This document shows, in pieces, positions 1-45,002 of a stretch of 45,002 nucleotides of DNA (positions are counted from its first letter, which is position 1; every line of letters starts with the position of its first letter). The DNA is from an uncultured Eudoraea sp. GTDB taxonomy: Bacteria; Bacteroidota; Bacteroidia; Flavobacteriales; Flavobacteriaceae. The stretch spans positions 1-45,002 of the forward strand of contig CAMYJF010000012.1 in the NCBI GenBank assembly GCA_947258555.1, written 5' to 3'. Below the pieces are notes generated by a model. That model made no database searches. It was not told the origin of the DNA and was given only the letters and a program-made list of their open reading frames with translations. The position numbers were made by a program, and so were the translations under genes.

Positions 1-9
1 CACGGAATA

Positions 10-795
10 CTAAGCTTTATGCATATGTAAGACACTATGTGCCGGCCTTGGCGCAAAACTACGATAATTATTATCCTTAACAATCTTTCCTTCGTGTCCT
101 AAACCTTGTTCTTTTGCTATTTTTTTAGCAAACTCATACCAGGTCATTATCTCAGGTCCGGCGAAGTGAAGAATGCCATAGGAGCGACTTTCATTTTTGA
201 TCCACTGTAAAATGAACTCGGCTAAATCCCTGGCATGGGTGGGTCTGCCCCTTTGTGCATTCGTTACCCCAATTCGCTCTTCTTCCCTTAGTTTTTTAGA
301 GATCGTCGTGTAAAAGTTCTTGCCAATTTCCGAGTATATCCACGAAGAGCGTATGATCGCATACTGTTCCAATATGTGTTTTATATACGTCTCGCCCTGT
401 AATTTTGAAGCTCCATATACATTGATAGGATTGGTGTCGTCATCAGGATAGTAGCCTTCGGCCTTCTTCCCGTCAAAGACGTAATCTGTTGAAATTTGTA
501 CCATTGTAACATGGTGCTTATGACATAACAAGGCCAGGAGTTTAACTCCGGTAGCATTCACCCTAAAAGCTTCTTCCGCTAGTTTTTCTGCCCCATCCAC
601 ATCGGTATAGGCCGCCGTATTGATACAAAAATCAACCGGGTTGGCATTAAAAAAAGTGTCGAGAGCTATCTCATCGGTTATGTCCAACTCCTCTTTTGAA
701 ACAAAGGTGAAATCCATGTCGGGATATTCGGAGGTGCTTTCCCTGAGATGTTGCCCTAACTGACCTCCGGCTCCTGTTACCAGAACACGGATCAT
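10..795 (-). CDS. rfbD: dTDP-4-dehydrorhamnose reductase (RmlD/RfbD), C-terminally short
   Basis: Catalyses the last step of dTDP-L-rhamnose synthesis, NAD(P)H-dependent reduction of dTDP-4-keto-L-rhamnose, in the cytoplasm. Visible features are the N-terminal nucleotide-binding motif TGAGGQLG (residues 7-14), STDYVFDG (102-109) and the catalytic Tyr127/Lys131 pair in YGASK. Its ATG overlaps the rfbC stop by 4 bp, so the two are probably translationally coupled; this is the last rfb gene in the window. The frame stops with TAG after RPAHSVLHMHKA, at 261 aa, whereas family members are usually about 285-300 aa and continue after the SVL segment. The stop lies only 9 bases from the window edge, so the missing tail could follow as a premature stop, a frameshift or a sequence error. 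The family call is firm; whether the enzyme is intact is not. Confidence 0.93.
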   Translation of the reverse strand: MIRVLVTGAGGQLGQHLRESTSEYPDMDFTFVSKEELDITDEIALDTFFNANPVDFCINTAAYTDVDGAEKLAEEAFRVNATGVKLLALLCHKHHVTMVQISTDYVFDGKKAEGYYPDDDTNPINVYGASKLQGETYIKHILEQYAIIRSSWIYSEIGKNFYTTISKKLREEERIGVTNAQRGRPTHARDLAEFILQWIKNESRSYGILHFAGPEIMTWYEFAKKIAKEQGLGHEGKIVKDNNYRSFAPRPAHSVLHMHKA

Positions 796-1337
796 AGGGA
801 AATAGAGTTTAAATAAGGTAGGCTGCGGTCTTTTTCAGAAAGTATGAGATCTTCGGAAGGCAATTGCCAACTAATGCCAATAGACGGATCATCATAGCGG
901 ATGCCTCGCTCCGAATCCGGATGGTAATAATTATCGCATTTATACAGGAATTCTGTATTGTCTTCAATAGCAAGAAATCCATGAGCCATACCACCGGGTA
1001 AAAAGATCATATTTCTATCCTGGGCATTGAGTTCCATAGATAAGTGTTGGCCATAGGTCCGACTTTCCGGTCTGATATCTACAATGACATCTTGTACTGA
1101 ACCAGAGACTACACGTACTATTTTTGCCTGGGCCATCTCCCCTGTCTGGTAGTGTAATCCTCTCAGAACGCCTTTTTTGGAGACCGAATGATTATCCTGA
1201 ACAAAGTTTATTTCGGCCTTTAAAATATCTTCCAATTTTTGCTTATTGAAGGACTCAAAAAAACATCCTCTTGAATCCTTGTAAATTTTGGGTTTCAAGA
1301 TGAATACACCGTCGATATGGGTTTTGGTAATTTCCAA
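792..1337 (-). CDS. rfbC: dTDP-4-dehydrorhamnose 3,5-epimerase (RmlC/RfbC)
   Basis: Epimerises C3 and C5 of dTDP-4-keto-6-deoxy-glucose, the third step to dTDP-L-rhamnose. The 181-aa cupin has the expected length. It shows QDNHSVS followed by GVLRGLHYQ with the catalytic His62, the IFLPGGMAHGF strand (111-121), and YKCDNYYHP, which holds the tyrosine that acts as catalytic acid (Tyr132 by position). It lies 14 bp after rfbA and overlaps rfbD by 4 bp, giving the gene order rfbB-A-C-D read along the minus strand. Confidence 0.97.
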   Translation of the reverse strand: MEITKTHIDGVFILKPKIYKDSRGCFFESFNKQKLEDILKAEINFVQDNHSVSKKGVLRGLHYQTGEMAQAKIVRVVSGSVQDVIVDIRPESRTYGQHLSMELNAQDRNMIFLPGGMAHGFLAIEDNTEFLYKCDNYYHPDSERGIRYDDPSIGISWQLPSEDLILSEKDRSLPYLNSISL

Positions 1338-1351
1338 TGTTGCTATTGATC

Positions 1352-2212
1352 TTACGCTATTAAATCCATCAGGTATTTTCCATACCCACTTTTTATCAAG
1401 GGCCGGGCCAGTGATGCTAATTGTTCTTTAGAAATATAGCCCTTAGTATAGGCAATTTCTTCTATGCAACCAATTTTAAGGCCTTGACGCCCTTCGATCA
1501 CTTCCACGAATTGGGCTGCTTGCATAAGCGAATCAACGGTGCCCGTATCCAGCCATGCCATACCCCTGTCCAGACGCCGGACCTGCAACTCCCCAAGTTC
1601 AAGATACTTTTTGTTGATATCCGAGATCTCAAGTTCCCCTCTGTTGCTTGGCACAATACTTCTGGCTATATCAACTACATGGTTATCGTAAAAATAGATC
1701 CCGGGAATCGCGTAATTAGATTTAGGAGACTTCGGTTTCTCTTCAATCGAGATAGCTTCAAAGTTTTCATTAAACTCTACTACCCCATATCTCTGTGGAT
1801 CCTGAACATGGTATCCAAAAATGATACCTCCATTGGGGTCTGTACATTCCGTTAGCAATATGTTCAAACCTGTTCCGTAGAATATATTATCGCCTAAGAT
1901 CAGGGCAACTTTTTCATTGGCAATAAAATCGGCTGCGATCAAAAATGCCTCAGCAATTCCATTTGGATTGGCTTGAACTGCATAGGAAAATGAACATCCC
2001 AATTGAGATCCATCTCCCAGTAAATCCGTAAATAATTCCTGGTCACTGGAAGTAGTGATAATCAGAATATCTTGTATCCCCGCAGACAAAAGGGTAGACA
2101 GCGGGTAGTAGATCATTGGCTTGTCATAAACAGGCATTAGTTGTTTACTTATAACCTGTGTAAGAGGATATAAGCGGGTGCCACTTCCACCTGCCAGAAT
2201 GATTCCTTTCAT
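1352..2212 (-). CDS. rfbA: Glucose-1-phosphate thymidylyltransferase (RmlA/RfbA)
   Basis: Joins glucose-1-phosphate and dTTP to give dTDP-glucose, the entry and feedback-controlled step of the rhamnose branch. The 286-aa length is standard. The N-terminal nucleotidyltransferase signature [16 protein letters not shown] starts at residue 3; [16 protein letters not shown] follows, and LGDNIFYG (106-113) holds the metal-binding Asp108. IEEKP and the GMAWLDTGT segment further on are also typical. The start overlaps the rfbB stop by 4 bp, so expression is very likely coupled to rfbB. Confidence 0.97.
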
Positions 2213-3246
2213 ACGGTCTGAGTATTATATTTTTTGACAAACCAATTAATGGTTTTCCTTAATCCCTCTTTAAAATCTGTACGCGGCTGCCAATTTAAGT
2301 CCCTGGAAATTTTACCAGAATCGATAGCATATCGGAAGTCGTGCCCGGGCCTGTCATCTACCAGTGTTATTTGTTCTGTATAAGACCCTTCTGCCCTTGG
2401 GTGATCGAGATCCATTTGATCACAAATAAGCCTGGCCATGGTCATGTTGTCCAGCTCATTATTCCCACCGATCGTATACGTTTCACCCCCGGCACCTTGG
2501 TAGTATACCTTTTCAATAGCTTCACAATGATCTGTTACAAATAGCCAATCCCGGACATTAGATCCGTCTCCGTAAATTGGTATTGGCTTACCTTCCATTG
2601 CATTCTTGATTATAGTTGGGATAAGCTTTTCATCATTCTGTGCAGGGCCGTAATTGTTGGAGCAATGTGTAATACAGGTGTTCATATCATAGGTGTGATG
2701 ATAACTCCGAACAAGATGATCCGAAGCGGCTTTAGAAGCACTGTATGGACTGTTGGGGGCATAAGGGGATTCCTCATTAAAGTACCCTTCTTTGCCAAGA
2801 CTGCCATAAACTTCGTCTGTAGAGATATGGTGGAAGCGTGGCAGTTGCTTTTCCTTGTGTTTAGGAGTGTCTCTTACCCAAGATTTTCTGGCTGCTTCCA
2901 ATAAGGTATACGTGCCAACAATATTGGTCTGAATAAAGGCATCGGGGCCTTCAATCGATCTATCTACATGAGATTCCGCTGCAAAATGGATAACTCCGTT
3001 TATCCTGTTAGATGCGAATAAGTGATCAAGAAGGTTTTGGTCGCAAATATCTCCGTGAACAAAAGAATGCCTAGGATTCTCTAAGAATCCGGACATATTT
3101 TCCTTGCTTCCCGCATAGGTGAGTTTATCGAGATTAAGGATATGAACAGTTGGGTGTTTGTCCAGAAAATACGCAATGAAATTACTTCCGATAAAGCCAG
3201 CTCCACCGGTAACCAATATGGTATTATTTTCAACCTCATCCGTCAT
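2209..3246 (-). CDS. rfbB: dTDP-glucose 4,6-dehydratase (RmlB/RfbB)
   Basis: An extended short-chain dehydrogenase that turns dTDP-glucose into dTDP-4-keto-6-deoxy-glucose using bound NAD+. The Rossmann motif TGGAGFIGS lies at residues 13-21, the catalytic Thr-Asp-Glu triad is in STDEVYG (143-145), and the YSASK motif gives Tyr168 and Lys172. [12 protein letters not shown] and NNYGPAQ are family signatures. At 345 aa it is full length. Both ends overlap neighbours by 4 bp (the Wzz-like gene upstream, rfbA downstream), so the nucleotide-sugar genes are embedded in a single transcription and translation unit with the chain-length gene. Confidence 0.97.
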
Positions 3247-4244
3247 TCAGGAAGGAGTTCTCTAGATTTTTTATTTAAGTATTTTACTATGTCAATAAGA
3301 ATATATATCCCTATTAAGATCAGTGGAATTAGGACTATCGACTTACCAAACAAGGGGATTTTAACCGGCTGAGATTTACCAAAATTGACAATGCTAAATG
3401 GGCCTGTGCGTTGTTCTAAATCAACGCGTCTAAATTCTGATTGTGTAATTAACGTATTTTTCAAAGTAAAGAGCTGTGGTATATCCAAGGGCTCTCCTTC
3501 GGCTAATACTAACTGCCCTTCACTCGCCTCCTTAGAATTCCCTATTTGTGCGGTATAGGATTCAATAATAGCGTCCAATTGCCGCAGAATAGAATCATTT
3601 TTTTTCAGGCGGGAAAGGTCATTAGAATTATAGGTTTGTACCAGTCTGTTGTAATACTCATTACTATTAATATAATCCATCAACTTTTGGGCAATCTGAG
3701 GTCCGGATGCAGGATCCCTGTATAGGAATGTGACCCGTTGTTCAAAAGGATTTTGATCAATGAGTAAGTTTTCAATTATCTCTGTTAAGGCCGGTGAATT
3801 TTGAAAAGGTTGAAGCGCTTCCAGGTATTTAATTTCCGTTTCTAAATCTTTTTCGCTTTTAGAATTGACGGGGTCAACTTGGACTTCCAATTCATCAAAA
3901 TCGTTCTCCCCTAAGCCTAAAAAGGCGAAGAAAGTTGTGTCCTTGGCCTTGATCTTTCCATTGAGCTCATTGACAGCATCATACAAATATTTCTTGCTTT
4001 CCAAATTGGGGCTTACGATTACTTCTGTTTTTAGTTTCCTTGTCGAAATTTTATTCAAGCCAAATCCCAATGCAGCGCCTACTATGCCCAATACGGCGAG
4101 CCAGACAATGTTATTTCGTACATATACGAAAAAACGTAGAAAGAACTTGAAAACGCCTAAAAAGCCCTTTTTTATAAGTGCAAATAACTGACCTAGATCT
4201 ATTTCGTCATTAGGTGATCCGGAATTTGATGCGTGAGTACTCAT
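3243..4244 (-). CDS. Wzz/chain-length-determinant-like inner-membrane protein
   Basis: Probably sets polysaccharide chain length or otherwise supports export of a surface polysaccharide. The 333-aa protein has a short cytoplasmic N-terminus with the segment DEIDLGQLFALIKKG, a first membrane helix at about residues 46-66, a large periplasmic region with predicted helices, and a second membrane helix near residues 300-320 followed by a short basic tail. That two-helix topology with an N-terminal Wzz-like motif is typical of the polysaccharide co-polymerase family. No tyrosine-kinase domain is fused to it. It is coupled by 4-bp overlaps to the 563-aa gene upstream and rfbB downstream, which supports a role in making or exporting a rhamnose-containing glycan. 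Confidence 0.8.
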   Translation of the reverse strand: MSTHASNSGSPNDEIDLGQLFALIKKGFLGVFKFFLRFFVYVRNNIVWLAVLGIVGAALGFGLNKISTRKLKTEVIVSPNLESKKYLYDAVNELNGKIKAKDTTFFAFLGLGENDFDELEVQVDPVNSKSEKDLETEIKYLEALQPFQNSPALTEIIENLLIDQNPFEQRVTFLYRDPASGPQIAQKLMDYINSNEYYNRLVQTYNSNDLSRLKKNDSILRQLDAIIESYTAQIGNSKEASEGQLVLAEGEPLDIPQLFTLKNTLITQSEFRRVDLEQRTGPFSIVNFGKSQPVKIPLFGKSIVLIPLILIGIYILIDIVKYLNKKSRELLPE

Positions 4245-5932
4245 GGTTTGAAATTAAATATTTGTTCTAAAATTTTATCGGTTATCAGATAGGTAGGTTT
4301 TACTCCCGTTGTGCCCAGGCCTCCAGATGCTAAAGTACTCCCTGATTTTAAAGGGTTATCAGAGGCGTAGTACGCATAGCGCGTGATCACATCTTCTCGT
4401 ATACTTTTTCTGATCTTGGAAGCAGCTTGTATGGCTTTCTGATAATGAACCCCTTCCATTTCCAGACCAATGGCCTGCCAGGTAGATTCCTTGAAGAAAT
4501 GGAGAATATCTTTGTTTTGAAGGGATGTGCCCAACACTGTAACCATTGGTCCTTCTAGAATTTGAATTCCATTGTCCTCAAAGTCCGCTTTTGAAAATGC
4601 ATTGTCTATCGGATAGTTATCTGCAGTTCCCTCAAAAATATGTGCACTTGGGATCATTAAATCGCCTTTGCCTCCTTCTAAAATGCCCGCTTTTCCCATA
4701 ATTGATATGGAAGCTATGTTCATGAATACTGCTTCTTGGTCCTTTGGTTTGTAAGGCTTCAGTAATTCATCTATTGTCTCAAAGGCCTGTTCTCCGAAAG
4801 CATAATCCATTACCAGGATCACGGGGATATCCTCTTTGGATATAGATGCCGGCAAGTCATAACAGCAAGCATCTTTACCTAAGCTCGCAAGATCAAACAG
4901 TTGTACATCTATATTCGTTCCGGAAGCGTCATCAATGGAGATCATTCCATTTTTCCCGGCCATTTCCAAAACTTTATTCCTCAACTTATCGTTCTTTTCC
5001 TGACTCAGTGCCTTGTATATATCTAAAGTTCCATTATTGGGAAATTCTTTCGTAAGCGCCTTTCTTGCAAAGAGTGAGTTGACAACACTGTGCATATTTG
5101 CGCTGATGATATGCAAGGGTCGGTGCAGTAGTTTCTTTTTATCAAGGGTCTCTTTTATGGTATTAGCCCAACGATCTCCATGAATATGGTGACCCAAACG
5201 TTCTCTCAATAACATGCTGAAAGTAATTATACGTTTTTCTCCACCGGTTTCTTCTTCAATGGAGAGCTTGCCCAACCAATAGATTATAGAAAGAAACCTA
5301 TTTGGTTGTGATTTGCTTTTCAGTTTGTTATAGATCTCCAATACTTGATCAAAGGAACGTCCCAAAATATTGGCTGTATGAATTATGGCTACTTCCAGTT
5401 GATCTTGTGTTAATTTCTTTTGTTCCAGGGCTTCTTCCAGCTTATGCCAGTCTCTGATCGTTTTACCGGTTTCCTCGATAAGTACCCTTTCACAGATCTT
5501 TCTGGACTCAATAAACAGGAAGGTAAGGTGAGTCAATATGTCGTAAATATCAGAACGTCCCCTGGTTATCTCTATATTCATTTGCTCACTATCTATCCGA
5601 TAGCAATTTCTGCGTCTTTTAGGGGGAATAATAGGTTTAATGTGTGATCTTGTAAAGCCTTCATCAGAAGTTAAATTGATATAGCGACACTCCTCAATGC
5701 CTACTGGTAAACGATCGAGCACATACATCAAGCCTTTGAGTTCTATCTTCTCTTCTGCAATTGATCCATAAATTTCAGGGCGGAGCAATAAGAGGGCATT
5801 CCGTAAGGATTCCCCGGAAATACCCATGGGTTTATAAAATCCTCTATTTAACAAATGACGCATGGTCACATAAAGCCTTTCTATTGCGCTCGTGGATGCT
5901 CTGGCCCTGCTAATATTTACGCCTTTGCTCAT
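4241..5932 (-). CDS. Conserved 563-aa Bacteroidota protein with a phosphorylase-like C-terminal region
   Basis: I do not recognise a characterised function. It may be the family catalogued as DUF6909, but I cannot verify this. The N-terminal half (about 1-330) is helical and charged, with no signal peptide or membrane segment, so it is probably cytoplasmic. The C-terminal part (about 365-560) resembles the purine nucleoside phosphorylase/MTA-SAH nucleosidase fold. It has a hydrophobic strand VILVMDYAFG, a glycine-rich KAGILEGGKGDLMIPSAH segment, GPMVTVLGTSLQNKD, and IGLEMEG with Glu491-Met-Glu493, the motif that contacts ribose in that superfamily. The similarity is by eye and remote. The gene overlaps the Wzz-like gene by 4 bp and follows the GH3-like gene by 58 bp, so it belongs to the polysaccharide operon by position. 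It could be a nucleosidase, a nucleotide sensor or a structural relic of the fold. Confidence 0.75.
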   Translation of the reverse strand: MSKGVNISRARASTSAIERLYVTMRHLLNRGFYKPMGISGESLRNALLLLRPEIYGSIAEEKIELKGLMYVLDRLPVGIEECRYINLTSDEGFTRSHIKPIIPPKRRRNCYRIDSEQMNIEITRGRSDIYDILTHLTFLFIESRKICERVLIEETGKTIRDWHKLEEALEQKKLTQDQLEVAIIHTANILGRSFDQVLEIYNKLKSKSQPNRFLSIIYWLGKLSIEEETGGEKRIITFSMLLRERLGHHIHGDRWANTIKETLDKKKLLHRPLHIISANMHSVVNSLFARKALTKEFPNNGTLDIYKALSQEKNDKLRNKVLEMAGKNGMISIDDASGTNIDVQLFDLASLGKDACCYDLPASISKEDIPVILVMDYAFGEQAFETIDELLKPYKPKDQEAVFMNIASISIMGKAGILEGGKGDLMIPSAHIFEGTADNYPIDNAFSKADFEDNGIQILEGPMVTVLGTSLQNKDILHFFKESTWQAIGLEMEGVHYQKAIQAASKIRKSIREDVITRYAYYASDNPLKSGSTLASGGLGTTGVKPTYLITDKILEQIFNFKP

Positions 5933-5990
5933 AATTGCGTGTAAAATTACACTTAAATTTTATGAAAAGTCCCCATGACAATGATTTTGC

Positions 5991-7487
5991 CTAAAGTTTG
6001 TACGCCTCTAATGCCTCTGCAATTTTGCGGTCATTTGAAAGCCGTACTACCTTGTTTTGGCCACCCAATTTGCCTTGATCTTGCATGTGTCTTTGAAATG
6101 CCCCGGGTTGAAGTGCCGTAACTTTCAGCGGCTGAAGAATGTTGCCTTCTATCAGATCAAAATAATAACTGTTTTGTTTCTGCAAGCTTTGGTCCAGCAC
6201 CTTTTTAAATGCTTTGATATTTGATGGAGCTATTTCAAATTCAATGAACCATTCATGATGTGGCAGTTCGCCTTCCGGTGGGTGTACTTGTGGAGCCACA
6301 GTGAATTCATTGATCCGGGCATTGGAAGATTGAATTGCATCCAACATCGCTTCTTCAACTTCCTTGGCAATGACATGCTCTCCAAAAGCTGAAATGAAAT
6401 GTTTGATCCTTCCTGTTACCACTATTCGATAAGGAGATGTGGAGGTAAATGCGATCGTATCTCCCAGGTTGTAGCCCCAAAGGCCGGCATTTGTGCTAAT
6501 GATCATTACATAATTAACACCAATTTTTACATCCGCTATAGTTAATCTGGCCGGATTGTCGTCAAAAAATGATTCTGCCCTTATAAATTCATAAAAGATC
6601 CCGGAATTCAACAATAGAAGCATGCCGCTTTCATCTTGCTTATCCTGGAAGGCAAAAAATCCTTCACTTGCCGGAAAAAGTTCAATGCTATCAACACTTC
6701 TTCCGATCAGGTGCTCAAATTTGGCCCTGTAAGGTTCGTAGTTTACGCCTCCATATATGAACAGGTCGAAATTCGGAAAGAGATCTCCAATGTTCTTGCC
6801 ACTCCTGTCTTTCAATCGCTCAAAATACATTTGCACCCAGGAAGGTATTCCTGCGATCACAGTCATATCCTGATCTATGGTTTCATCTATGATCCGTTCT
6901 ACTTTAGTTTCCCAATCTTCAATACAATTAGTTTCCCAACTAGGTAAGCGATTTCGCTGAAGATAGGCAGGCACATAATGGGCAGAAATTCCCGAAAGTC
7001 GACCGATCTTAATGCCATTTTTTTCGTTCAACTTGGGGCTCCCTTGAAGAAATATCATTTTTCCTTTTACAAATGCGGTTTTGCCCGTATTATGAATATA
7101 ATTGAGGATCGCATCCCTGGAGGCATTTACCTGACATTGAATGGCTTCTTCTGTTATTGGAATATATTTAGCACCCGAAGTGGTGCCTGAAGTTTTTCCA
7201 AAGTATTTAGGTTTTCCCTGCCACAACACATTCTCTTCACCTTCCACTACCCTATCTACATAGGCGCGAAGCTTTTCATAATCACGAACTGGGACATTGG
7301 AGGCAAAATCAGTATAGCCCCTGATCTCATGAAAGTTGTGGTCCTTGCCAAATGCAGTATTTTCTGCTGTTTTGATGAGGGAATTAAATACTTGAAGTTG
7401 GGTTTCAAGCGGATCATTCATCCACCGGTTTTGCTTTCTAACGACACGTGATGCAAATATCCTGGCAGCAAATGACTTTAAAGACAT
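5991..7487 (-). CDS. GH3-family (auxin-responsive GH3-like) acyl-adenylating protein
   Basis: The family belongs to the ANL adenylating enzymes. Plant GH3 proteins join amino acids to acyl acids, but the bacterial substrate is unknown. At 498 aa it is the usual size of bacterial homologues. The ATP-binding loop is GKTSGTTSGAKYIP at residues 97-110. Further on are FPASEGFFAFQD, a LTIADVKIGVNYVMIISTNAGLWGYNLGD segment of the type that precedes the hinge (split here: LWGYNLGDTIAF is the key part), and VTGRIKHFISAFGEHV, which starts the mobile C-terminal domain. It starts 1 bp after the M23 peptidase gene, so the two are almost certainly co-transcribed. Confidence 0.9.
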   Translation of the reverse strand: MSLKSFAARIFASRVVRKQNRWMNDPLETQLQVFNSLIKTAENTAFGKDHNFHEIRGYTDFASNVPVRDYEKLRAYVDRVVEGEENVLWQGKPKYFGKTSGTTSGAKYIPITEEAIQCQVNASRDAILNYIHNTGKTAFVKGKMIFLQGSPKLNEKNGIKIGRLSGISAHYVPAYLQRNRLPSWETNCIEDWETKVERIIDETIDQDMTVIAGIPSWVQMYFERLKDRSGKNIGDLFPNFDLFIYGGVNYEPYRAKFEHLIGRSVDSIELFPASEGFFAFQDKQDESGMLLLLNSGIFYEFIRAESFFDDNPARLTIADVKIGVNYVMIISTNAGLWGYNLGDTIAFTSTSPYRIVVTGRIKHFISAFGEHVIAKEVEEAMLDAIQSSNARINEFTVAPQVHPPEGELPHHEWFIEFEIAPSNIKAFKKVLDQSLQKQNSYYFDLIEGNILQPLKVTALQPGAFQRHMQDQGKLGGQNKVVRLSNDRKIAEALEAYKL

Positions 7488-7488
7488 A

Positions 7489-8358
7489 CTATTTAAAATC
7501 GATATAATTCAATGGATCCAACGGTGTGCCATTAGTCCACAATTCGAAATGTAAATGGGGACCGGTAGTTAGTTCCCCGGTATTTCCAACCTCTGCGATC
7601 ACTTCGCCCCCCTGAACAAAGTCACCCTGGACTTTTAGCAGGGCTCCATTGTGTTTATAGACAGACAAGAGTCCGTTTTGATGTTCTAAAACCATCACAT
7701 ATCCGGTGTCTGAGGTCCATTCGGCAAAAATAACCGTACCATGAGTTATCGCCTTGACCGGTGTTCCCATTGGCGCCACTACATCAATGGCATAGTGCTT
7801 TTCCCGGGCATTAAAGGTCTGCGAAATAGAGCCCGATACAGGAGAAAATAAGACAAGATTAGCATTACTACCCGTTCTTTCGAAAAGATTGTATTTATCC
7901 TCCAGTGCTACTTCGGCGCGGAGCAAGGAATCTTCCCGTATAGGGCTTAGATCTACAGTAGCGGGATCAATTTTAAAGGGTGTGAACAAACTATCCCGGT
8001 TGATCTCGTTGTTTTCAATATCGCCGCGAAGCACCATCCGTACATTATCCAAATACCTATTGGTATAATTTAATACAGATACCAATGAATCAGTTTTAAA
8101 CGTCAATTCGGTTGCCTTTCTTTTTAGGGCCGTTGATGAATAGCCGGGTATATATTCCCGCAAGGGAGTGAAAGCAATAATCAATGTAGTTAACCCAATT
8201 AGTGCGATAATAAATAGCGTGCCGGTAATAAACACATTTAACCGACTTAATTTAAATGAGATCTTTTCTTCAAAAGTGTTTTCATTAAGCACCACCAATC
8301 GATACTTATGCAACAACTTACGCCTGATCTCCTTACGCCTGTTTACCTTCTTGGCCAT
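7489..8358 (-). CDS. M23 family zinc metallopeptidase, membrane-anchored
   Basis: A likely peptidoglycan endopeptidase or an activator of cell-wall amidases. The basic N-terminus is followed by one membrane helix (about 42-64), then a linker with short helical stretches and a C-terminal LytM/M23 domain. The zinc site is complete: His188 and Asp192 in HYAID, His236 in YKHNG, and His268 and His270 in GPHLHFEL. At 289 aa it matches a common flavobacterial form. It is the first gene of the minus-strand run ending in rfbD. A TATCTTTG box on the minus strand sits only 5 bp upstream of the ATG (see the promoter entry). Confidence 0.92.
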   Translation of the reverse strand: MAKKVNRRKEIRRKLLHKYRLVVLNENTFEEKISFKLSRLNVFITGTLFIIALIGLTTLIIAFTPLREYIPGYSSTALKRKATELTFKTDSLVSVLNYTNRYLDNVRMVLRGDIENNEINRDSLFTPFKIDPATVDLSPIREDSLLRAEVALEDKYNLFERTGSNANLVLFSPVSGSISQTFNAREKHYAIDVVAPMGTPVKAITHGTVIFAEWTSDTGYVMVLEHQNGLLSVYKHNGALLKVQGDFVQGGEVIAEVGNTGELTTGPHLHFELWTNGTPLDPLNYIDFK

Positions 8359-8363
8359 AAAAA

Positions 8364-8371
8364 CAAAGATA
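8364..8371 (-). promoter_or_regulatory. Putative -7 box (TATCTTTG) for the M23-to-rfb operon
   Basis: The minus-strand sequence reads TATCTTTG, an exact match to the Bacteroidota primary-sigma consensus TAnnTTTG. It ends 5 bp before the ATG of the M23 gene, so the transcript would be leaderless or nearly so. No TTG-type -33 element is seen at the usual spacing, which lowers confidence. Confidence 0.45.
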
Positions 8372-8470
8372 GTACCATTTATATTTTATTGATTATTCCA
8401 ACGTTAAAATATAGATAAAGGAATTCAACCTGATATTTGGAAAGTACTATAGTCGGGTGTTTCTTTTTTG

Positions 8471-8478
8471 TACATTTG
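8471..8478 (+). promoter_or_regulatory. Putative -7 box (TACATTTG) before tatA
   Basis: TACATTTG matches TAnnTTTG exactly and lies 19 bp upstream of the tatA ATG at 8498. This would give a leader of roughly 13 nt. No clear TTG -33 element is present 19 bp upstream. Confidence 0.5.
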
Positions 8479-8497
8479 TGTAACTAAAATCAAGATT

Positions 8498-8683
8498 ATG
8501 AGCTTATCGAACATTATACTTGCGTTTGGCCCCTGGCAGATCGTATTGGTCGTTGTGGTGATTTTGCTTCTTTTCGGAGGTAAAAAGATCCCTGAATTAA
8601 TGCGAGGATTAGGAAGCGGGATCAAAGAATTCAAAAACGCGTCTAAAGAAGACGATCAAATAGAAGAAAACAACGGCTCTTAG
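8498..8683 (+). CDS. tatA: Twin-arginine translocase subunit TatA/TatE family
   Basis: The pore-forming small subunit of the Tat pathway, which exports folded proteins across the inner membrane. The 61-aa protein has a short periplasmic N-terminus, one membrane helix (about 12-26), the hinge FGGKKIPE (26-33), an amphipathic helix ([15 protein letters not shown]) and an acidic tail. This matches the TatA/TatE family closely. A longer reading frame starts at 8468 with TTG, but the ATG at 8498 gives the standard N-terminus and sits properly downstream of the -7 box. A strong terminator follows immediately, so the gene is probably monocistronic. No tatC is in the window. Confidence 0.93.
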
Positions 8684-8704
8684 CTGCTGGCAATAAAATG
8701 GTTC

Positions 8705-8735
8705 AAAACATCCCGTATTGGGATGTTTTTTATTT
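8705..8735 (+). terminator. Rho-independent terminator after tatA
   Basis: A perfect 10-bp stem, AAAACATCCC (8705-8714) and GGGATGTTTT (8720-8729), with loop GTATT, is followed by a T-rich tract. It begins 21 bp after the tatA stop codon. Confidence 0.88.
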
Positions 8736-8866
8736 TATACCATTCAGTATTTCATTCCTTCCGAGCTGAAATACAACAATTTATTCCTGTTTTCGTTCTT
8801 TACATACACAAATTGGACATTCCTAATTGCATTAGGTAAAAAGGAGTGCTTATTGTAACCACAACC

Positions 8867-9637
8867 ATGTACCTATCACGTATACGAAAACAATTGCTGT
8901 TTTTGGGGGTTTTGTGGATTGCGCCTATGGCCATTGCACAAGAAATACCTCAGTCAGATCCTGTCAGCACTACCCCTCAGGCAGCTTATCTTCAACTCAC
9001 GCATAGCCAATCGCATGAACGAGTTCAATCAGGTGATTTAGTCTATTTGAACTTTTCTATTGAGAATACGAGTGATCGTATCTCCAGAGATATATCAGTA
9101 CAGATCGCCATTACTGAGGGCACTTTTATTGAAGCCTATTCCCAGAAACTAGGCACCTATGATGAATCCAGAGGTTTATGGCAATTGCCACAACTCCAGG
9201 CAAAAGAAAGTGCCACTTTGAGTTTTAGTCTATTAATGAATGCTGATCAGGATATTGATTTTCAGGCTTTTATATTTAATGTAGGAAGTATATCAATGGA
9301 AAATAAAGCATCTACGATCCAGGGGGAAATTAAGTGGGTGGAGGAAGATTGCCTGGTAGTTTTCAATGATTTTTCACAAACGGAGAAGGGCCGAAAGCGC
9401 GGGTTGTACGCCGATTGCGCAACTGAATATCCCAATAACTTTCTTCAGGTCTTTGACCGATGGGGAGCCCTTGTCTATGAAAAGGAAAATTATGATAATA
9501 GCTGGACTGGAAAACGGCATCCAAAATTTACCAAATTCGGGCGGGAGGAATTATTGGAAGGAACGTATTACTACGTCCTGAGTTTTCCTGAATCTGATAG
9601 GGCAGAGAAAACCGGATGGATCTACATCAGCGAGTAA
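8867..9637 (+). CDS. Small secreted protein with DUF11-like and degenerate type B (CHU_C-like) C-terminal domain
   Basis: The 256-aa protein starts with a signal peptide ending near AMAIAQ. Residues of about 50-150 form a beta-rich segment (GDLVYLNFSIENTSD) like DUF11/CARDB domains. The last 80 or so residues resemble the gliding-motility-associated type B sorting domain: YPNNFLQVFDRWGALVYE, a YDNSWTGK segment and a terminal GTYYYVLSF. The usual NGDGxND motif before them is absent; the corresponding place reads NDFSQTEKGRKRG. The protein is probably exported by the type IX system or retained at the surface. The ATG at 8867 was chosen because it begins the signal peptide directly; a GTG at 8846 is possible and follows an AAGGAG. 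No function can be assigned. Confidence 0.78.
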   Translation: MYLSRIRKQLLFLGVLWIAPMAIAQEIPQSDPVSTTPQAAYLQLTHSQSHERVQSGDLVYLNFSIENTSDRISRDISVQIAITEGTFIEAYSQKLGTYDESRGLWQLPQLQAKESATLSFSLLMNADQDIDFQAFIFNVGSISMENKASTIQGEIKWVEEDCLVVFNDFSQTEKGRKRGLYADCATEYPNNFLQVFDRWGALVYEKENYDNSWTGKRHPKFTKFGREELLEGTYYYVLSFPESDRAEKTGWIYISE

Positions 9638-9849
9638 CGTAGATATATTTCAAAAAAATAAGGTTTTTCTCACTTTTTCAGGTCAATGTTTATAGTCTTC
9701 AATCGATGAACTACAAGAAATCGCTGTTCACGACATAAAACACCTCTTTCACAACAAAAACTATCTGCGGGTAAAAGGAAGATATATCTTCGTCGTTAAA
9801 TGCATGAATAGTTGAATGCCAGCGCATCAACCAGAATAAACCATTATCG
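9638..9849. other. Intergenic region upstream of the PorE-like gene
   Basis: This 212-bp gap contains no gene that I can support. It holds the TTTCACAACA motif (9747-9756) that recurs upstream of two other genes, and a perfect 14-bp palindrome GAAGATATATCTTC (9778-9791). No clear TAnnTTTG box was found. Confidence 0.5.
9747..9756 (+). promoter_or_regulatory. Recurring upstream motif TTTCACAACA (copy 1)
   Basis: The same decamer occurs at 12752-12761 and 32012-32021, always intergenic and upstream of a plus-strand envelope or secretion gene. It lies about 94 bp before the PorE-like start. Function is unknown. Confidence 0.3.
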
Positions 9850-12693
9850 ATGAATATCTCCCGAAGCTTAATAAAGCAGGCGAATGTGCTAGCAGGAATG
9901 ATCTTCCTGTTTATGACATTGCACGCCAGCTATGCTGAGGCATCTGTAACCGATTTGGCTTTAGCCAATGTGGAGGTGAACAGCTTGCCCTCTTCTGCTT
10001 CTCATAAAGCTTTCGTCGTTTTAGCGAAGAAAAAAGGAATTGCTACGCGTAGTCAGCGCGGTTTTAGCAGTGCCTTTAATGGCTACTACATTATTTCCGG
10101 GGTTTTCGGTAATGCACAGAATGCATCCCGACTTTCGGGTCAGATGAAAGCGAAAGACCTGGATTCCCGGGTATTATTTCATCCGCATAAGAATTTGAAT
10201 TATGTTTCCCTGGGTTATCATGTATCCGGGATGGAGGCTGTGAATTCTGCAACTTCCAAATTAGGGGGCAAATTCAAGGATAAGGTTTGGATACTACATG
10301 TCTACGATGGAAAAACCATAGCTTTTACTCCGGCCAAGGCAGAAAACAAGAAAATAGCTCCCGCAGCAACTGCCCTATCCGCAGATCAATTCAAAAGAAG
10401 CATTAAGTCGCTCGGAATTGCTTCAAGAAGCGAATCAGGCCTCACATCAACTGCTCCCGGTTATTACATAATTGCCGGTGTTTTCGGAGAAAAGAAGAAT
10501 GCAGACCGACTCAAATTCAAATTAAGAGATCAGGGATATGCAGCTCTTTCTATGGTACATTCAGTATCTGGTCATTCCTATGTATATCTGGATCAGTTTA
10601 AATCTACTGACCGGACGCTCTCCTTTCTTAAGAGCTACACTCAAAAAGACAGAAAAAATAAAATATGGGTATTAGAAGTGCCCACACCAAAGAATTCAAT
10701 TACACCAAGGGCCCAAAAATCCAACCAAACCAAAACAGCCAAAAGTAGTAATCTGCTCAAGCCTGCCGTCTATATAGCGAAGGATCCGACAAAAACTAAG
10801 CTATTGGAGAAAGCCGATATGTATTTCAACAAGATGTGGTATGCTGAAGCTGCGGAACTTTATGAGCAAGTTCTTAATAGGAACAAGAACAATCATACGT
10901 TTGAAATCATCCAAAAAGCCGGGGATGCGCATTATTTCAATACCAATATGGAGCGGGCCTATTACTGGTACGATCAGCTCTATAGCAAGCATAAGAATGA
11001 GATGTCTGCAGAAAACATCTTTAAATATGCACATTCGCTTAAAGGAACGGGTAAATACGCCCGTGCTAAACGGCTGATGAGACTTTACAATAGAAAATTG
11101 AAGAAAGAGGATGAAGAGGTATTAGCTAATGAAAATAGCGCCACACCCAGAGAGGTGATCCTTGACAATATTCTTAGTGCAGAGGACCAGTTTACGATCA
11201 AAAATCTTGCGATAAATTCCAAGTATTCAGATTTCGGGCCTATGTACTACAATGAAAATGAGCTTGTTTTTGCTTCAGCTGCAGATTCAGCCTTTTTTGT
11301 AACCAGACGGTATAAATGGAATAATGAGCCCTTTCTGGACTTGTATGCAGCTAAGATCAATGAAGAATCAGAAGATGTCAAACAGGCTGTAAAGTTGTCT
11401 AAGAAGGTCAATACCAAGTACCACGAGGCTTCGGTTGCCTTTACACCCGATAATGAGACCATGTATTTTACCCGAAACAACTACGGTAAGAAATTAAAGC
11501 GTGATAAAGCGGGCGTTAACCACCTGAAAATCTATATGTCACAAAAGGTTAATGGTGATTGGACAGAGGCAGTTGAAGTGCCGTTTAACAGTGATGATTG
11601 GTCTACCGGACATCCAGTTTTAACCCCGGATGGGAAACAGATGTATTTTGTGTCTGACAGGCCCGGATCTTTAGGCGAATCAGACATTTTTGTGGTAGAT
11701 ATCCAGGGAGACAATTCCTTCTCTGAGCCCCGAAATCTGGGACCTGAGATCAATACGGAACGAAGAGAAATGTTCCCGTTTATCAATGATAAGAAACTCT
11801 ATTTTTCTTCCGATGGGCATGTTGGCCTAGGGGGTCTGGATGTATACGAGGTAGCATTTAACGATGATGACGGCTTTCTGGAAGTGCGTAATCTCGGCAA
11901 GCCGATTAACAGTAATAAAGACGATTTCTCATATATCGTAAATGAAGAAACACAACACGGATACTTTGCTTCAAACCGTAAAGGTGGAAAAGGAAGCGAT
12001 GATATCTATTCCTTTAAGAAAATACTTCCTGAAGAGCCTAATGAGAATGCAATTGCCGGAATAGTTACCGAAGTGGTCACAGGAGATATCCTCCCGGAGG
12101 CCCTTGTAGAACTTTTGGATGAAAATGGTCGGAAGATCAAAGAAATGGTCACCGGAGATGATGGTAGCTTCTTGTTTGAAGATCTCGACAGTAATACGAA
12201 ATACACTGTACGCGTAACTAAAGGAGATTATTTTGATGAGCAGATAGACGTGTCAACAAAAGATAACATCCTTGTTGAAACGGATCTAGCCATGAGGCGA
12301 CTAGAAGACCTGATCAGCGTTGAAGATGGTATTCGCAAGCTTAAATTGGATATGATCTTCTTTGATTTTGATAAATCTTACATCAGAACTGATGCTGCTG
12401 AAGAATTGGATAAGCTTGTTACTGTGATGAACGAATACCCAACAATGGTAATCGCCATTGAATCTCATACAGATTCCAGAGGTAAGCGAGCTTATAACAA
12501 ATACCTGTCAGAGCGAAGGGCCAGATCTACCCGAGAGTACCTGATCTTAAAAGGAATTGATCCAAAACGCATTCAGACTGCTATAGGTTATGGTGAAGAC
12601 AGGCTCCTTAACGGATGTGATGGCAGCGTGCGTTGTTCAAGTGCACAGCACCAATTGAACCGTAGATCTGAATTTATCATTGTCAATATGTAA
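9850..12693 (+). CDS. PorE-like outer-membrane protein: SPOR-like x2, TPR, PD40 propeller, carboxypeptidase-regulatory, OmpA domains
   Basis: The protein probably tethers the type IX secretion or gliding machinery to peptidoglycan. It has 947 aa with an N-terminal signal peptide. Two SPOR-like modules follow (about 76-155 and 200-280), each running from GYYII..VFG to a W-[IV]-L-[HE]-V end. Then come a TPR-like helical region (about 315-410), a PD40/WD40-like beta-propeller (about 455-725; NSKYSDFGPMYY, TPDGKQMYFVSDRPG, INDKKLYFSSDG), a carboxypeptidase-regulatory-like domain (735-805) and an OmpA C-terminal domain (about 825-945; FFDFDKSYIR, SHTDSRG, LSERRARS). TPR, propeller, regulatory and OmpA domains in that order are the known PorE arrangement; the SPOR-like pair in front is the unusual part. 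It appears to be transcribed alone. Confidence 0.88.
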   Translation: MNISRSLIKQANVLAGMIFLFMTLHASYAEASVTDLALANVEVNSLPSSASHKAFVVLAKKKGIATRSQRGFSSAFNGYYIISGVFGNAQNASRLSGQMKAKDLDSRVLFHPHKNLNYVSLGYHVSGMEAVNSATSKLGGKFKDKVWILHVYDGKTIAFTPAKAENKKIAPAATALSADQFKRSIKSLGIASRSESGLTSTAPGYYIIAGVFGEKKNADRLKFKLRDQGYAALSMVHSVSGHSYVYLDQFKSTDRTLSFLKSYTQKDRKNKIWVLEVPTPKNSITPRAQKSNQTKTAKSSNLLKPAVYIAKDPTKTKLLEKADMYFNKMWYAEAAELYEQVLNRNKNNHTFEIIQKAGDAHYFNTNMERAYYWYDQLYSKHKNEMSAENIFKYAHSLKGTGKYARAKRLMRLYNRKLKKEDEEVLANENSATPREVILDNILSAEDQFTIKNLAINSKYSDFGPMYYNENELVFASAADSAFFVTRRYKWNNEPFLDLYAAKINEESEDVKQAVKLSKKVNTKYHEASVAFTPDNETMYFTRNNYGKKLKRDKAGVNHLKIYMSQKVNGDWTEAVEVPFNSDDWSTGHPVLTPDGKQMYFVSDRPGSLGESDIFVVDIQGDNSFSEPRNLGPEINTERREMFPFINDKKLYFSSDGHVGLGGLDVYEVAFNDDDGFLEVRNLGKPINSNKDDFSYIVNEETQHGYFASNRKGGKGSDDIYSFKKILPEEPNENAIAGIVTEVVTGDILPEALVELLDENGRKIKEMVTGDDGSFLFEDLDSNTKYTVRVTKGDYFDEQIDVSTKDNILVETDLAMRRLEDLISVEDGIRKLKLDMIFFDFDKSYIRTDAAEELDKLVTVMNEYPTMVIAIESHTDSRGKRAYNKYLSERRARSTREYLILKGIDPKRIQTAIGYGEDRLLNGCDGSVRCSSAQHQLNRRSEFIIVNM

Positions 12694-12842
12694 TAAAGGC
12701 CTAATTCGAAGAATAGTAAGGAATTAGCCATTTAACAACGCCATTATCGCGTTTCACAACAAACCTATAATAAACATATACGTATCCTTCTTCGGAAAGA
12801 GTTATATAAATACCCAAAGCATTAATTAAACGAACCTTGACC
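12694..12842. other. Intergenic region before the first micro-protein
   Basis: No gene seen. It contains TTTCACAACA at 12752-12761, within the 13-mer GCGTTTCACAACA that is also found at 32009-32021. No terminator is evident for the preceding gene. Confidence 0.45.
12752..12761 (+). promoter_or_regulatory. Recurring upstream motif TTTCACAACA (copy 2)
   Basis: Lies 81 bp before the ATG of the first 56-aa gene. Together with the preceding GCG it is identical over 13 bases to the copy before the Ig-repeat type B gene at 32214. Confidence 0.3.
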
Positions 12843-13013
12843 ATGAACTACTTATTACTTATCAAAGAAATATACCAGGAAGCTTTTAGGAACCTGGGGC
12901 ATGCCATTGTAAAAAATTACTTTAGAGTATTTACCTGGTTCTGCTTTATAAGTTTCATCATTGTATTGTATGCATTCTTATTTAGAGTAGCAACCGGATT
13001 CGCATTCGATTAA
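12843..13013 (+). CDS. 56-aa membrane micro-protein, copy 1 (paralogue of the gene at 13234)
   Basis: The short frame MNYLLLIKEIYQEAFRN..., ending FRVATGFAFD, is supported by its close relationship to the next gene, which has the same length, the same order of conserved residues and the same end. It has an amphipathic charged N-terminal part (KEIYQEAFRNLGHAIVKNYFR) and one hydrophobic helix (about 30-48) bracketed by WFCF and FRVATGF, with no signal peptide. It probably sits in the inner membrane as a single-pass protein. I believe this is a small family restricted to Flavobacteriaceae (possibly DUF6747), but I cannot verify that. The function is unknown. A strong terminator follows, so it is probably expressed alone. 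Confidence 0.85.
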   Translation: MNYLLLIKEIYQEAFRNLGHAIVKNYFRVFTWFCFISFIIVLYAFLFRVATGFAFD

Positions 13014-13032
13014 ACCAAACAGCCTAAAGACA

Positions 13033-13066
13033 GAAAAGCGCCTTTTATCGGGCGCTTTTCTCGTTT
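13033..13066 (+). terminator. Rho-independent terminator after micro-protein copy 1
   Basis: A perfect 10-bp stem GAAAAGCGCC (13033-13042) / GGCGCTTTTC (13051-13060) with an 8-nt loop is followed by TCGTTTT. It separates the two micro-protein genes into independent transcripts. Confidence 0.88.
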
Positions 13067-13233
13067 TAATCCGTTCTGGTTGACTTTTGGTCTGGTTAAA
13101 ATGCGCATTTAGCAGGTGATCTGAAGGCACTTTCCCTTATAACTATTATTTATTCCAATTAGTCCAATAAATTAGAATTTCTTATGATTCAGCCCCAATT
13201 TTGTTGTGTCATAAATCCTTAAATAATCTTACC

Positions 13234-13404
13234 ATGCAGAAATTATTACTTTTTAAAGAAATCTATCTTGAAGCTTTTAAAAACTTGGGGCATATGTTAT
13301 TGACCAAGTATTTTAAATTCTTTTTTTGGTTCTGTTTTGCTATGTTATTGGTAGTTATGTATGCCTTTACATATAGAATTGCAACCGGATTTGTTTTTGA
13401 TTAA
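13234..13404 (+). CDS. 56-aa membrane micro-protein, copy 2
   Basis: MQKLLLFKEIYLEAFKN... has exactly the length of the gene at 12843 and keeps LL.KEIY.EAF.NLGH, a KYFK/NYFR basic patch, W-F-C-F, YAF and R-[IV]-ATGF-[VA]-FD. The divergent positions are mostly conservative or inside the hydrophobic helix (FAMLLVVMYAF), which points to selection on a protein. A longer frame from TTG at 13201 exists, but the ATG at 13234 matches its paralogue. The two genes most likely arose by tandem duplication. Function unknown. Confidence 0.87.
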   Translation: MQKLLLFKEIYLEAFKNLGHMLLTKYFKFFFWFCFAMLLVVMYAFTYRIATGFVFD

Positions 13405-13434
13405 AACATAAATCCTTCAACATAGAATAAAAAA

Positions 13435-13468
13435 ACCCCTTTCCTTCGAGAGGGGTATTTTGATTTTT
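13435..13468. terminator. Bidirectional terminator between convergent genes
   Basis: The stem ACCCCTTTC (13435-13443) / GAGAGGGGT (13448-13456) with a CTTC tetraloop contains one G-T wobble. It is preceded by an A-run and followed by ATTTTGATTTTT, so it can serve both the plus-strand micro-protein and the minus-strand DUF4837 gene. Confidence 0.8.
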
Positions 13469-14447
13469 ATAAGAATTCTACTGTCTTCAGAATAGCTTCC
13501 AACTCAAACATGTAGTCTCGTTTGTTGGTCGCCGGCGCAAAAGTGAAGCCTTCTATAACCAGTTTTCGATCCCGTTCAGGATCATCAATAATATAGGTTT
13601 GAAAAGGGCCTGCCATGGGATAATTCTTTACTTCCCAAATACCTCTGACCTCAATCGCTTTTTTATCCTTGAGCTTTGTAATAAATACATAGGGAGCAAA
13701 AGCCTTTTCAGTCATCATATAGGTCGTCTTATTAGGAATGTCAGGGCCCGGAATGTATTTCATTCCAATAGAATCTCTCATTTTAATGATATCGCTTACC
13801 AGAGTAGAATCATTGGTAAGACTTCCCCCTGGTATGGTATAGGCCAGTATATTCATTGTGCCTCTGGGGATTTGCCTGTCTATCCATATGAAGTTTGATT
13901 CCTGCATGCCTACTGTATAGATTGATGGTACACGCAATCGAATACCAAATTCTTCTTCAAGTGCTTTTTCCTTATTCAGGGAGCGTAAAAATCGCTTCTG
14001 TGTTTCTTCCAGCTCAAGTTTCTTATAGGAGGCTATTAACCGGTCTGCCCCGGCTTCAATGTTGGCAATTAACTGATCTTCCGTCTGCCCTTTTATTACA
14101 CCGATACGTTGAGGCGTGGCATATGTGTCTGTTTGAACTTGCGCAATATCAAGGCTGTCTAGACTTACATATAGTACGGATCTGCGATGCCTCGTCGGGC
14201 CTGTAAATACGCTTTTGGGCATATGGTCTATGGAGAAAATAGGTTCTTCCCAGGTAAGGCCCAAACTTGGGGCAGCAAACTTTTCGCGTATTTTATCCCC
14301 TACTGAACCTTCCCAAAGGCGTGTATCCATAACTACGGCCAAAGTATTGATCGCGCCTATGGATGCGGGTTTATAGTTTACTTTTTTTCCATCAAAACAA
14401 GAGACGGTGAAAAGAAGGCAAATGGAGAGAATTATAAAACGTTTCAT
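13467..14447 (-). CDS. DUF4837 family lipoprotein
   Basis: A 326-aa protein from the ATG at 14447, with a lipoprotein signal peptide MKRFIILSICLLFTVSC and Cys17 as the lipidated residue. The rest has no membrane helix. It is rich in family-type segments such as LWEGSVGDKIREKF, GTMNILAYTIPGG, and the C-terminal ending EAILKTVEFL. Homologues are widespread in Bacteroidota and have no established function. The start was set at 14447 rather than 14477 because that ATG forms an ATGA overlap with the stop of the upstream transglycosylase gene and leads straight into the signal peptide. Coupling to the transglycosylase suggests a role at the cell wall or outer membrane. Confidence 0.87.
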   Translation of the reverse strand: MKRFIILSICLLFTVSCFDGKKVNYKPASIGAINTLAVVMDTRLWEGSVGDKIREKFAAPSLGLTWEEPIFSIDHMPKSVFTGPTRHRRSVLYVSLDSLDIAQVQTDTYATPQRIGVIKGQTEDQLIANIEAGADRLIASYKKLELEETQKRFLRSLNKEKALEEEFGIRLRVPSIYTVGMQESNFIWIDRQIPRGTMNILAYTIPGGSLTNDSTLVSDIIKMRDSIGMKYIPGPDIPNKTTYMMTEKAFAPYVFITKLKDKKAIEVRGIWEVKNYPMAGPFQTYIIDDPERDRKLVIEGFTFAPATNKRDYMFELEAILKTVEFL

Positions 14448-15994
14448 AGGCCTGAAGCTGAAGTGGAACAATCGCACAGTTTTAGTTTAGTGCCTGGCAT
14501 TAATCGTGTACCACTAATACCGTTCCATTTTTTTAGTTTTTCAATTGTGACCCCCGGATATTTCTGGGCAATTGTCCACAGCGAATCCCCTTTTCGTACT
14601 GTATGAACCTTGGAGTCACTGGTAACCTGAACGCTTTTCGTTGAAGATTTAGATTTTTTAGGGGCTGAATATGCCACAGGATTTCTGGGATATATTGTGA
14701 GTCTTTGACCCACTTTTAGCATGTTACTCCTCAATCCATTCCATCGTTTAATATCACTAACACGTACACGGTAGCGCTCAGCGATCTTTCCCAGATAATC
14801 CCCGCTCCGTACGCGGTATCTGATCTTTTCCTGTGCTTTGACCATTTCTGGTAATGGGGATTCCGGATTGGTAAACTCCTTCTTAGCGAGTTCGTAAATG
14901 GCATTTTCATTGGCTACAAAAGTACCGAGTGCTGATACAGGTAAGCGAAGGTAATATTGCTTCCCTTCTATCTTTGGAATGATATTTAATTTATAAGAAG
15001 GATTTAATAGTTTGAGGTCGTCCATAGTGACCGGAACATAAGTGGCAATCTGATCAAAATTGATCATATCTTTTACCAATACCGTATCTGTTTCCTGGTA
15101 GAAACGGCCAGCATCCTTTTTTACAATGCCATGTTCTTCAGCATATTCAAAAAGGTACATTGTTGCTAGGAACGCTGGAAGATATCCGGCTGTTTCTCTA
15201 GGTAAATTTCGACGAATATTCCAATAGTTCTCATATCCCCCTGAACGCCGAATTGCTTTATTTACATTTCCTGGGCCTGAGTTATAGGCGGCTAAGGCCA
15301 GATCCCAGTCATCGAATATCTCATATAGTTTTTTAAGGTAGAGACAGGCTGCCTTAGTTGATGCCACCGGATCGTTGCGTTCATCCACATAACTTGAAAC
15401 ATCCAGATCATACATTTTGCCCGTTCCATACATAAATTGCCAAAGCCCTTTGGCTCCTACCCGGGAACGCGCCCTGGGATTCAAGGCAGATTCTATAATG
15501 GCCAGGTATTTAATTTCCAGTGGCAGATCATGTGCGTCTAGTTCTTGTTCGAACAACGGGAAGTAGAACTGACTCGCTGTGAGCATCCGTTGGATAAGCT
15601 GTTTTTTATTCTTTAAGAAGGAGTTAATTACAGATTCAAGGGAGGGGTTATACGCGATATTAAATGGAGTTTTTGAATCCAAAGCGGCCAATCTTGCCTT
15701 TAATATCTCTGTGTCTAATTTCTCAAAGCTTTCTTCTTCATCAGTGGTATTGAGAATAACCTTCTGCATTTCCTGAAACATTTCCTGTCTGGAAGCCACC
15801 TCAACCAACCACAAGCTATCCCACTTAGATGCTTGGGGCAAGTCTTCAAAGGTCTGCTCATTCTCTTCTGACCCTGTTATTGCCACTTCTGTAAGCTTCG
15901 CTTCTACCTGTACTGGCACCCCTTCCTGTCCAGTGGCGACAGATATATACACAAACACTGACAGCAGTGCTAATGTGCTGTTTTTTAAATACAT
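14444..15994 (-). CDS. Lytic transglycosylase with SLT and two LysM domains (MltD-like)
   Basis: Cleaves the glycan strands of peptidoglycan in the periplasm. The 516-aa protein has a signal peptide (cleavage near ATGQ) and an SLT domain at about 150-300 with catalytic Glu168 in IIESALNP, the GLWQFMYGTGKMYDL segment, AAYNSGPGNVNKAI and ETAGYLPAFLA. Two LysM modules follow at about 392-436 (YRVRSGDYLGKIAERY) and 463-508 (HTVRKGDSLWTIAQKY), which bind peptidoglycan. The domain order is that of MltD. The last codon overlaps the start of the DUF4837 lipoprotein gene. Confidence 0.94.
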   Translation of the reverse strand: MYLKNSTLALLSVFVYISVATGQEGVPVQVEAKLTEVAITGSEENEQTFEDLPQASKWDSLWLVEVASRQEMFQEMQKVILNTTDEEESFEKLDTEILKARLAALDSKTPFNIAYNPSLESVINSFLKNKKQLIQRMLTASQFYFPLFEQELDAHDLPLEIKYLAIIESALNPRARSRVGAKGLWQFMYGTGKMYDLDVSSYVDERNDPVASTKAACLYLKKLYEIFDDWDLALAAYNSGPGNVNKAIRRSGGYENYWNIRRNLPRETAGYLPAFLATMYLFEYAEEHGIVKKDAGRFYQETDTVLVKDMINFDQIATYVPVTMDDLKLLNPSYKLNIIPKIEGKQYYLRLPVSALGTFVANENAIYELAKKEFTNPESPLPEMVKAQEKIRYRVRSGDYLGKIAERYRVRVSDIKRWNGLRSNMLKVGQRLTIYPRNPVAYSAPKKSKSSTKSVQVTSDSKVHTVRKGDSLWTIAQKYPGVTIEKLKKWNGISGTRLMPGTKLKLCDCSTSASGL

Positions 15995-16094
15995 AAAAAT
16001 GAAATTTACTTAGTGGGGCTAACTAAAATGCAATTTTTTTAGTAATCTAAAAAATTCTTTTTGTAAAAGGGGCCAAATAATCGTTAAAACAGGC

Positions 16095-17285
16095 TTACTT
16101 AAGAATGGCCGCAATCCCTGGTAGGGTTTTTCCTTCCAGACTTTCCAGCATGGCTCCACCTCCCGTGGATACATAGCTTACCTTATCCGCAAAACCAAAC
16201 TGTTTCACGGCGGCTACTGAATCTCCCCCTCCAACTAAGGAAAAGGCGCCATATTTTGTGGCTTCTTCCACAAATGTTCCCATTGCAATGGTGCCTTGGG
16301 CAAAATTCGACATTTCAAAAACCCCAACCGGACCGTTCCACAAGATCGTTTTTGATTCCAGGATCACAGATTTAAAGTGTTCCAGGGTTTTAGGTCCGAC
16401 ATCCAATCCCTGCCAACCTGCGGGAATTTGATCAACCCCGGTCGTTTTTATCTCGGCATCGTTGCTAAATTCATCAGCTGCGAGAACATCTACCGGCAGA
16501 TGAACGGTAACGCCCTTTTCTTTAGCTTTTTCTAAAAGGCTGGTCGCCAATTCTAATTTATCAAGTTCACAGATAGAGTCGCCGATCTCCCCTCCTTGTG
16601 CCTTGATAAAAGTATAGGTCATGCCTCCGCCGATAATCAAATGATCTATGGCGTCCAATATGTTCTCAATGATCGTGATCTTGGAAGAGACTTTGGCGCC
16701 TCCTAAAATTGCAGTCACCGGTTTTTCTCCTGAAGAAAGGACCTTATCAATGGCCAGGATCTCTTTTGACAGCAGGGAACCAAAACATTTGTTATCTGGA
16801 AAAAATCTTGCAATAATAGTGGTGGAAGCATGTGCGCGGTGTGCGGTGCCGAATGCATCATTTACATAGATATCTCCCCATTCGGAAAGTTGTTTTGAAA
16901 ACTCTATCTCTCCTGATTCTTCCTCAGCATAAAATCGTAAGTTTTCCAGCAACAGGATCTCCCCGGGTTTTAGTGCAGTAACAGCTTCGCGTACTTCTTC
17001 GCCTACACAATCCGCCACGAACTTGACGTTAACTCCAATTATTTCAGAGGCCGTATCAACAATGTGTGAGAGTGATAATTTTGGGTTTACAGCACCTTTG
17101 GGCCTGCCCAGATGACTCATAAGAATAACGCTCCCGCCATCTTCAAGCACTTTAATAATGGATGGTTTAGCCGCTTCTATTCGTGTGGTGTCAGTTACTT
17201 CCTGGTCTTCATTTAAAGGAACATTGAAGTCTACGCGGATCAGGGCACGCTTATTCTCAAAATTAAAATCGTCTATTGTGATCAT
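16095..17285 (-). CDS. pgk: Phosphoglycerate kinase
   Basis: Transfers phosphate from 1,3-bisphosphoglycerate to ADP in glycolysis. At 396 aa from the ATG at 17285 it is full length; an upstream in-frame start would add 16 residues that are not part of the family. Signatures are RVDFNVPL near the N-terminus, [10 protein letters not shown], the GGAKVSSKI segment, WNGPVGVFE and the C-terminal GGGDSVAAV nucleotide-binding loop. A minus-strand TACATTTG box lies 21 bp upstream of the ATG. It is followed after 100 bp by the transglycosylase gene. Confidence 0.98.
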
Positions 17286-17306
17286 GTATTGGATTTTATA
17301 GCTCGG

Positions 17307-17314
17307 CAAATGTA
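17307..17314 (-). promoter_or_regulatory. Putative -7 box (TACATTTG) for pgk
   Basis: On the minus strand this reads TACATTTG, matching TAnnTTTG, 21 bp before the chosen pgk ATG. Its position supports that start rather than the longer one, which would begin upstream of the box. A proper -33 element is not evident. Confidence 0.5.
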
Positions 17315-17378
17315 TGAATTCAACATATGTCATAAAAACAGCTCCATCAATATTTCCGGAAGATGTCTTTCAAAGTTT

Positions 17379-17386
17379 TATATTTG
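17379..17386 (+). promoter_or_regulatory. Putative -7 box (TATATTTG) for holB
   Basis: TATATTTG matches TAnnTTTG and ends 4 bp before the holB ATG, so transcription would begin at or next to the start codon. No good -33 TTG was found. Confidence 0.4.
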
Positions 17387-17390
17387 AGGC

Positions 17391-18542
17391 ATGCTGTTTG
17401 AGGATATTTTAGGGCTTACCCATATTAAGCATCATCTGACTTCAAGTGCCGATGCGGGGCGCATTCCACATGCACAATTGTTTATAGGTCCGGAAGGCAG
17501 CGGTACACTTGCAACTGCATTGGCATATGCTCGCTATTTGCTCTGCAATAATTCCCAGGGAGAAAACATTAATGGGGACGAAGCATGCAATATTAAATGT
17601 GCATCTTTTACACATCCCGACCTTCATTTTGTATTCCCGGTTGCGACTTCTGATAAGGTCAAGAGTCATCCTGTAAGTGATCATTATATAGGGGAATGGC
17701 GAAAATTTCTCAAAGAGCAGCCTTATGGTAATCTATTTGACTGGTACCGTCTTATTGGTATTGAAAAAAAGCAAGGCCAAATAGGCGTTGATGAAGCCCA
17801 GGATATCAACAAAAAGTTGTCGCTGAAGGCATATGAAGGAGGCTATAAGGTCATGATCATCTGGATGGCCGAAATGATGAATACTTCTTCGGCCAATAAG
17901 TTGCTAAAATTGATAGAAGAACCCCCGGCAAAGACCATAATGCTCCTTTTGGTGGAAGATGAAGAAAAGATCATGGAGACCATATACTCCCGTTGTCAGG
18001 TTATTCATTTTCCACCGCTTTCAGAAGCGGTTATCGCTCAGGCATTGAGTGAACATGGGTTATCGCGTGAAGAGGCAATGCAAGTAGCACAAGAAGCTAA
18101 TGGCAATTTTAATAAAGCCATGGACCTAATGAATAAGGATTCCGAAGAACTGGTCTTTGAAAAGTGGTTTGTTCAATGGGTCCGCAGTGCCTTTAAAGCA
18201 AAGAAGAATAAAGGGGCGATCCATGAACTCATTTTGTGGAGCGAAGAAGTGGCCAGAACAGGGAGAGAAACTCAGAAAAAATTTGTGATGTATTGTCTGG
18301 CGCTGATCCGTCAGGCCATGTTGGTTCATTATGGTGCAAATGAATTGGCGTATATGCAGATCCATGTCGATGGATTTCAATTAAATAATTTTGCCCCCTT
18401 TATCCATGAACAAAATCTGCTGGAGATTGTTGACGCTTTTGAAGAAGCCCATTACCACATTGAGCGAAACGGTAATTCGAAAATAATTTGGACAGATCTT
18501 TCCATTCAACTAACCCGACTTTTACATAAAAAAGCTGCCTAG
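17391..18542 (+). CDS. holB: DNA polymerase III delta' subunit (clamp loader)
   Basis: A component of the clamp-loader complex that places the sliding clamp on DNA. The 383-aa AAA+ protein starts MLFEDILGL and has IPHAQLFIGPEGSGTLATALAYARYLLC. The Walker A position reads GPEGSGT without the lysine of GKT, as expected for a delta' subunit that does not hydrolyse ATP. Cysteines before and after the loop (LLCNN, EACNIKC) fit the zinc module. IGVDEAQDINKKLSLKAYEGGYKV, LLKLIEEPP and the sensor-type SRCQ are typical. It is divergent from pgk, and the DoxX-like gene follows after 21 bp. Confidence 0.93.
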   Translation: MLFEDILGLTHIKHHLTSSADAGRIPHAQLFIGPEGSGTLATALAYARYLLCNNSQGENINGDEACNIKCASFTHPDLHFVFPVATSDKVKSHPVSDHYIGEWRKFLKEQPYGNLFDWYRLIGIEKKQGQIGVDEAQDINKKLSLKAYEGGYKVMIIWMAEMMNTSSANKLLKLIEEPPAKTIMLLLVEDEEKIMETIYSRCQVIHFPPLSEAVIAQALSEHGLSREEAMQVAQEANGNFNKAMDLMNKDSEELVFEKWFVQWVRSAFKAKKNKGAIHELILWSEEVARTGRETQKKFVMYCLALIRQAMLVHYGANELAYMQIHVDGFQLNNFAPFIHEQNLLEIVDAFEEAHYHIERNGNSKIIWTDLSIQLTRLLHKKAA

Positions 18543-18563
18543 CAGCATCAAAAAATTAAGACT

Positions 18564-18962
18564 ATGGATTTCCTTATTTCATATAGCGCAGAAATTTTAC
18601 TTCTGCTTCTTTTGCTAATTACTTTTTTGCAAAGTGCGCTGGACAAAATATTTGACTGGACTGGCAATTTAGGGTATCTGAAAGATCATTTCTCCAAATC
18701 TCCTTTCCGTAACATGGTTCCTGCCCTCTTAGCGATCATTTCCATATTGGAATTGGTCACAGGGATTGTGTGTTTCTCAGGTATCTTGCAAATTCTGAAT
18801 GGAGGTAAAACCACTCTGGCATTTGCAGGTGGTATTCTGGCTTGTGTCAGCCTATTATTACTCTTACTGGGGCAGCGGATCGCAAAGGACTATGAGGGAG
18901 CTAAGACTATCGTGATCTACTTTATTCCAGCCGTGCTGCTCGTCTTTTTGTTGCAATCTTAA
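18564..18962 (+). CDS. DoxX-like four-helix membrane protein
   Basis: A 132-aa protein with four hydrophobic stretches (about 8-26, 52-75, 84-103 and 113-130). The segment SALDKIFDWTGNLGYLKDHFSKSPF between the first two helices is the pattern of the DoxX/DoxD-like family, whose role is poorly defined in bacteria. It lies 21 bp after holB and may be co-transcribed with it. It converges on the OmpH-like gene with only 19 bp between their stop codons. Confidence 0.72.
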   Translation: MDFLISYSAEILLLLLLLITFLQSALDKIFDWTGNLGYLKDHFSKSPFRNMVPALLAIISILELVTGIVCFSGILQILNGGKTTLAFAGGILACVSLLLLLLGQRIAKDYEGAKTIVIYFIPAVLLVFLLQS

Positions 18963-18981
18963 CAGATTGTATATCAGGTTT

Positions 18982-19488
18982 TTACTGTTTGTATTTGTCG
19001 TTTAAGATCTTCAGTACCTGCTCAGTGAGATCGTCAGATTCCTGGCCATAAAGGACACTACCGCCTTCTCCGCCTCCAAGTATGTAAGTATACTCGTTGG
19101 ATTTACCAAAAGCTTTGATTTCCCGTTTAACTTTTTGTACGACGCTATCCATTTCCAGCTGGCCTTGCTGACTTAGTATTTGTTCTTCCTGTTGAAGTTG
19201 TTGGCCCATGAACTGTCCGCGTTGCTGAAGAATGTCATATTCCTTCTGCGCTTTTGACGCAGCCATTTTTTCAGCCCTGCTCTGAAATTCCTGCGCCTCT
19301 AATTGAAAAGCCTGAGAAATGCTGTCTCGTTTCCTGTTTAAGGTAACCAACTTGTTCTTGTATTTCTCTTCTACATCAATTTTTTCCTGATAACCGTCCA
19401 TCAGCTTAACATTATCTACATAACCGATCTTTTGTTCTGAACAAGAAATTAGCACCAATAAAAAGAGAAAAAGGATAGAATATTTCAT
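18982..19488 (-). CDS. OmpH/Skp-like periplasmic chaperone, lipoprotein form
   Basis: The Skp/OmpH family holds unfolded outer-membrane proteins in the periplasm. The 168-aa protein has a short signal with a lipobox (LVLISC, Cys16), then IGYVDNVKLMDGYQEK, the usual family N-terminus, and a long helical, glutamine-rich segment (about 45-120) that fits the coiled-coil tentacles. The C-terminal part GKSNEYTYILGGGEGGSVLYG and the ending DLTEQVLKILNDKY are also typical. The lipidated Cys distinguishes it from soluble Skp. A minus-strand TACATTTG box lies 19 bp upstream. Confidence 0.88.
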   Translation of the reverse strand: MKYSILFLFLLVLISCSEQKIGYVDNVKLMDGYQEKIDVEEKYKNKLVTLNRKRDSISQAFQLEAQEFQSRAEKMAASKAQKEYDILQQRGQFMGQQLQQEEQILSQQGQLEMDSVVQKVKREIKAFGKSNEYTYILGGGEGGSVLYGQESDDLTEQVLKILNDKYKQ

Positions 19489-19720
19489 TTAAATTTTTTT
19501 AGAGGGGCAAATGTAAGAAAGCCGATTGGTTTTCACAGTGTTCCAGGAGAAGAACGTTATCTTTTATCCATAAATATTATTTATAGACATTTTATTGTTT
19601 ATAGTTGTTCTCTATTGGTTTTAGATTGATATACTGGCCGTCAGTGCGGCTTTTTTGCTAAAACAACACAAGATGTCGATAGCCGCGAGAACTGCGCTTA
19701 GATGTGTTTAAAACGCGTTT
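19489..19720. other. Intergenic region between OmpH-like and methyltransferase genes
   Basis: 232 bp without a supportable gene or RNA. It includes the OmpH-like -7 box near its left end and otherwise AT-rich sequence. A weak 4-bp GC hairpin followed by T6 (19637-19656) is on the plus strand, where no upstream gene needs it. Confidence 0.4.
19508..19515 (-). promoter_or_regulatory. Putative -7 box (TACATTTG) for the OmpH-like gene
   Basis: Exact TAnnTTTG match on the minus strand, 19 bp before the ATG. No convincing -33 element. Confidence 0.48.
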
Positions 19721-20548
19721 TTATCTTCTTTTCAGGACGTACATCATAGAAGAGTATTCCCTAGATCGCCAGGCGCTCATATTGGAACGCATTCCCATCC
19801 AAAAAGCACGCAGATAATTAGATCTGCCATTTTTATATTTCTCACTTAAAAGAGCGATGTAATAGGCATCAAAAAGCAAGGGCGACTTATGTGTCAATTT
19901 AACCTGGTGCTTTTCAAAAATTCGCTCAATTGCGCCCTGGGAAAAATGCCATAAGTGACGTGGTACATCATAAGCGGCCCAAAATTCTTTATAATAGTTC
20001 GCGTCCTTGGACCTAAAATTGGGCACGGCCACAACTATGATCCCATCTTCATTTAGACAATTTAACATTGCCCCAATCTGCACGTCCAGATCCGGAATAT
20101 GTTCAAGTGTATGCCACAATGTAATCGCATCGAAGGACGCTCCGTTGACATCTTCCATTCCAGATTTTAATACCAATTGTTTTTCTCTGGCCAATCCCCT
20201 GGCCATTGGATTGGGCTCCACACCATCCGTCTCCCATCCCCTATTTCGGGCTATCCTTAGAAAATCTCCTGTTCCGGCTCCAATATCCAACACATTCCCT
20301 TTCTTTCCTAAATACCTTTCTACAACACGGATCTTCTTCCAGAGCATGTATTTTTTTACTAAGTGATACAGCCGGTCTGAAAATGATTCAAAAGAATCTG
20401 TATGGGAAATATAGGAGGTGCTGAGATAATATCTATCAATGTCCTCGGGTTGCGGATCAGTTATCAGCATATCAAGTTCCTGATCATGTAATAATCGGAA
20501 TTCCTCACCGCTGACAGCGAAGTCTTTAGTCTTTAAGAAGGTTTGCAC
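19721..20548 (-). CDS. Class I SAM-dependent methyltransferase
   Basis: A 275-aa cytoplasmic methyltransferase with motif I VLDIGAGTGDFLRIARNRG (about 96-114), the acidic post-motif DGVEPNP, a LWHTLEHIPD segment and GIIVVAVPNF. The N-terminal SGEEFRLLHDQELDMLITDPQP and YISHTDS are typical of a Bacteroidota family often annotated only as methyltransferase. The substrate is unknown. No ATG is available upstream: the frame begins at a GTG (20546-20548) and an in-frame stop lies 7 codons before it, so GTG is the likely start. It follows mnmG after 131 bp, with a parS-like site in the gap. Confidence 0.82.
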   Translation of the reverse strand: MQTFLKTKDFAVSGEEFRLLHDQELDMLITDPQPEDIDRYYLSTSYISHTDSFESFSDRLYHLVKKYMLWKKIRVVERYLGKKGNVLDIGAGTGDFLRIARNRGWETDGVEPNPMARGLAREKQLVLKSGMEDVNGASFDAITLWHTLEHIPDLDVQIGAMLNCLNEDGIIVVAVPNFRSKDANYYKEFWAAYDVPRHLWHFSQGAIERIFEKHQVKLTHKSPLLFDAYYIALLSEKYKNGRSNYLRAFWMGMRSNMSAWRSREYSSMMYVLKRR

Positions 20549-20655
20549 GACAGTTAATGGTAATTGAACTTAGATGTTTCAAAATTAGGCCATTTACACG
20601 CTTATCACAAAAAGAATCGGCCAACAGCGTTTTAAATGGATAATTCAACACCCGG

Positions 20656-20671
20656 TGTTCCACGTGGAACA
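20656..20671. promoter_or_regulatory. parS: parS-like ParB-binding palindrome, copy 1
   Basis: TGTTCCACGTGGAACA is a perfect 16-bp palindrome and matches the widely conserved chromosomal parS consensus (TGTTNCACGTGNAACA). It starts 8 bp downstream of the mnmG stop, in the gap before the methyltransferase gene. parS sites are bound by ParB and lie near the replication origin in most bacteria. Confidence 0.85.
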
Positions 20672-20679
20672 TAGATCGC

Positions 20680-22548
20680 CTATCTCCCCATATACACCAA
20701 TAAGACACTAATGTCACTGGGCGAAACGCCACTAATTCTGGAAGCTTGTGAAATGGTAGCGGGTCTGATTGAGCTCAGCTTTTGTCGCGCTTCGGTCGAC
20801 AATGACTTAAGCCTTTCATAATCAAAATTCTCTGGAATCTTAATCCCTTCCAATCGCTGTAATTTATCCGCATTGTTCTTTTCCTTTTCTATATAGCCCG
20901 AGTACTTAACTTGAATCTCTGTTTGTTCCATTACTTCCCTGCCTAAATCCCTTTCCTCTACATAGGCCTTTACTTTTGGTAATTCCAGCATATGAGCCAT
21001 AGTAACTTTTGGCCTTGAGAAGACTTTCACCATTTTGTCGGCCTGCTTAACCGGTGCCGAGTCCAGTTTTTCCAGAATGGTATTAACTTCCCGGGGGTCA
21101 TAGCTGGTTTTAGTAAAAAACGCGATAAAATCTTTAGATTTGGATTCTTTTGCCTCCATACGTTTTATTCGCTCATCGGAGGCCAGTCCCAACTCATGGC
21201 CTATTGGGGTCAGGCGCAGATCTGCGTTGTCCTGACGCAAGAGTGTTCTATATTCCGCCCTGGATGTAAACATCCTATAAGGCTCTTCTGTCCCTTTTGT
21301 GATCAAGTCATCGATCAAAACCCCAATATATGCCTGATCGCGTCTTAAAACCAAGGGTTCTTTATCTCTCAATTTTAAATGCGCATTAATACCGGCCATT
21401 AATCCTTGAGAAGCTGCTTCCTCATATCCTGTTGTACCATTTATTTGACCGGCAAAATAGAGCCCTTCGATAATTTTAGTCTCCAGAGTGTGTTTTAACT
21501 GAGTGGGGGGGAAGTAATCATATTCTATGGCGTACCCCGGTCTGAAAAATTTAACTTGTTCAAATCCCTTTACTGAACGCAGTGCTTTATACTGTATATC
21601 TTCAGGTAGCGAAGTGGAAAATCCATTTACATAGACCTCTACTGTATTCCATCCCTCCGGTTCTACAAAGATCTGATGGCTTTCTTTATCTGCAAAGCGA
21701 TGGATCTTATCCTCAATGGAGGGACAATACCGCGGTCCAATACTCTTAATTCTTCCGTTAAACATCGGGGAACGATCGAATCCCTCACGCAACAGATCAT
21801 GCGCTTCAGTACTCGTATGCGTCATGTGGCAATCCCGCTGTTTTTCTAAAGCCTTGGTTTCCAAATAGGAGAACCTCTCGGGATCCGTATCACCCGGTTG
21901 CGGTATCATACTATCGTAATCTAAGGTGCGTCCGTCCACTCTGGGTGGAGTTCCTGTTTTCATCCTGCCAGAATCAAATCCCAGATCAGTAAGCTGTTCT
22001 GTAATACCCGTTGCTGCCCGTTCGCCTGCTCTACCCCCTCCAAACTGCTTATTTCCTATATGAATCAGTCCATTTAAAAAAGTACCATTAGTAAGAATTA
22101 CGGATCTGGCCCTGATGTTCAACCCTAAAGACGTTCTAACGCCTGCTATCCTATTCTCCTCGACAAGGATAGAAGACACCATGTCCTGGTAAAAATCTAA
22201 ATTTGGAGTCCGTTCAAGCGCCAATCTCCATTCTTCCGCAAACCGCATCCTGTCATTCTGTGCCCGGGGACTCCACATGGCAGGGCCTTTTGATTTATTC
22301 AGCATTTTGAACTGAATAGTCGAATTATCGGTAATTATTCCACTATACCCTCCTAAAGCATCAATTTCCCGGACAATTTGTCCCTTTGCAATTCCCCCCA
22401 TAGCAGGATTACAACTCATTTGTCCAATAGTCTGTAAATTCATTGTAACTAAAAGGGTTGAAGACCCCATATTAGCCGCTGCAGCCGCAGCTTCCGCCCC
22501 GGCATGACCGCCTCCCACTACAACAACATCGTATTCCTTAGCAAACAT
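20680..22548 (-). CDS. mnmG: tRNA uridine-5-carboxymethylaminomethyl synthesis enzyme MnmG (GidA)
   Basis: The FAD-dependent partner of MnmE in making the 5-carboxymethylaminomethyl group on the wobble uridine of several tRNAs. At 622 aa it is full length. The FAD loop is VVVGGGHAGAEAA near residue 9, followed by SCNPAMGGIAKGQIVREIDALGG, RTSLGLNIRARSVILTNGTFL, GRMKTGTPPRVD, FAGQINGTTGYEEAA and a helical C-terminal domain. It starts 3 bp after the end of ybeY, so the two are in one operon. Parallel palindromes of the parS type stand on both sides of the gene. Confidence 0.97.
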   Translation of the reverse strand: MFAKEYDVVVVGGGHAGAEAAAAAANMGSSTLLVTMNLQTIGQMSCNPAMGGIAKGQIVREIDALGGYSGIITDNSTIQFKMLNKSKGPAMWSPRAQNDRMRFAEEWRLALERTPNLDFYQDMVSSILVEENRIAGVRTSLGLNIRARSVILTNGTFLNGLIHIGNKQFGGGRAGERAATGITEQLTDLGFDSGRMKTGTPPRVDGRTLDYDSMIPQPGDTDPERFSYLETKALEKQRDCHMTHTSTEAHDLLREGFDRSPMFNGRIKSIGPRYCPSIEDKIHRFADKESHQIFVEPEGWNTVEVYVNGFSTSLPEDIQYKALRSVKGFEQVKFFRPGYAIEYDYFPPTQLKHTLETKIIEGLYFAGQINGTTGYEEAASQGLMAGINAHLKLRDKEPLVLRRDQAYIGVLIDDLITKGTEEPYRMFTSRAEYRTLLRQDNADLRLTPIGHELGLASDERIKRMEAKESKSKDFIAFFTKTSYDPREVNTILEKLDSAPVKQADKMVKVFSRPKVTMAHMLELPKVKAYVEERDLGREVMEQTEIQVKYSGYIEKEKNNADKLQRLEGIKIPENFDYERLKSLSTEARQKLSSIRPATISQASRISGVSPSDISVLLVYMGR

Positions 22549-22551
22549 ATC

Positions 22552-22971
22552 TCATTGTTCCACGTGGAACATTTTTATATAATAGTCCTCTTTATTGCGC
22601 ATTATATTCCTCTCTTCAATGGTTCCATCTGAATATCCCATCATGTGCAATACCCCATGTACCATTACCCTTCTTAATTCCACTTCCTCCTCAGCATGGT
22701 GTGTTATGGCATTTTCCTTTACTCGATCCAAAGAGATAAAGATGTCCCCGGCTAAAACCTCATTTTCAGAGCGGTCAAAAGTAAGGATATCCGTATAATA
22801 ATCATGCTTTAAATATTTACTATTCAGAGCCAAAACTTCTTCATCCGTGGTTATAATATAAGCTATATCCCTTATTTTACAAGCCTCCTCTTGCACAACC
22901 TTGTTCAGCCATATGCGATGTTTATCTTCATTTAATGTGGAATCTATCCCCTGATAGGTGAAACTAATCAT
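22552..22971 (-). CDS. ybeY: Endoribonuclease YbeY (rRNA maturation)
   Basis: A zinc-dependent RNase involved in 16S rRNA 3'-end processing and ribosome quality control. The 139-aa protein contains the HGVLHMMGYSD motif near residues 110-120. The two first histidines are present; the position of the third zinc ligand (His in GYDH of Escherichia coli) is Asp here. The same change is, to my knowledge, frequent in Bacteroidota, so it need not mean loss of activity. NSKYLKHDYYTDILTFD is also characteristic. The start overlaps the DUF4175 stop by 8 bp. The last codons, for MFHVEQ, are formed by a parS-like palindrome. Confidence 0.93.
   Translation of the reverse strand: MISFTYQGIDSTLNEDKHRIWLNKVVQEEACKIRDIAYIITTDEEVLALNSKYLKHDYYTDILTFDRSENEVLAGDIFISLDRVKENAITHHAEEEVELRRVMVHGVLHMMGYSDGTIEERNIMRNKEDYYIKMFHVEQ
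22556..22571. promoter_or_regulatory. parS: parS-like ParB-binding palindrome, copy 2 (inside ybeY)
   Basis: Identical to copy 1: TGTTCCACGTGGAACA, exactly 1,900 bp away. It encodes the C-terminal residues of YbeY on the minus strand, so one stretch is read as both protein code and a probable protein-binding site. Confidence 0.85.
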
Positions 22972-25900
22972 CCGACTTAAAGTATAAACGAATGAGTTCC
23001 CGATAGCGCTGCTGCAACGGTAGTGCCTGTCTGTTCAGCAATTCAGTTTCTCTTTTGAAGTTATCCCATTGCTCAGGCCTGGTAAGTATAGGGTTTGAGT
23101 AATCCTCCCTATTAGTTTTGCCTTGTCTCTCTTGCTTTTCACCTTGATCTAAGGCCGCATTTTCAAGCTTAAGTAATTGATGTTCAATCATATTCATACG
23201 CTGAATTGTACGCTGGGTAATCCCATTCTCCAATAAATCTTCCTCGAAGGATTCCATTTGACGCAACAGCTTTTTTGCTAAATCCCGATCCCCGTTTTCT
23301 ATCATGTCCTCAAGCTGCTTTTCCAGCTCCTGGCGTATACGTTGCTGTTCCTTATAAATCTCAAACAACTCTTGCAAATCTTCTTCATTCTCATCAGCAG
23401 TGCCATTTCCACCCTCAGAACTACCATCTCCTTCTTTAGATCCCTTGCCTTTGTTGCCTTCAGATCCTTCTCCCTCATTTTCACCTTCACTTTGTCCTTC
23501 TTCGCCTTCTTTGCCTTCATTTCCCTCCTTGCCTTTCTGGTCGCCTTGTGACTGACCTTGCTGGGACTCTCCTTCTTGCTGGCCTTGTTGACCCTCACCC
23601 TGCATTTTTCCCATCTTTTCCTTCAGTTCAGACTGACTTTGTATTATATCTGGTAACTGAAAACTCTCCCCGGAACCCTGCCCGGAGCCCATGGAAAGGC
23701 TTTGTTGCATATTATCAAGAATACTAGCCAGGTAGTCCGCCAGATTATTACTGGCGGTCAGCACATATTGTTGATAAGAAGCGCCTTGAAAAATCTTGTT
23801 TTCAGAGACACTTCCGAGGGTTTTGTCAATATTATAATACACTTCTGTGATCTGTTCATTAACAAACTCAGACAATTCCGCTCTACGCAGTGAAAGGGCA
23901 AACAAGCTGTCGTCTACATGTTCAAATAACTCCTTTAATTGCTGCTGTTCGCGAACTACGCCCCCAAAATCATTCAACATCCCATCGCTTTCCGTGAGCA
24001 CGTCCAAAAGTTCTTCCTGCTTAAAAGAAAAGGTCACCAAATTATCTAATATCTGCCTGAGCATTTCAGCATCCTCAGCAATCGAACTCCCGCCACCCAT
24101 TGAGGAGCCTGATTGAGACAATGATTCACTCATCTCCTTCATTTTACGAGCCGCAGAGCGTTGTTTTTGATCGATCTTATTCTGTTGCTCTTTTAACTCA
24201 GGGTTATCATCCGATTCCTCATTTCCCTGTTCCTTATCATACTCCTCCAAAGCCTCTTTTTGATCCTGTTTTACAGATTCAGACTTATTTTCGTCAACAT
24301 TCAGGTCCATCGGTTTTTTAAGGGCATCATTGTCTTTCTGAAGCTCCTGGAGTTCACGGGCTATAGTATCAAATTCCATATTGAACCTTTCCTGGGTTTC
24401 TTTTTCTATTTTTTTGCCTACATCTACACGCGATATTGCTTCCTGGTCTTTAGACAACTTTTCCAGGTCCTGGGCTAGCTGATTTGCTTTTTCGCTAACA
24501 TAATATCTTTTCGTTAATTCGAGCAATTGATCCAGGCTCTTTTGACTGTTCTGTTGGCTTTTTCCAAGTTCTTCAAGGCGCTTGGCCAATTCTTCCTTAT
24601 TAATCTTATCAGCTACCTTTTGAAGTTCTTCGAGAAGTTTGGCGTTCTTCTGTGCCTTTAGCTCTTCTCTTTCCATGCGTTCCTTAAGCAATTGTTTTTG
24701 TGCGTCATCCAACTCATCTTGCTCCAGGTTCTGTTTTAACTCATTGCTAAATTTTTTCATCAGCTCCTGTTGCTGTTTCTGCTTCTTCAGAAAGGAGCTT
24801 ACTTTACTTTTGTCATTAAAGTTTAAGCTGTTCTTTTCCTTTTGTTGTTGCTGAATTTCGTCCAGTTCCTCTGTATTCTCCTTGAACTGATCCACCGCCT
24901 TATTCATTTGCTCGATAAGTTCCTGTTGCTTGTCCAAACGTTTTTCCTCAAGGGCTGCTTCATCATATATTTCCGAGGTAAAGACCTGGCTTTTGCTCAC
25001 TTTACCCCCTCTGAATGGATCGTTATCCCGCACTTCAAAATACAGTTCATATACCTGAGCTTCCTCCAGTTCCAGTCCGGAAGGAAACGTATAGTAAAAC
25101 TCTTGAAAATTGACATCTGGCTCCATAAGCGGTACGCGCTGTTTTTGATCCTCTTTCCCGCGCGGATAGCACACCAATTGAATGCTTCTGATTTTATAAT
25201 CGTCTGTTGCTTCTCCTGAATAATATGATACATTCGGCTGCAAGGAATCCCTTAATTGCCTGACTTTCACGCCTGGAAAACCATCCTTGATCACCTTAAA
25301 CTCAAAGCCTAATTTCTCAAAATGCGATACATTTTCATTAGAACTTGTTATCTGATAAGGTAAGGTTGAAAAGATCCTGCTGCTATGTACAAACCCGGAA
25401 TCGCCTTTTTGAAAAACCCAGGAACTATCATTCGTAACAAGGTGAACATTTTCAGCGTTTTTTCCCGCAACAGTCCAGGCAACATTCGTGCCCTCAGGAA
25501 TAGTTGCGTTTCCAGTATTTCGTAATATATCTGCCCGCTTACCGGTATATCCGGGATAATCGAGTTGTACTGAAAAATCAGTGATCCCTGGTGTTCTTAA
25601 GGCTTTCAATTCGTAACGCCTTGACTCTACTTCGTTAGCCCTGAAAAAGAAAGTGCTGGACTGCAGTGGCGGTGTAAACGTTAATTCATAGAGGCTATCA
25701 GCTTTACTAAGTAAAATCTCTTTGTCATTAACTACAGCATAAACGTCTTCTGGCTGAACTTCTCCAATAGTGAATACCTTGATCCGAACGGTTTCATTCT
25801 CCAAAACTTCAAGTCCATCTGCAATTACCTTGAATTCAAAGGGAGCGGGAGGTTCAAAATAGGCGCTATAGCGCACTACTCGCTGATAGGAGCCCAAAAA

Positions 25901-26428
25901 AGAGCTGAGACTTCCAGACAACCACAGTAAAGCTATCACAACCAATGGGATCGCTAAATACTTTAGATATTTCGCATTTTCCCGATAACGGATCGCCCTG
26001 GTAAACGGAATCTCATCCATTTCAGAGGAGCGCTGCTCTATACTGGCCAATAGCAATTCTGATCTATCCCTATCTTCTGAAAGATCCAGTAAATTGTATA
26101 GCTTATCACCTACTTCCGGGAAGTGATGTCCGATTAAGCGCGAGGCCTGTTTATTGGATAAACCCCGTCGGATCTTAAACAAATAAAGCAGTGGTTTGAT
26201 GATATAATAGTACAGCAGATAAAGCTCTACCCCGAGGAATAACAGGAACAAGATCAATCTGCCGGTAGAATTTAGCCAGAGATAATATTCTATGCTTAAA
26301 ATAAAGAAGAGAAACAACAATCCAAACAAGGCGAAAAACATGAGTCCTTTGATCAGCAGGCGTTTGTAATACTTGCTGTAAAACCTGTGTAACTTATCCT
26401 GTATGTTGTGAAAACTTTGCAATATCAT
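22964..26428 (-). CDS. DUF4175 family large membrane protein
   Basis: An 1154-aa protein with two hydrophobic helices in the first 80 residues (about 24-46 and 54-75) and a third near 155-175, then a large region with Ig-like or beta-rich segments (about 190-470). After that, residues of about 470-940 are charged, glutamine-rich and strongly helical, probably coiled coil. Residues of about 939-1012 form a low-complexity Gly/Glu/Gln/Lys/Ser tract, and a final helical part (DEIQQQQ-type, RNQALPLQQRYRELIRLYF) ends the protein. The family is common in Bacteroidota, with no established function. It overlaps ybeY by 8 bp and is divergent from alkB with 37 bp between the starts. Confidence 0.85.
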   Translation of the reverse strand: MILQSFHNIQDKLHRFYSKYYKRLLIKGLMFFALFGLLFLFFILSIEYYLWLNSTGRLILFLLFLGVELYLLYYYIIKPLLYLFKIRRGLSNKQASRLIGHHFPEVGDKLYNLLDLSEDRDRSELLLASIEQRSSEMDEIPFTRAIRYRENAKYLKYLAIPLVVIALLWLSGSLSSFLGSYQRVVRYSAYFEPPAPFEFKVIADGLEVLENETVRIKVFTIGEVQPEDVYAVVNDKEILLSKADSLYELTFTPPLQSSTFFFRANEVESRRYELKALRTPGITDFSVQLDYPGYTGKRADILRNTGNATIPEGTNVAWTVAGKNAENVHLVTNDSSWVFQKGDSGFVHSSRIFSTLPYQITSSNENVSHFEKLGFEFKVIKDGFPGVKVRQLRDSLQPNVSYYSGEATDDYKIRSIQLVCYPRGKEDQKQRVPLMEPDVNFQEFYYTFPSGLELEEAQVYELYFEVRDNDPFRGGKVSKSQVFTSEIYDEAALEEKRLDKQQELIEQMNKAVDQFKENTEELDEIQQQQKEKNSLNFNDKSKVSSFLKKQKQQQELMKKFSNELKQNLEQDELDDAQKQLLKERMEREELKAQKNAKLLEELQKVADKINKEELAKRLEELGKSQQNSQKSLDQLLELTKRYYVSEKANQLAQDLEKLSKDQEAISRVDVGKKIEKETQERFNMEFDTIARELQELQKDNDALKKPMDLNVDENKSESVKQDQKEALEEYDKEQGNEESDDNPELKEQQNKIDQKQRSAARKMKEMSESLSQSGSSMGGGSSIAEDAEMLRQILDNLVTFSFKQEELLDVLTESDGMLNDFGGVVREQQQLKELFEHVDDSLFALSLRRAELSEFVNEQITEVYYNIDKTLGSVSENKIFQGASYQQYVLTASNNLADYLASILDNMQQSLSMGSGQGSGESFQLPDIIQSQSELKEKMGKMQGEGQQGQQEGESQQGQSQGDQKGKEGNEGKEGEEGQSEGENEGEGSEGNKGKGSKEGDGSSEGGNGTADENEEDLQELFEIYKEQQRIRQELEKQLEDMIENGDRDLAKKLLRQMESFEEDLLENGITQRTIQRMNMIEHQLLKLENAALDQGEKQERQGKTNREDYSNPILTRPEQWDNFKRETELLNRQALPLQQRYRELIRLYFKSDD

Positions 26429-26465
26429 TTATCTTAGCTCGAAGATAGTCCGATATACGGTATTT

Positions 26466-27542
26466 ATGACGCAAAAATCTGTTAAATCCGCCCAATGGTA
26501 CGACTTGAAATACCTGGCCGCACTCAGTATACCAGCTACTTTAGTTGTTGGTTTAGTCCTCAAAGGAGGCTGGTCATACTTCACCCCTATTTATGTCTTT
26601 GTTGTCGTTCCCATTCTTGAGATGCTGCTTCCGCATGACACTTCAAATATTGAAGGAGAAATGCGTTCCAAAAAGGCAGTGAGTAAGCTTTTTGACTGGA
26701 TGCTTTACGCCAACATTCCCTTTGTATATGGGCTCCTTCTAATCACATTGATAACGCTTACCACAACAATACTTAATACGTATGAGGTAATTGGTTTAGT
26801 ATCTTCCCTTGGAATTGTTTTAGGAAGTAACGGTATAAATGTCGGGCATGAATTAGGGCATAGGAAGAATCCTGTAGAGCGCTTTTTTGCGAAATTATTA
26901 CTCCTTCCTTCTTTCTACATGCATTTCTATATTGAGCATAATTTCGGTCACCATCTGCATGCAGCCACTACAGAAGATCCTGCTACGGCAAGATTTAATC
27001 AATCAGTTTATTCCTTTTGGTTCACTTCGGTAACTCGCCAATATGTAAATGCCTGGCGGATCCAGAAAAACCTTCTCAAAAGAGAGGGCGCTCCATTTTA
27101 CTCCTTTAAAAATGACATGATGTGGTATACTATTTTACAAATACTATATGCCGTGGGGATTTGGGGGGTCTTTGGTTCAGAAGGCCTGGCATATGCCATA
27201 GGCGCCGGTATTGTGGGTTTCCTGCTCTTAGAAACTGTAAATTATATTGAACATTATGGCCTGCTGAGGGAGAAACTGGCCTCCGGCAGGTATGAACGAG
27301 TGAAAGAAATTCATTCCTGGAACAGCAATCATCTCATGGGGAGGATCGTCCTGTATGAATTAACACGGCACAGTGATCATCATTATAAATCGAGTCGCAA
27401 GTATCAAGTTTTGAACTATTACGATACGTCTCCGCAAATGCCTTTCGGCTACCCTACGTCCATGGTCTTGTCACTACTTCCCCCGCTGTGGTTCAATATC
27501 ATGAACCCCCGCATCCCAAAAAATATGTTGCCCACCGACTAA
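26466..27542 (+). CDS. alkB: AlkB-type membrane di-iron alkane 1-monooxygenase
   Basis: Hydroxylates the terminal carbon of medium-chain alkanes, or possibly another hydrophobic substrate, at the inner membrane. The 358-aa protein has several membrane helices and all histidine boxes of the family: HELGH (128-132), EHNFGHH (157-163), NYIEHYGL, and RHSDHH (about 302-307). The third box begins LTRHSDHHYK instead of the LQRHSDHH of characterised enzymes, with all histidines kept. No rubredoxin or rubredoxin reductase gene is in the window, so electron transfer partners must be elsewhere. The gene does not appear to be in an operon with its neighbours. Confidence 0.9.
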   Translation: MTQKSVKSAQWYDLKYLAALSIPATLVVGLVLKGGWSYFTPIYVFVVVPILEMLLPHDTSNIEGEMRSKKAVSKLFDWMLYANIPFVYGLLLITLITLTTTILNTYEVIGLVSSLGIVLGSNGINVGHELGHRKNPVERFFAKLLLLPSFYMHFYIEHNFGHHLHAATTEDPATARFNQSVYSFWFTSVTRQYVNAWRIQKNLLKREGAPFYSFKNDMMWYTILQILYAVGIWGVFGSEGLAYAIGAGIVGFLLLETVNYIEHYGLLREKLASGRYERVKEIHSWNSNHLMGRIVLYELTRHSDHHYKSSRKYQVLNYYDTSPQMPFGYPTSMVLSLLPPLWFNIMNPRIPKNMLPTD

Positions 27543-27549
27543 CATTCTT

Positions 27550-27580
27550 TTTGGGTACTACATTCCCCCATGTATCTTTG
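27550..27580 (+). promoter_or_regulatory. Bacteroidota-type promoter of gltX
   Basis: TTTG at 27550-27553 and TATCTTTG at 27573-27580 are separated by 19 bp, matching the -33/-7 consensus for the primary sigma factor of this phylum. The -7 box ends 18 bp before the gltX ATG. This is the clearest promoter in the window and shows that gltX does not start inside alkB. Confidence 0.82.
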
Positions 27581-27598
27581 CAGCATTATTCCAGATTT

Positions 27599-29104
27599 AT
27601 GAATTCAGCCGTACGTGTACGCTTTGCTCCCAGCCCCACCGGCCCCTTACATATAGGTGGCGTTAGGACGGCGTTATTCAATTACCTATTTGCCAAGAAG
27701 CATCAAGGTCAATTTATCTTGAGAATCGAGGATACCGACCAAAATAGATATGTGCCCGGGGCTGAAGAATATATTATTGAAGCTCTTGAATGGTGTGGGA
27801 TCCCTTTTGATGAAGGCCCAAATAAAGATGGGGGATACGGGCCATACCGGCAGAGTGAACGAAAGTCTTTATATCGTAAATATGCCGATCAATTGGTGTC
27901 TGGCGGACACGCATATTATGCATTTGATACCTCTGAAAATCTGCATGCACACCGAGAAGATCATGAAGCTAAAGGGAAGACGTTTATTTACAACGCTCAT
28001 AATCGCTTAAAGCTTGATAATTCGCTTTCTCTTGATAAAAACGAGTTAGAAAGCAGATTAGAAAAAGGGCATTCCTATGTCATCCGATTTAAAACTCCGG
28101 AATCCGGCATTATTTCATTTAAGGATCTAATCAGAGGTGAGATCGAAATAAATACGACGACCCTGGATGATAAGATCTTATTTAAAAGTGATGGTATGCC
28201 CACCTATCACCTGGCAAATATCGTAGATGACCACCTGATGGAGATCAGCCATGTGATCCGTGGTGAGGAATGGTTGCCCTCACTAGCCCTCCATGTACAG
28301 CTCTACCGTGCTCTTGGATGGGACGCTCCGGCATTTGCACACCTTCCTTTGATCATGAAACCTGTGGGTAAAGGAAAATTATCTAAGCGTGATGGCGAAA
28401 AATTGGGATTTCCTGTTTTTCCGCTGTCCTGGGAAGAGTCGGAGGGCTATCGAGAGGCCGGTTATTATCCTGAAGCCGTGGTGAATTTTCTGGCCCTTTT
28501 AGGCTGGAATCCGGGGACAGAACAAGAAATCTTCAGCCTGGCCGAGCTCGTAAAAGAGTTTGACCTGGACCGTGTAAACCACGCAGGGGGGCGATTTGAC
28601 CCTGAAAAAACCGTTTGGTTTAACCACCATTATCTGCAGGAAAGATCCTCAAGTGATTTGTTGGAGGAATACAAAGCCGTTTTGGACGCCAATCGGATAG
28701 ATCTATCAGTACATCCTGATGCATATTTACTACAAATATTGAACCTGATCCGCGAGCGAGCCTCCTTTTCCAAAGAACTTTACGGTTTAAGTGCCTTCTT
28801 TTTTCATGCCCCTTCCGAATTTGAGCCAAAAGCCGTTAAAAAAGGGTGGAAGGAGCAAAGTCCCGAAAGAGTCCGTGAGCTTCTCGATGTATTCGAAGAT
28901 ATCGACTTTACAAATACATCAATTTCAGCAGCGGTAAACTCATATATGAAGTCGCGCGACCTGAATTTTGGCGCCATCATGCCAACGATGCGAATGATCC
29001 TGGTTGGCGATCTCAAAGGACCAGGGGTTTTCGAGATCATGGAATTGCTTGGCAAAGAGGAGGTTATTTCCCGAATGAAATTTGCCCTGTCCCATTTTTC
29101 CTAG
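27599..29104 (+). CDS. gltX: Glutamyl-tRNA synthetase
   Basis: Charges tRNA-Glu with glutamate. From the ATG at 27599 it has 501 aa, beginning MNSAVRVRFAPSPTGPLHIGG, where PLHIGG carries the HIGH signature. The second class I signature KLSKRDG (KMSKS) lies near residue 260. The frame is open upstream to 27488 and would overlap alkB, but that extension has no counterpart in the family and lies above the promoter. Glutaminyl-tRNA synthetase is also encoded nearby, so glutamine charging does not depend on the amidotransferase route. Confidence 0.97.
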   Translation: MNSAVRVRFAPSPTGPLHIGGVRTALFNYLFAKKHQGQFILRIEDTDQNRYVPGAEEYIIEALEWCGIPFDEGPNKDGGYGPYRQSERKSLYRKYADQLVSGGHAYYAFDTSENLHAHREDHEAKGKTFIYNAHNRLKLDNSLSLDKNELESRLEKGHSYVIRFKTPESGIISFKDLIRGEIEINTTTLDDKILFKSDGMPTYHLANIVDDHLMEISHVIRGEEWLPSLALHVQLYRALGWDAPAFAHLPLIMKPVGKGKLSKRDGEKLGFPVFPLSWEESEGYREAGYYPEAVVNFLALLGWNPGTEQEIFSLAELVKEFDLDRVNHAGGRFDPEKTVWFNHHYLQERSSSDLLEEYKAVLDANRIDLSVHPDAYLLQILNLIRERASFSKELYGLSAFFFHAPSEFEPKAVKKGWKEQSPERVRELLDVFEDIDFTNTSISAAVNSYMKSRDLNFGAIMPTMRMILVGDLKGPGVFEIMELLGKEEVISRMKFALSHFS

Positions 29105-29217
29105 GCTTGCCGGTTTATTCCTTTTTCATACCTTCCCTTCTTTGTAACATTTCGTCAAATTTTGCTACAGATAAGTACCTCCTATTAGTACGTAATCATT
29201 AACTTAAATCAGTAATT

Positions 29218-30150
29218 ATGGGCAATTTTATTCTAATACCTATTATCTTTTTTGGATTCCTGCTGCTTCTGTCTTGTTTCTTTATAGTAAAGCAACAAAC
29301 TGCTGTTGTCCTTGAAAGATTCGGTAGATTCCTAAGCATACGTAATTCCGGTTTGCAAATGAAGATCCCTATGGTGGATCGAATATCAGGCCGACTCAGT
29401 CTGAAGATCCAGCAATTAGACGTTATCGTAGAGACAAAAACCCTCGATGATGTATTTGTAAAACTGAAGGTTTCGGTCCAATATGTTGTGATCCGGGAAA
29501 AGGTGTATGAGGCCTTTTATAAACTTGAAAGTCCACATGATCAGATCACTTCTTATGTTTTCGATGTCGTCCGTGCCGAGGTGCCAAAAATGAAATTAGA
29601 TGATGTCTTTGTTAAAAAAGACGATATCGCCATTGCCGTGAAGTCTGAATTGCAGGAAGCCATGCTGGACTACGGATATGACATTATTAAAACACTGGTG
29701 ACGGATATTGATCCTGATTCCCAGGTAAAGGCTGCTATGAACCGGATCAACGCTTCGGAACGGGAAAAGATCGCTGCACAATTTGAAGGAGACGCTGCTC
29801 GTATCCTAATCGTTGAGAAGGCGAAGGCAGAAGCCGAGAGTAAACGATTGCAGGGTATGGGTATTGCCGACCAGCGTAGAGAGATCGCACGCGGACTGGA
29901 AGAATCCGTAGAAGTGTTGAATAAAGTAGGCATTAATTCACAGGAAGCTTCAGCCTTAATTGTGGTAACCCAGCACTATGATACCTTACAGGCCATTGGG
30001 GAAGAGACTAATACGAATCTTATTCTGCTGCCCAATTCGCCCCAGGCGGGAAGTGATATGCTGAATAACATGGTAGCCTCGTTTACGGCGAGTAATCAGA
30101 TTGGTGAAGCCATGAAAAAGCATAATAAACCCCCCAAGGATAAGTCCTAA
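29218..30150 (+). CDS. SPFH domain (stomatin/prohibitin-like) protein
   Basis: A 310-aa protein with one N-terminal membrane helix (about 3-22), then an SPFH domain (about 25-200; VVLERFGRF, GLQMKIPMVDRI, VKLKVSVQYVV, DVVRAEVPKMKLDDVFVKKDD) and a C-terminal coiled-coil helix (about 180-235; SEREKIAAQFEGDAARILIVEKAKAEAES). It probably forms large oligomers on the inner membrane, where relatives organise membrane domains and regulate proteases. No NfeD-type partner is adjacent. It stands alone, followed by a strong terminator. Confidence 0.88.
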   Translation: MGNFILIPIIFFGFLLLLSCFFIVKQQTAVVLERFGRFLSIRNSGLQMKIPMVDRISGRLSLKIQQLDVIVETKTLDDVFVKLKVSVQYVVIREKVYEAFYKLESPHDQITSYVFDVVRAEVPKMKLDDVFVKKDDIAIAVKSELQEAMLDYGYDIIKTLVTDIDPDSQVKAAMNRINASEREKIAAQFEGDAARILIVEKAKAEAESKRLQGMGIADQRREIARGLEESVEVLNKVGINSQEASALIVVTQHYDTLQAIGEETNTNLILLPNSPQAGSDMLNNMVASFTASNQIGEAMKKHNKPPKDKS

Positions 30151-30163
30151 AAATTGAATAAAA

Positions 30164-30196
30164 AAGGGGTGAATTTAAATTCACCCCTTACTTTTT
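30164..30196. terminator. Rho-independent terminator after the SPFH gene, probably bidirectional
   Basis: AAGGGGTGAATTT / AAATTCACCCCTT (30164-30189) is a perfect 26-bp palindrome, preceded by an A-run and followed by ACTTTTT. It lies between the SPFH gene and the convergent glnS gene. Confidence 0.85.
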
Positions 30197-30245
30197 ATCA
30201 TAAAACACAAAAACCATTTGGTATATTTGTGTGCAGTATCCTTTT

Positions 30246-31931
30246 TTATTGGCCTGAATCTAATTTTGCCCAGGTGTCTCTCAAAGTCACAGTTCTATTA
30301 AAAACAAGCTTGTTTTCTGTACTATCCGGATCTACACAGAAGTAACCAAGGCGCTGGAACTGGTATCTTAAGCCGATTTTAGCCGTTTCCAGGCTGGGTT
30401 CCAGGTATCCTGTTCTGATCTCAAGTGATTCCGGATTGATAAACTCCATAAAATCTCTGTCTTTATGGGCGTCCGGTGTCGCATCAGTAAAGAGACGGTC
30501 ATATAGCCTGATCTCAGCGTTTATCGCATGTTGTGCCGATACCCAATGAAGAGTTCCCTTCACTTTCCGCATACTTTCTTCAGTACCGCTGCCACTTTTG
30601 CTTTTTGGATCATATGTGCATTGCACTTCGATTACTTCGCCATCTGCATTCTTAGTGCAGCTTTCCGCCTTAATGATATAGCCGCTCTTGAGGCGAACTT
30701 CCCCCCCCAATTTGAGTCGGAAATACTTTCTGTTCGCTTCCTCCCTGAAATCAGCCCTTTCTACCCATAATTCCCGTGAAAATGGTATCTGGCGCGTGCC
30801 TGCCGCTTCATCTCCAGGGTTGTTTTCAGTGGTTAACCATTCTTCTTCCCCTTCCGGATAGTTTGTGATTACTACTTTCAACGGATCCAGTACAGCCATA
30901 ACTCTTGGTGCGATCTTGTTTAAATGCTCCCGCACGGTAAACTCCAATAAAGAGACATCAACTACGTTTTCACGCTTGGCAATTCCTATAGTATCTGCAA
31001 ACTTTCGGATAGACTCTGGGGTATAGCCTCGCCTTCTAAGCCCTGAAATAGTGGGCATTCTGGGATCATCCCAGCTTGAAACCACTCCTTTTTCTACCAA
31101 TTGCAGCAGCTTTCGCTTACTCACTACCGTATGGCTCAAATTTCGACGAGCAAATTCCCTTTGCTTAGGCCTTAATTTTGGAGCTTCCCTCACCTGATCC
31201 AGGAACCAATCGTATAATTCCCGATGCGGGGCAAACTCCAGGGTGCATAATGAATGGGAAATACTCTCGATATAATCGCTTTCCCCGTGTGTCCAGTCGT
31301 ATAAAGGATAAATGCACCACTCATCTTTTGTCCTGTGGTGATCCTTGTGTAATACCCTGTACATAATAGGGTCGCGCATTAACATATTGGGCGAGCTCAT
31401 ATCAATTTTAGCCCGCAGCACGTGCACGCCTTCTTCGAATTCCCCATTTTTCATCCCCTTAAAAAGGGTCAAATTCTCTTCTATGGACCGCTCACGGAAC
31501 GGGCTGTTAACCCCAGGCTCTGTGGGGCTTCCCTTCTGTTTGGCCATCTCATCTGAGGCCTGGCTGTCTACATAGGCCTTCCCTTCTTTGATCAGCTGAA
31601 CAGCCCAATCGTATAATTGCTGAAAATAATCAGAGGCATAACATTCATTATCCCATTGATAGCCAAGCCATTCCACATCTTTTTTGATGGCATCTACATA
31701 CTCCTGTTCTTCTTTGATCGGATTGGTATCGTCAAATCTCAGATTCACCGGGGAATCATAGCGCAAACCCAGTCCAAAATTAAGGCAAATGGAGCTGGCA
31801 TGGCCTATGTGAAGATAGCCATTGGGTTCGGGTGGAAAGCGGAAACGGAGGTCCGATCTTGAAAACCCGCTTTTCAGGTCATCTTCAATAATGTGCTCAA
31901 TAAAATTCAGTGATTTTTCCGCGTTATTCAT
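30246..31931 (-). CDS. glnS: Glutaminyl-tRNA synthetase
   Basis: Charges tRNA-Gln directly with glutamine. From the ATG at 31931 it has 561 aa, beginning MNNAEKSLNFIEHIIEDDL. The class I signature lies in GYLHIGHASSICLNF near residue 42, and VVSKRKLLQL (about 275) is the KMSKS counterpart. FDDTNPIKEEQEYVDAI and ARRNLSHT are typical. The longer frame to 31952 was rejected because it extends only 7 residues without similarity to the family. A minus-strand TACATTTG box lies 18 bp upstream. Confidence 0.97.
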   Translation of the reverse strand: MNNAEKSLNFIEHIIEDDLKSGFSRSDLRFRFPPEPNGYLHIGHASSICLNFGLGLRYDSPVNLRFDDTNPIKEEQEYVDAIKKDVEWLGYQWDNECYASDYFQQLYDWAVQLIKEGKAYVDSQASDEMAKQKGSPTEPGVNSPFRERSIEENLTLFKGMKNGEFEEGVHVLRAKIDMSSPNMLMRDPIMYRVLHKDHHRTKDEWCIYPLYDWTHGESDYIESISHSLCTLEFAPHRELYDWFLDQVREAPKLRPKQREFARRNLSHTVVSKRKLLQLVEKGVVSSWDDPRMPTISGLRRRGYTPESIRKFADTIGIAKRENVVDVSLLEFTVREHLNKIAPRVMAVLDPLKVVITNYPEGEEEWLTTENNPGDEAAGTRQIPFSRELWVERADFREEANRKYFRLKLGGEVRLKSGYIIKAESCTKNADGEVIEVQCTYDPKSKSGSGTEESMRKVKGTLHWVSAQHAINAEIRLYDRLFTDATPDAHKDRDFMEFINPESLEIRTGYLEPSLETAKIGLRYQFQRLGYFCVDPDSTENKLVFNRTVTLRDTWAKLDSGQ

Positions 31932-31949
31932 CCCAAAATTTTTGAAGAA

Positions 31950-31957
31950 CAAATGTA
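31950..31957 (-). promoter_or_regulatory. Putative -7 box (TACATTTG) for glnS
   Basis: Exact TAnnTTTG match on the minus strand, 18 bp before the ATG. A TTTG-like sequence lies 15 bp further upstream (31973-31976), shorter than the preferred 19 bp. Confidence 0.48.
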
Positions 31958-32011
31958 GGAAAAATGTGTGCTCAAACGCCTATAAATCAAGCTGACCATA
32001 CAATAAATGCG

Positions 32012-32021
32012 TTTCACAACA
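32012..32021 (+). promoter_or_regulatory. Recurring upstream motif TTTCACAACA (copy 3)
   Basis: Identical decamer to those at 9747 and 12752; with the preceding GCG it shares 13 bases with the 12752 copy. It lies about 192 bp before the Ig-repeat type B gene. Confidence 0.3.
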
Positions 32022-32213
32022 TATTTAGAGGGGGCGACAACATTAAATTCCCCGCGCGATAATTATATGTCATATTTGTTGTTGGACACTATGGGTAATG
32101 AAAAGTTAGCTAAACCATTGAAATTGATTATTGTAAAACAAAGAGCCATAAGGTCGTCCGAAACCCCAAATTAATTCTCGGTATACCTGAAGTTGCCTAA
32201 AGCAACACTACTT

Positions 32214-34469
32214 ATGACACCAAAACCGATTTTTTTAATCCGCGTTTTCATTTCTACGCTTTTTCTCCTGCTGGCATACACTGCACAAGGGCAGGATTTG
32301 GACGCTCCGGTTGCTGCGCCTCTGCAGCCCAGCGGAACCACGGCTTGGACCGCCGCATGTGCAAGTGTAGATTTTAACGAATTCTGGGTCAACTTTACCT
32401 GGGGTCCGCCTCTGGTAAATGGCGACAATGAATTTATTCTGGAGCTTTCTGATGCATCAGGTGATTTTAGCAGTCCGGTAGAATTAGCCCGGGATGCTAC
32501 TCAAAATACAACCTTTGATTTCTTTTTTGAGTTTGCTGTCCCTAACGACGTAAGGGGAGAGGGATACCGAATGCGTGTTCGAAGTACAAGTCCGGCTGTG
32601 ACCAGCCCGGTCTCTCCGGCCTATCCAATGTATTACATGGATGTAAATACAGGCTTAACCATCAGACCGCAAGGTCAGGCAGATTTCGGAGATGGTACAG
32701 CTGAAGTTTGTGATGGAAACAACATCACTTTAGAAGTATACGCAATTTCCAATCCCGAAACCTATCAATACAATTGGTACCGAAGCGGAACCCCTTTGTC
32801 TGAATCCAGTCATATGCTCACTGTCTCCCAATCCGGGATGTACAATGTGGAAATAGACTACGGCACTTGTTCGGGATCCGGAAATACCTTATCAAATATC
32901 ATTGATGTGACCGTAGGTTCCAGTTTGGGAATCGCCATCAATCCACCCGCCAAGACAGACCTATGTAGCGGAGAAACGGTCGACCTTGTTGCTAATATCA
33001 CCGGTATGGGGTTAGACTACCAGTGGTTTAAGGACGGAGCGCCCCTCACATCGCCAACACTTGAAGACGACACTTATACAGTAGATGCCTCTTCTCCCGG
33101 TTTTGAAGGGGATTATCAGGTTGAGATATCCGGTGGCACAGCATGCCTTGAGCGCTCTGCACCCATAACGATAACCAATGCAGGAGACTTTACAGTAACA
33201 CGAGATAATCCCGCTAATGTAGTTGTACTTCCCAGCCAATCACAAACACTGAGCGTTTCAACAACAGCGAGTGCGCCAACCTATCAATGGTACAGGAATG
33301 GCAGCCCGCTTCCAGGTGAGACCAGTGCTAGTACCACGGTAGATGACACTGGAACAGGAACCTATTTCTGTAGGGTATCCCTGAGCGGCGGACCTTGTTC
33401 TTCTACATCGATCGACTCGGAATCCACAAATGTAGTAGTTCCAGCGTCACTGGAATTAGTTATAGACTACGCTACATCGTATAGCGCATGTGTAAACACC
33501 AGTATTGTTTTAGAAGTTGCTCAGATCAATGCCATAGATTCCGGTGGTGGCAGTACAGATGTTACCGCAGACCTTATTGGGTCGATGACCTATCAATGGA
33601 ATAAAGACGGCATTGCTGTTGCTGGCGAGACCAGCTCAACGATCAGCTTAACAGATATCAGTGAAAATGGAAACTACGAAGTAGACGGCAGTGTCAGCAC
33701 GTACAATGCCACATCTAATACGCTGTCAGTAGAATTGTTAGTGAACGAAACACTAACTATTACAAGTACGGGCACAGTAAGCTGTGGTCCTGCAGTAGAT
33801 ATTACGCTAAGCACAAGTACATCCCTTACCGGCGAGTCGTTCGACTGGTACAGAGATGGCGTGATCGTAAACAGTACAGATGAGGCTTTGATCGTTAATG
33901 ATCCCGGCACTTATCAGCTGGCTATAGACCGAAATGGCTGTCCTCTTTTGTCAAATGAAATTGTTATTACTCCGATCGATGATGACCTCATTACTATGGA
34001 TCCGGAAGGCGCTGTGGTATTCCCTGAAGGTGGGAGCAGAACGGTTAATGCGGCAGGCGGTGATTCGTATCGCTGGTTCGATGCTGACAATGCAGAGATC
34101 GCAACAGGATCCTCATATACGTTCACAACAGAAGGAAATTATACCCTTATCGCCACGCTGGGTGCATGTGAGATCATTAAGCCTATTGAAGTCGAATACC
34201 TGGACACCTTTCGGGTCCCTAATGTTATTACTGTTAATGGTGATGGGATCAATGATGTATGGGTGATCCCAAATTCTTATTCAAATAAACCTGATGTCAC
34301 GGTGATCCTTTACAACGAAAGAGGTGAAGAGATCTTAAACCAAAATGACTATCAAAATAATTGGCCTGAAGCTTCTATGTCGTTTACCAGACAAAACATG
34401 GTCTTCTATTACAAGATCATGAATACACAAGAAGTATTGAAGCAAGGGACTATAACCGTTATCCGATAA
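32214..34469 (+). CDS. Secreted Ig-repeat protein with gliding-motility type B (CHU_C) sorting domain
   Basis: A 751-aa surface protein. The signal peptide ends near AYTAQGQ. After a beta-rich N-terminal region come six Ig-like units marked by YNWYRSG, YQWFKDG, YQWYRNG, YQWNKDG, FDWYRDG and YRWFDAD (codons at about 32767, 33019, 33281, 33590, 33841 and 34068), most with paired cysteines. The end (about 665-751) is a type B sorting domain: FRVPNVITVNGDGINDVWVIPN, VILYNERGEEI, and a terminal KQGTITVIR. Type B proteins are secreted by the type IX system and generally need a PorP/SprF protein, which is encoded 8 bp downstream. The ATG at 32214 was preferred over the TTG at 32193 because it leads directly into the signal peptide. 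Confidence 0.88.
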   Translation: MTPKPIFLIRVFISTLFLLLAYTAQGQDLDAPVAAPLQPSGTTAWTAACASVDFNEFWVNFTWGPPLVNGDNEFILELSDASGDFSSPVELARDATQNTTFDFFFEFAVPNDVRGEGYRMRVRSTSPAVTSPVSPAYPMYYMDVNTGLTIRPQGQADFGDGTAEVCDGNNITLEVYAISNPETYQYNWYRSGTPLSESSHMLTVSQSGMYNVEIDYGTCSGSGNTLSNIIDVTVGSSLGIAINPPAKTDLCSGETVDLVANITGMGLDYQWFKDGAPLTSPTLEDDTYTVDASSPGFEGDYQVEISGGTACLERSAPITITNAGDFTVTRDNPANVVVLPSQSQTLSVSTTASAPTYQWYRNGSPLPGETSASTTVDDTGTGTYFCRVSLSGGPCSSTSIDSESTNVVVPASLELVIDYATSYSACVNTSIVLEVAQINAIDSGGGSTDVTADLIGSMTYQWNKDGIAVAGETSSTISLTDISENGNYEVDGSVSTYNATSNTLSVELLVNETLTITSTGTVSCGPAVDITLSTSTSLTGESFDWYRDGVIVNSTDEALIVNDPGTYQLAIDRNGCPLLSNEIVITPIDDDLITMDPEGAVVFPEGGSRTVNAAGGDSYRWFDADNAEIATGSSYTFTTEGNYTLIATLGACEIIKPIEVEYLDTFRVPNVITVNGDGINDVWVIPNSYSNKPDVTVILYNERGEEILNQNDYQNNWPEASMSFTRQNMVFYYKIMNTQEVLKQGTITVIR

Positions 34470-34477
34470 CCAAACCG

Positions 34478-36544
34478 ATGAAACGAGTACTGCTGTTTAT
34501 TTCCATGGTTTTATTGCTGGGCGCTAGTCAACTATCTGCCCAGGAAGACAATCCATTTATCACATATGATGTACCGTCTCAAAACCTATTGAAGTTTAAC
34601 CGCTTCCTTATAAATCCGACGTTTTCAACTGTTCGGGAAGACAAATCGTATTTCAATGTATTACATAGAAACCAATCGGTAGATTTTGATGATAATAACC
34701 AGGCGTACTTCTTAAGCTATAGCGGGCGTATAAATGACCGTACAGGTCTTGGTCTAAGTTTATACACTCAACGTGAGGGAACTATTAGTAACTATGGGAT
34801 CCTGGCTAACTATGCTTATGGAATTAAATTAAGTGAGAAGAGCAACTTTACCTTTGGCGCCAACTTATCATACTACAGCAGTGGGTTTGATGAAAACAGG
34901 GCAAATCCGGTTGAAAATGATCCCTTGCTAGGCGGTCTTCAAGACAATTCACTCTTTACATTCCAGCCCGGTTTTAATATATCGTACGGTGCTTTTGATT
35001 TTGGGGTATTTGCTGAAAACCTGTTTGATTACAATCTGAAAACCAGTGAGTCAATCACTGAATTCCAGGACAAGACTTTCTCGAGTCACCTGCAGTACAC
35101 ACATCAGTTTGAAAATGGAAATGGAATATTTGAACAAGCCAGGCTTATGCCATTGGCTCGTGTGAGAAAAGTAGGGGAGGAGGACCTGGTTCTTGGGGGT
35201 GCGCTTATACTCGACTTGCCAAAACTAGGATGGCTTCAAGGCGGATATGATAGTTTCTATGGGGCCTCGGCCGGAATGGGCTTCAACCTGAATAAAAGGT
35301 TGTCTATTGGCTACACTATGGAAAAAAGCTTGTCAACCAACTTTGACAATTTCGGACCCACACATGAAATATCCTTTGCCTATTCCTTTACACCAAATCT
35401 CACAGAAGATCGCGTAATGTTGGAAGATCAGGAGGATCAATTGGTTAGTAATGAGGAGGATCCTACCGAATCATTTGATGACAAAAACAAAGAGATAGAA
35501 GAACTAAAGAAAAGGCTGACAGAAAATGATGCCATTCTTGCTGAACTAATGTACCGCCAAGATTCCTTAGAAAATTTAGAAAGCGGGAGGCAGGGAGATC
35601 TTGAACGACGCTTCGAGATGGTCATGCGCATGGTTAGAAATGAAACCAGAGGAGAACGTCCAGACTTGGAGGAACGTGCTAAAGATCTGTACTTCAATGG
35701 TCAGCAGGACGAAACAGCTGTGGCTCAACAAGAAAAAACTGAAGAAATATCTACGCGGGGGGACAATGACTCCAACAAGCGGACAGATGTAGCGGCAAAT
35801 GAGCCAACCAAAGATTTAGTAAAAAAAGATGGAAATGGAGTTGCTACTGCCCCGGCTCGTAAAGTTACCGGCCCAAAGAGCAGGAGGTTTAACGACCTGC
35901 CCGGAGTGGAAGATGGGTACTACGTTGTAGCCAATGTTTACAAAGGCCCGCACTACATGAATAAGTTCATGGATAAGTTGTCCAATGAAGGCCTGCAACC
36001 CAATTTTATTGACAATCAAAAAAATGGCTTAAAATACGTTTATATCGATCGGTATAATTCATGGCAGGAAGCCGTTGATGCCTACAAATCTGGCGTTAAC
36101 GGGACTTATAGTGGTGACATGTGGATCATGAATGTGCAGAATCGCTATACGAATGAAGCCTATGCTGCCAATACAGAAATGGTACGTGAAAAATCTGCCG
36201 AATATGAATCTGATGTCCTTCAAAAAAATGTGGTTGTCAGAGACGGGGTTGATTCTAATGAAGAAGGCCGAACAAGAAACGATCTATATGGCGAAGGCAC
36301 GGGCTTTTATATTATCGCTAACGTGTTTGCTAATCCCAACAATGCCAAGCGATTCGTAAAATTCCTGAATAGCCGTGGGCTTAATGCCAGCTATTTTATT
36401 AATCCCGAGAATGATTACCGATATGTGTATTTGAAAAAGCACAACTCCTGGAATAACGCACTCATAGCATACTACTCAAATCTCAATGACATGTACATGG
36501 ACAAAATGTGGATCATGCGTGTCACACCAAATTTAATCACCTAA
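34478..36544 (+). CDS. PorP/SprF family T9SS outer-membrane protein with C-terminal SPOR-like modules
   Basis: PorP/SprF proteins assist secretion and surface attachment of type B T9SS substrates. The 688-aa protein has a signal peptide (to about LSAQ), then a PorP-type beta-barrel of about 300 residues (FNRFLINPTFSTVREDKSYFNVLHRNQ is the start; FAENLFDYNL and the repeated amphipathic strands follow). This region ends in an aromatic FAYSFTP at about 305-311. It is longer than usual because it continues with a predicted coiled coil (about 330-400), an acidic linker, and two SPOR-like modules at about 478-550 (GYYVVANVYKG to WIMNV) and 607-685 (GFYIIANVFAN to WIMRV). It is followed directly by the giant adhesin with a TAATG overlap. 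Confidence 0.88.
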   Translation: MKRVLLFISMVLLLGASQLSAQEDNPFITYDVPSQNLLKFNRFLINPTFSTVREDKSYFNVLHRNQSVDFDDNNQAYFLSYSGRINDRTGLGLSLYTQREGTISNYGILANYAYGIKLSEKSNFTFGANLSYYSSGFDENRANPVENDPLLGGLQDNSLFTFQPGFNISYGAFDFGVFAENLFDYNLKTSESITEFQDKTFSSHLQYTHQFENGNGIFEQARLMPLARVRKVGEEDLVLGGALILDLPKLGWLQGGYDSFYGASAGMGFNLNKRLSIGYTMEKSLSTNFDNFGPTHEISFAYSFTPNLTEDRVMLEDQEDQLVSNEEDPTESFDDKNKEIEELKKRLTENDAILAELMYRQDSLENLESGRQGDLERRFEMVMRMVRNETRGERPDLEERAKDLYFNGQQDETAVAQQEKTEEISTRGDNDSNKRTDVAANEPTKDLVKKDGNGVATAPARKVTGPKSRRFNDLPGVEDGYYVVANVYKGPHYMNKFMDKLSNEGLQPNFIDNQKNGLKYVYIDRYNSWQEAVDAYKSGVNGTYSGDMWIMNVQNRYTNEAYAANTEMVREKSAEYESDVLQKNVVVRDGVDSNEEGRTRNDLYGEGTGFYIIANVFANPNNAKRFVKFLNSRGLNASYFINPENDYRYVYLKKHNSWNNALIAYYSNLNDMYMDKMWIMRVTPNLIT

Positions 36545-39500
36545 TGAAAACCAGACTAACCAGCAATATTTTACTTGCTGGCTTATTGCTCTTCTCGTTT
36601 ATCGGGCTAAGCCAGGAGTTTAACACCTTTGACGTTCGTTACCAGAACAATCTGAGGGGTGATCTTACTTTTATAGGAAATAATATTGTCAACCGCGATG
36701 GTGGGACGGGTTCTACAGAACCAGAAGATCCGTACAATGCTACCGGAAGTTCTTCCACCTATAACGATTGGCTGAATATGCAATATATTGATGTAGATAG
36801 TGATCCTTCTACATTCAGTTCCAGTACGGCCAATTTTCAATTCGCTCAGGCCAACTGTAATCTTATTAGGTATGCCGGTTTATATTGGTCGGCTACATAT
36901 CCAAGTGCGCAGGCCGGTCAGCCACTGGGTACCGGAAGACAAAACGATTTTAATCAGGTACAACTTTCAGTGCCTGGAGCTGGCTATGTTAATGTCGTCG
37001 CTGATGAAATACTCTTCGACGGTTTTACGAGTGGTGATCCTTCGGTAACCCAAAACAGTCCATATGCCTGTTATGCCGATATCACGGCATTAATAACACC
37101 ATTAGCCGATCCTTCCGGGGATTATACGGTGGCTAATATTCGCTCCGTTACGGGTTCCTTATCGCCAGGTGGTGGTGCCGCTGGAGGATGGACGCTTGTC
37201 ATTGTTTATGAAAATCCGACCCTTACAGGAAAATTGATCACCACCTTTGACGGGTTTGCGCGGGTTCGTTCTGCTAATCCTCAAGTGGATATTAATTATA
37301 GTGGTTTCAATACCATACCTGTAGGCCCAGTAAGAGCCAATATTGGGGCCGCTGCACTCGAAGGCGATAACCGGATCACCGGTGACCAAATGCAAATCCG
37401 AGCTGCAAGTAATCCAGGGTTTACAACTATAAGCGACCCGGTAAATCCGGCAAGCAACTTCTTTAATAGCAACATTACTTTAAATGGTGCTATCACCACC
37501 AATCGTACGCCCAATAGCATAAATACATTGGGGTATGACACGGATATGTTCCCGTTAAACAACCCTGTGAATTCTGTCATTCCGAATAACGAAACTGACG
37601 CTACCCTTCGATTTACTTCTAGCGGTGATCAATATTATCCGTTTTTCAATTCCTTCAATGTTGAGATTATTGAGCCCAACATTGTCCTGGAGAAAAAGGT
37701 AGAGGACTTAGCGGGAAATGACATTACCGGTTTGGGTGTAAACCTTGGGCAATTCCTGGATTATGTGTTGACCTTTCAAAATATTGGCAATGACGATGCC
37801 ACGAATTATTCGATTCGGGACGCCCTCCCTATTAATGTCTCGGTGATAGAAGCCGATATCGCTGCTCCTCCGGGAGTCACCTGGGTATACGATCCGGTTG
37901 CTCGTGATATTACGTTTTCTATTCCCGATAATTTAGTGGAGGAGTTCGATCCGGCCAGCAGTATCCGCCTTCGGGTTCGGGTTGCTGAAAATTGCTTTGA
38001 TTTTATCGATGCTTGTACAGACCAAATCCCCAATCAGGCTTATTCAACCTACCAAGGTGTGATCAACGATGCGATCATTACCGATGATCCATCCGTTTCT
38101 GATTTTGACAATTGTGGCTTTGTAACTCCAGGAGCAACAAACTTTTTGTTGGACGACCTTGAAAACTGTGATTTCAGCAGAACTGTTCAATTGTGTGGGA
38201 ATGATGTGTTGTTGGATGCTGGCAACAATTTTGACCAGTATATATGGTATAGAGACGTTAATGAAGATGGTCTCATTGACGCAGGAGATATTATTATTGA
38301 TGACGGCGATCCGGACAATGACCCAAGCACTCAATTAGTAACCGAGGTGGGGATGTATATCGTAGATAAGATCGTTGCCGATCCTTGTAAAGGGTTTCAA
38401 GAGATAATTACAGTAGAACCATTTGGAGCCACATATCCAAATCCGATTACAGAGGCGATTAATGATCCTACGAATACTGTAGAAGGGGAGGTAGTTGTCT
38501 GCCCTAATGACGGTGAAGAACTACCCAAAGTATTCCTATGCGGCGCTAATGATACTGAACTAATTTCACTTAATATTCCCGATGCCGTAAGCATTGAATG
38601 GGAGCAATTGGATGAGGCAAGTTGTACTGCTTCTGTAGCAGATTGTGCCAATAAAGACTCAGGATGTGCCTGGAATAATGTAGGCTCAGGCTTTGATTAT
38701 CTGGCCCAGGATGCGGGTCAGTACCGACTTGTTGTCAATTATCAAAATGGGTGTTTTGCGCGATTTTACTTCAATATTTTCAAGAATCCGCTTGATCCTC
38801 AATACAATTCAAGAGACATCATTTGTGCTACACCGGGAAATATTACGGTAACAAATATGCCTGCGGATTACGAATATCAATTATTAGATGCTACAACAGG
38901 TGGTGTGCTGGTTGCCTGGGGTGCCAGTCCTAGTTTTCCTATTGCCACGAATGGTGTTTACGCCGTGGAAATGCGGCAACAAGGCGTGGTTGATGGGTGT
39001 ATTTTCTTATTGGATAATATTGGCATTTTACTGCGGGATTACCAAGTAGATGTTACGGCCAGGGATGCCGATTGTAGTGGCCTGGGGGAGATCCAAATTT
39101 CCCAGCTAAATGTGGAACCACAATACTACTATGAGATCCAACAAGGAGGCACGACCATAGATACATTTGGTCCGTCTGTAGACAATAATTATACCTTCCA
39201 AAATTTAAATCCGGGCGTATATGATGTTATTGCCAACACAGATGATGGGTGTACCTATACCGAGCAAGTAACTATACAGGACCTGAATGATCTTGCGTTA
39301 ACTGCCCAGATCTCACAGCACATAAGTTGCAAGGAGGGGAATATTCAAATGGACTCTTCCGGAGGGCAAACACCCCATATCTATGCCATTTGGTCGTTTG
39401 TTGATGAGGGTGGAAATACAGTCATTTCCTACCCTACGATCAATGATATTCCTCCTTCAGAATTTCAAACCAGTGTCATTTTTGACATTTTAACACCTGG

Positions 39501-42500
39501 AGATTACACATTTGTTGTTGTAGACAAAAACAACTGTTTTGCTATTTCAAATACCGTAACAATTGTATTGGTGCCTTCAATCGAATATGATCCTTCCACG
39601 GTCATCGATGAAACCTGTTTCGGGGCCGCAGACGGAAGTATTTCATTTAATCTTACCAACACCAATGGGTACCAGATAACATTCCATCTTATAGATGATA
39701 CCGGAACCATCATAGAATCTAATTCATCTGGTGTCTTTACCAATCTTCCTCAAGGAGACTATACGGTTCGCCTGGATCAGAGCAAGGGAGGGGCAACATG
39801 TGAATTCTTTGAATATTATACAATTTCCGGCCCTAGCAGTGCAGTAACCGGAAATGCCGTTCTTATACAAGATTATACCTGTCTTCAAAATGGAATAATT
39901 GAAGCTCAGGGGGCTACCGGTGGGAATCCCCCTTACGAATATAGCATTGATGGTGTAAATTTTGCAAGTGGTCCGGGTGCTGAGACTTTTAATAACCTCA
40001 CAGATGGAACTTACTCAATAACGATTAGGGATGCCAGCGGCTGTACATTTGTAACGGCGCCTATTACCATTGACCCCCTTAATGAGCCTAGTGATCTTAC
40101 ATTTACAGCAACTCCACCCAGTTGCCCGGCGCTTATCTCAGATGTTGTAGTAACTGTGGTCGACGGCAATGCGCCTTATCTATTTGAAATTACGGCACCT
40201 GCCTCTATTTCGGCTACTTCTATTAGTGGCAATACCGCCAATTTTGATGGCTTGGCCCCTGGCACATATACCTTTAGCGTTACTGATAATAAAGGGTGTG
40301 TATACGACGAGTCATTTACTATCGCTGATGTGTCCCCTATACAAGCTATTGGTCAGCTGATCAGTAATGTGACCTGCGTTGGTGATAGCGATGGGGAAGT
40401 GCTTTATACGATATCTGACTTCAATACATCTTATGACTATTCTGTGGCGGGTCCTTCAACTTTTAGCGGAACAGCTGAAACAAGTGCTACGATCTCCCTA
40501 ACCGGATTACCGGCCGGACTTTACACAATTACGGTAACAGATAACGATACAAATTGTACGGCCACCGCTGATGTTACAATCGGTGAGCCTGCAGCTCCTT
40601 TAACATTAACTGCCGTCGAGATAGAACCCACATGTTCAAGTGATGGTAGCGTTCAGTTAACCGCAGCGGATGGCTGGAGTGGATATACATATACATTGAC
40701 ATATCCTGACTTGGTTACTATTGTGTCAAACACAACTGGCACTTTCTCTGGTCTTACTCAGATCGGCGCTTACAATGCAGAAGTCTCAGACGCCAATGGT
40801 TGTGTAGTCACAACTTCATTTTCTCTGTCTGCAGCGACGATCCCAGTATTGGATATAGTTCCTAACGATCCTTGTTATGATGATGCTGTGGGACTAACCC
40901 TTACGGCCAATGTTACTTCAGGAGGAGATGGGAATTTCCAATACAGATTAGACGGGGGTGCATATCAGGCATCCAACGTATTTACAGGTCTTGGCCCGGG
41001 TACTTATACCATTGATGTGATCGATGGAAAAAATTGTACTGGGACTGATACCATTACTATCAATGCTGAGCTCGTAGTGACGGCTTCAGCTAATAATATA
41101 ACAGCTTGTAGTACCGACGCCGACGTTACCATTGTTGCAGCTGGTGGAGACGGAAGCTTCGTTTACGCTATTGTCGCAGATGCAGTGGCTCCAATTCCTG
41201 CCAATTTTGGTGCCTCAAATGTCATAACCATAACCGGTGCGGGAGATTATGATGTGTATGTGCGTGATAATAATGGCGCCGTTCCTTTCTGTGAGGCAAT
41301 GTATGACCTTACAATATCACAGGACGCTCCTCTTGTCCTAACACCTTCAGCCATAGACGTGGATTGCTTTGGTGGGGCCAATGGCTCCATTTCTTTAGCA
41401 CTGGTTGGGGGACTCCCTCCATATGATTACAGCATAGATAATGGCACGAACTATCAGATAGATACAGACTTTTTTAACCTGCCAGCCGGGAACTATCCTG
41501 TTCGGGTAAGAGATGCCAACGGCTGCGAAGAAACAGCGACAGTAACCATCAACGAGCCTGCACAGATCACAGCTGAAGCTACAATAACTCAAGTGTATGA
41601 CTGTACACAATTAGGTGAAATCACAGTGGGCAGTATTACGCCAACTTCCGGTGGTTCGGGTGATTATCAATACAGCCTAAATGGAGGCGCCTGGACAGCT
41701 GTAACCACAGCTGGCCATGTATACATAGATCTGATCGATGGAACCTATTCAATCCAGGTCCGCGATGCAAATGCTGTCGGATGTCTAATAACACTTCCCG
41801 ACGTGATCATACCGCCGCTTCCCATTGAACCGGTATTGACCGCAAGTGTCGACTATAATTGTGATGGAACCGGAGATATAACCATTTTGCCAAATGATCC
41901 ATCCTATACTTACAGCCTTAATGCTGGTGCTCTACAAGCTTCCAATGTGTTTGCTAATGTTGCCGTGGGCACCCATACCATTACTGTTGATTACGGAAGC
42001 GGATGTACCGTAGATACTGCAGTAGTAGTTGAAGACGGAAATGCATTTGATTCTCTAATTACGGCTTTTACGAACATCAGTTGTAATACAGGTACAGATG
42101 GATCCATAGGCTTCAGTGTCGATAATTTTGATGCCGTTAACGGCTTTGAATACAATATAAATGGTGGTGCTTTCTCAGCGCCTCAAACCAGCAGCCCGAT
42201 CACAATCAACGGGTTATCAGCCGGTGCTTATACAATTATTGTAAGAGATGTGCTGGACAACAGCTGTTCTATTACCTTAAATCAAAACCTAACAGAGCCA
42301 GCGGCTGTAGTTGCCTCAGCAACCCTAACTACTCCTATTACTTGTACTAATGGTGGAGCGACTATTACAGGTAGCGCTCTGGGAGGAACCCCATCTTACG
42401 AATATCAATTGGAAGACAATGTCGGTGGAATCACAAATCCATACCAGGCAAATGCTGTGTTTACCGGTATTGCTGCAGGAGATTACATCATACGGGTTCG

Positions 42501-45002
42501 AGATGCGAATGGTTGTGAAGATCCGATCGATACTGCAATTACAGTACTGCCACCAGATGGCATAACTTTTACAGCCACTCCAACGGCTTGCTACAGTGGA
42601 AATAATGATGGATCTGTTGTTGTAAATGTAACGGCCGGAAATGGTGAATATCAATTCAGTTTGAATAGCGGACCATGGATCGCGCCTGTGCCAAGTTCAG
42701 CCACTACCTATACCTTTAATAACCTGGTTCCCGGAACCTACACAATAGATGTTCAGGATCAATTTGGTTGTGTTGGTGTACAGCAAAATGCGACGATCAA
42801 TCCTCAACTTATTGCTTCTGCCGTGCTAACTACAGATCTTACCTGTATTGCGCCGGCTGCCGTAACAGTAACGGCCAGCGGCGGCTCAGCAACCTATTCC
42901 TATGAATGGTCTGATGACGGTGGAGCTACATATAACAGCACTAATTTTACTGGCAATGTCTTTAATACCAACACGGCAGCCACATATCAGTTTCGGGTAA
43001 CTGACACAACAGCACCAACTGCGTGTACTGTTGTTACTAACAGTATCATAGTGACTCCCGCAGACACTCCAATTATTACGAGTGTAACACCGACAAATAT
43101 TTTATGTAATGGAGATCTTACAGGTATTCTCGATGTGGTTATTGATACCAGTGCCGGACTGCCTCCTTATATAATTCAGGTTGATGAAACTATTACGTCA
43201 ACGAACTATGGCACCCAGACAACTGGATTGCCAGCTGGTACTTATGAAGTTACCATAACTGACGATAAAGGATGTGTGTCTGTTCCATTCCCTGTTGTAA
43301 TAACAGAGCCGAACGCCCTTGCATATACAGTCAATCTACAACCTATTGTCTGTAATCCGGGTGGTGGTGGAACAGACCCTGGATCTATCGCTGTAGAGAA
43401 TGTGTCAGGTGGTACTGCAGAGTATACATATCATCTTACTGGCAACAACGGGTACAGCTCAAGTTATGCCACCACCGCAGGAGGAGAAGACCATACCTTT
43501 ACCATTTTGGAATTTGGGATCTATGAAGTAGATGTGGTAGATGCCAATGGGTGTAGTGTTAGAACTACAAATATTATAGCATCTCCGCCAAACGACCTGG
43601 ATATAGACGTATCTCCGGTAACGCTAAATTGTGCGTTAGGGGGAAGCGCTATAATCACAGTTACATCAGCTGTTGGTAGCGGTAATTATCAATTTGCTGT
43701 ATTGGAAACCTATTCGGCTCCTTATTCTTCAAGCTACCAAGGTCCCGATGTGGTTGGAGGAAGTGTATCTACTTTCACGGGTCTTATACCTGGTATCACT
43801 TACACCTTCGTTGTATATGACGTGACAACGAACTGCTACTATTTTGAAACCGCCGCAGCTCCTATTGACACACCGTCCAATATGACGGTAACATCTTTGA
43901 TCGAAGAAAATGTTACCTGTACAGGCGCCGCTGATGGCAATGTCACATTTACCTTTGATAATTTTGATGTCGGTGCTACAGATGTTTCTTATGAGATCTT
44001 TAATGCACAATCCAATACCTCTACCTTGTTTACGGGAACAACCCCAGTGAATCCTCCTGCAGGACCCGTAACCATATCTAATTTTGCCACCTTAGCTCCG
44101 GGTGTGTACTATATATTACTAACTGAAGTAGGTGGAGCCTTTGCAGGATGTACCGTAGGATCTCCGCAATTTACTATCTTAGAATCTACCAATCTGCTAA
44201 CTGTTACCGCAACCGCATCCGCAACAAATAACGATAATTGTAACCTAAATGCTGGAGAGATTACTGCGGTGGCACAATTTGGCACACCGCCTTATGAATT
44301 TCAGTATCTACCCAATACGGCCCCTGCTCCGACAGCTGCCAGTCCGGGCTGGACAAGCAGTACGTTTGCTAATGTTGAGTCCGGGGACTATATCGTTTAT
44401 GTAAAGGATGCACATGATTGTATCCAAAATGATCCCGTCACAGTACTCCTAGATCCGAGCCCGGAAATATCTTTGGCTATAGTTGATGAATGTGTAGCAG
44501 AAGGAGCTTTTGAAGTGCTGGTAACGCTCGATGTTGCAGGCATTACACCCTACCAGTTAAGTGTGAATGGAAGCCCCTTTCAAAGTGTCACTTTTAATGG
44601 AAGCAATCAATATACTGTATCCGGTTTGAGTTCTGGTGCAGGACAAACTGTTGAGATCAGAGATCTTAATGGTTGTGGCGAAACGGAGGCTTTTACTATT
44701 CATCCTCCATTACAATTTACGGCTACACTGTCTACCCTGCTAGATTGCGAGGTCGTCCCGGCTAACAATGCGGAGATAACCATTGAAATTCTTAATGGAT
44801 CTGGCGCCTATGATTATGAAATTACTGGCCCCGTAAATCAGGCCCGTGTGGCTCTTCCGGCCAATCCCCATATATGGAATTTGGCAAGTGCCCCTGGCGC
44901 CTATACCGTAACCGTTTACGACACTAGCACAGCTATACCAAACTGTTTGGGAAGTATTATCGTTGATGTGCCCGCAGCAGTTACTCCATCTTTTACGGAA
45001 AC
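36544..45002 (+). CDS. Giant SprB-like adhesin, 5' part (3' end beyond the window)
   Basis: A frame beginning at the TAATG overlap with the PorP/SprF stop stays open for 2,819 codons and leaves the window without a stop. A signal peptide (about 1-23, ending FIGLSQ) is followed by a conserved N-terminal domain (about 24-375) and a DUF11-like domain (about 379-482; LDYVLTFQNIGNDDATNYSIRD). From about codon 840 there are about 23 SprB-type repeats of 75-90 residues, each starting around C-x-G-x-x-D-G-x-I and ending L-x-x-G-x-Y-x-[IV]-x-[VI]-x-D-x-x-G-C. In SprB of Flavobacterium johnsoniae such repeats form the mobile cell-surface adhesin used in gliding. The gene is probably a sprB relative; the missing 3' end should hold the type B sorting domain. 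Confidence 0.9.
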   Translation, partial: MKTRLTSNILLAGLLLFSFIGLSQEFNTFDVRYQNNLRGDLTFIGNNIVNRDGGTGSTEPEDPYNATGSSSTYNDWLNMQYIDVDSDPSTFSSSTANFQFAQANCNLIRYAGLYWSATYPSAQAGQPLGTGRQNDFNQVQLSVPGAGYVNVVADEILFDGFTSGDPSVTQNSPYACYADITALITPLADPSGDYTVANIRSVTGSLSPGGGAAGGWTLVIVYENPTLTGKLITTFDGFARVRSANPQVDINYSGFNTIPVGPVRANIGAAALEGDNRITGDQMQIRAASNPGFTTISDPVNPASNFFNSNITLNGAITTNRTPNSINTLGYDTDMFPLNNPVNSVIPNNETDATLRFTSSGDQYYPFFNSFNVEIIEPNIVLEKKVEDLAGNDITGLGVNLGQFLDYVLTFQNIGNDDATNYSIRDALPINVSVIEADIAAPPGVTWVYDPVARDITFSIPDNLVEEFDPASSIRLRVRVAENCFDFIDACTDQIPNQAYSTYQGVINDAIITDDPSVSDFDNCGFVTPGATNFLLDDLENCDFSRTVQLCGNDVLLDAGNNFDQYIWYRDVNEDGLIDAGDIIIDDGDPDNDPSTQLVTEVGMYIVDKIVADPCKGFQEIITVEPFGATYPNPITEAINDPTNTVEGEVVVCPNDGEELPKVFLCGANDTELISLNIPDAVSIEWEQLDEASCTASVADCANKDSGCAWNNVGSGFDYLAQDAGQYRLVVNYQNGCFARFYFNIFKNPLDPQYNSRDIICATPGNITVTNMPADYEYQLLDATTGGVLVAWGASPSFPIATNGVYAVEMRQQGVVDGCIFLLDNIGILLRDYQVDVTARDADCSGLGEIQISQLNVEPQYYYEIQQGGTTIDTFGPSVDNNYTFQNLNPGVYDVIANTDDGCTYTEQVTIQDLNDLALTAQISQHISCKEGNIQMDSSGGQTPHIYAIWSFVDEGGNTVISYPTINDIPPSEFQTSVIFDILTPGDYTFVVVDKNNCFAISNTVTIVLVPSIEYDPSTVIDETCFGAADGSISFNLTNTNGYQITFHLIDDTGTIIESNSSGVFTNLPQGDYTVRLDQSKGGATCEFFEYYTISGPSSAVTGNAVLIQDYTCLQNGIIEAQGATGGNPPYEYSIDGVNFASGPGAETFNNLTDGTYSITIRDASGCTFVTAPITIDPLNEPSDLTFTATPPSCPALISDVVVTVVDGNAPYLFEITAPASISATSISGNTANFDGLAPGTYTFSVTDNKGCVYDESFTIADVSPIQAIGQLISNVTCVGDSDGEVLYTISDFNTSYDYSVAGPSTFSGTAETSATISLTGLPAGLYTITVTDNDTNCTATADVTIGEPAAPLTLTAVEIEPTCSSDGSVQLTAADGWSGYTYTLTYPDLVTIVSNTTGTFSGLTQIGAYNAEVSDANGCVVTTSFSLSAATIPVLDIVPNDPCYDDAVGLTLTANVTSGGDGNFQYRLDGGAYQASNVFTGLGPGTYTIDVIDGKNCTGTDTITINAELVVTASANNITACSTDADVTIVAAGGDGSFVYAIVADAVAPIPANFGASNVITITGAGDYDVYVRDNNGAVPFCEAMYDLTISQDAPLVLTPSAIDVDCFGGANGSISLALVGGLPPYDYSIDNGTNYQIDTDFFNLPAGNYPVRVRDANGCEETATVTINEPAQITAEATITQVYDCTQLGEITVGSITPTSGGSGDYQYSLNGGAWTAVTTAGHVYIDLIDGTYSIQVRDANAVGCLITLPDVIIPPLPIEPVLTASVDYNCDGTGDITILPNDPSYTYSLNAGALQASNVFANVAVGTHTITVDYGSGCTVDTAVVVEDGNAFDSLITAFTNISCNTGTDGSIGFSVDNFDAVNGFEYNINGGAFSAPQTSSPITINGLSAGAYTIIVRDVLDNSCSITLNQNLTEPAAVVASATLTTPITCTNGGATITGSALGGTPSYEYQLEDNVGGITNPYQANAVFTGIAAGDYIIRVRDANGCEDPIDTAITVLPPDGITFTATPTACYSGNNDGSVVVNVTAGNGEYQFSLNSGPWIAPVPSSATTYTFNNLVPGTYTIDVQDQFGCVGVQQNATINPQLIASAVLTTDLTCIAPAAVTVTASGGSATYSYEWSDDGGATYNSTNFTGNVFNTNTAATYQFRVTDTTAPTACTVVTNSIIVTPADTPIITSVTPTNILCNGDLTGILDVVIDTSAGLPPYIIQVDETITSTNYGTQTTGLPAGTYEVTITDDKGCVSVPFPVVITEPNALAYTVNLQPIVCNPGGGGTDPGSIAVENVSGGTAEYTYHLTGNNGYSSSYATTAGGEDHTFTILEFGIYEVDVVDANGCSVRTTNIIASPPNDLDIDVSPVTLNCALGGSAIITVTSAVGSGNYQFAVLETYSAPYSSSYQGPDVVGGSVSTFTGLIPGITYTFVVYDVTTNCYYFETAAAPIDTPSNMTVTSLIEENVTCTGAADGNVTFTFDNFDVGATDVSYEIFNAQSNTSTLFTGTTPVNPPAGPVTISNFATLAPGVYYILLTEVGGAFAGCTVGSPQFTILESTNLLTVTATASATNNDNCNLNAGEITAVAQFGTPPYEFQYLPNTAPAPTAASPGWTSSTFANVESGDYIVYVKDAHDCIQNDPVTVLLDPSPEISLAIVDECVAEGAFEVLVTLDVAGITPYQLSVNGSPFQSVTFNGSNQYTVSGLSSGAGQTVEIRDLNGCGETEAFTIHPPLQFTATLSTLLDCEVVPANNAEITIEILNGSGAYDYEITGPVNQARVALPANPHIWNLASAPGAYTVTVYDTSTAIPNCLGSIIVDVPAAVTPSFTE
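39061..45002 (+). repeat. SprB-type protein repeats within the giant adhesin, about 23 units
   Basis: Units of 230-290 bp follow one another, with cysteine-containing starts at about 39070, 39328, 39610, 39883, 40120, 40363, 40630, 40870, 41104, 41359, 41602, 41854, 42079, 42349, 42586, 42841, 43108, 43348, 43630, 43915, 44236, 44491 and 44743. They are similar in pattern but diverged in DNA sequence, so they are an old repeat family rather than recently expanded copies. Boundaries were set by eye and are approximate. Confidence 0.8.

Follow-up and report, generated by a model that had tools for sequence, protein, structure and literature searches.

The analysed window, i.e. the complete stretch of 45,002 nucleotides from an uncultured Eudoraea sp., contains two adjacent frames of 56 codons each, as already recognised in the first-pass annotation of this DNA. 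Copy A starts with an ATG at position 12843 and ends with a stop codon at 13011-13013, and copy B starts with an ATG at 13234 and ends with a stop codon at 13402-13404. The features of the locus are the following:

12756..12806, + strand: element upstream of copy A, ACAACAAA-N-AYAC-N-GTTRTA, possibly a promoter or operator; sole match in the window's genome
12843..13013, + strand: copy A, ORF for a 56-aa DUF6747 protein, MNYLLLIKEIYQEAF...RVATGFAFD; PF20532 E 2.6e-26; dN/dS 0.064-0.137 between three congeneric genomes
13032..13061, + strand: intrinsic-terminator-like hairpin after copy A, at a similar position in relatives
13234..13404, + strand: copy B, ORF for a 56-aa DUF6747 protein, MQKLLLFKEIYLEAF...RIATGFVFD; PF20532 E 1.1e-25; dN/dS 0.062-0.119 between three congeneric genomes
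13435..13456, + strand: terminator-like hairpin after copy B, at a similar position in relatives and overlapped by a minus-strand match

Both deduced proteins, which are 59% identical, matched the Pfam family of unknown function DUF6747 (PF20532) with 92.3 bits for A and 90.2 bits for B at a cut-off of 27 bits, residues 1-55 being aligned to profile positions 1-55 of 55 and hence to the full model above the gathering cut-off. Based on scores so far above the cut-off, A and B are not regarded as chance ORFs. The shared sequence words and the divergence inside the hydrophobic stretch had been described correctly beforehand; the idea of an unlisted, novel family was rejected, since the family is already part of Pfam. 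DUF6747 is represented here by stand-alone proteins and not by a domain of a larger protein, A and B having 56 aa and 262 distinct full-length relatives 55-58 aa. No NCBIfam model matched A or B at E <= 1, PHROGs and PADLOC returned chance-level matches only for the two proteins, and the PDB sequence search gave just two matches (E 0.48 and 0.84) and no solved relative. Moreover, Rfam had no match within positions 9000-18000 of the window, and literature text searches found no paper naming DUF6747 or PF20532.

The gene upstream of copy A (window positions 9850-12693) encodes an OmpA-type protein with two N-terminal SPOR matches, PD40 repeats and a carboxypeptidase-regulatory-like domain. It had been addressed as PorE-like, and this wording appears appropriate, but the protein stays below the NCBIfam cut-offs of both T9SS_PorE (NF052230; 347 bits, cut-off 600) and CHU_0125_OmpA (424 bits, cut-off 620).

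Among the fetched loci, 423 DUF6747 hits were obtained, of which 421 start with M and reach at least 50 aa; two partial hits (L055, L306) were dropped, and a 23-codon remnant in L063 was under the threshold used. Removal of repeats left 280 entries, corresponding to 262 distinct proteins, of 55 aa (49 entries), 56 aa (216), 57 aa (3) or 58 aa (12). In an alignment of 121 rows and 56 columns, residues M1, Y11, F15, A44, R48 and G52 were invariant. Mean column entropy amounted to 0.82 bits at residues 43-55, the lowest value among the 13-column windows examined, compared with 1.52 bits at residues 2-28 and 1.65 bits at residues 29-42. The best conserved part of DUF6747 is its tail YAFxFRxxTGFxF, the C-terminal membrane-exit segment.

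AlphaFold2 predicted one helix spanning residues 3-51 (mean pLDDT 84.7, pTM 0.46), in agreement with the single helix proposed earlier, and mean hydropathy peaked at 2.2 at residues 29-47. By hydropathy and AlphaFold2 prediction, DUF6747 fits the criterion of one transmembrane helix and fewer than ~60 aa used for small membrane regulators. Mean net charge was +2.75 over the first 30 residues and +0.26 over the last ten; on account of this asymmetry, an N-in/C-out topology is likely by the positive-inside rule of thumb, and the tail is predicted to face outward. The first-pass annotation had placed the conservation in a cytosolic-type half, which does not hold, since the best conserved residues 43-55 are placed outside by the same rule. 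Co-variation between the helix halves (MI-APC, Neff 79) gave mixed pairs, in which a hairpin pattern was not seen, and was not used. The N-terminal half is amphipathic, with a mean hydrophobic moment of 0.30-0.45 in 18-residue windows starting at positions 1-17. Together with its basic residues and the several differently placed copies, this would suit sensors of envelope or lipid stress that probe the inner leaflet by means of a basic amphipathic helix at the N-terminus. Such a role is considered quite improbable, given that the tail and not the amphipathic half is best conserved and that no stress-linked neighbour is common to the loci.

Ratios of dN/dS were calculated by the Nei-Gojobori method, and only pairs whose synonymous difference was between 0 and 0.6 entered the pooled values. 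In addition to the ranges listed above for A and B, a value of 0.146 was obtained for copy D from one congener pair. Pooled values were 0.098 (A) and 0.039 (B) in Eudoraea, 0.068 (A) and 0.179 (B) in Maribacter and 0.057 for single copies in Flagellimonas/Allomuricauda; comparison of A with B within the window's genome resulted in 0.247 at a dS of 1.26. DUF6747 orthologues are under strong purifying selection (0.039-0.179), nowhere near a dN/dS of 1, and the earlier claim of selection on the protein was confirmed. In Eudoraea adriatica (L063, from position 8308), B is reduced to its last codons, those of the tail, next to an intact A; B was evidently dispensable at least once, in this species. 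This remnant is the point in favour of regarding the frames as spurious ORFs or decaying duplicates, a reading of negligible probability that is refuted by the dN/dS values and further opposed by the rigid length and the curated Pfam family.

The genome containing the window (2.73 Mb, 104 contigs) harbours four DUF6747 copies, namely A, B, a C-type copy on contig 65 and a D-type copy on contig 3. The family is conserved well beyond this strain: in a Flavobacteriaceae sample, DUF6747 was detected in 80 of 397 genomes and 49 of 237 genera, the maximum being six copies in one genome, and all three genomes examined for the genus carry it. The remaining 317 genomes were devoid of DUF6747. Named carriers include Eudoraea, Maribacter, Allomuricauda/Flagellimonas, Muriicola, Robiginitalea, Poritiphilus and Ulvibacterium. 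In a sample covering the phylum, seven of 395 genomes gave a match, six of them within Flavobacteriaceae; the seventh (G301) was taken as spurious, since its match (E 7.3e-4) was below the cut-off and contained two internal stops. A viral origin was likewise rejected, as no relative was present among 115 pattern matches in viral contigs.

The genomic addresses of the paralogues were evaluated for a set of named loci, i.e. the best 80 of 296 stretches retrieved with a query led by copy A, which favours the A type. In 74 of these 80 loci, the gene or gene pair is located strictly between the OmpA-type gene (+) and a convergent DUF4837 gene (-), so that a stable synteny next to the PorE-like gene, suggested earlier as a check, is supported; of the other six, three had one flanking match only and three were at other sites. 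An intact A/B pair was present in 52 of the 80 loci, with starts 377-694 nt apart (median 432.5), and the intact second copy was missing in 28. The addresses of other paralogues, next to gpmI or dinB, are as stable as the adjacency of A/B to the PorE-like gene. Within the stretches examined, 27 of 30 copies assigned to type D by sequence have an M48 peptidase gene upstream and gpmI downstream, two have gpmI only and one has neither. Of the C-like entries, 63 lie neither at the OmpA nor at the gpmI site; 26 of these are within ~5 kb of dinB or dnaE, many of them upstream and in line, and 37 are found elsewhere. No neighbour gene is common to the different DUF6747 loci. At unusual sites in L234, L250, L258 and L263, C-like copies were noticed by eye near a gene resembling a LytTR-type response regulator. 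Furthermore, L263 contains tandem copies (at 5053 and 5291) with identical proteins and starts 238 nt apart, which probably represent a recent duplication.

Corresponding neighbourhoods were also inspected in 20 non-carriers. There, gpmI was found in 19, and within the 1.5 kb examined an M48 gene was present in four of these 19. Three loci of non-carriers (L172, L178, L180) show the order M48, ankyrin-type gene, gpmI; DUF6747 is absent, and 94-183 nt separate the M48 match from the ankyrin match. Accordingly, the D copy resembles a compact unit that was either acquired by an older gene neighbourhood or lost from it. DUF4837 was also present in 19 of the 20 non-carriers, and none of these 19 had an OmpA-type match within the 1.5 kb examined, so the A/B neighbourhood itself differs in non-carriers. 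Divergent DUF6747 homologues beside gpmI or DUF4837 of non-carriers were searched for in 39 loci; none was convincing (best E 0.035).

On a GpmI tree with 30 carrier rows, a few of which are repeat fetches of the same genome, and 19 non-carrier rows, the carrier state needs three changes compared with ~15 in shuffles. According to this tree, carriers appear to form a near-clade with few exceptions, which may reflect transfers of gpmI. In L142, L251 and L254, carrier GpmI grouped with non-carrier GpmI, suggesting transfer or replacement of gpmI beside the D copy. In the tree of DUF6747 members, all 23 gpmI-context rows are on one branch (one change, SH-aLRT 100). First copies need nine changes (51 rows; ~46 when shuffled) and second copies 11 (55 rows; ~49 when shuffled), in a tree whose 56 columns leave most forks unresolved.

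Regarding transcription, a terminator scan around A and B yielded four sites, some of them overlapping, in 1 kb on both strands, compared with 0.5 +/- 0.8 expected. The view that each copy possesses its own terminator is supported by the hairpins at 13032-13061 and 13435-13456 and by relatives, in which a terminator-like hairpin within 110 nt of the stop follows 49 of 51 first and 49 of 55 second copies. The same is true for 26 of 33 single and 23 of 23 gpmI-context copies, the rate in mononucleotide shuffles being 2-3% for first and second copies and 2-4% over all four groups. Corresponding values were only 1/17 for dinB-context copies (shuffles 2%) and 11/23 for others (shuffles 10%). With terminators behind A and B, nothing larger would be read after them, and the hairpin behind B may also serve the convergent DUF4837 gene, given the overlapping minus-strand match. 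Between the OmpA-type gene and copy A, a terminator-like site was not found, and read-through from the PorE-like gene into A is therefore possible. Small membrane regulators are commonly, though not universally, encoded in one operon with their target.

Upstream of first copies, an element with the consensus parts TTCACAACAAA, AATAC and AGTTATATA, in this order, was detected, which is 49-51 nt long in all cases and ends 17-43 nt before the ATG. It occurs in 48 of 73 first-copy regions, in none of 68 second-copy and 29 gpmI-type regions, in one of 106 C-like regions and in no mononucleotide shuffle; the lone C-like carrier stems from G130, where it occupies the OmpA/DUF4837 site as a single copy (L017, L149). 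A strict genome-wide scan of 20 carriers gave exact matches in 15 genomes and none in five. Fifteen of the 16 matches precede A or a single copy at the same site, and the sixteenth (G494, contig 65) lies elsewhere; the backwards control pattern had one match across the 20 genomes. The element may represent A's own promoter or operator. An ECF-type reading was considered and is not claimed, as the G of the CGT box given in SM6 of PMC9723704 is found there in only 41%.

Promoters recognised by flavobacterial sigma-A contain a TAnnTTTG -7 box, as described in PMC6847099 and PMC9723704. The pattern TAHHTTTG was not enriched before first (2 seen, 1.0 expected), second (3 and 2.9) and gpmI-type copies (0 and 1.7) and weakly enriched before C-like copies (8 and 3.4). 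TTTG alone, 20-60 nt before the start, precedes 45 of 55 second and 9 of 50 first copies, second copies often having it 30-34 nt upstream. In antisense orientation, TAHHTTTG was seen 7 times (14.6 expected) for first, 14 (11.2) for second, 7 (14.9) for C-like and 5 (4.2) for gpmI-type copies, i.e. there was no clear excess. The latter counts bear on the assumption that these small, hydrophobic, multi-copy proteins, encoded in tandem units followed by terminators, are type I toxins with antisense-RNA antitoxins. This is highly improbable in view of the strong purifying selection and of a synteny that is fixed across many genera. With 74 of the 80 best named loci showing one and the same location, the distribution is not the sporadic, mobile one that is usual, though not defining, for type I systems. 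In addition, the only phage-family match was at chance level (E 0.018), and there was no relative in viral contigs.

SidA, DidA and TisB represent families of DNA-damage-induced membrane proteins, and the 26 C-like entries near dinB/dnaE invite the idea that DUF6747 proteins are of this sort. Yet two GGAAATATTCC-like palindromes were noticed by eye before dinB-dnaE in L111, L136, L143, L148, L214, L224, L232, L233, L241, L244 and L247, positioned between the C unit and dinB in 11 of the 11 loci whose gap was inspected, and some gaps also hold a terminator. Hence dinB is apparently transcribed from a regulated promoter of its own, and membership of the C copies in a dinB operon was rejected. 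Since the dinB/dnaE context is, moreover, not shared by first, second and gpmI-type copies, a DNA-damage function is very unlikely. The palindromes themselves might act as an operator that controls the genes for error-prone polymerases in this clade.

As terminators are often missing after C-like copies, the sequence behind them was inspected, which revealed short hydrophobic ORFs beginning within ~90 nt of the C-copy stop. A rule that demands an ATG, 26-60 aa, hydrophobicity and a position not past a detected terminator flagged 25 of the 106 C-like copies. One of the flagged ORFs is a second DUF6747 gene, leaving 24 ORFs of 29-49 aa that start 5-93 nt after the stop, 18 of them with a terminator behind. 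The rule flagged none of 75 first, 67 second and 30 gpmI-type copies (0/172). A looser rule without the terminator condition flagged 2/51, 1/54, 3/33 and 3/23 of the copies located at the OmpA or gpmI site, apparently on account of chance ORFs. Two recognisable families emerged, P2 (~MKRKFDLIDLFVVLGCLYISFMIFLI) and P1 (~SFKRLxEGVVxDYxRIGIIxY...FLYVYLN), and several of the 24 ORFs belong to neither. A Pfam search with ten examples gave a best E of 0.066, i.e. chance level. P1 and P2 are under purifying selection, with a pooled dN/dS of 0.145 over five related-genome pairs (four P2, one P1), some of which include a few pre-ATG codons.

P2 ORFs were recorded in L030, L214, L233, L249, L265, L270, L290, L291, L314, L315, L316, L319 and L351, and P1 ORFs in L120, L224, L232, L233, L244, L249, L270 and L304. 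They encode predicted single-helix proteins of 32-49 aa, in line with the C copy and mostly with a terminator behind. In L233, L249 and L270, which have two C copies each, one copy is accompanied by P1 and the other by P2; tandem C loci such as L247 differ. Both profiles were used to scan 50 genomes, namely 25 carriers chosen for already-read loci and 25 non-carriers. For P2, 13 strong matches (E <= 1e-12) were found in 12 carriers, all just downstream of a C copy, with weak hits elsewhere in a carrier (6.9e-4) and a non-carrier (0.008). P1 matched seven times in seven carriers, in each case behind a C copy, and never in non-carriers. The profiles themselves had been built from all seven of the matching P1 ORFs and nine of the 13 P2 ones, and the four remaining P2 loci were already known from the ORF screens; the new information is therefore the absence of P1 and P2 elsewhere in those genomes. 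Neither family was found in the window's genome. Profile comparison detected no significant similarity of P1 and P2 to DUF6747 or to each other, and an interpretation of P1 as a shortened DUF6747, based on a Y-17-Y spacing noticed by eye, was not supported (probability 7.5%).

These findings bear on the possibility that DUF6747 proteins are themselves the complex, A assembling with B and C with the downstream ORF as homo- or hetero-oligomers, e.g. as a small channel or a membrane-remodelling assembly. The A/B pair retained in 52 named loci, the confinement of partner ORFs to C-like copies (24/106 compared with 0/172), the terminators behind 18 of them, their constraint and the placement of all strong P2 and all P1 matches just behind C copies are consistent with such self-assembly. 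It is nevertheless judged rather unlikely, because 28 named loci have no intact second copy, 82 of the 106 C-like copies have no flagged partner, P1 and P2 are both missing from the window's genome, and neither shows significant profile similarity to DUF6747. A bolder version, with a low probability, would see DUF6747 as the constant half of a clade-specific paired-microprotein system, in which A/B and C plus P1 or P2 are versions of one two-part assembly of an outward-tail DUF6747 protein and a second tiny single-helix protein, P1 and P2 constituting two families outside Pfam.

Based on the evidence compiled, A and B are tentatively interpreted as small accessory or regulatory subunits whose outward tail would dock on a larger inner-membrane protein, although the probability of this reading stays somewhat short of an even chance; self-assembly is its main rival. 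Within this preferred subunit reading, A and B would be two old DUF6747 paralogues acting as single-pass inner-membrane microproteins. Their N-terminal helix, basic and comprising residues 3 to ~28, would lie on the cytosolic side, the helix would cross the membrane at ~29-50, and the conserved YAFxFRxxTGFxF end would be exposed at the outer leaflet or just outside, where it would dock on a larger inner-membrane protein present throughout the clade. Paralogues A, B, C and D would then provide subunits of one kind that are expressed from separate promoters and under different programmes, differing mainly in the timing of their production, and A would probably be controlled by its own upstream element. 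In favour of the subunit reading are the PF20532 match, length rigidity, dN/dS values, the one helix, charge bias, tail conservation, synteny, the gpmI branch and the A element. The loci without a common neighbour, the possible reading of A from the OmpA-type gene and the loss of B in Eudoraea adriatica speak against it. A further counterpoint is that 317 of 397 Flavobacteriaceae genomes do not encode DUF6747, so that the docking partner, were it ancient, would have to function in its absence there. According to PMC11539335, well-characterised bacterial small membrane proteins mainly regulate within larger complexes or act on single larger membrane proteins. A regulator or assembly factor of a membrane complex, as proposed in the first-pass annotation, accordingly remains the best guess for A and B.

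In summary, DUF6747 comprises tiny predicted membrane proteins under strong selection, encoded by as many as six genes per genome, and is characteristic of a large group of marine flavobacteria including Maribacter, Muricauda relatives, Eudoraea, Robiginitalea and others. The locus-tied paralogues, the A element and the second microproteins behind some C copies offer concrete handles on the function of DUF6747. At the family level, A and B do not differ from PF20532, which they match over the full length. Beyond the Pfam entry, the present analysis added the locus-tied paralogues, the A element and the ORFs downstream of C copies; for a family known in name only, these additions make the function testable.

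Type I toxins such as Ldr and Ibs are small and hydrophobic, occur in several tandem copies and are shorter than DUF6747. DUF6747 resembles them in being small, hydrophobic and arranged in tandem, but differs by its fixed loci, greater length, strong constraint and lack of a clear antisense promoter signal. MgrB, AcrZ, KdpF and MgtS, as presented in PMC11539335, are likened to DUF6747 by size and location, with no sequence relation claimed: all are very small, DUF6747 is predicted to be located in the membrane as well and, unlike these proteins, it is present in up to six copies per genome.
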